Below, piece by piece: positions 1-32,028 of a DNA stretch of 32,028 nt; the first letter of the stretch is position 1; every line of letters begins with the position of its first letter. Below the pieces are notes generated by a model. That model ran no database searches. It had not been told where the DNA came from and saw nothing but the letters and a program-made list of their open reading frames with translations. Source of the stretch: Candidatus Moraniibacteriota bacterium (GTDB lineage: Bacteria; Patescibacteriota; Minisyncoccia; Moranbacterales; GCA-2747515); assembly GCA_018401135.1 (NCBI GenBank), contig JAGYLL010000009.1, forward strand, positions 1 through 32,028, given 5' to 3'. Position numbers and translations under genes: made by a program.

Positions 1-1036
1 AAAACTTTTCAGAAAGAATAATATTCTCAGAAGAATATACATTTTCAAAAAAGAGAGTGTCTTCTATACATTCTGCCAAAATTTCAAGAGCCTCTGATGC
101 AGTTTTTGTTTCCATAAGCCGAATACGAATTTCTTTAGATTTCGGAAATTCTTGAATATATGATTTAAAAAAACGCTTGAGTATTTCATAATTTTTTTCT
201 GTTCCCCAAAAACGTGAAAAGGAAAAAATTAATTGGGCAAGTGCTTGTACTTTTTGTTCATAATGTTTTGGTGAAGAATTTTTCTCAAATACCCAAGGAT
301 TACCATACACCCCTCTTCCTATCATCACACCATCAGCACCTGTTTTTTCAGCACATATTTCTCCTTGCTCCCTACTTTCCACATCTCCATTTCCTATAAG
401 AGAAATTCCGTATGATGAAGTTATCCTACCAGCTTTTTGAACTTCTTCCCATTGAGCAGGAACATCTGACATTTCTTTTCGTGTTCTTGCATGAAGCGTA
501 ATAGCATTGGGTTTTTCTTTACAAAGCGTTTCTATCCACTCTTGCGTTTGTATCTTATTATAGCCAATGCGTGTTTTTACCGAAACAGGAATATCTCCCG
601 CTCCTTCTTTGGTCGCTTGGATAATAGCACGCGCTCTTTCGGGATCTTGTATAAGCGATGCACCAGCACCTTGTTTTTCCACTTTTTTATCTGGACATCC
701 CATATTAATATCAATACCATCAAATCCTAGCTCAACAAGAAACTGAGCTACAGGAGTAAAATCTTTGGGATCCCCTCCAAATATCTGAGCAACGATAGGT
801 CTTTGTTTTTCCGTGTAAAGCAAATCACGCATAAGATGCTTCCTTCCCTTTTCAGAAAGAAGACCCTTACACGAAACAAATTCTGTAAAAAAGACATCTG
901 GTCGACCTTGTCTTGCGACGAATTCTCGAAAAACAATATCCGTCACCTCTGCCATAGGCGCAAGAACAAAAAAAGGCTTCGGGAGATGTTTCCAGAAATC
1001 GAGCACGCTTTTTTCGTGAGCTATTTCTTTAGACAT
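1..1036 (-). CDS. dus: tRNA-dihydrouridine synthase (Dus family), 3' end cut by window edge
   Basis: The enzyme reduces uridine to dihydrouridine in tRNA using FMN and NADPH. The track misses it because no stop lies inside the window; I translated it by hand from the ATG at 1036 (MSKEIAHEKSVLDFW). The TIM-barrel start LAPMAEVTD, the catalytic-cysteine motif NMGCPDKKV, the FMN-contacting VKTRIGY and HARTR, and the phosphate-binding GNGDV and MIGRGVYGNPW are all visible in family order. About 345 residues are present, near full length, including the helical C-terminal domain, so little is missing. Its start overlaps the end of the preceding membrane-protein gene by 8 bases, which suggests translational coupling in a three-gene minus-strand operon. 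The DusB-like subgroup is likely but not proven. Confidence 0.93.
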   Translation of the reverse strand, partial: MSKEIAHEKSVLDFWKHLPKPFFVLAPMAEVTDIVFREFVARQGRPDVFFTEFVSCKGLLSEKGRKHLMRDLLYTEKQRPIVAQIFGGDPKDFTPVAQFLVELGFDGIDINMGCPDKKVEKQGAGASLIQDPERARAIIQATKEGAGDIPVSVKTRIGYNKIQTQEWIETLCKEKPNAITLHARTRKEMSDVPAQWEEVQKAGRITSSYGISLIGNGDVESREQGEICAEKTGADGVMIGRGVYGNPWVFEKNSSPKHYEQKVQALAQLIFSFSRFWGTEKNYEILKRFFKSYIQEFPKSKEIRIRLMETKTASEALEILAECIEDTLFFENVYSSENIILSEKF

Positions 1037-1427
1037 TTTCTTTTTCTTTATAAAATACTATCAAAAGGAAGAGAAAGAAAGAAAGAAAGATAAGAGAGAA
1101 TAAAAAGATATACATTCCCCAGCCAAGTTTCCCTCCATCAGAAAGAACGAAAAAAGTAAAAAGGAGAGAGAAAAATATTCCTTGTTTTTTACTTATCACT
1201 AAAAGATGTCTTTTCTCCTCCCTCTCTACAAATTGTCCTATAAGAATATATACGAGAGAGCTTCCTACTAAAGTCATAAAAAAAGGCAAGGGAGAAACGC
1301 GATTCGAAAATATTCCAGGCAAAATACTTTCAGCGAGAAAATAAAAAAAACTTATAGCAACAGTAAAAACAAGAAGTTCATTGCTTAATTTATACAGTAT
1401 ACGTATTATTTGATTTTGCTCTTTCAT
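1029..1427 (-). CDS. small four-helix membrane protein, unknown function
   Basis: I do not recognise the family. The 132-residue product has about four hydrophobic segments (LLVFTVAISFFYFLAESIL, PLPFFMTLVGSSLVYILIG, a segment around GIFFSLLFTFFVL, and a long final one around YIFLFSLIFLSFFLFLLIVF). A short charged loop (EREEKRH) lies in the middle and the tail is Lys/Glu-rich. It starts 4 bases after the 435-residue anchored protein ends and its stop overlaps the dus start, so all three are probably one transcript. The 3' end of the gene is a purine-rich GAAA-type simple repeat on the complementary strand, seen in the protein only as a Lys/Glu tail. Confidence 0.7.
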   Translation of the reverse strand: MKEQNQIIRILYKLSNELLVFTVAISFFYFLAESILPGIFSNRVSPLPFFMTLVGSSLVYILIGQFVEREEKRHLLVISKKQGIFFSLLFTFFVLSDGGKLGWGMYIFLFSLIFLSFFLFLLIVFYKEKENV

Positions 1428-1431
1428 ATAT

Positions 1432-2739
1432 TTAATTACCTATTCCCATTCTTTGTCCTAGTCGATTTTTTATATCGAGTAAAAAAAGTTTCGTATGTTC
1501 CCAATTTTTTTTCATAGAAAGAGTTACTCCCATTTCTTTGAGAGAGGCTTCATTTTTCGGTACAAAAACAAACTCATATTCAAAACCAAATTCTTCCATA
1601 GAAAGGGGGAGGAAACAAGCGTATTTTTTCTTTCCTATCTGAGAAAGAGGGCAAATTTTTGTCTGGACATCGAAATTAACAAGAACCATTCCTATGCTTT
1701 GATATTGTTTTGATATATGATCCCCTACAATTTCTCGAAGTTTTCCCTCATCTACAAGATAAGAGGTGCCCATCTCTTTATCGGCAAAGATTGTTCCTTG
1801 CGGGTGAGGACTCCTCAAGGAAAAAAGTCCACTTATTTCATAAGGTGAAATTTCTTCTTCTGTCACAGAAAAAAGTGATTCCCAATCATAGCCTTTAGAA
1901 AGAAATGTTTGAGCTGTGTCTATTCCGCGAAGGAAGCCGTCTTCAACGATAAATACTCCGTCTTTGTAGCTAAGAAGAGCTCCGTTAGGAAAACCTTTTT
2001 TCTTTTGCTCTTCTCTGGGAATAATTTCTTGATCTTTAGGAAGGAATCGAGCATCTTCTTTGCGGTACGAAGCAAGGTAGGCACGTTCACTCACAAAAGG
2101 CTGAAGAGATTGATCCTCTACTTGATAATACGTTCCGTCTTCAGAAACAAAGAGACTTCCCTCAATCCATATCGTGTCTGATGACAAAGGAGAAACATTT
2201 CCATACAAAGAAAATTCTTCTTGAGTAATTTCAAGAAAATTTTTGGCATCAAAAGAAAAAGATGCTATGGTTTTCTCATCTATTTCATAAAGCATATCCT
2301 TTGAGACAATGAATAGTCTACCCTCATAACGAAGGAGGGATCCTTGTCGAAATCCCATTTTTTCTCCTTGAGGATATAGCATTGCTCTATAGGCTCTTGT
2401 GACCAAAAGATCTCCTTCCAACACATCATCCCCTTTTGTCTTTACTTCCCAACGCAAGGCATCGAAATCTCCTCGAGCTACCACATTAAATATCAATTTT
2501 TCATTTGGAAGAAGTTTTTCTCCAACATTTTCACCACTTTCCAATCGAGGTTGTATGATGGTATTATTTTTCCCATAGTATTGACTAAAATCAAAAAAAT
2601 CATAGTGATCAGGGAAAACAATCTTTAAAAAAACAAAAATTCCAAAAATGAAAAATCCTCCATAGAGAAAAAAACGTCCTAAAACATACCATTTTTGGTA
2701 TTTGGCTGAAATGACAATATCAGGAGTAAAATCAAACAT
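1432..2739 (-). CDS. membrane-anchored protein with four degenerate repeats, unknown function
   Basis: No known enzyme is recognised. The track start at 2757 is a TTG; I choose the ATG at 2739 (MFDFTPDIV), giving 435 residues. One membrane helix (about residues 20-45, FFLYGGFFIFGIFVFLKIVF) follows a short cytoplasmic N-terminus, so the bulk should lie outside the membrane. The outer part holds about four related units with the pattern G-(S/A/T)-L-(L/F/I), a short hydrophobic strand ending FIV or YLV, a charged turn and a Leu-Arg/Tyr-Glu-Ile strand: GSLLRYEGRLFIV, GSLFVSEDGTYYQV, GALLSYKDGVFIV, GTIFADKEMGTSYLV. This looks like a repeated beta module, perhaps a short propeller-like domain. It is the first gene of an operon with a small membrane protein and dus. 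Confidence 0.75.
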   Translation of the reverse strand: MFDFTPDIVISAKYQKWYVLGRFFLYGGFFIFGIFVFLKIVFPDHYDFFDFSQYYGKNNTIIQPRLESGENVGEKLLPNEKLIFNVVARGDFDALRWEVKTKGDDVLEGDLLVTRAYRAMLYPQGEKMGFRQGSLLRYEGRLFIVSKDMLYEIDEKTIASFSFDAKNFLEITQEEFSLYGNVSPLSSDTIWIEGSLFVSEDGTYYQVEDQSLQPFVSERAYLASYRKEDARFLPKDQEIIPREEQKKKGFPNGALLSYKDGVFIVEDGFLRGIDTAQTFLSKGYDWESLFSVTEEEISPYEISGLFSLRSPHPQGTIFADKEMGTSYLVDEGKLREIVGDHISKQYQSIGMVLVNFDVQTKICPLSQIGKKKYACFLPLSMEEFGFEYEFVFVPKNEASLKEMGVTLSMKKNWEHTKLFLLDIKNRLGQRMGIGN

Positions 2740-2745
2740 ATATAC

Positions 2746-2751
2746 AGTATA
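2746..2751 (-). promoter_or_regulatory. candidate extended -10 for the repeat-protein operon (possibly leaderless)
   Basis: On the minus strand the sequence TGgTATACT forms an extended -10 element only 6 bases upstream of the ATG at 2739. The hexamer at the -35 position is poor. If it is used, transcription would begin at or within a base or two of the start codon, giving a leaderless mRNA; no Shine-Dalgarno is visible. Inference from sequence only. Confidence 0.4.
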
Positions 2752-2766
2752 CCACAATCATATTCC

Positions 2767-2793
2767 TTGTTATACTACAAATATCTCTATAAT
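2767..2793 (+). promoter_or_regulatory. candidate sigma70-type promoter for galE
   Basis: TTGTTA at 2767-2772 and a perfect TATAAT at 2788-2793 are separated by 15 bases, shorter than the usual 16-18. The -10 lies 12 bases before the galE ATG at 2806, so the leader would be only a few bases long. The perfect -10 supports it; the short spacer argues for caution. Confidence 0.45.
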
Positions 2794-2805
2794 AAAAATA
2801 TCTTT

Positions 2806-3816
2806 ATGAATATACTCGTAACAGGAGGAGCTGGATTTATAGGATCTCATACGGTAGTTGAGCTCATCGCCTATGGGCATACACCTATTATTGTCGATAA
2901 TCTTTCCAACTCTCACGAAAATGTCATTATAAATATAGAAAAAATAGTAAACCAAAAAATACTTTTTTACAAACAAGACTGTCGGGATAAGCAAAAAATG
3001 GATACTCTTTTTTCAAACCATCAGCCTGATGGAGTTATTCATTTTGCAGCGTATAAATCTGTTTCTGAATCTGTCGATAAACCACTCCTCTATTGGGAAA
3101 ATAATAGTAATTCTCTTCTCACTCTCCTTGAAATGACCGAGAAATACGAAACGCCTTTCTTTGTTTTTTCTTCTTCTGCTACTGTGTACGGAGATCCTGA
3201 GGAACTCCCTCTCAAAGAAACAGCTCCGAGAAAACCATCGACAAATGCCTATGGAGCGACCAAGCAAACGGGCGAGGATATGCTACAAACACTCTGTCTT
3301 ACTCCTCATTCAAAAACAAAAGGTATCTCTCTTCGATATTTTAATCCTATAGGAGCACATCCAAGTGGTCTTCTTGGTGAGCTTCCATTAGGAGTCCCCC
3401 AAAATCTCGTTCCTTTTATCACCCAAACAGCCATAGGGTTGCGAGAAAAACTTACTGTTTTTGGTACTACCTACCCAACACCAGATGGAACCTGTCTTCG
3501 TGACTATATTCATGTTCTTGATCTTGCTCAGGCTCATATCTATGCACTCACTCATCTTACAAAAATTAATTCTCCTACGTATGATGTTTACAATATAGGA
3601 ACAGGAAAGCCCTCTAGTGTTATGGAAATGATTCAAACCTTTGAGAAAATATCAGGGGTATCTCTCCCCTACGTCCTAGGACCAAAAAGGCAAGGAGATG
3701 TCGCGAGTTGTTATGCTGATGTCTCCAAAGCAAAAAAAGATCTTCTTTGGCAATCACATTTCTCTCTCCAACAAGCACTCATTGATGCGTGGAAATGGCA
3801 ACAATCTCTCAAATAA
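2806..3816 (+). CDS. galE: UDP-glucose 4-epimerase
   Basis: The enzyme interconverts UDP-glucose and UDP-galactose in the cytoplasm, supplying galactose units for surface glycans. The track start (TTG at 2767) adds a non-homologous 13-residue leader; the ATG at 2806 begins directly with the Rossmann strand MNILVTGGAGFIGSH, giving 336 residues, the normal size for the family. The short-chain dehydrogenase/reductase active site is intact: SSSATVYGDP carries the Ser/Thr, and YGATK is the catalytic YxxxK. LRYFNPIGAHPSG, DGTCLRDYIHVLDLA and YNIGTGKPSSV are typical downstream motifs. It stands alone on the plus strand, convergent with the membrane cluster (5-base gap), which with GT4 and Wzz-like genes elsewhere in the window fits surface-polysaccharide supply. 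Confidence 0.96.
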   Translation: MNILVTGGAGFIGSHTVVELIAYGHTPIIVDNLSNSHENVIINIEKIVNQKILFYKQDCRDKQKMDTLFSNHQPDGVIHFAAYKSVSESVDKPLLYWENNSNSLLTLLEMTEKYETPFFVFSSSATVYGDPEELPLKETAPRKPSTNAYGATKQTGEDMLQTLCLTPHSKTKGISLRYFNPIGAHPSGLLGELPLGVPQNLVPFITQTAIGLREKLTVFGTTYPTPDGTCLRDYIHVLDLAQAHIYALTHLTKINSPTYDVYNIGTGKPSSVMEMIQTFEKISGVSLPYVLGPKRQGDVASCYADVSKAKKDLLWQSHFSLQQALIDAWKWQQSLK

Positions 3817-3821
3817 CACGG

Positions 3822-4208
3822 TTAGATATTTTTTTCCTCTGGAGTCTTTTTACTTTCTTTTCGAATCTCTATACTTGCTCGAATAACTGCCATTACGAGA
3901 AAGTAGTAGGCATAGACAGCAAATGCTTCTGCTTGTTCTTCTCTCTCAAAGACAAGAAGAATTGGTGTTGCAGAAAGAAAAAATAAAGCAGGAACTGCCA
4001 ATACTCGACTAGAAAGTGGCCCCAATATTGACCAGAGAAATATCAGAAAAATAAAAATCTCGACAACATTCCATTCAAAGAAAGCTCCTACAAGAAAACC
4101 AAAAAAAAGTACCGTCATATCCCCTCGCCTCTCCTTCCAAAGAGAAAGGAACCACTTCTCGACAGTATCTTCTCCACCAAACACACTTTCTTGATTTTTA
4201 CTTTTCAT
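3822..4208 (-). CDS. small membrane protein, unknown function
   Basis: I do not recognise the family. The 128-residue product has a charged N-terminal 30 residues, then about four membrane segments: two close together (VLFFGFLVGAFFEW and EIFIFLIFLWSILG), a third around VLAVPALFFLSATPILLVF, and a fourth around YAYYFLVMAVIRAS. It ends in a charged tail (RKESKKTPEEKN). The ATG at 4208 overlaps the end of the 693-residue GT-C-like gene by 11 bases, so translation is probably coupled and the protein may be a small partner of that membrane enzyme. It is the last gene of the four-gene minus-strand cluster and is convergent with galE. Confidence 0.7.
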   Translation of the reverse strand: MKSKNQESVFGGEDTVEKWFLSLWKERRGDMTVLFFGFLVGAFFEWNVVEIFIFLIFLWSILGPLSSRVLAVPALFFLSATPILLVFEREEQAEAFAVYAYYFLVMAVIRASIEIRKESKKTPEEKNI

Positions 4209-6279
4209 AAAGTTTCTTTTTCATATATAATCCTATTTTTCCTAGTATACTACATAATACTGCTATTCCCGTTATATACAAACTTACAACAAAAAATTTC
4301 ATCGGTACGAAAACAATTTCTACCTTTGCTTTACCAGAAAATTTTGGCAATTCCCAACCATTTAATAACCCCAAAGAACGAATATGGGTAATTGTTTCTC
4401 TTGATTCATTTTCTTGTATAAATTTTGCCTCCCAAAAAGGATGAAAAGGTCGAGCAAAAATCAAATCTTTTCCTGAGTACGTTTCGTCAACAAAAAGCAT
4501 ATACTTTCCAAAACTTTTTGTATAGGGAATTTCTGTACTATACTTTTTTTTCATTTCTTCTTGTAAAGCAAGTATACGAGAAGGGTTTTCTACAAGAGCA
4601 AAAGATTTTTCTGACACAAAAAACAAAGGGAAGACAAAATCATCTGCTATGCGATAAAGAGTAAATGTTTTTGTTTCTAAAATATTTTCCAAAACTTTTT
4701 TCGAAACAAGAAACTCTTCTTTTTCGCTATCTGCATTTGAGCTCTTTTTGTTCCAAAGAATATATCGTGTCTGTGACACACCAAGAAGGCTAGTTATCCA
4801 TTGAGGATTTTCAGTTGATTGAGAAAATGTTTTTGTATGAGACCATTTTTCAAAATACGGATCATGAGAAGAAATAATTTCTCTTTGAAGAAGAGCAGGA
4901 AGAATGTTTTTTTCAAAAGAACTTTCCTCTTCCCTATAAGGAAATATTGCCATCGAGCCATCTGTATCGTTTAAAAATTCTTTGTTATATCTCCATAAAG
5001 ACACATAATCTTCTTCTAAAATAACAATGCTTTGTCTCTCTTCTTTTTCGTTATTCTCATACAAAGAGAAAAAAAACGGAGAAGCTGAAAGAGATAAAAT
5101 AATCGCACTTACTGCAAATGTTTTTCGAGAAATGTGTTCGAATTGAGAAACAAGAAGTCCCAAAAAAATACCAAGAAAAGGGAGAAAAAGAGAAAATATC
5201 TCCCCTGTAAGAAAAATATTTTTTTCAGGAAATATAAATACTTTCTGATAAAGGAACCCTCCTATTCCAGAGAGTCCTGTATACAAAAGACTTAAGCAAA
5301 GAAAAAGAGTAAGAAATATCCAGAAAATACGTTTTTCCCTTTGTCTTTTTTGCACAATCCATCCAAAGAAAATCCACACCAAAGGCAAAAAAGAAATGAG
5401 TATAAAAAATACTCCAAAAAAAGAAATCCCCTCAAAAAACGAGAAATGTGTTTCTATCAAACGAAAAGCATTTATTAATGAAGAAGAAATTTCTTGTGCA
5501 TTCTCTAAAACAACTCCTTGATTTCCTCCTGAGTTTGGAAGCAAAACTCCCTCTCCATAAAAAAATCGAATACAAAGAGACCATAGTGTATAGGCGTTTA
5601 CCAAGAGAACCCCCAACCAGAGAGAGAGGAGTTTTAATACAAATTTCCAAGAATATTTTCTTGAAGAAAAAATCCATAGCACGCCTGTATAGAGACAAAA
5701 AAAGACCCCGATAACTACTGCTACCAAAGGAAATATAAAAGCTGTTCCAGCAATAAAGAAAAAAAGAAGGAAAAATAAAGCTCTTTCTAGAGTTGGTTTT
5801 TGAAAAAATCTCCAATACCCTCCCACGAGAAAAGGAAAGATGCTATACAAAAGTCCCAAAGGAGAAAAAAGTTTTCCTGATATGAAAAGCATACCAACAA
5901 AGATATTGAAGGCATAAAGAAAAGAAAAGGCAAAAAGAACAAAGGGTGATGCGAGAGGGGAAAATTTTCGTGCTAACCACCAAAAAGAACCATATGAGAG
6001 AAGAAAAAAGAAGGTAAGATAAAGAGAAAGTGTTATACTATGATTCAAAGATAGACTATCTGTAAGCCAAAAAAAACCATACCAAAGAAATCCCCTCCCT
6101 TCCGTTTCAAAAAGAGAAGAGGTAAAAAATTCTTTTCCAAAAATTGGAGTATATATATCTCCAGAAAGAATAAAAGACTTTGCGGGAAAATTTTGTACAA
6201 AAGAAAAGAGTACAAGAAAACTCAATCCCAAAAAAAACCAAAAAAAATATTTTTTATACAAATCTTTCATCATAATCAT
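4198..6279 (-). CDS. large polytopic membrane protein, GT-C/YfhO-like
   Basis: Residues 1 to about 400 form 10 or more membrane helices. The first loop carries LSGDIYTPIFG, which places an acidic residue where GT-C glycosyltransferases usually keep their catalytic Asp. After a last helix around AVSAIILSLSASPFFF comes an outer domain of about 250 residues (EEDYVSLWRYNKEFL, then LLGVSQTRYILWN, FHPFWEAKF and LLNGWELPKF), then one C-terminal helix. This layout resembles YfhO-type and polyprenyl-phosphate-sugar-using GT-C enzymes, but the assignment is by architecture, not by a family signature. Three ATG codons lie close together (6279, 6273, 6270); the last gives MKDLYKKYFFW and may be the true start. 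It follows the 505-residue anchored protein by 16 bases. Probable role: transfer of sugars to a surface polymer or protein. Confidence 0.6.
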   Translation of the reverse strand: MIMMKDLYKKYFFWFFLGLSFLVLFSFVQNFPAKSFILSGDIYTPIFGKEFFTSSLFETEGRGFLWYGFFWLTDSLSLNHSITLSLYLTFFFLLSYGSFWWLARKFSPLASPFVLFAFSFLYAFNIFVGMLFISGKLFSPLGLLYSIFPFLVGGYWRFFQKPTLERALFFLLFFFIAGTAFIFPLVAVVIGVFFCLYTGVLWIFSSRKYSWKFVLKLLSLWLGVLLVNAYTLWSLCIRFFYGEGVLLPNSGGNQGVVLENAQEISSSLINAFRLIETHFSFFEGISFFGVFFILISFLPLVWIFFGWIVQKRQREKRIFWIFLTLFLCLSLLYTGLSGIGGFLYQKVFIFPEKNIFLTGEIFSLFLPFLGIFLGLLVSQFEHISRKTFAVSAIILSLSASPFFFSLYENNEKEERQSIVILEEDYVSLWRYNKEFLNDTDGSMAIFPYREEESSFEKNILPALLQREIISSHDPYFEKWSHTKTFSQSTENPQWITSLLGVSQTRYILWNKKSSNADSEKEEFLVSKKVLENILETKTFTLYRIADDFVFPLFFVSEKSFALVENPSRILALQEEMKKKYSTEIPYTKSFGKYMLFVDETYSGKDLIFARPFHPFWEAKFIQENESRETITHIRSLGLLNGWELPKFSGKAKVEIVFVPMKFFVVSLYITGIAVLCSILGKIGLYMKKKLYEK

Positions 6280-6295
6280 TAAAGAGAATATTCTT

Positions 6296-7813
6296 TTATT
6301 CTTTCAAGATTTTTGCTTTGATATATAGCGTATCTAATCCGAACTTTCTTTTAGAATCTTCTTTTCCAGCATAACGAACACGAACAAAAAAAGATGTTTG
6401 ATCTTTTTTCTTTGTTTCAAATCGCAAAGAAAAGTTTTGAGGTTCATCTTCCATTTGTGTAAAAGGTATCTCCATCCATTCTTTTTGATCAAAAGAATAT
6501 TCCATAGCTATTTGTTTTTTATAGTTTCCAAATTGTTGAGCTCGAAAAAGTATTTCTGCAAAAGGAGTGAGTGTATCAATAGTATAAACAAAATACTCTC
6601 CTACTTTTGCATCTCCCAAAACACGAGCATCTTTTTTTGAAAAAGAAATATTTTCAGACATATCCGTGATATTAAGGAAATCAGCAACCATTCCTTCTGT
6701 TTTATATGTATATTGAAGATATGGTCCCATATCTTCAATAAGCGATCCCAATAAAAGCTTATTTTTTTCATCACCTTCATCAAAAGATGGTTGCGCCTCT
6801 ACCAACAAAAAACCTGCTTGATCCATTTCTTCATAAACAAGTGGACTAAAATCGAGATTTCCTTTTTTATTCGCATCTCTATAACGAATACCTATCATAT
6901 ATTCTTTTTTTGAATCTATTTTTACTGGGAAATCAAGCTTTACGCTCCCTGATTTTTCCATTTCTTTTTCTACATCTGATTCAGAAAAAGATCGTGAATA
7001 AAGAACGTTTTTTTCTACAATAGCACTCTCTTTGGAATATTCTCTAAGCTCTATGACATATTTTGCATTCGACTCTGAACGAGAACGTTTTGCCGAAAAA
7101 GAAACCGTGAGTATCTTGTCCCCAGGAGGAGTTAGTATCCCCCACAAAGAAAAAGCGTCTCGATCAGAAAAAAATATTCTTTTCTGATCCTCAGAAGAAA
7201 CTTCTGCAACCAATGCTTTTTTGAAAGATGCTTGGCGCATTACGCTCGGTTGCAATGTCTGTGCTTCTTGTTGACTAGTAATTTTCAATCGAGTGATACG
7301 CATATCAGAAAGAATAACCCTCCCCCCTCTCCAGCGATCTTTTTCTTCTTCTCCCTCTTTACGAAAGATAATATCTTTATACACATCATCAGTTTGGAAA
7401 ATAAACTCTGTAAAGAAAGCCTCTTGACCTTTTTTGAGAAAAATTTCTCCTATTTGTTTTTCTTGTCCCCAATTAGAGAGAGCAAAAACAAAAATCTTCT
7501 CATCAGCATCAAGCGACTGAGCTCGAAAAGCGATCCTGTACCAATCGTTTTCCATAGAATCAAAAACGTTTTTATAGAGTTTTTCTGGCTTATTTCCCTC
7601 TAAATCTGGAACGATTTCATCCAAAGAAAGATTGGAAACTTCTTTTTTTGTATCAGAAGAAAGCTCTTCTACAGGAGAAACAACAAGGTTATACCAAAAG
7701 ACAATACCGAAAATAATAATAATACCGAGATATTTTCGGGTGGACGAAAAGAAAGAAAAAACGCTTTCTTTCTTTGAAAAAACAAGTTCTTTGAGCATTT
7801 GAAAAATTTTCAT
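6296..7813 (-). CDS. membrane-anchored beta-rich extracytoplasmic protein, unknown function
   Basis: No family is recognised. I start at the ATG at 7813 (MKIFQMLKELVFSKK), because the longer track version runs into the upstream gene and its first 42 residues look like untranslated sequence. The 505-residue product has one membrane helix near residues 30-50 (YLGIIIIFGIVFWYNLVV). The rest should lie outside the membrane. It is rich in alternating hydrophobic strands with many charged residues and contains no cysteine that I noticed. Segments such as FVYTIDTLTPFAEILFRAQQ, near the C-terminus, suggest jelly-roll or Ig-like sandwiches of the kind that bind glycans. Sitting between two GT-C-related genes, it may be an accessory or acceptor component of that machinery; this is inference. 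Confidence 0.7.
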   Translation of the reverse strand: MKIFQMLKELVFSKKESVFSFFSSTRKYLGIIIIFGIVFWYNLVVSPVEELSSDTKKEVSNLSLDEIVPDLEGNKPEKLYKNVFDSMENDWYRIAFRAQSLDADEKIFVFALSNWGQEKQIGEIFLKKGQEAFFTEFIFQTDDVYKDIIFRKEGEEEKDRWRGGRVILSDMRITRLKITSQQEAQTLQPSVMRQASFKKALVAEVSSEDQKRIFFSDRDAFSLWGILTPPGDKILTVSFSAKRSRSESNAKYVIELREYSKESAIVEKNVLYSRSFSESDVEKEMEKSGSVKLDFPVKIDSKKEYMIGIRYRDANKKGNLDFSPLVYEEMDQAGFLLVEAQPSFDEGDEKNKLLLGSLIEDMGPYLQYTYKTEGMVADFLNITDMSENISFSKKDARVLGDAKVGEYFVYTIDTLTPFAEILFRAQQFGNYKKQIAMEYSFDQKEWMEIPFTQMEDEPQNFSLRFETKKKDQTSFFVRVRYAGKEDSKRKFGLDTLYIKAKILKE

Positions 7814-7868
7814 AGAGTTTATTTGATTTTTACTATACAACAAAAATATAAAACATACCAATGCCTCT

Positions 7869-8885
7869 TTATGCTTTTTGTCTTTTTCTCCAGAAAAAAG
7901 TACAAAGCAGAAAAAATATATATCCCAGACAAAGTGCAAAAATAAACCCAGAAAGAAGTAATCCCAAATAAAGATAGGCTTGTGGACGAAAAAAAATCGT
8001 TATTTCAGAAAAAGATTCTTCCTCCATAAGATTCTTAGGAAGTTTAAAAGAATTCAAACCGGCGACATTTTCATAGTGAAAAGCATCGTCAAGAAAATAT
8101 GATGTATCAAAGAGAGCTCTCCACCAAGAAAAATCTCCCTTATGCACTTTCCAACCAGGATGATACTTTTCTGCAAAATGTATATAGAACATATCTTCAT
8201 CTTTTGTCAAAAAATATTCACGCGGTATTACTACACGGTATTCAGAAGGAGAAAGAAAAGAAAATGACACCGCCTCAAAAGAAATATGTTCGTATAAATT
8301 TTCTTCTTCAAATGTTATATATATATGTGGACGACTTCCACTATTTCTATAAACAACCAAATCTTTCGTACCAATATCAATCCGTTCCAAATACGAAAAA
8401 GAATCTAATAAACGAATAAAAACATCTCTCTTTCCAAAATCTTTGAAAAAATCATCAGCATTTTGAGGATCATCACGAGGAACAACTACATAACCAATAG
8501 CCGAAATATCGAGAAGTGTATCAGAAAAATTTTGCTCCAAAGGACTAAGCCACTTCCTCTCATCTTTATCAGGATGCCCTCCCATTTTCGGCAAAGAAAA
8601 CGTATCCCATGGTCCACGAACAAGGTCTACAAGACTTACTTTAGGGTGCCTATTTGTATATGTCATCCATTTAGAAGGCACAGGAACAGAAAGAACACGA
8701 AAATAGTTCTCTTGTTGGCCTATGAAATCACGATAAAGGAGATAGTCTTCAGATATTTCCCGTGCAACAAACATTGTTTCAATCTTCCCTGTAAGCAAAG
8801 AATTGGCATTCCATAGACAAAGAAAAACAATGCCAGTAATTGCTCCGTATCGAAACCACACATTGTTTTTCCAAAAAAATCTCAT
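7869..8885 (-). CDS. orphan C-terminal half of a GT-C/YfhO-like membrane protein
   Basis: The 338-residue product starts with one membrane helix (YGAITGIVFLCLWNANSLL), has an outer domain, and ends in another helix (YLGLLLSGFIFALCLGYIFF). It parallels the second half of the 693-residue protein in the same cluster: EDYLLYRDFI with EDYVSLWRYNKEFL, LLDISAIGYVVVP with LLGVSQTRYILWN, YHPGWKV with FHPFWEA, and GLNSFKLPK with LLNGWELPK. The polytopic N-terminal half, where GT-C catalysis resides, is absent. No remnant is visible upstream, where priA begins on the other strand about 150 bases away. The ATG at 8885 is preceded by GGGG, a plausible ribosome site. It heads the four-gene minus-strand cluster. 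It could be an acceptor-binding subunit or a truncated relic; the intact frame favours a working protein. Confidence 0.65.
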   Translation of the reverse strand: MRFFWKNNVWFRYGAITGIVFLCLWNANSLLTGKIETMFVAREISEDYLLYRDFIGQQENYFRVLSVPVPSKWMTYTNRHPKVSLVDLVRGPWDTFSLPKMGGHPDKDERKWLSPLEQNFSDTLLDISAIGYVVVPRDDPQNADDFFKDFGKRDVFIRLLDSFSYLERIDIGTKDLVVYRNSGSRPHIYITFEEENLYEHISFEAVSFSFLSPSEYRVVIPREYFLTKDEDMFYIHFAEKYHPGWKVHKGDFSWWRALFDTSYFLDDAFHYENVAGLNSFKLPKNLMEEESFSEITIFFRPQAYLYLGLLLSGFIFALCLGYIFFLLCTFFWRKRQKA

Positions 8886-9033
8886 TACCCCGATATTATT
8901 TTTTTATTCTTCTCTCTATATACATAGAAAACTTTCTCTAGTATCCCACCAAACAAAGGTAAAATCAATTATTGTAACGATTTTTCTTTTGTGTTCCATT
9001 GCAAAACTCCTCAAAAGGACGCACAATAGCATT

Positions 9034-11031
9034 ATGAATACACATTCCAAACTTTTTGTCGATGTTGCTATTATAGCAAAAGCCCTTCCTCGAAAGAAAA
9101 ATATCTATACCTATATAGGTGATACTTCTTTTTCTGTGGGTGATTTAGTAGAAATTCCTTTTGGCAAAAAGACGACTCAAGGCATTATTCTTTCTTTTCA
9201 CAAGACCGCTCTTGCAAAATATGCTTATAAAAAAATCTCTCGAACACTACAATCTCCCGCAATAACCCCCCCTCAACACCAACTCGCGCTTTTTCTTTCT
9301 CGAGAATACATAACCCCATTTGGAAGTGTTGCTCGCCTCTTTTTTTTCCCCAAAAAACCAAAAAAAGAAATACCTCCCCCCCCTCCATCTCACGAAGTCA
9401 TACTCAAACAAGAAGTACCCAAAAAACTTTCAAAAGAATGCAAGGAAATACTCACCTATCTAGAAGACCAACGAAATATTTTTCTCAAAGAACCCTCAGG
9501 AGAATATCGTTTACAAAAAGTCCTTGCTCTTGCCAAAGAAAAAACGAAAAATGGCTCCCAAGCACTCATAATTTTTCCTGATAAAAATACTCTTTTTTGG
9601 GCATATGAGAAAGCACGTTCTTTTTGGAAAGATGATTCTCTCTCTCTCCTCTATGGAGGACTTTCTCCTTCACAAAAATACAGAGACTGGAAAAAAATAT
9701 CATCTGGTTGCTCTCTTATTTTAGGTACGAAAAGTGCTCTTTTTGCTCCCTACAAAAACCTTAGTCTTATCATTATCGAAGATGAACATCGATCTGGACA
9801 TAAACAACGCGAAGTAGCTCCTCGCTACGATACACGCCGTGTTGTTTTGGAACTAGCAAAAATTCATCAATGTCATGTCATTATGACAAGTGCCACTCCG
9901 AGTATTGAATATACTCATCACGCAAAAACAGCTTCATGGAAAATACTCTCTCCAAAAAAAACTCTTCAAAAAAAACAAGCACCTCTTATCGTTAATATGA
10001 AACTTGAAGTATACAAAAATAAAAGAAAATACGCTTTCAAGACAAATCGACTTATTTTCTCTGACCTTCTTTTGGAAACAATACGACAAACGATCAAAAA
10101 TAAAGATCCATTTTTTCTTTTTGTCTCTCGCAAGGGAATGCATACCTTGAGTTTTTGTTCTGATTGCAAAAAAATGCTTCTTTGTCCACAGTGCAAACAC
10201 ATTCTTTCTGAACAAAACAATGAAACCTATGCTTGTTTGTCTTGTGGATTTATCTCCAAAACATTTATGGAATGCCCCCATTGTCATAGTATGCATTTCA
10301 CTCACAAAAATACGGGTACTCAAGCTATAGAAAAAACACTCAAGACTCTTTTTCCTTCTACTCGAATTATGCGAGTTGACGCAGACAATCTAGAATCAAA
10401 AATAAAGAAGAAGGAAGCTTTTCAAGAAAAAATCCAAAAAGCCGATATATTAATAGGAACACCGACCCTTGCTTACCTACCATCCTTGCGAAAACCTGGA
10501 GGAATTGGTATTATCGAAGCAGAAAGTTTTTTACAATGGTCTGAATACCTTGCCGAAGAACAAGCGTTCCAATTTTTTACCCATGTAGCAAACTTTTCCC
10601 ATTTGGACGAAGAAAAAACTCTTCCTTTCATTATACAAACATACAATGAAAATCATAGAGTTATTCGCGCTCTTTCTCACCACAAAGAAGAAGTCCTTTG
10701 TACAAAAGAAATTCGAGAAGAAAGAAAAGACCTCTTTTACCCTCCTTTTTCAAGAATGATTCTCCTTTCAAGTTCCCATAAAACACCAAAAAGAGCAATG
10801 AAAGAATCTGAAGAAATATATACCCTTTTGAAAAAATCCCTCCCCTCAAACACTCGCATTTCTCCACCTTTCTCCCCTATGCGAAAGAAAAAGGGCGATC
10901 TCTCTCAAAAAAATATCGTCATAAAAATACCAAAAAAATGGAAGAGTCCTCTTGATGCCAAAGTATATGAAACTCTTCTTTTGCTCCCCCCTCATTGGAT
11001 TATAGACATAGATCCCAAAGAAATACTCTAA
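9034..11031 (+). CDS. priA: PriA-like primosome protein with degenerate helicase motifs
   Basis: PriA recognises stalled forks and reloads the replisome. I start at the ATG at 9034 (MNTHSKLFVDVAII), since the track's 77 extra residues have no PriA likeness; 665 residues result. The N-terminal 3'-OH-binding domain, GTKSALFAPYKNLSLIII, PRYDTRR and SATPS (motif III) are conserved. All eight zinc cysteines are present as four CxxC pairs (CSDC, CPQC, CLSC, CPHC; about residues 375-418). The ATPase motifs are not: the Walker A site, normally GVTGSGKTE, reads KEPSGEYRLQ; Walker B DEEH reads EDEH; motif VI QVAGRAGR reads HVANFSHL. ATP hydrolysis is therefore unlikely. Mycobacterial PriA-like proteins are, as I recall, also considered helicase-dead. 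It precedes def by 19 bases in a plus-strand run. Confidence 0.88.
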   Translation: MNTHSKLFVDVAIIAKALPRKKNIYTYIGDTSFSVGDLVEIPFGKKTTQGIILSFHKTALAKYAYKKISRTLQSPAITPPQHQLALFLSREYITPFGSVARLFFFPKKPKKEIPPPPPSHEVILKQEVPKKLSKECKEILTYLEDQRNIFLKEPSGEYRLQKVLALAKEKTKNGSQALIIFPDKNTLFWAYEKARSFWKDDSLSLLYGGLSPSQKYRDWKKISSGCSLILGTKSALFAPYKNLSLIIIEDEHRSGHKQREVAPRYDTRRVVLELAKIHQCHVIMTSATPSIEYTHHAKTASWKILSPKKTLQKKQAPLIVNMKLEVYKNKRKYAFKTNRLIFSDLLLETIRQTIKNKDPFFLFVSRKGMHTLSFCSDCKKMLLCPQCKHILSEQNNETYACLSCGFISKTFMECPHCHSMHFTHKNTGTQAIEKTLKTLFPSTRIMRVDADNLESKIKKKEAFQEKIQKADILIGTPTLAYLPSLRKPGGIGIIEAESFLQWSEYLAEEQAFQFFTHVANFSHLDEEKTLPFIIQTYNENHRVIRALSHHKEEVLCTKEIREERKDLFYPPFSRMILLSSSHKTPKRAMKESEEIYTLLKKSLPSNTRISPPFSPMRKKKGDLSQKNIVIKIPKKWKSPLDAKVYETLLLLPPHWIIDIDPKEIL

Positions 11032-11050
11032 TTAAGAAAGAATAATTCTT

Positions 11051-11518
11051 ATGTTTAGCAAAAAAACCCTCCCTCTCTCTCTCTACCCTGATCCCATTCT
11101 CAAAACTCCTGGGGAAACTCTTGTCCGAGAACAACTTGCTTCGATGAGAGAATTAAAAGATGCTATGACGAGAACTATGTACAAAGAACGTGGTGTTGGA
11201 CTCGCTGCTCAACAAATAGGAATGGCTATCCGTATATGCGTTATCGATGTAGATGGAAAATTACACACACTTATTAATCCTCAAATACTTTCTCTTTCAA
11301 AAAATACCTATACTGATGAAGAAGGATGTTTGAGTATACCAAAAAAGTTTTTTCCTATAGAAAGACATTGGAAAGTTACCGTGCAGTATATGGACGAATA
11401 TGGTAACGAAAGAAAAATGACGGCCTCTGGACTTCTTGCTCGTGCTATACAACATGAACTTGATCATCTCAATGGAATCGTTATCCTTGATCGCTACCAT
11501 GAACACAATCAAACATAA
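11051..11518 (+). CDS. def: peptide deformylase
   Basis: This metalloenzyme removes the N-formyl group from nascent proteins. All three family motifs are present in order: GVGLAAQQIG (motif 1, with the oxyanion Gln), EGCLSIP (motif 2, whose Cys binds the metal) and QHELDHLNG (motif 3, HExxH with two metal-binding His and the catalytic Glu). The length of 155 residues is normal. The 3' end overlaps the fmt start by 20 bases in another frame, the classic def-fmt pairing, in which the formyl group that Fmt adds is removed by Def. It follows priA by 19 bases, giving the priA-def-fmt order found in many bacteria. Confidence 0.97.
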   Translation: MFSKKTLPLSLYPDPILKTPGETLVREQLASMRELKDAMTRTMYKERGVGLAAQQIGMAIRICVIDVDGKLHTLINPQILSLSKNTYTDEEGCLSIPKKFFPIERHWKVTVQYMDEYGNERKMTASGLLARAIQHELDHLNGIVILDRYHEHNQT

Positions 11519-12473
11519 TACCACACAAATTCCTCGAATAGCTTTTTTTGGAACCCCAGAATTTTCTGCGGTCATTCTTCGCACACTCATCGAAAACAAT
11601 TTCACACCTTCTCTCGTAATTACCAAACCTGATGCTGTCGTGGGAAGAAAAAAATTACTCACACCAAGTCCAGTAAAAATCATTGCTCAAGAAAATAGCC
11701 TCTCCCTTCTTCAGCCAAATAAGCTTGATGAATCTTTTTTTGAAATTTTCGCAACTCATTCTATCGATCTTGCCATTGTTGTGGCCTACGGAAAAATATT
11801 TCCCCAAAAACTTCTTTCTCTCCCCCTTTACGGATGTCTCAATATTCATGCCTCCCTCCTCCCTCTCTACAGAGGAGCTTCTCCCATACAAAGTGCCATT
11901 CTCTATGGAGAAAACCAAACAGGTATCACGCTTATGCAGATGGAAAAAGGGCTCGATTCTGGTCCAATTATAATGAAAAAATCTTTGCCAATAGCATACA
12001 ATGACACAACACTTACCCTCACTCCAAAACTTGCACACCTTGGAGGAGAAATCCTTCTTTCTTTTCTTTCTTCTTGGGATAGAAAACCTCTTATATCCAA
12101 ACGACAAAAACATACGGACGCTTCCTTTTGTACTTGTATTCATAAACAAGATGGAAATATTGATTGGAGTCAATCCGCTGAAATAATATATAATACCTAT
12201 AGAGCCTTCACTCCTTGGCCTGGCGTTTTTTCTTTTTTTCGCCACAAAGAAAAATCTCTTCGTATACGTTTACTTGAAATGACACTTTCTCAAGAATATG
12301 ACACTAAAATTCCAGCAGGAACACTCCTTTATGATAAAAAATGTATGAAAATACGAGCAGGAGATGGTCGATGTATTTATATACAAAAACTTCAAGTAGA
12401 AGGAAAACAGCCAACAACGCCAGAAGATTTCTTTCGAGGCTATCCCGAAGCACAAAATTCTCTTTTACATTAA
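11499..12473 (+). CDS. fmt: methionyl-tRNA formyltransferase
   Basis: The enzyme transfers a formyl group from 10-formyltetrahydrofolate to initiator Met-tRNA. The track begins at 11436 inside def; the ATG at 11499 gives MNTIKHNTTQIPRIAFFGTPEFS and 324 residues, close to the usual 310-320. The strand IAFFGTPEFS, the active-site loop NIHASLLPLYRGASPI and MEKGLDSGPII mark the formyltransferase domain; the C-terminal OB-like domain includes FTPWPGVF and LPV-type strands, ending with GYPEAQNSLLH. The start overlaps def by 20 bases, so the two are translationally linked. The presence of both shows that formyl-methionine initiation is retained. Confidence 0.96.
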   Translation: MNTIKHNTTQIPRIAFFGTPEFSAVILRTLIENNFTPSLVITKPDAVVGRKKLLTPSPVKIIAQENSLSLLQPNKLDESFFEIFATHSIDLAIVVAYGKIFPQKLLSLPLYGCLNIHASLLPLYRGASPIQSAILYGENQTGITLMQMEKGLDSGPIIMKKSLPIAYNDTTLTLTPKLAHLGGEILLSFLSSWDRKPLISKRQKHTDASFCTCIHKQDGNIDWSQSAEIIYNTYRAFTPWPGVFSFFRHKEKSLRIRLLEMTLSQEYDTKIPAGTLLYDKKCMKIRAGDGRCIYIQKLQVEGKQPTTPEDFFRGYPEAQNSLLH

Positions 12474-12482
12474 AAATATTCT

Positions 12483-13373
12483 ATGAATACAACAACAAAC
12501 AAAAAAAATGTTTACGCCGTACTTATCGGCGTCATTCTTATAGTTATTACACTTTTTTTCTCTTTAGGAATGTCTTTTTTTCAAAAAAAAGAAATCCAAT
12601 CCTTTCTTCCAAAAGAAGAGGATATTTCTTTTTCAGAGGCATCTTTTGTATCCAACCAAGAGTTGCAAAAAATGATATCTTCTGATAACCCCCTTCTTAT
12701 TGATATTCGACTTCCCTCTGATTTTTATTCTTCACATAATATCAATTCGATTAATATAGAAAATCAATATGTCATAGAAACACTCAAACCGATGCTTGAA
12801 AAAGAAAATTCGCCTTCCTTGATAATTTTTATTGGATACGAGGATCAAACGACCCTTACTATGCAAGTAAGAAATGCAATAGCTCCTCTTTTTTCAAATA
12901 AAACATTTTTTGTTCTCTCGGGAGGGTTTTCCCTATGGAAATCAGAAGGTTATCCCGTTATAAACGCCGGGGATCCAACGGAACCCTCCGATCAAGCAAA
13001 AATAGAATACATTTCTCCATTAGATGCAATTACTCTTATCAAAACAGATGGAGATGCCATCATTCTTGATGTTCGAGAGACTACATTGTACGCAAGAGAT
13101 TATATTGATATTTCTAAAAATATTCCTCTAGCTCAATTAGAAAACAAAAAAGATGATCTCTCAAGAGGTTCGCTCATTCTTACCTATGGAAACGATGCAT
13201 TAGAAAGTTTTCAGGCAGGTGTTCGACTCTTTGATCTAGGATTTTTTCAAGTTCTTACTGTTAATGGAGGCTACAAAGATCTTATACAACCACCGCCTCC
13301 CAAAGAAGACCCTCAGCCTGACACCAATTCTGATTCCAAAACTAACCCCACTGACACGAATCCTTCTCCCTAA
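12483..13373 (+). CDS. membrane-anchored tandem rhodanese-like protein lacking catalytic cysteines
   Basis: The 296-residue product begins with a membrane helix (about residues 10-30, VYAVLIGVILIVITLFFSLG). Two rhodanese-fold domains follow: the first with PLLIDIRLPSDFYSSHN and LSGGFSLWKSEGYPV, the second with AIILDVRETTLYARDYID and VNGGYKDLI. In active rhodaneses the loop after the fourth strand carries the sulfur-accepting Cys (typically CxxGxR). Here the matching segments read FIGYEDQTTL and TYGNDALES, with no Cys in either. The tail is Pro/Asp/Thr-rich (QPPPPKEDPQPDTN) and probably disordered. Sulfur transfer looks impossible, so a binding or scaffolding role at the membrane is more likely. 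It follows fmt by 9 bases and ends at a strong hairpin shared with groS. Confidence 0.85.
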   Translation: MNTTTNKKNVYAVLIGVILIVITLFFSLGMSFFQKKEIQSFLPKEEDISFSEASFVSNQELQKMISSDNPLLIDIRLPSDFYSSHNINSINIENQYVIETLKPMLEKENSPSLIIFIGYEDQTTLTMQVRNAIAPLFSNKTFFVLSGGFSLWKSEGYPVINAGDPTEPSDQAKIEYISPLDAITLIKTDGDAIILDVRETTLYARDYIDISKNIPLAQLENKKDDLSRGSLILTYGNDALESFQAGVRLFDLGFFQVLTVNGGYKDLIQPPPPKEDPQPDTNSDSKTNPTDTNPSP

Positions 13374-13381
13374 ATTACCTA

Positions 13382-13427
13382 CATAAAAACCAATCGATTA
13401 ACAATTGGTTTTTATGACACTTTTTTT
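13382..13427. terminator. bidirectional hairpin terminator between rhodanese-like gene and groS
   Basis: A perfect 13-base inverted repeat (CATAAAAACCAAT at 13382-13394 and ATTGGTTTTTATG at 13404-13416) encloses a 9-base loop. Its A/T-rich outer arms give T tracts on both strands, and a further seven T residues follow at 13421-13427. It lies between two convergent genes, 8 bases after the rhodanese stop and about 20 bases from the groS stop, so it can serve both. Confidence 0.8.
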
Positions 13428-13436
13428 GTAGAGTTT

Positions 13437-13712
13437 CTATTCAAGAACAGCGACAATATCTTCCGCTTTCACGATAAGATACTCCTTTGATTCAATTTCT
13501 ACTTCTGTTCCGCTATAGCGATTATAAATAACTTTCTGTCCCTTCTTTACCTCTATTTTTTTACTTTCACCTATAGCAATAACTTTTCCCTGCTGAGGCT
13601 TTTCTTTAGAAGCTGTTTCGGGAAGATAGATACCAGATCCCGTTTTCTTCTCTTGTTTTTCAGGCTCAATAAGAACATTCTCTCCCAACGGTCGCACTTT
13701 GATAGTTTTCAT
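13437..13712 (-). CDS. groS: co-chaperonin GroES (Cpn10)
   Basis: GroES caps the GroEL chamber during protein folding in the cytosol. The 91-residue product has the family length and order of motifs: IKVRPLGENVLIEP at the N-terminus, a mobile loop with KKTGSGIYLPETA, GKVIAIGE, VKKGQKVIYNRYSGTEV and the terminal LIVKAEDIVAVLE. Its promoter overlaps a CIRCE operator, so expression is probably repressed by HrcA and released on heat shock. No groEL follows; the transcript runs straight into the shared terminator. The usual groES-groEL pair is therefore split here and groEL must be elsewhere on the chromosome. Confidence 0.97.
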   Translation of the reverse strand: MKTIKVRPLGENVLIEPEKQEKKTGSGIYLPETASKEKPQQGKVIAIGESKKIEVKKGQKVIYNRYSGTEVEIESKEYLIVKAEDIVAVLE

Positions 13713-13740
13713 ATTCTTTTCTACTAATAATTATATCCTT

Positions 13741-13770
13741 AGTATAGAATAATTAGCAATCAAACGTCAA
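13741..13770 (-). promoter_or_regulatory. groS sigma70-type promoter
   Basis: On the minus strand TTGACG (13770-13765) and TATACT (13746-13741) are 18 bases apart. The -35 sits inside the spacer of the CIRCE operator, so a bound repressor would block RNA polymerase directly. The expected start leaves a leader of about 20 bases before the ATG at 13712. Confidence 0.7.
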
Positions 13771-13779
13771 GAGTGCTAA
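13753..13779. promoter_or_regulatory. CIRCE operator (HrcA binding site) upstream of groS
   Basis: TTAGCAATC-N9-GAGTGCTAA matches the CIRCE consensus TTAGCACTC-N9-GAGTGCTAA with a single mismatch and the exact 9-base spacer. CIRCE is the established binding site of the heat-shock repressor HrcA. It lies 41 bases upstream of groS and overlaps its -35 element. Confidence 0.92.
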
Positions 13780-13789
13780 ACCACAACGC

Positions 13790-14371
13790 TTATGGTAACT
13801 GCCAACCACATTTTGGACAAACAAATTTCATCCGAAACCATGGGTTCTCTTTTGAATCATCTACACGAACTTTGATAAGCATTTTTTCTCCACATTCCAT
13901 ACATTGAAAATGACTATTTATGCGAAGTTGCTGTGCCATTCTTTGTGCGTCTAAAGCATAAGGATCAAATTGTAAAGCATATTCAGCTCCTTTAGCAAAA
14001 AGATTCGAAACAATAGTTACTACCTCACGAGGAGTGGTAGTGTCTCTTACAATAAATTCTCTTACGCCAAGAAGTTCAGCTCGTTTTTTATCTTCCTCTC
14101 TTCCGAGGTGAGAAGAAATAACTATAGGAATAGATGCTGTATTCGTATGTTTTTTTAATGTTTCTATGAGAGTAAATCCATCCATTCGAGGCATAACGAT
14201 ACCTGTAAATATAGCATCTGGTAGTTTTTGCGTTGCAATATCAAGACCCTCTATTCCATCACGAGCTTCGTAAATAGTAAAATCAGCACCACGAAAAACA
14301 TCTGCGTACATATCTCGAGTAAAATCATCATCATCAATGATGAGTAAACTCTTTTTTATTTCATCGCTCAT
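13790..14371 (-). CDS. pseudo-receiver domain with C-terminal zinc ribbon
   Basis: Residues 1 to about 125 form a response-regulator receiver: acidic pocket LLIIDDDDF, EARDGIEGLD, PDAIFTGIVMPRMDG, IPIVISSHLG. The phospho-accepting Asp, which should sit just before IVMP, is Gly57, and the conserved late Lys reads Arg in FIVRDTT. Phosphorylation in the normal way is thus unlikely. The C-terminal 70 residues end in two CxxC pairs (CMECGEKM and CPKCGWQLP) spaced like a zinc ribbon, with no DNA-binding output domain of a known type. It starts 61 bases after dnaJ with no visible terminator between, so it is probably co-transcribed from the CIRCE-controlled dnaJ promoter, and it ends 10 bases before the groS CIRCE. 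A protein-binding role in the stress response is an inference. Confidence 0.85.
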   Translation of the reverse strand: MSDEIKKSLLIIDDDDFTRDMYADVFRGADFTIYEARDGIEGLDIATQKLPDAIFTGIVMPRMDGFTLIETLKKHTNTASIPIVISSHLGREEDKKRAELLGVREFIVRDTTTPREVVTIVSNLFAKGAEYALQFDPYALDAQRMAQQLRINSHFQCMECGEKMLIKVRVDDSKENPWFRMKFVCPKCGWQLP

Positions 14372-14432
14372 AACAAATAATATTACTTATAAAGTATTTA
14401 GAGTATATCACCATTTTCTATAAAGACAAAAT

Positions 14433-15527
14433 TTATAAACCAAGTTCGCGAAGATGCTTTGCAAGACGTTTTTGTTCAGAAGAAAGTCGTGATGGTATAT
14501 CTATAACAATCTTTACTAAATGATGTCCACGAGAGCGACCCTGTATATCTGGCATTCCTTTTTGTTTTATACGAAATATTTCACCAGATTTCGTACCTGC
14601 AGGAATTTTCATTTTTACAAAACCCTCAACCGTTTCGACTTGTATCGAATCGCCCAGAAGTGCTTGAGAAAGAGTAATGCTTTCCTGACTTATAATATCA
14701 AGTCCTTGTCTTGTAAATCGTTTATCTGGACGAATATGAACCGTCACATAAAGATTTCCAGCTGAAGCTCCACCGTCTCCCATATCTCCTTTCCCCGAGA
14801 GAGAAATTGTTTGACCATTATCAATTCCCGCTGGAATAGTAAGAGAAATTTCTTCTTTTGTACGAATTCTTCCATCTCCACCACAGTGAGAACATTTTTT
14901 CTCGTATTTCTTACCCTTTCCTTTACAGGAATCACAAACAGCAATTTGCTCAACCGTACCAAGAATAGTCCGGACTCTTTGACGAACCTTTCCAGATCCC
15001 CCACAAGTTGAACAGGTTATTTCTTTTGACCCTTTTTCTCCTCCAGAACCAAAACATACATCACACAAAACTCGTCTTTCAACAAAAACTTTTGTAGGAA
15101 ACTCTTTTGTAGTATCAGTAAAATTCATCTCAATATCAATTTGAATATCTCGACCTCGATCTTCACGAGATCCCGAAAATCCTCCGCCAAAGAAATCTCC
15201 AAACATATCTTCAAATCCACCAAAACCACCACCTGCCTGACGCGCTCCTGAAAAACCTCCAAAATCAAAACCGCTGAAATCAAAACCTCCTGCTCCTTGA
15301 GCACCAGAAGATCCTTCAAAAGTGCTTCCGAAACGATCATATTGAGCTCGTTTTTCTGGATTTGAAAGCACTTGATACGCAGAATTTATTTTTTTAAATT
15401 TTTCTGCGTCTCCTGTGCTTTTATCAGGATGATAGGAATGAGCAAGTTTTCTATATGCACGTTTAATTTCTTCTTGAGAAGCGTCTTTGGAAACGCCCAA
15501 AATATCATAATATTCTTGAGATGCCAT
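14433..15527 (-). CDS. dnaJ: chaperone DnaJ (Hsp40)
   Basis: DnaJ delivers clients to DnaK and stimulates its ATPase. The 364-residue product is complete: the J domain ([17 protein letters not shown], with HPD in YHPDKSTG), a Gly/Phe-rich linker (about residues 73-118, many GGF repeats), a zinc domain with all four CxxCxGxG units ([32 protein letters not shown]), and the substrate-binding beta domains ([32 protein letters not shown]). It sits behind its own promoter and CIRCE operator and is followed by the pseudo-receiver gene. DnaK and GrpE, its usual operon partners, are not in the window. Confidence 0.97.
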
Positions 15528-15559
15528 ACTACAAATAGTTTACAAAACAATCTTTTTTT

Positions 15560-15587
15560 ATAATATCACAATTTCACAAATTGGCAA
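15560..15587 (-). promoter_or_regulatory. dnaJ sigma70-type promoter
   Basis: On the minus strand TTGCCA (15587-15582) and TATTAT (15565-15560) are 16 bases apart, leaving a leader of about 25 bases to the dnaJ ATG. The -35 overlaps the left arm of the adjacent CIRCE, as at groS, so both genes have the same repressor geometry. Confidence 0.6.
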
Positions 15588-15607
15588 TCACCTCCATAGA
15601 GTGCTAA
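15581..15607. promoter_or_regulatory. CIRCE operator upstream of dnaJ
   Basis: TTGGCAATC-N9-GAGTGCTAA has a perfect right arm and spacer; the left arm differs from TTAGCACTC at two positions. It shares the CAATC ending of the groS copy's left arm. Its place over the dnaJ -35 makes it a credible HrcA site. Confidence 0.85.
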
Positions 15608-15635
15608 AAAGGCCTCTCGTGGTTCACGACAGGCC
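15606..15635 (-). terminator. rho-independent terminator of the yidD operon
   Basis: GGCCTctcgtggttcacgacAGGCC (15611-15635) folds as two 5-base stems (GGCCT/AGGCC and TCGTG/CACGA) around one C-C mismatch and a 3-base loop. On the minus strand it is followed by five T residues (15610-15606). It lies 17 bases after the stop of the 84-residue gene, and its T tract runs into the CIRCE of dnaJ, insulating the heat-shock unit. Confidence 0.8.
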
Positions 15636-15652
15636 CCTCTTCTTATTCTTAT

Positions 15653-15907
15653 TTACCCCCTATTTTTTCTTTTTTCTTCATAAGATTTAAAAAGGTGTCC
15701 GCCTTCTTCAATAGCAGACCCTCTCAAGTTAAAAAAACAATGCTCCTTGCAGTAAATATCTTCTAAAGGACTTACACAAAAGCCCTCTGGATTTTTTTTC
15801 GGTTTGTATCCCGAAACAACCTTGGGACAATAAAACTTACCATGCTCAAGCTCATGTGCTTGTCGTGCATAGAAATGTTCGAGTACCAATATCTTTTCTT
15901 CTGTCAT
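15653..15907 (-). CDS. small four-cysteine protein coupled to yidD, unknown function
   Basis: I do not recognise this 84-residue protein. It contains four cysteines in the middle (FYCPK, GFCVS and IYCKEHCFFN), a spacing that could bind a metal, and His residues near the N-terminus (LEHFYARQAHELEHG). There is no signal peptide or membrane segment. The ATG at 15907 lies 2 bases after the yidD stop and is preceded by GGGG, a plausible ribosome site inside the end of yidD, so translation should be coupled. A terminator follows 17 bases downstream. The close link to YidD suggests a role near membrane-protein insertion or envelope assembly, but this is only positional. Confidence 0.75.
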   Translation of the reverse strand: MTEEKILVLEHFYARQAHELEHGKFYCPKVVSGYKPKKNPEGFCVSPLEDIYCKEHCFFNLRGSAIEEGGHLFKSYEEKRKNRG

Positions 15908-15909
15908 CT

Positions 15910-16179
15910 TTACCCCTTCTTTTGTTTAAGTGTGCCTTTTGGCACGGGATCGTAGCCTCCTGGATTGAATGGGTGACATCGGGATATACGCCCCAATCCC
16001 ATCCAAACTCCTCGCATTACACCAAATCGCTCTATAGCAATATACATATAACGGGAACAGCTTGGATAGAATCGGCACACTTTTAGTCCCAATATTTTTC
16101 CCAAAAAACTATGGTCCAAAGAAAAGCTTTTTTGATAAAGAACTATAAGGAAAAGAAGTATCCTTTTTAATATATTCAT
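15910..16179 (-). CDS. yidD: membrane protein insertion efficiency factor YidD
   Basis: YidD helps YidC insert inner-membrane proteins. The 89-residue product has the full family signature: an amphipathic N-terminal helix ([18 protein letters not shown]), [19 protein letters not shown] with the conserved cysteines, and the closing [14 protein letters not shown]. It usually lies between rnpA and yidC beside the replication origin; neither is present here, and it instead leads a two-gene operon with a four-cysteine protein. A consensus promoter lies just upstream, leaving only about ten bases of leader and no obvious Shine-Dalgarno. Confidence 0.96.
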
Positions 16180-16196
16180 AAAAATACAACCAATCT

Positions 16197-16225
16197 ATTA
16201 TACTAAAATAAAACCATTTTGTCAA
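16197..16225 (-). promoter_or_regulatory. consensus sigma70 promoter of yidD
   Basis: On the minus strand TTGACA (16225-16220) and TATAAT (16202-16197) are both perfect hexamers, separated by exactly 17 bases. It is the best promoter visible in the window. The -10 ends 17 bases before the yidD ATG, so the predicted mRNA leader is about 10 bases. Confidence 0.85.
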
Positions 16226-16443
16226 TAGCTGTTTGTTTTAACTATTCCCTTTAGATGAATGTCTCCGAAGTAATCCATTACCGTTTTTGTTTTTACCGCC
16301 ATTATAACGGATTAGAGTCTTTACATATTCTTGACCCAACTTTCCACATAATACACCATCCTCTGTTTACTTATATTTTTAAATGAGGTTTCTTATGTTT
16401 TATATATAAGCGTTACAATTAACTATGAGCCTACAGATTTTCT
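16226..16443. other. non-coding AT-rich stretch between yidD promoter and GGDEF terminator
   Basis: The gap between yidD and the GGDEF gene is 312 bases. Apart from the yidD promoter on one side and the GGDEF terminator on the other, I see no gene, tRNA or conserved RNA. A 6-base inverted pair (TAATCC at 16271 and GGATTA at 16309) with a 32-base loop is present but too weak to call. Confidence 0.5.
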
Positions 16444-16478
16444 AAAAAAAGAGGACTTCTCTATTACAAGCAGTCCCC
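16444..16478 (-). terminator. rho-independent terminator of the GGDEF gene
   Basis: On the minus strand GGGGACT (16478-16472) pairs with AGTCCTC (16457-16451), seven pairs with one G-U, around a 14-base loop. Seven T residues follow at once (16450-16444, A on the plus strand). It starts 13 bases after the GGDEF stop. Confidence 0.75.
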
Positions 16479-16491
16479 GATACTTTCAATT

Positions 16492-17052
16492 CTATCTACG
16501 CCCCTTGTCTATTTTTTGCAGATTCATATGAAGATCTGCTTTGTGAACAAGGCTCTTTATATCAAGATCCTCCGTTTTGTCTATAGCTATCCCTAGGGTA
16601 TAACTAACACCATAAAGGTGTATTTCCGGTAGCAGTTTTTCAGAAAGTCGCCTTGTAAATACTTCTACTGCATTTTTATCGATATGAAACATAATGACGA
16701 TAAATTCATCGCCATGAGGATGTACAACAGCATCCCCTTCACGAACGCATTGTTTCAATATCTCAGCAACAATACGAAGAACTTCATCTCCCACATAATG
16801 TCCTCTTATATCATTGAGATTTTTGAAACCGTCCATATCAATAAATATAACAGCTGTTTCATTTCCCCTTCGAAAACGTCGCTCTAAAAATTTCTTCCGT
16901 CCAAATTTTCGAGGATCTATGATATTAGGAAGTCCTGTTACAAGATTTTTCCCCACCTTTGCTTCGAGAACTCGTATTCTCCAAAATAAAACACCAAGAG
17001 AAAAACCCCAAACAAAAAAAGAGGCCGTAAAAACTGCATAGTCAAAACACAT
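16492..17052 (-). CDS. membrane-anchored GGDEF-domain protein (putative diguanylate cyclase)
   Basis: GGDEF proteins make the second messenger c-di-GMP from two GTP. The 186-residue product has one N-terminal membrane helix (about residues 5-25, AVFTASFFVWGFSLGVLFW), a short coil and a lone GGDEF domain with no sensor. The nucleotide-binding part is good: LVTGLPN, IFIDMDGFKNLNDIRGHYVGDEVL. The signature itself reads HPHGDEF, where RxGGDEF is usual, so the first Gly and the preceding Arg are both His. RxxD of the inhibitory site is present at the correct spacing (REGD). Some proteins with a changed first Gly are active, so activity is uncertain. The gene is followed by a clear terminator. Confidence 0.85.
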   Translation of the reverse strand: MCFDYAVFTASFFVWGFSLGVLFWRIRVLEAKVGKNLVTGLPNIIDPRKFGRKKFLERRFRRGNETAVIFIDMDGFKNLNDIRGHYVGDEVLRIVAEILKQCVREGDAVVHPHGDEFIVIMFHIDKNAVEVFTRRLSEKLLPEIHLYGVSYTLGIAIDKTEDLDIKSLVHKADLHMNLQKIDKGRR

Positions 17053-17143
17053 TTCTGAATCTCCTGAATAAAAAGAACTGATTCCTTATATAACATAAAA
17101 ACATAGAATAAGCAAGTCTTTATATGCTATGCATAATTTAGCA

Positions 17144-17443
17144 CTATTTTTTGTTTATTATATTTAAAAAAGCTTCGAAGTCATCATCTTCATTTATTCT
17201 ATTTACTCTCTCAAAACCACAAGAAATACATTTATGCACTACAAGAGAATCATTTTCTTTGTATTCCACCCGTATAGGTTCCATAGAGCCTTTACAAAGA
17301 GCTTTTCGATCTCCAGGATACACATCAACATGTTTACTCCACAAACACTTGGGACAATGGTTAGTATATCCATTCCCTTTCGTGAAAAATCCACACTTTT
17401 CACATACAAAATCTTCTTTTTTTCTTTGAAAGCTTATACTCAT
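17144..17443 (-). CDS. RNHCP domain protein
   Basis: The RNHCP family is a small zinc-ribbon-like family of unknown function, named for a motif that here reads TNHCPKCLWSKHVD. Other family features are present: FVCEKCGFF at the start, PGDRKALCKGSMEPI in the middle, and VVHKCISCGFERVNRINEDDDF at the end. Four Cys pairs or half-pairs suggest metal binding. I use the ATG at 17443 (MSISFQRKK, 99 residues); another ATG at 17452 adds three residues and cannot be excluded. About 220 bases of AT-rich sequence separate it from rnhB, and the GGDEF gene lies 91 bases downstream. Confidence 0.9.
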   Translation of the reverse strand: MSISFQRKKEDFVCEKCGFFTKGNGYTNHCPKCLWSKHVDVYPGDRKALCKGSMEPIRVEYKENDSLVVHKCISCGFERVNRINEDDDFEAFLNIINKK

Positions 17444-17452
17444 ATATATCAT

Positions 17453-17672
17453 TGAGAAATATTTTCATCTCTAATCTCTGCTCTTTTACAATTATTCGTT
17501 TTTCTTTTTTTATATTCTATAAATAGGCACTTTCTCTGAAAAAATCCTGATTTTTATTTTTCTTAATCTTTACATAAACTAAAATTATACTAAAAATACT
17601 TTATTTTTTTCCATTAATACTAATATAGAATGAACAATAAGCAAAAACAATACCTATATTTAACAAAAATCT
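17453..17672. other. AT-rich intergenic stretch upstream of the RNHCP gene
   Basis: No gene is seen. A perfect minus-strand TATAAT (17589-17584) could be a -10 for the RNHCP gene, but its -35 region has no good match and the leader would be over 130 bases. No terminator hairpin for rnhB was found. Confidence 0.35.
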
Positions 17673-18380
17673 CTAAATCTCTACGCCGTAGGATCGGAGT
17701 TCTCGAAGGCATTTTTTTACGGGAGCGAAAGATTGCCTATGTTCTGCTATAGGTCCAAAACGTCGAAGTGCTTCCATATGCTCTTTGGTGCCGTATCCTT
17801 TGTGATGGGCAAATCCATAATTTGGAAATGTTTTGTCCAGAAGTATCATTTCTCTATCACGCAAAACTTTTGCTACGATAGAAGCACAGGCAATGCTTTT
17901 TACTTTTTTGTCCCCCCCGATGATAGCTTTTTGCTCTATACTTATCTGAGGAATTTCTTTGTCTCCATCAATAAGAAACATAACCTTTTCTTGTTTGGAT
18001 TTTGTCCCATAGGATGAAACTCGTTTCCACTCAGAAATAGCAGTCTTCATCGCCAAAAAGGTCGCTTGAAGTATATTAATTCTATCGATGGTTTCGGCTG
18101 AAACTCGACCGATACCTATGAAAAAATGTTCTTCCAAGAAAAGAAAAAGGCTTTCTCTCTTTGTATGAGAAAGCTGTTTGGAATCTCGAAGAGACTGCCA
18201 GAATTCTCGATTCTTTGCATCAAAAACACATTGTTTTGTCTTGAGAGAAAGAGCGCAAACAACGACAGGACCTGCAAGAGGACCTCTCCCCACTTCGTCT
18301 ATACCGACAATAGAAGAAAAACCTTTTCGAAGGTATTCTTTTTCTTCATCCCATGTACTTATTTTCGAGAGTATGTGCAT
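17673..18380 (-). CDS. rnhB: ribonuclease HII
   Basis: RNase HII cuts the RNA strand of RNA/DNA hybrids and removes single ribonucleotides from DNA. I start at the ATG at 18380 (MHILSKISTWDEEKEYL), giving 235 residues; the track's further 27 residues have no family likeness. The four acidic active-site residues are in place: IVGIDEVGRGPLAGPVV (Asp, Glu), MFLIDGDKEIP (Asp) and ASIVAKVLRDREM (Asp). HKGYGTKEHMEALRRFGP and HRQSF are typical C-terminal motifs. It is divergent from dnaE, 84 bases apart, so the two replication-related genes may share a promoter region. Confidence 0.96.
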   Translation of the reverse strand: MHILSKISTWDEEKEYLRKGFSSIVGIDEVGRGPLAGPVVVCALSLKTKQCVFDAKNREFWQSLRDSKQLSHTKRESLFLFLEEHFFIGIGRVSAETIDRINILQATFLAMKTAISEWKRVSSYGTKSKQEKVMFLIDGDKEIPQISIEQKAIIGGDKKVKSIACASIVAKVLRDREMILLDKTFPNYGFAHHKGYGTKEHMEALRRFGPIAEHRQSFAPVKKCLRELRSYGVEI

Positions 18381-18464
18381 ATACGCTATACTGTAGCATA
18401 TTGTACCAAAAGAGAGTATGCTATTATAGATATACTTTAAAGAAATCCCTTTTCTACGCAATAT

Positions 18465-21200
18465 ATGTCACGATTTGTCCATCTTCATACTCACTCGCAC
18501 TATTCCCTCCTTGATGGTCTTGGGAAAATAGATGAGCTCCTTGATCGAGCCAAAGAATTAGGAATGAATGCTATGGCACTTACCGACTATGGCAATCTTT
18601 ATGGTGCGGTAGAATGGTGTGTTACTGCCAAAGATCGTGGCATAAAGCCGATCATTGGATGTGAAATGTATGTGACAAAAGATATGAGAAGTCAGGGAAA
18701 TGGTCCTGATGACAAGAGACGCTATCACATTACCCTTCTTGTTGAAAATCAAACGGGGTACAAAAACCTTCTCAAGCTCGTAACCCTTTCGTATTTGGAA
18801 GGATTTAATGATAAGCCACGTATAGACAAAGAAACACTTGCTCTCTATCACGAAGGACTTATCGCTCTTTCTGGTTGTCATGAAGGTGAGGTTCCAAGTA
18901 TGGCCAAAACAGGAAATGTAAAAAAAACGAAAAAGATAGCGCTCGAATATCAAGCTATTTTTGGAAAAGATAATTTCTTTCTTGAGATTCAAGACCATCC
19001 ACAATCAAAGGATCAAAAGATCATAAATGAAACACTTATAACTCTCTCCAAAGAAAATGATTTCCCTCTCGTTGCCACAGCAGACATTCACTACATATAT
19101 CCACAAGACGCTCCTGTTCAAGATATTCTTCTTTGTATACAAACAAACAGAAAAGTATACGAAAAAGATCGTATGAATTATATGGACTATGATCTTTCTC
19201 TGCGTTCTCCAGAAGATATGGAGAGAATATTTGCCCATATTCCTGAAGCTATCGAGAATACGGCAAAAATTGCTGATCGATGTAATTTTCAAATAAAACT
19301 TGGGGAGACAGAACTTCCTACCTATCCCCTTCCCGATGGAGAAACGCCTGATTCTTATCTTCGCCAACTCACCCTCGAAGGACTTAGTCGTCATTACAAA
19401 GATGATGAAATCACACAAGAGCACCGAGAGCGAATGGAATACGAACTCGATATTATACAAAAGACGGGGTATAGTGCATACTTTCTTATCGTGCAAGATT
19501 TTATCAACTGGGCAAAAAGACAAGGTATCGTGGTTGGTCCTGGAAGAGGATCGGCTGCGGGAAGCTTTGTCTCCTATCTCGTGGGAATTACCAATATTGA
19601 TCCTATAAAGTATCATCTTCTTTTTGAACGATTTCTTAATCCCGAGCGTGTCTCTATGCCTGATGTAGACATTGACTTTGCCGATGATCGTCGTGATGAT
19701 GTTTTGGATTATTGTCGCCAAAAGTATGGCAAAGATCACGTTGCTCATATCATCACCTTTGGAACTATGGCCGCACGAGCCGCTATTCGTGATGCAGGAA
19801 GAGCGCTTGGTCTCCCCTATGATTTTTGCGATAAAACTGCCAAGCTGATCCCTATGTTTTCTACTATCAGTCAAACACTTGAGAATGTTCCTGATTTTAA
19901 ACTTCTCTATGATAAAAATGCTGAAGCCAAAAAGCTCATAGCCAGTGCCAAGCGTTTAGAGGGTGTGTGTCGCCATGCTTCTGTCCATGCTTGTGGTATT
20001 GTCATTACCCCAAAACCAGTTTCTGATTATACTCCTATGCAGAGAGTGGCTGGACACGATGAGTATGTAACCCAATATTCTTCTTCTACAAAAACCAGTT
20101 ATGTTGAGAAAATAGGACTTCTCAAAATGGATTTTTTGGGACTCAGAAACTTAACTATCATACAAAACACGCTTCGTATTATAAAAAAAATACATAATCT
20201 CACCATCGAAATAGATGCGATTCCTTTGGATGATGCCAAAACATACGAACTGCTTCAAAAAGGAAAAACAACGGGTGTATTTCAACTCGAATCTTCTGGA
20301 ATGAAACGCTATCTCAAACTTCTCAAACCAACGGTTTTTGAAGATATTATCGCTATGGTTGCTCTCTACAGACCTGGTCCTATGGAGTGGATACCTGATT
20401 TCATCGATGGAAAGCATGGTCGAAAGGTTATAGAATATGTTCATCCTATACTCGAACCTATACTCCAAGAAACGTACGGGGTGGCTGTGTACCAAGAGCA
20501 AGTTATGCGTATAGCTCGAGATCTCGCTGGTTTTACTATGGGAGAGGCGGATGTATTGAGAAAAGCTATGGGAAAGAAAATACTTGAACTCATTCAAGAA
20601 CAAAAAATAAAATTCATTCAAAGATGTGTCGAAAATGGAGTTGCCGAAGAAATTGCTACGAAAGTATTTACGTTTATTGAGCCTTTTGCTGGATATGGAT
20701 TTAATCGATCACATGCTGCTTGCTATGGTCTTATTGGTTATCAAACAGCCTATCTCAAAGCACACTACCCCGCAGAATTTATGGCAGCTCTTATGACTTC
20801 AGATCAAGATAATTCTGATCGTATAGCCATAGAAGCAACAGAATGTCGCGATATGGGTATAGAAGTTCTTCCTCCTAATATAAATAAGAGCTTTGAAGAA
20901 TTTGCTGTGGTTTTGGAAGAAGGTGATCCCAAGGATACAAATACTTCTGAAAAAAAGGTTACGCTTCGTTTTGGACTTAATGCTATAAAAAACGTAGGAA
21001 AACCTGTGTGTGCAGAAATTGTTTCTGAAAGAAAAAGAAATGGACCCTATACATCTCTTACACAATTTATCGAACGAGTTCACACACGAGATCTCAATAA
21101 AAAATCTATTGAAGCCTTAGCAAAAGTCGGGGCTTTAGAGGATGTTTCTGAAAGAAATGAAGTGCTTTACGAATATAGAAAATATATTACATTTTTCTAA
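18465..21200 (+). CDS. dnaE: DNA polymerase III alpha subunit, intact catalytic core but truncated at a frameshift
   Basis: This is the replicative polymerase. The open frame of 911 residues holds the PHP domain (FVHLHTHSHYSLLDG, FLEIQDHP, VATADIHYIYP), palm motifs GRGSAAGSFVSYLVGI and PDVDIDFADDRRDDVLDY (about residue 400, catalytic Asp pair), and fingers motifs LYRPGPM, YGVAVYQEQVM, LRKAMGKK and GYGFNRSHAACYGLI. It ends in the helix-hairpin-helix region (SIEALAKVGALEDVSERNEVL), after which the last residues YEYRKYITFF belong to a shifted frame. The family is normally about 1000-1200 residues. The missing clamp-binding motif, OB fold and C-terminal domain are still encoded downstream but out of frame (next entry). 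If translated as is, the protein could polymerise but would lack its clamp tether. Confidence 0.95.
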   Translation: MSRFVHLHTHSHYSLLDGLGKIDELLDRAKELGMNAMALTDYGNLYGAVEWCVTAKDRGIKPIIGCEMYVTKDMRSQGNGPDDKRRYHITLLVENQTGYKNLLKLVTLSYLEGFNDKPRIDKETLALYHEGLIALSGCHEGEVPSMAKTGNVKKTKKIALEYQAIFGKDNFFLEIQDHPQSKDQKIINETLITLSKENDFPLVATADIHYIYPQDAPVQDILLCIQTNRKVYEKDRMNYMDYDLSLRSPEDMERIFAHIPEAIENTAKIADRCNFQIKLGETELPTYPLPDGETPDSYLRQLTLEGLSRHYKDDEITQEHRERMEYELDIIQKTGYSAYFLIVQDFINWAKRQGIVVGPGRGSAAGSFVSYLVGITNIDPIKYHLLFERFLNPERVSMPDVDIDFADDRRDDVLDYCRQKYGKDHVAHIITFGTMAARAAIRDAGRALGLPYDFCDKTAKLIPMFSTISQTLENVPDFKLLYDKNAEAKKLIASAKRLEGVCRHASVHACGIVITPKPVSDYTPMQRVAGHDEYVTQYSSSTKTSYVEKIGLLKMDFLGLRNLTIIQNTLRIIKKIHNLTIEIDAIPLDDAKTYELLQKGKTTGVFQLESSGMKRYLKLLKPTVFEDIIAMVALYRPGPMEWIPDFIDGKHGRKVIEYVHPILEPILQETYGVAVYQEQVMRIARDLAGFTMGEADVLRKAMGKKILELIQEQKIKFIQRCVENGVAEEIATKVFTFIEPFAGYGFNRSHAACYGLIGYQTAYLKAHYPAEFMAALMTSDQDNSDRIAIEATECRDMGIEVLPPNINKSFEEFAVVLEEGDPKDTNTSEKKVTLRFGLNAIKNVGKPVCAEIVSERKRNGPYTSLTQFIERVHTRDLNKKSIEALAKVGALEDVSERNEVLYEYRKYITFF

Positions 21201-22051
21201 GGAAAAAGTAGAAAAGGAAAGTAATCAATCCTCTCTCTTTTCTTCTGCTTCTTTTGACACACCCTCTCTGATTACGAAAGACGGAAGAGGCGACTCGGTT
21301 CCAAAGACTTGCTGGGAAGAGATCTTTAGGTCTTTATGTAAGCGATCATCCAACGTCAGAATACAAAGAATATTTAGAGATGGTTTTTGTCCAGCAATTA
21401 ACAAACTTTCTCTCTCAGTGATAATGATCGATCGGTAAAAATAGGTGGTGTAGTTCAATCTATAAAACAAATTTATCTTAAAAATAAAAATCAATGGCAT
21501 CTGTTACTCTAGAAAATAACTTGGGATCGATAGAATGTCTTGTTTTTCCCAAAATGTATAAAAACTCTGGAAATATGGACAGAGGGGTCTCTCCTTATGA
21601 TAGATGGAAAAATATCAACAAAAGATGGTGAATGTAAACTTATCGTAGATTCAGTAAGTCCTTTAGGAAGAGAAGCTCTCGAAATGCTCGATCGTATAAA
21701 AGCAACCAAGCTGAAAATATGGACAAGAAGTTCAAAATGAATTTAAAAATCACCAGAGAAAATAATCACACAAACTTCATCTAAAGAAGAAAATATTTTT
21801 CAATCGAAGACACTTCTCTTCTTATTCGTATTCCCGAACATACACCCAAAGAAAACTTGAGAAACTCTCTCTTTTTGAGAAATCTTCCAGAAGAACGTAT
21901 TCGGTAAGCCCTTTCTCTTGGGAAAAAACCATACAAACATCCTTCCCACATAGAATATACATGCAAGAAGTTGGAATATCTCTACGAAAAATATTTTCCT
22001 AATATTCTTTTTCACACCTTGAAAGATAGTATTTATATTTTTAGATCTTAG
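21169..22051 (+). pseudogene. dnaE: scrambled 3' portion of dnaE (clamp motif, OB fold, C-terminal domain)
   Basis: Fragments of the DnaE C-terminus appear in order but hop between frames. NIENILHFSKEKVEKESNQSSLFSS is shifted by +1, with an extra T in CTTT at 21166-21168; QSSLF at 21226-21240 is a beta-clamp motif. Then come KTEEATRFQRLA with LGLYVSDHPTSEYKEYLE, then DGFCPAINKLSLS, then DNDRSVKIGGVVQSIKQIY, then VTLENNLGSIECLVFPKMY (OB fold), then LLMIDGKISTKDGECKLIV, then SIEDTSLLIRIPEHTPKEN. An in-frame TAA follows NLPEERIR, after which YTCKKLEYLYEKYFP continues to a TAG at 22049-22051. At least seven frame changes are needed. Reassembled, the gene would be about 1190 codons, the full family size. 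Protein-level likeness is well kept, so the damage is recent or is local sequence error. Confidence 0.85.
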
Positions 22052-22082
22052 TTCTTGAGTTATTTTTATTGCTTTATTTTAT

Positions 22083-23849
22083 ATGAAAGAAATATCTTCT
22101 TACCCCATAGAAACTCTCCGTCATAGCTGTGCTCACCTTTTAGCATCAGCGGTACTTAAACTTTTTCCCGAGACAAAGCTCGGTATGGGACCTTCTATTG
22201 AAAATGGTTTTTATTATGATTTTCACTGTAAGCAATCTTTATCTACACAAGATCTCAAAAAAATAGAAAAAGTGATGCGAAAAAGTATTCAAGAAAATCA
22301 TCCTTTTACTAAAATTATTCTTTCTACAAATTCTGCTCTAGAAAAATATACCCTCTTTGATCAACCCTACAAAAGAGAAATTCTCAAAGATTTACAAGAA
22401 AAAGGAACACAGGAAGTTTCTTTGTATCAAACGGGTGAATTTGTTGATCTTTGCTCTGGTCCTCACGTCGATTCTTCTGGTGAAATTCCCCTCTATGGTT
22501 TTGCTCTCGATCGTATTGCTGGAGCCTACTGGAAAGGAGATTCTACACAAGATCAACTTCAGCGTATTTATGGTCTTCTTTTTTTGACAAAAGAAGAGCT
22601 TCAAGATTATCTTATTTCTCGACAAGAAGCCAAAAAACGAGATCATAAAAAGCTTGGAAAAGAACTTGATCTTTTTTATTTTGATGATGCTGTCGGAAAA
22701 GGTCTCCCTCTCTGGACTCCCAAAGGAACCATTATCAAACACGAGCTTTCTGAATATGTACGAACACTTGAAAAAAAGTATGGTTATGATCATGTAGAAA
22801 CTCCCTTTATCGGAAATGAGAAACTTTACAAAATTTCTGGACACCTCGACCACTACAAAGATAATATGTACGCCCCTATTGATATGGATGGAGAGAAATT
22901 TTATCTCCGTCCTATGGCATGTCCTCATCACATACGACTTTTGCAAAGAAAACCTCTTAGTTATAAGGATCTTCCTGTCCGCTATGCTGAAATAGCCGAT
23001 TATTCTCGTTTTGAGAAATCTGGTGAACTTATGGGTATGATACGATTGCGAAAATTTCAACTTACCGATGGTCATCTCTTTGTTACACCTGAACAACTCA
23101 AAGAAGAATTTAAGGATGTGTGTACAATGATTGGGGAAGGAATGAAAAAACTTGGTCTTGAAAATGTTGTTTCTTATCGTTTCTCCAAAAGAGATCCTAA
23201 GAATAAAGAGAAGTACTATCCCGATGACACTCTTTGGAATACGGCTGAAAATCTTATGAAAGAAGCTCTCGATGAAATGGATTTTGAGTATAAAGAGGCT
23301 GAAGATGAAGCTGCTTTTTATGGACCAAAACTTGATGTACAAGGAAAAAATGTCAATGGTAAAGAAGACACTCTTTTTACAGCCCAAATCGATTTTCTCC
23401 TTCCTGAAAAATTTAATATTCTCTATACCGATAAAGACGGTACACAAAAACGTCCTGTTATGATTCATCGAAGCACCATTGGATCTCTGGAACGAATTTT
23501 CGCTTTCCTTATAGAGCATTATGCTGGAGCTTTTCCACTCTGGCTCGCACCTGTTCAAATAGCACTCTTACCTGTATCAGAAAAATTTCGAGACGAAGCC
23601 ATTTCTCTCAAGAAGATGTTTGAAAAAGAAAATATTCGAGTACATCTCTGTGATGATGATATTTCTCTTGGAAAGCGTATTCATGAAATGGAGAAACAGA
23701 AAATTCCTCTTCTTGCCATTCTTGGAGAAAAAGAAGTTTCTTCCCAAACACTTACTCTGAGAGAAATAGGAGAGAAGAAAATATTCCAAAGAGAAAATGT
23801 TTCCATAAAAGAATGTCTCGAACAATTAAAAAAAGAAATACAAAAATAA
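22083..23849 (+). CDS. thrS: threonyl-tRNA synthetase lacking the TGS domain
   Basis: The enzyme charges tRNA-Thr and edits mischarged serine. At 588 residues it lacks the usual N-terminal TGS domain and starts directly with the editing domain (HSCAHLLASAVLKLFP with the HxxxH site, and VDLCSGPHVDSSGEI with C-x3-H). The class II core is complete: motif 2 region YAEIADYSRFEKSGELMGMIRLRKFQ, zinc-binding RPMACPHH and TDGHLF, and motif 3 MIHRSTIGSLERI. The C-terminal anticodon-binding domain begins at LWLAPVQIALLPV. The ATG at 22083 lies 32 bases after the remnant end of dnaE, with no TGS-coding sequence upstream, so the loss is genuine and not a start error. Confidence 0.96.
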   Translation: MKEISSYPIETLRHSCAHLLASAVLKLFPETKLGMGPSIENGFYYDFHCKQSLSTQDLKKIEKVMRKSIQENHPFTKIILSTNSALEKYTLFDQPYKREILKDLQEKGTQEVSLYQTGEFVDLCSGPHVDSSGEIPLYGFALDRIAGAYWKGDSTQDQLQRIYGLLFLTKEELQDYLISRQEAKKRDHKKLGKELDLFYFDDAVGKGLPLWTPKGTIIKHELSEYVRTLEKKYGYDHVETPFIGNEKLYKISGHLDHYKDNMYAPIDMDGEKFYLRPMACPHHIRLLQRKPLSYKDLPVRYAEIADYSRFEKSGELMGMIRLRKFQLTDGHLFVTPEQLKEEFKDVCTMIGEGMKKLGLENVVSYRFSKRDPKNKEKYYPDDTLWNTAENLMKEALDEMDFEYKEAEDEAAFYGPKLDVQGKNVNGKEDTLFTAQIDFLLPEKFNILYTDKDGTQKRPVMIHRSTIGSLERIFAFLIEHYAGAFPLWLAPVQIALLPVSEKFRDEAISLKKMFEKENIRVHLCDDDISLGKRIHEMEKQKIPLLAILGEKEVSSQTLTLREIGEKKIFQRENVSIKECLEQLKKEIQK

Positions 23850-23895
23850 AAGAGGGCTCAAGAAATATTGTTTATTCCCTAACCCCCTCATTGCT

Positions 23896-24279
23896 CTAGC
23901 TCTTTGGTCGTATAAGAGCAAACCCTGATCGAATCCCTCCTTCACTTCGAAAAATGCAAACATTATTCATCTCTTCAAGGTCAAATCGTGAACCCATAGG
24001 ATAAATAGTTGCATCTTTAGCCTGGCACACAGGGACAAGAGCAAAAACTTGCAAAAGGGAAGTTTCTCCAAGATACTGCTCAGGGAGATAAAGGAAAATC
24101 AAAGGTTTTCCATTGAAACAGTATCCTATATCGTGTATTAACGCTCTATCTTCATTTTCATAATGAAGACTTAATACATGAGGACTCCCCTCTTTTACCA
24201 TAATGACAGGGAATGGGTGCCGAAGTATTTTTACCTCAGGCATTTCTTTCATAGCCATAGCAAAAATCCTCTTATCCAC
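23896..24279 (-). CDS. hypothetical protein, unknown function
   Basis: I do not recognise this soluble protein of about 127 residues. The track start is a GTG at 24279, only 18 bases from the divergent miaA ATG; ATG codons at 24258 (MAMKEMPEVKIL) and 24252 are good alternatives that leave more room for promoters. The chain looks like an alternating alpha/beta or beta-rich fold (KILRHPFPVIMV, VLSLHYENEDRALIHDIGY, PLIFLYLPEQYLG, LLQVFALVPVCQAKD) and ends with NNVCIFRSEGGIRSGFALI. No membrane segment or known motif is visible. Codon use and spacing look like a real gene. Confidence 0.6.
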   Translation of the reverse strand: MDKRIFAMAMKEMPEVKILRHPFPVIMVKEGSPHVLSLHYENEDRALIHDIGYCFNGKPLIFLYLPEQYLGETSLLQVFALVPVCQAKDATIYPMGSRFDLEEMNNVCIFRSEGGIRSGFALIRPKS

Positions 24280-24297
24280 ACAAAGAACTTCTCAAGT

Positions 24298-25287
24298 ATG
24301 TCAAAGATACTCCCCGAAAATACTTTCCGTCAAGAGCAAGAAAAAAATTTTCTTCTTGCTATTCTCGGACCCACAGCCTCAGGAAAGTCAGATGTGGCTA
24401 TTCGCATTGCACAGAAATACGATGGCGAGATCATATCATGTGATTCTCGACAGGTGTATAGAGGTATGGATATAGGATCAGGAAAAGTAAAAAAGGATAC
24501 TACAGCAACAAATATTTCTTCAGCCTTTCTTTCTGAAACAATTCCCCATCACCTTATAGATATCATATCTCCACAAACAGAGTATAATGTTGTCAAATTT
24601 CAAAAACAAGCACATAGCGCTCTACGAAATATTTTTTCAAGAAAAAAACTCCCCATTCTTTGTGGTGGAACAGGTTTTTGGGCACAAGCATTTCTTGAAA
24701 ATCAAATCTTTCCCGAAATATCCCCCGATAAAAAATTAAGAAAAATGCTTGAAAAAAAATCTCGAGAAGAACTTCTTGAAAAACTTATTTCTCTTGATCC
24801 TCAAAAAGTAGCTTCTCTCGATATTTCTAATCCACTAAAGATTATTCGTGCTTTAGAAATTATTTTGCATAAAAAAACTTCTTCAAAAAAAGACCCTACC
24901 TCTCGAAAAACAGTCTCTCCCCTTGATTGGAAAGGTATCATCATCAATCCTCCACGAGAAATTCTCTATAAAAATATAGAAATTCGACTCAACCAAAGGT
25001 TTGAAGAAGGAATGATAGAAGAAATACGAAATCTTCATTATAATCAGAAAATTCCTTGGAGTAGACTTGAGAGTTTTGGACTTGAATATCGATGGATTAC
25101 ACGGCACCTTCTTGGAAAGATTTCATTCGAGGAAATGCGAGAAAAACTCTTACAGGATATTCGTCACTATGCCAAAAGACAAGGAACGTGGTTTCGTCGT
25201 TGGGAACGACAAGGGAGAGTATTTTCTTGGGTATCATCGAAGGAAGAAGCGCTTGCTGTTGCCAAAGATATAATAGAATATCTCTAA
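24298..25287 (+). CDS. miaA: tRNA dimethylallyltransferase
   Basis: MiaA adds a dimethylallyl group to A37 of tRNAs that read UNN codons. I use the ATG at 24298 (MSKILPENTFRQEQEK), giving 329 residues; the longer track version overlaps the divergent neighbour. The P-loop LAILGPTASGKSDVA, the substrate motif SCDSRQVYRGMDIGSGK, HHLIDIISPQTEYNV, LCGGTGFWAQAF and SNPLKIIRALEI are all family hallmarks in the right order. The C-terminal RQGTWFRRW, where YAKRQ.TWFR is usual, is also intact. It is the only plus-strand gene between thrS and the right edge. Confidence 0.96.
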   Translation: MSKILPENTFRQEQEKNFLLAILGPTASGKSDVAIRIAQKYDGEIISCDSRQVYRGMDIGSGKVKKDTTATNISSAFLSETIPHHLIDIISPQTEYNVVKFQKQAHSALRNIFSRKKLPILCGGTGFWAQAFLENQIFPEISPDKKLRKMLEKKSREELLEKLISLDPQKVASLDISNPLKIIRALEIILHKKTSSKKDPTSRKTVSPLDWKGIIINPPREILYKNIEIRLNQRFEEGMIEEIRNLHYNQKIPWSRLESFGLEYRWITRHLLGKISFEEMREKLLQDIRHYAKRQGTWFRRWERQGRVFSWVSSKEEALAVAKDIIEYL

Positions 25288-25326
25288 TTTTACCTCCACA
25301 CCATTCTATTACGTAGAAGCAGTGTT

Positions 25327-26493
25327 TTAATGTTTCACAACATCTTCTAAAACATTGTGTGTTTCTTTGGCGCATTTCCTCCAAGAAAATCGAGAAACTG
25401 CCAAAGAAGCCCGTTGTGACATTTCACTAAAAAGCTCCTTATCCTGGAATAATTCTAAAAGAGCAAATCCTATTTCTTCAGGTCGAAATGGATCTATGTA
25501 AAGAGCTCCTTTTTGTGCGATTTCTCCAAGAGAGGAATTATTCGAAGTAATAGAAGGCTTTCCACATTTCATAGCTTCTGCCAAAGGAAATCCAAAACCT
25601 TCGTAGAAAGAAGGATAAACAAAAACTGTGGCAAGATTATACAATCCCGGTTTATCTTCTTGAGAAATACATCCGAGACGCTTAATATCTTGAGAAAATA
25701 CATTTTTTCGTATTTCTTTTTTGAGACTTTCCTCTTTCCAACCAGAAGATCCGACGAGAATAAGCTGTACAATATCATCGCTATTTTCTGAAGTATAGAG
25801 TCGACGAAACATTTCGTATCCCCGTATAAGAGCAATAATATTCTTTCTTGGTTCAAATGTTCCCAAAAATAAAATAAATTTATATGGTAAATTATATCGT
25901 TTTTTTATATCCATAAGAGCTACGGTATTTCGATTCATAATAGTAAATTGCTCTGAAATCCCACTATAAACAACAGTTATTTTTTCTCGTTGTATACCAT
26001 ATATACGCATAAGATCATCTGCTGTTGATTGAGAAACAGCTAGTATTTTTTGCGCTCGTGAAAAAAGTTTTCGTGGACCCACAAAAAGATGCCATAGTCT
26101 TCGTTTGAGAGAAAATGTTTCCGGATAAATTTCAAAAGAAAGATCGTGAGCGGTTATAACGAGAGGACACTTTGGTGAGAGAGCTATAAAATTAAGATTT
26201 GGTGCAAAAAAAACATCTACCCCACCAATCATTCGATCGAGAAAGGGTCTTTGAAAATACCAAAGAAAAAGATTTAAAAGTTTATTAGGAAAATATCTTC
26301 TAACCAATCGAACATGAGAATAGTTTGTTGCCCAAGAAAAATCAATTTTTTTGGAAGAAAATGCATTATAAAAGAGAATATATTCATGTTCTTGTGAAGT
26401 TGAAATCATTTTTTCAATAAGATTTCTTGCATATTCTTCAACTCCTGAAATTCTTCCACCTGCAAAACATCGCATATCAATTCCAATTTTCAT
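25327..26493 (-). CDS. glycosyltransferase family 4 protein
   Basis: GT4 enzymes transfer a sugar from a nucleotide-sugar donor with retention of configuration. I start at the ATG at 26493 (MKIGIDMRCFAGGRISGVEEY), preceded by AAAGG, for 388 residues. The N-terminal acceptor domain has the typical GRISGVEEYARNL loop and VITAHDLSFEIYPETF. The C-terminal donor domain has FILFLGTFEPRKNI, LGCISQEDKPGLYNLATVFVYPSFYEGFGFPLAEAMKCGKPSIT (the EGFGFP..E donor motif) and SLGEIAQKGALYIDP. The best likeness is to mannosyl- or other hexosyl-transferases of surface polysaccharide synthesis; substrate cannot be read from the sequence. It follows the Wzz-like gene and ends 39 bases from the convergent miaA stop. 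Confidence 0.93.
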   Translation of the reverse strand: MKIGIDMRCFAGGRISGVEEYARNLIEKMISTSQEHEYILFYNAFSSKKIDFSWATNYSHVRLVRRYFPNKLLNLFLWYFQRPFLDRMIGGVDVFFAPNLNFIALSPKCPLVITAHDLSFEIYPETFSLKRRLWHLFVGPRKLFSRAQKILAVSQSTADDLMRIYGIQREKITVVYSGISEQFTIMNRNTVALMDIKKRYNLPYKFILFLGTFEPRKNIIALIRGYEMFRRLYTSENSDDIVQLILVGSSGWKEESLKKEIRKNVFSQDIKRLGCISQEDKPGLYNLATVFVYPSFYEGFGFPLAEAMKCGKPSITSNNSSLGEIAQKGALYIDPFRPEEIGFALLELFQDKELFSEMSQRASLAVSRFSWRKCAKETHNVLEDVVKH

Positions 26494-26562
26494 ACAGCCT
26501 TTCATCCTTAACAAATCATTATCGTATTCAAATCTTACTAGACATCTCTTATGTATTTTTGT

Positions 26563-27189
26563 TCATTTCTTTTTTGCTGTCATAAAATATGCTCTCAGGC
26601 CAACTCCCCACAGAGCCAAAACCATACCCACCAGCAAAGATCCTCCTATAATCTTTGTCCAAGGAATATAATAAGGGTATATTATGGGCTTTTCCACGAT
26701 AATACGAAACCAATCATTATTTTGAGATGTTCCACTATTAAGATCTATTGTCCTTTGGTTGAGTATTTTTTCTAAAGAAGTCGTAAGAGTCTGTGCAATA
26801 TCTTCAGTGGCTGTAGTAAATCGAACCTCAATGTATTGAGAAGAAAGTCTTTTAGCAGAAAAAACTTTCCCCAAAGTATGTTCTGAGGGAGTTGCAACTT
26901 CTCTACCTGTTTCTTTGTAAATATCAGCGACTATTCTCGGAGAAGAAAGCCATCGAACTATCGTATCAGCAAATCTTTCATCTGCCTGAAGACGATAAAA
27001 ATCATCATACTGATATTCATTTGTTTGATTTCCAGATCCAGAACGAGCTATATGAAGTGAAAGTATGGTAGTGTATCGAACAGGTTGCAAGAAGACATAG
27101 AAAATTGTAGTAATAACAATTCCAATAGTTATTAAAGAGAAGAACTTCCATTGTTTTCGTATTTCTTGAATAAATTCTTTAAGTTCCAT
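26563..27189 (-). CDS. Wzz/YveK-like polysaccharide chain-length or biosynthesis protein
   Basis: These membrane proteins set the length of, or help export, surface polysaccharides. The 208-residue product has the two-helix layout of the family: an N-terminal helix (FSLITIGIVITTIFYVFLQ, about residues 17-36), an outer alpha/beta domain (YTTILSLHIAR, FADTIVRWLSSPRIV, YIEVRFTTATEDIAQTLTTSLEKIL), and a C-terminal Pro-rich stretch PIIYPYYIPWTKIIGG leading to a second helix. There is no C-terminal kinase domain. It ends on TGA, one of two TGA stops seen in the window, and is followed by the GT4 gene. Together they look like part of a glycan-assembly set, with the GT-C-like cluster and galE elsewhere in the window. 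Confidence 0.8.
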   Translation of the reverse strand: MELKEFIQEIRKQWKFFSLITIGIVITTIFYVFLQPVRYTTILSLHIARSGSGNQTNEYQYDDFYRLQADERFADTIVRWLSSPRIVADIYKETGREVATPSEHTLGKVFSAKRLSSQYIEVRFTTATEDIAQTLTTSLEKILNQRTIDLNSGTSQNNDWFRIIVEKPIIYPYYIPWTKIIGGSLLVGMVLALWGVGLRAYFMTAKKK

Positions 27190-27206
27190 ATAAATATATA
27201 TTACGA

Positions 27207-27664
27207 TTATATTGCTCCATCTTTTTTTATTTGATCAAGTCGAACAGAAAGAAGTTTTGAAACACCATCATCCATAGTTACTCCATAGAGAACATCGGCT
27301 TGACGCATAGTTTCTCTATTATGAGTTATCACGATAAATTGTGTTTGGCTCGAAAGAGTTTGAAGAAGACTACTAAATCTTCGAGAATTTATTTCATCAA
27401 GAGCTGCTTCTACCTCATCAAGAACAACAAAAGGGGGTGGGTTATGGGCTATAATCGCAAAAAGCAATGACAAAGAGACAAGTGATCTTTCTCCTCCTGA
27501 GAGCATAGAAAGTCTATTTACTCGTTTTTTTGGAGGTTGTATTTTTATATCAATACCCCACTCAGACACACCCTCTTCTTTTTCGTCATCTTCATTACCA
27601 TTTTCTGTTTCTTGTAAAGTTTCTTTCGATACTAACCGAGTTTTTTCAAGTGAGGCTGTTCCCC
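27207..27664 (-). pseudogene. smc: SMC C-terminal ATPase head, separated from the N-terminal part by a frameshift
   Basis: This frame carries the C-terminal half of the SMC ATPase: GGTASLEKTRLVSK, an acidic linker (NGNEDDEKEEG), WGIDIKIQPPKKRVNRLSMLSGGERSL (ABC signature), FVVLDEVEAALDEINSRR (Walker B and D-loop) and QFIVITHNRETM (H-loop). It is read in the -1 frame relative to the N-terminal part. The family pattern F.GG.A.L is restored only if the G run on the coding strand (CCCC, 27661-27664) had one more base, so a single-base deletion there, real or a sequencing slip, explains the split. The internal Met at 27569 is not a likely independent start, since the head would then lose its first strands. 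Confidence 0.9.
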
Positions 27665-29497
27665 ATCAAACATGAGAGTGAAATATTTTCCAAATTCTTG
27701 ATTTATCTTTATAAATGCCTTTTTAAAATCTTTTTCGATACGTTCATTCATTTGGACAATTATTTTTTCCAGAGAAATCATAGCGTTTTCCAAGTCTTCA
27801 CTTTCTCTTAAAAGAAAATCGTAACGATCTTGAGTTTCTTTGTATTCTTGTGCGATCAAAGGATCTATACCTCCAATCATAGCAAGTTTGGATTGTAATC
27901 GCTCAATATGTCTTTCTGTTTCAAAAATATCTAACTTTTCCGAAAGTTCTTTTTGATCTGAAAGCAAAAGAGATTCTGGTTCCCTTCCTAATCGATTGTA
28001 TATTTCTTTGGAAAGATCCTCCATCTTCACCTCGCATCTCGTAGCTTCAATTTTTTTAGCATTATAGGTATTTTGTAAAGAAAAAAGAGTCTGTCGCAAA
28101 GAAGAGATTTCTTTTTCCATAGTAAAATAAGATTCATTAGAATTTTTTGTTTCTCCTATACATTCCTCAATTTCTTTTTCTTTTTTTTTCAATACCTTTT
28201 CTTTCTCTTCGATATCTTTACTAAGTCGAGCAATCCTTTGTTCATTTTCATGCATTCTCTGCTGAAAAGATTCTTCTTCTTTTTCCAAAAGACTCGTGTC
28301 ACGAGCAACTCTTGTTGTAGATTGTTCACACTCTTTATCCAATCGCTTCAAATCCTCCAAGAGATCATATGCCTCTTTTTTCTTAATTTCCCATTCAGAA
28401 AAATCTTTTATAGTTTGTAAAAAAGTAAAAATTTCTTGAAGTGTCTTTTGAATAGAAGAAAGTCGCTTACGAATAAAAGGGAGGTCGACAGGAATAATAT
28501 CAAATGTTTTTCGATTTTTATATCTTTCACGTTCCGCATCAGTAAAACCTTGATATTGAGCTCTTCGTCGCTCCAGATCGGAAATCTCACGATGAAACAA
28601 TGCTATTTCTCTTCGAATAGTATCTTGTTTCGAAGTATCTTGCATTTTTTTTGAAGATTCTTTTTGTTTTTCGATGAAACTATCCAATTTCCTTTCCAAA
28701 AGTTTCATCTCCCTTCCTGTTATGGACATAACTTCTTCATACTGAGCATATTCTAAGAGAAGATCATTCCACAATCGATAATAATATGGCTCTTGTGTAA
28801 GACGAAGTTCTTGTTCAGTATCCCGTCTTTGCTCTGCTTTTTTGGCCTGTCGTTTAAGAAGTCGGAGACGTGGCTCTATTTCTTCAAGGAGACGTGCTGT
28901 TTGTAAGAGATTTTCTCGCGTAGCTATAAGTTTCTTTTGGGATCTTTCTCTTTTTATTTGATAAGGCTTTACGCCCGCCGCCTCTTCGAGAATACTTCTT
29001 CTTTCCGAAAGAGAGGCATTAAGAATAGCATCTGACATTCCTTGATTGAGAACGCATTGGCTTTCCTTTCCAATTCCAATGAGAGCGAAAAGGTCTATTA
29101 CATCAATAAGTCGCACTCGAGAATCATTGATAAAATACTCCCCTTCCCCGCTCCTGTGAACTTTTCTTGTTACCGTGACATCACGATAATCAATATCAAT
29201 TTTTTTGTCAGAATTATCAAAAAAAAGAGACACCGATGATGTTCCCATCTGCGACCTCGATTTAGATCCTGAAAATATAACATCATGTGTTTTTTTTCCA
29301 CGAAGATTTTTAGCTGATTGTTCTCCCATAACCCAGCGAATAGCATCAGCTATATTTGATTTTCCTGATCCGTTTGGACCGACAATAGCAGTTACTCCAA
29401 AATATCTTTCTTCATCCTTTTCTTGAAAACAAAAAGGAAGCTCTGTTTTAGAGGCAAAAGATTTGAAACCATGAAGCGCTATTTTTCGCAAATACAT
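27632..29497 (-). CDS. smc: compact SMC-like ATPase, N-terminal head and coiled coils (frameshifted at its end)
   Basis: SMC proteins organise and segregate the chromosome. Residues 1-170 are a good N-terminal head: MYLRKIALHGFKSFASKTEL, Walker A GPNGSGKSN (residues 40-48) and VMGEQSAKNLRGKKTHDVIF with the Q-loop. From about residue 170 to 560 the chain is charged coiled coil; the usual hinge of about 150 residues is not recognisable. The last in-frame stretch FGKYFTLMFDGEQ enters the C-terminal head, then a TAG follows after a frame slip. Joined with the downstream fragment the protein would be about 763 residues, against about 1150-1200 for standard SMC. It lies between the htrA-like and wzz-like genes; no scpA or scpB is in the window. 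Confidence 0.92.
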   Translation of the reverse strand: MYLRKIALHGFKSFASKTELPFCFQEKDEERYFGVTAIVGPNGSGKSNIADAIRWVMGEQSAKNLRGKKTHDVIFSGSKSRSQMGTSSVSLFFDNSDKKIDIDYRDVTVTRKVHRSGEGEYFINDSRVRLIDVIDLFALIGIGKESQCVLNQGMSDAILNASLSERRSILEEAAGVKPYQIKRERSQKKLIATRENLLQTARLLEEIEPRLRLLKRQAKKAEQRRDTEQELRLTQEPYYYRLWNDLLLEYAQYEEVMSITGREMKLLERKLDSFIEKQKESSKKMQDTSKQDTIRREIALFHREISDLERRRAQYQGFTDAERERYKNRKTFDIIPVDLPFIRKRLSSIQKTLQEIFTFLQTIKDFSEWEIKKKEAYDLLEDLKRLDKECEQSTTRVARDTSLLEKEEESFQQRMHENEQRIARLSKDIEEKEKVLKKKEKEIEECIGETKNSNESYFTMEKEISSLRQTLFSLQNTYNAKKIEATRCEVKMEDLSKEIYNRLGREPESLLLSDQKELSEKLDIFETERHIERLQSKLAMIGGIDPLIAQEYKETQDRYDFLLRESEDLENAMISLEKIIVQMNERIEKDFKKAFIKINQEFGKYFTLMFDGEQPHLKKLG

Positions 29498-29580
29498 AAA
29501 AATATGGAATCAAAAAGATATATATATCATACCCTAAAAAAGAAATAAAAAAAATATTGACAAATAGCACAAAAATACGC

Positions 29581-29608
29581 TTCTTTCTTCTCTTTACACA
29601 AGAAAGAA
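29581..29608 (-). terminator. weak hairpin downstream of the htrA-like gene
   Basis: TTCTTTCTT (29581-29589) and AAGAAAGAA (29600-29608) form a 9-base A/T-rich stem with a 10-base loop about 20 bases after the htrA-like stop. On the minus strand a short T tract follows only after a few other bases, so termination may be partial and the smc gene could be read through. Confidence 0.35.
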
Positions 29609-29628
29609 AACTTTCCAGCAAGAAATAC

Positions 29629-30822
29629 CTATTGAGACATTTCTTCTCCAGAAAGAGAAATCTCTATTTCTTCCGTACCACGAAGAATTGAAAGGGTGAT
29701 TTTCCCGTCCTTACTGACATCTTGCAAAGTACGAGAGAGAGTATCTTTTGCTGTTATGGGGATTTCATTTACTTTTGTTATAATATCACCGTAGCGAAGA
29801 CCTGCTTTTTGTGCCGGAGAATTATACAAGAGAACTGATGTGCTTAGAGTACTTTCTGGAAAAGCCAACCATGCACCTTCTTCTACCGCAAGGTTATTTT
29901 TTTTTGCAATAATCGGAGAAATTGGCGTATATGATATACCGAAAAAGAACGTTTCTTGAAAAGAGTCTTCGATAATACGTGCGACACTCTCTCGAACTTC
30001 ATTGGATTCTAAAATGTATTCAAAAATATCACTTCCAACTTTTCTTAAACCAAGTATACCCATGAGTTCACCATCATAACTCAAAACAGCAGATCCTGAT
30101 TTTTGTACTTTTCCAGTAAAAGAAGTCTTGAATACCCCCTGATGTCTTTCTGTGGAAGCAAGAAATTGTGGTGCAAGAGAGAAATAGGGATCATAGTTTT
30201 CTATAGTTCCAGAGAGGAATCGATTGGTATTTTTTGCATCGAAAAATTCTAATGCTATGACTTTTCTTCCTAATTGAAAGTCTGAAGAATCTGCAAAAGA
30301 AAGGGGTGAAAAATTACTACCGGAAATACGAAGAAAAGAAAGTTTTGTAAAAATATCTTGTCTCAAAAATTCTGCTGAATACCACACACCATCAAAAGAC
30401 ATAACTTCATACGCCCATCCCTCAGAAGAAAGATCCTCCTCTTCTAAAAAAGAAGTTACAATAAGCCCATCATTCGTGACTATAATTCCTGTTGCCTCCA
30501 AAATTTGTTCTTGCAAAGAATTTGATTCCGATGAAGATGCTTTAATATACACAATAGATTTTTCAGCATTTCTTGCAATACGATCAAGTCGATCATCTTC
30601 TCGAATGATAATTTCTTCCTTGTTATTTATGATAGTAGTATTCTCTCGAGAAGTTCCCAAAAGATCCCACTGAGAAAATACTTTCATTTCAGCGAGGATA
30701 GGCAAGAAAAATCGAATAGTCACTATAGCGACAATACCACAAAGAAAAGCAAAAAATGTCCATTTCGCTATCCATTTCAATGAAAGAAAAAACCATCGTA
30801 TATAGGTAATCATAGTTTTCAT
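29629..30822 (-). CDS. HtrA/DegP-like membrane protein with PDZ domain, catalytic triad lost
   Basis: HtrA proteins are envelope serine proteases. I start at the ATG at 30822 (MKTMITYIRWFFLSL); the ATG at 30813 is an alternative. About 397 residues: an N-terminal membrane helix (FFAFLCGIVAIVTIRFFLPIL), a short coil, a trypsin-like domain and a C-terminal PDZ domain (SPAQKAGLRYGDIITKVNEIPI). The trypsin-like core is recognisable (TGIIVTNDGLIVTS, SFADSSDFQLGRKVIALEF, GELMGILGLR), but the His of TNxHVV is replaced (TSFLEE), the Asp of DLAVLKI is replaced (KLSFLRI), and GNSGGPL reads KSGSAVL, keeping only the Ser. Proteolysis is unlikely; a substrate-binding or chaperone role fits better. It lies between the UMP kinase and smc genes. 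Confidence 0.85.
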   Translation of the reverse strand: MKTMITYIRWFFLSLKWIAKWTFFAFLCGIVAIVTIRFFLPILAEMKVFSQWDLLGTSRENTTIINNKEEIIIREDDRLDRIARNAEKSIVYIKASSSESNSLQEQILEATGIIVTNDGLIVTSFLEEEDLSSEGWAYEVMSFDGVWYSAEFLRQDIFTKLSFLRISGSNFSPLSFADSSDFQLGRKVIALEFFDAKNTNRFLSGTIENYDPYFSLAPQFLASTERHQGVFKTSFTGKVQKSGSAVLSYDGELMGILGLRKVGSDIFEYILESNEVRESVARIIEDSFQETFFFGISYTPISPIIAKKNNLAVEEGAWLAFPESTLSTSVLLYNSPAQKAGLRYGDIITKVNEIPITAKDTLSRTLQDVSKDGKITLSILRGTEEIEISLSGEEMSQ

Positions 30823-30910
30823 TATATACCAAAAAGGAAAAGAAACCAAATAACTAATTATTTCTCACTAACCGAAAAATATATATCAAAATTTTTCTCT
30901 ACTCTCCTCT

Positions 30911-31609
30911 TTAAGAATAAACCTTCGTTCCCCTGTAAACACCTCCTTCTAAGTAGTTCTGGAAATTCTTGAGATCTTTTCCATTCATAATAGCCACCTC
31001 AAGATTTATTTCTTCAGCCAGTTTTGAAGCGACAGGATCGAAAGGAGCATTAAGACCTGGTCTCCATACATTACCCACAATATTTCGAAAATCTTTCCAG
31101 GAAATTTTTTCTACTTTTTCAGCATCTTTGTATTTTTTTGGATCTTTAGTATACACATAATCAATATTAGAAAGATTTACTAGAGAAGTTATGTCGAGAT
31201 ATTTTGCCAAAAGTACAGCGTCGTAATCAGTAGAACATCCGGGTCTATATCCAGCTGCTATGATAATTGATTCCTTACAATACGAAAAATCCTCAAGATC
31301 ATGAGGATTTGTGTTGATTCGAGGATAGGCATAATCACGAAAAATAGTTCGCAAAAGCTGTGCATTAAGACGTGTAGAATGAATACCAAGCCAATCACGA
31401 TCTTCATCAGTCAATGTTTCGTCAACACCATAGGCCGCATCTTGATATTTTCTTGCTGTTCTTCCGCCACCCGCAATAAGAATAAATTTCCAACCATTTT
31501 CTATGTAGAAAATAAGAAGCTTTTTTAATTCTTTGAGATATACCCAATCAATGTCATCTGGGACAATAAGAGATCCTCCGAGAGAGATGATACACATTTT
31601 CTTTTGCAT
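30911..31609 (-). CDS. pyrH: UMP kinase, archaeal-type (amino-acid kinase fold)
   Basis: The enzyme makes UDP from UMP in pyrimidine nucleotide synthesis. The 232-residue product begins with the glycine-rich strand IISLGGSLIVP, followed by FILIAGGGRTARKYQDAA, LGIHSTRLNAQLL, IIIAAGYRPGCSTDYDAVLLAKYL and NLSNIDYVYTKDPKKYKDA, a typical amino-acid kinase layout. The GGGRTARKY and STRLNAQLL motifs are closer to archaeal UMP kinases than to the hexameric bacterial PyrH, an arrangement I associate with CPR genomes. PFDPVASKLAEE and AIMNGKDLKNF complete the C-terminus. It starts 51 bases after the Ada-like gene's stop, with no promoter visible between them. Confidence 0.88.
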   Translation of the reverse strand: MQKKMCIISLGGSLIVPDDIDWVYLKELKKLLIFYIENGWKFILIAGGGRTARKYQDAAYGVDETLTDEDRDWLGIHSTRLNAQLLRTIFRDYAYPRINTNPHDLEDFSYCKESIIIAAGYRPGCSTDYDAVLLAKYLDITSLVNLSNIDYVYTKDPKKYKDAEKVEKISWKDFRNIVGNVWRPGLNAPFDPVASKLAEEINLEVAIMNGKDLKNFQNYLEGGVYRGTKVYS

Positions 31610-31660
31610 ACTTTTTTAAGATATTTTATGATACTTCTCTTTCACTTGTAAAACATTTTT

Positions 31661-32028
31661 TCATTCTATGCAACCTTCTACATATCCTGCTGATTGCGCA
31701 TCCTCTTTACTGGTAAAACATTTTCTATTTTCAGGTTTTATTTGTTTTGCCCAATGACAAGAAGGAGAATGGTATTTATTAGAATGAACACTTCCCACAA
31801 AAACACAACTTTGTTCATTTTCAGGAACTACTTTTTGAGTAGAATTTTTTTGAGACATTACCCCCTGTACATCTTTTTCTAAAGAAATTTCTTCAGGAAA
31901 AGGACAATCTTCTCGTAATCGCTCAAGAATAAGAGGTTCTTCTTTTTGCTGATTGCTCATAAGAAATCCAGCCTCAAAAGAAATAATAGAGCTAAAAATG
32001 AAACATATAAAAATAATGCATGATTTTT
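31661..32028 (-). CDS. secreted Ada-like metal-binding domain protein, 5' end cut by window edge
   Basis: The track gives a 99-residue ORF from an ATG at 31960, but the same frame stays open to the window edge and encodes KSCIIFICFIFSSIISFEAGFL just upstream, a clear signal peptide or membrane anchor. The true start lies beyond 32028. The C-terminal domain, SCVFVGSVHSNKYHSPSCHWAKQIKPENRKCFTSKEDAQSAGY, matches the Ada-type zinc-binding fold that is often attached to secreted nucleases and competence proteins (YHxxxCxWAKxIxPEN). The last Cys pair is reduced to GCIE, where PCxxC is usual, so metal binding may be altered. It ends on TGA, rare in this window. Function is unknown; DNA or metal binding outside the cell is possible. 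Confidence 0.8.
   Translation of the reverse strand, partial: KSCIIFICFIFSSIISFEAGFLMSNQQKEEPLILERLREDCPFPEEISLEKDVQGVMSQKNSTQKVVPENEQSCVFVGSVHSNKYHSPSCHWAKQIKPENRKCFTSKEDAQSAGYVEGCIE

Follow-up and report, generated by a model that had tools for sequence, protein, structure and literature searches.

A hinge-less Smc in Patescibacteria with a conserved unit at the tip of short arms

The window analysed here, a stretch of 32,028 nucleotides from a Candidatus Moraniibacteriota bacterium (contig JAGYLL010000009.1, assembly GCA_018401135.1), encodes what is probably the chromosomal Smc of a Parcubacterium, an ATPase of the Smc-ScpAB complex that bears a tip unit of ~60 residues where the canonical hinge is absent. 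That the protein is a Smc orthologue and at the same time devoid of a hinge can be stated with high confidence. The tip unit most likely replaces the hinge as the tip of the arm and putative dimeriser. The gene is read from the minus strand (29497-27207), and joining its two frames yields a chain of 763 residues, composed as follows:

28970-29497, minus strand: N-terminal half of the SMC ATPase head, residues 1-176, with the Walker A motif GPNGSGKSN and the QSAKNLRGK region
28505-28969, minus strand: outgoing coiled-coil arm, residues 177-331 (helices 179-288 and 292-324 in the model of a relative, L025)
28304-28504, minus strand: tip (apex) unit, residues 332-398, made of a strand (FDIIP), a helix, a turn, a helix and a strand, without CxxC
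27698-28303, minus strand: returning coiled-coil arm, residues 399-600, containing the SMC segment IGGIDPLIAQEYKETQDRYDFL
27661-27664, minus strand: frameshift in a GGGG run, at which the relatives are uninterrupted
27207-27697, minus strand: C-terminal half of the ATPase head, in two frames, with the LSGGERSL signature, the Walker B motif and D-loop FVVLDEVEAALDE, and the THNRETM switch

The missing hinge and the tip unit

The Pfam hinge profile (SMC_hinge, PF06470) finds no match in the window SMC. A lineage-adapted hinge profile, seeded with the hinge of a Magasanikbacteria SMC (L055) and iterated on the fetched SMCs, matches 48 of the 49 canonical SMCs as well as all 10 patescibacterial SMCs that bear a hinge; none of the 77 short SMCs, the 15 longer hinge-less SMCs or the 4 others is matched. 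Since this profile finds the hinge-bearing SMCs and no short ones, the absence of the hinge goes beyond a mere detection limit. The AlphaFold model of the middle of the window SMC contains no hinge either, and the protein is filed as a hinge-less Smc orthologue and not as a canonical Smc because the search for a central SMC_hinge was negative. A CxxC motif, the mark of a zinc hook, is not found in the arm region of 33 order-level and 44 class-level sequences, and a zinc hook was rejected on this ground. The window’s own genome was found to hold one SMC; a second, full-length SMC was not found in it.

The middle of the chain is not plain coil. Its centre, at "IIPVDLPFI", is a conserved unit of ~60-65 residues. 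The fragment 28211-28606, modelled with AlphaFold from 60 aligned sequences (mean pLDDT 94.1), displays a helix-strand-helix-helix-strand-helix order (fragment numbering: helix 2-30, strand 35-39, helix 42-65, helix 69-95, strand 97-101, helix 104-131), the core of which is a strand-helix-helix-strand unit. The model of L025, obtained from 69 sequences, has good heads, long arm helices and a tip at low to moderate confidence, with a strand (335-338), two helices (341-364 and 370-394) and a second strand (396-399). The sequence-only reading had correctly seen no hinge and had proposed the check for a Rad50 zinc hook, which proved negative. Its picture of a chain passing from head to short coil to head is not supported, as a conserved and confidently modelled unit occupies the tip; the turn that it tentatively placed near FTDAERERYKNRKTFDIIPVDLPFI comes close, the IIP itself lying in the first strand of the unit.

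An apex profile built from the tip unit (consensus PVDLGYVKEKLSEIRKKQEKLLERLEKAEDLEDLEALKEEAKKIQQELEKLLKDVEKGKV) matches residues 336-394 of the window SMC with an E-value of 7.9e-14. At E<1e-3, it matches 33 of 33 order-level sequences, including that of the window, 27 of 104 from the class and 19 of the 59 further patescibacterial sequences without a hinge. At the same threshold, it matches none of the 49 canonical SMCs, none of the 10 hinge-bearing Patescibacteria and no shuffled arm. The centre of the unit is located at 0.48 ± 0.011 of the chain length. For many members of the class the match is weak, 11 of 60 newly fetched sequences being matched at E<0.1, and under lax limits (central position, E<10) it reaches 38 of these 60 vs. 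1 of 49 canonical SMCs. Because only the lax limits reach this number, the unit is considered as diverged within the class and not proven in all of its members.

By analogy with known SMC-type apices, two Smc chains are likely to be joined tip-to-tip through their tip units, which might, for instance, pack their two helical hairpins into a bundle lying over paired strands. ScpA would link the two heads at neck and cap, ScpB would bind ScpA, and ParB would load the Smc-ScpAB complex. ATP-driven head engagement would then move DNA through the ring, the arms of which would measure ~23 nm (an estimate at 0.148 nm per residue of the window coil) vs. ~47-50 nm. B. subtilis Smc carrying a Rad50 zinc hook in place of its hinge sustains normal growth on rich medium (PMC5344682), and Rad50 is functional with an SMC hinge instead of its hook (PMC6969161). 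As the hook works in Smc and the hinge works in Rad50, the hinge can be regarded as replaceable, which provides a precedent for dimerisation through another tip.

In the main alternative, the tip hairpin would merely close each arm, the two chains being held by ATP-dependent head engagement and by ScpA/ScpB with no closed ring, an open-topped arrangement that is possible, if rather unlikely. The tip carries no known dimerisation motif (neither hinge nor CxxC). It is a simple helical hairpin that displays mostly one hydrophobic stripe, belonging to its own core, with few additional conserved hydrophobic positions, and a strong interface is thus not evident from the sequence. Furthermore, no solved structure matches the tip significantly: the PDB entries matched by sequence were exclusively designed coils and other proteins with long helices, regarded as chance matches, and the fold search against solved structures returned nothing below E 0.5, matches to the CsoR/InrS hairpin being not significant. 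However, the tip sequence is conserved beyond what is observed in ordinary arm coil, its position in the chain is fixed, and the two known SMC-type apices, hinge and hook, both dimerise and are interchangeable. Extended to the phylum, this alternative would mean that most SMC-bearing Patescibacteria possess a Smc-ScpAB without a closed tip, having exchanged the hinge early for a non-dimerising hairpin, and that the hinge-bearing ones have regained it; such a scenario is doubtful and a shade less probable than the arrangement itself. If true, a working condensin would exist without a tripartite ring.

It could also be argued that a strongly diverged or miniature homologue of SMC_hinge persists at the tip, as the unit occupies the position of the hinge and shows short strands at the base. 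This is very improbable: only ~80 residues separate the arm helices of L025 vs. ~115 for a hinge domain, the lineage-adapted profile stays silent on all short SMCs, the tip fold of two helices and two short strands is not the alpha/beta fold of the hinge, and no hinge structure occurs among the fold-search matches listed for the tip. A cryptic hinge was rejected on the combined results of Pfam, the iterated lineage profile and AlphaFold.

The gene, its heads and its partners

No single open frame spans the region 27207-29497. Two minus-strand ORFs lie in it, one of 621 aa (27632-29497) and one of 120 aa (27207-27569), which a single one-base -1 shift in the GGGG run unites. The DNA reads GAT GGG GAA CAG at the break, where the family has a Gly-Gly-x-Ala motif, and the shift recovers MFDGGTASLEKTRLV... 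(...MFDGGTASLEK...) in the joined chain. The smc of relatives being one uninterrupted frame, the frameshift is attributed to a sequencing error or to a private mutation. The homopolymer frameshift could suggest that a full-length smc was shortened by an assembly deletion or is decaying into a pseudogene, but this is barely conceivable, given that dozens of other genomes have uninterrupted genes of equal length and architecture and that the motifs beyond the frameshift are intact. In view of the uninterrupted relatives, the short arm is not ascribed to an assembly artefact.

The head motifs GPNGSGKSN, LSGGERSL, FVVLDEVEAALDE and THNRETM are intact on either side of the frameshift, and the split ABC ATPase head is complete, with Walker A, signature and Walker B all found. 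The SMC_prok_B profile (TIGR02168) aligns at its ends only, with positions 1-309 in the N-terminal head half, 837-1062 in the returning arm (27647-28333, for which the L025 model shows helices over 406-609) and 1069-1181 in the C-terminal head half (ORF 27207-27569, E 1.3e-54). From this restriction to the ends, it follows that ~530 central profile positions are missing from the window SMC, which scores below the profile cut-off of 567 bits (best single stretch, 323 bits). PF02463 (SMC_N) matches both head halves (E 6e-33 and 4e-28, respectively). The best fold-search matches of the head are crystal structures of Smc heads, and the L025 model has a high pLDDT over most of its head. The sequence-only reading had described an SMC-like protein of about 763 residues with two good ATPase head halves: the length and the motifs are borne out, and the break in the frame had not been mentioned.

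In the window genome, ScpA and ScpB are both encoded (G000:C23:8874-9503 and 9559-10029). The two were detected in all 37 order-level genomes, the window genome among them, and ParB in 19 of 19, the window genome having a parB as well. At the class level, 111 genomes have both smc and scpA, 7 have only smc, 5 have only scpA and 65 have neither (Fisher p = 5e-36, a value that is only indicative because related genomes are not independent). These 65 of the 188 class genomes, without a match to SMC or ScpA, include some rated as 98-100% complete. In three class loci (L044, L049 and L052), the short smc is immediately preceded by rnc, the gene for ribonuclease III, and the rnc-smc neighbourhood is familiar from other bacteria. 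The ScpA, ScpB and ParB partners, the co-occurrence of smc with scpA and the rnc synteny identify the window SMC as the bacterial Smc orthologue of a Smc-ScpAB complex. In the window itself, the neighbours of smc (29629-31609) encode a trypsin-PDZ (DegP-like) protease and an amino-acid-kinase-family protein, and rnc is not there. Further away (18465-21200), the window encodes a DNA polymerase III alpha of 911 residues, shorter than the usual DnaE, which apparently stops after the helix-hairpin-helix region.

A protein of the Rad50/SbcC, RecN or ASRP type, the plan of Rad50 and ASRP being also that of a head and a coil without SMC hinge, is hardly tenable: although weak ASRP and Rad50 profile matches exist, SMC_prok_B scores 411.6 bits on the 621-residue piece alone vs. 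23.6 for ASRP (cut-off 300 bits) and 20.6 for the best Rad50 profile, no CxxC zinc hook is present, and the ScpAB partners, the rnc synteny and the head fold agree with Smc.

Arm length, distribution and history

Between the head anchors, the arms of the window SMC span 160 and 206 residues (mean 183), compared to a mean of 371 in Bacillus Smc; this motif-based measure is usable for only part of the sequences from outside the order. On the scale of PMC5344682, after subtraction of a 27-residue offset, the arm is ~156 residues long vs. 344 in B. subtilis, i.e., about half, and lies close to a possible minor mode of SMC arm length at 163 residues reported in that study. Some hinge-less patescibacterial SMCs are nearly full-length, among them L176 and L186 (984 aa, cut by the ends of their loci) and L170 (1029 aa, reaching the locus end). 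Arm length and hinge loss are thus not strictly coupled.

An SMC match was obtained for 36 of the 37 order-level genomes, none of the 37 exceeding the TIGR02168 cut-off, and the 28 extracted smc ORFs with a complete start encode 757-801 residues. The class-level sample contains 118 of 188 genomes matching the short SMC, mostly as open frames of 700-800 residues, and a hinge above the cut-off in none of the 188, whereas the same search detects one in 10 of 14 control genomes. The short arm and the possible short-arm class noted by the sequence-only reading are both supported by these figures, the survey of lengths in related genomes having returned uninterrupted short genes. Of the 287 genomes sampled across the phylum, 96 have an SMC match and only 9 a hinge above the cut-off, leaving about 87 of the 96 SMC-bearing genomes without a hinge. 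Named relatives include Moranbacteria, Uhrbacteria, Azambacteria, Harrisonbacteria, Liptonbacteria, Kaiserbacteria and Lloydbacteria (Parcubacteria/Patescibacteria). The 9 hinge-positive genomes all come from two families, in which the open frames are 960-1079 residues long.

In a tree of the head domain (~340 columns), the hinge-bearing Patescibacteria are nested among the hinge-less ones. A constraint uniting all hinge-bearing SMCs is rejected with an AU p of 0.014, a value somewhat optimistic as the group was chosen after viewing the first tree. This nesting calls for at least two hinge changes, either a single replacement followed by a regain, or several losses. The former is favoured because the same tip unit is found in distant hinge-less lineages, and from this tree it is inferred that the hinge may have been replaced early and regained later within the Patescibacteria. 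Normal SMC hinges, possibly regained according to the head tree, are observed in a clade comprising the Magasanikbacteria SMC mentioned above and L157-L165 (families f128 and f146). Two other genomes (L156 and L166) have sub-threshold partial hinge matches (profile positions of about 16-55) in open frames of ~660 residues outside of their SMC places. Beyond the phylum, an Omnitrophota SMC of 1113 residues (L104:8001-11339) has no hinge-profile match, and its middle stretch, GIIGKIKAINVIAAT..., may be a partial hinge.

Comparison with known systems and meaning

The window SMC shares with bacterial Smc (TIGR02168; B. subtilis Smc) its ATPase heads and joint-proximal arm, and its genome, with one SMC found, shares the ScpA, ScpB and ParB genes, the rnc-smc neighbourhood being present in class relatives. 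It differs from bacterial Smc by the lack of a hinge, arms of about half the length, another tip unit and a score below the profile cut-off. A cluster of hinge-less SMCs in marine Actinomycetes, of metagenomic origin, has been reported (Sussfeld et al. 2025, PMC12153180), and the bare idea of a hinge-less SMC is therefore not new. These SMCs, found by homology and AlphaFold, also lack both hinge and CxxC. They belong, however, to another phylum, and the section devoted to them mentions neither a structured tip nor partner genes nor Patescibacteria. The engineered Smc(Zh) (Buermann et al. 2017, PMC5344682) is likewise a Smc-ScpAB whose hinge was swapped for an unrelated apex, in that case a zinc hook, whereas the exchange in the window SMC is natural, without cysteines and accompanied by shorter arms. 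Rad50/SbcC and the archaeal ASRP (ClsN/Sph) have SMC-type heads, an antiparallel coil and no SMC hinge, but carry a CxxC zinc hook, absent from the arm region of the window SMC. SMCL-1 of C. elegans is another natural SMC-like protein without a hinge; in contrast to the window SMC, this condensin regulator also lacks the coils and conserved signature-motif residues (PMC5373644). A literature search, with preprints and most subscription journals outside its scope, returned no report of a hinge-less SMC in Patescibacteria and no account of the tip unit, the intact ScpAB/ParB context or the patchy hinge in this phylum.

The hinge is regarded as near-universal in SMC complexes and is central to models of the ring, of the entry gate and of DNA binding. 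The present results suggest that the replaceability of the hinge, engineered in B. subtilis, has also occurred in nature. The tip unit is small (~60 residues) and amenable to direct testing in a laboratory strain. A large natural lineage possessing Smc, ScpA, ScpB and ParB, with another tip and half-length arms, constitutes an evolutionary test of which parts a condensin needs.
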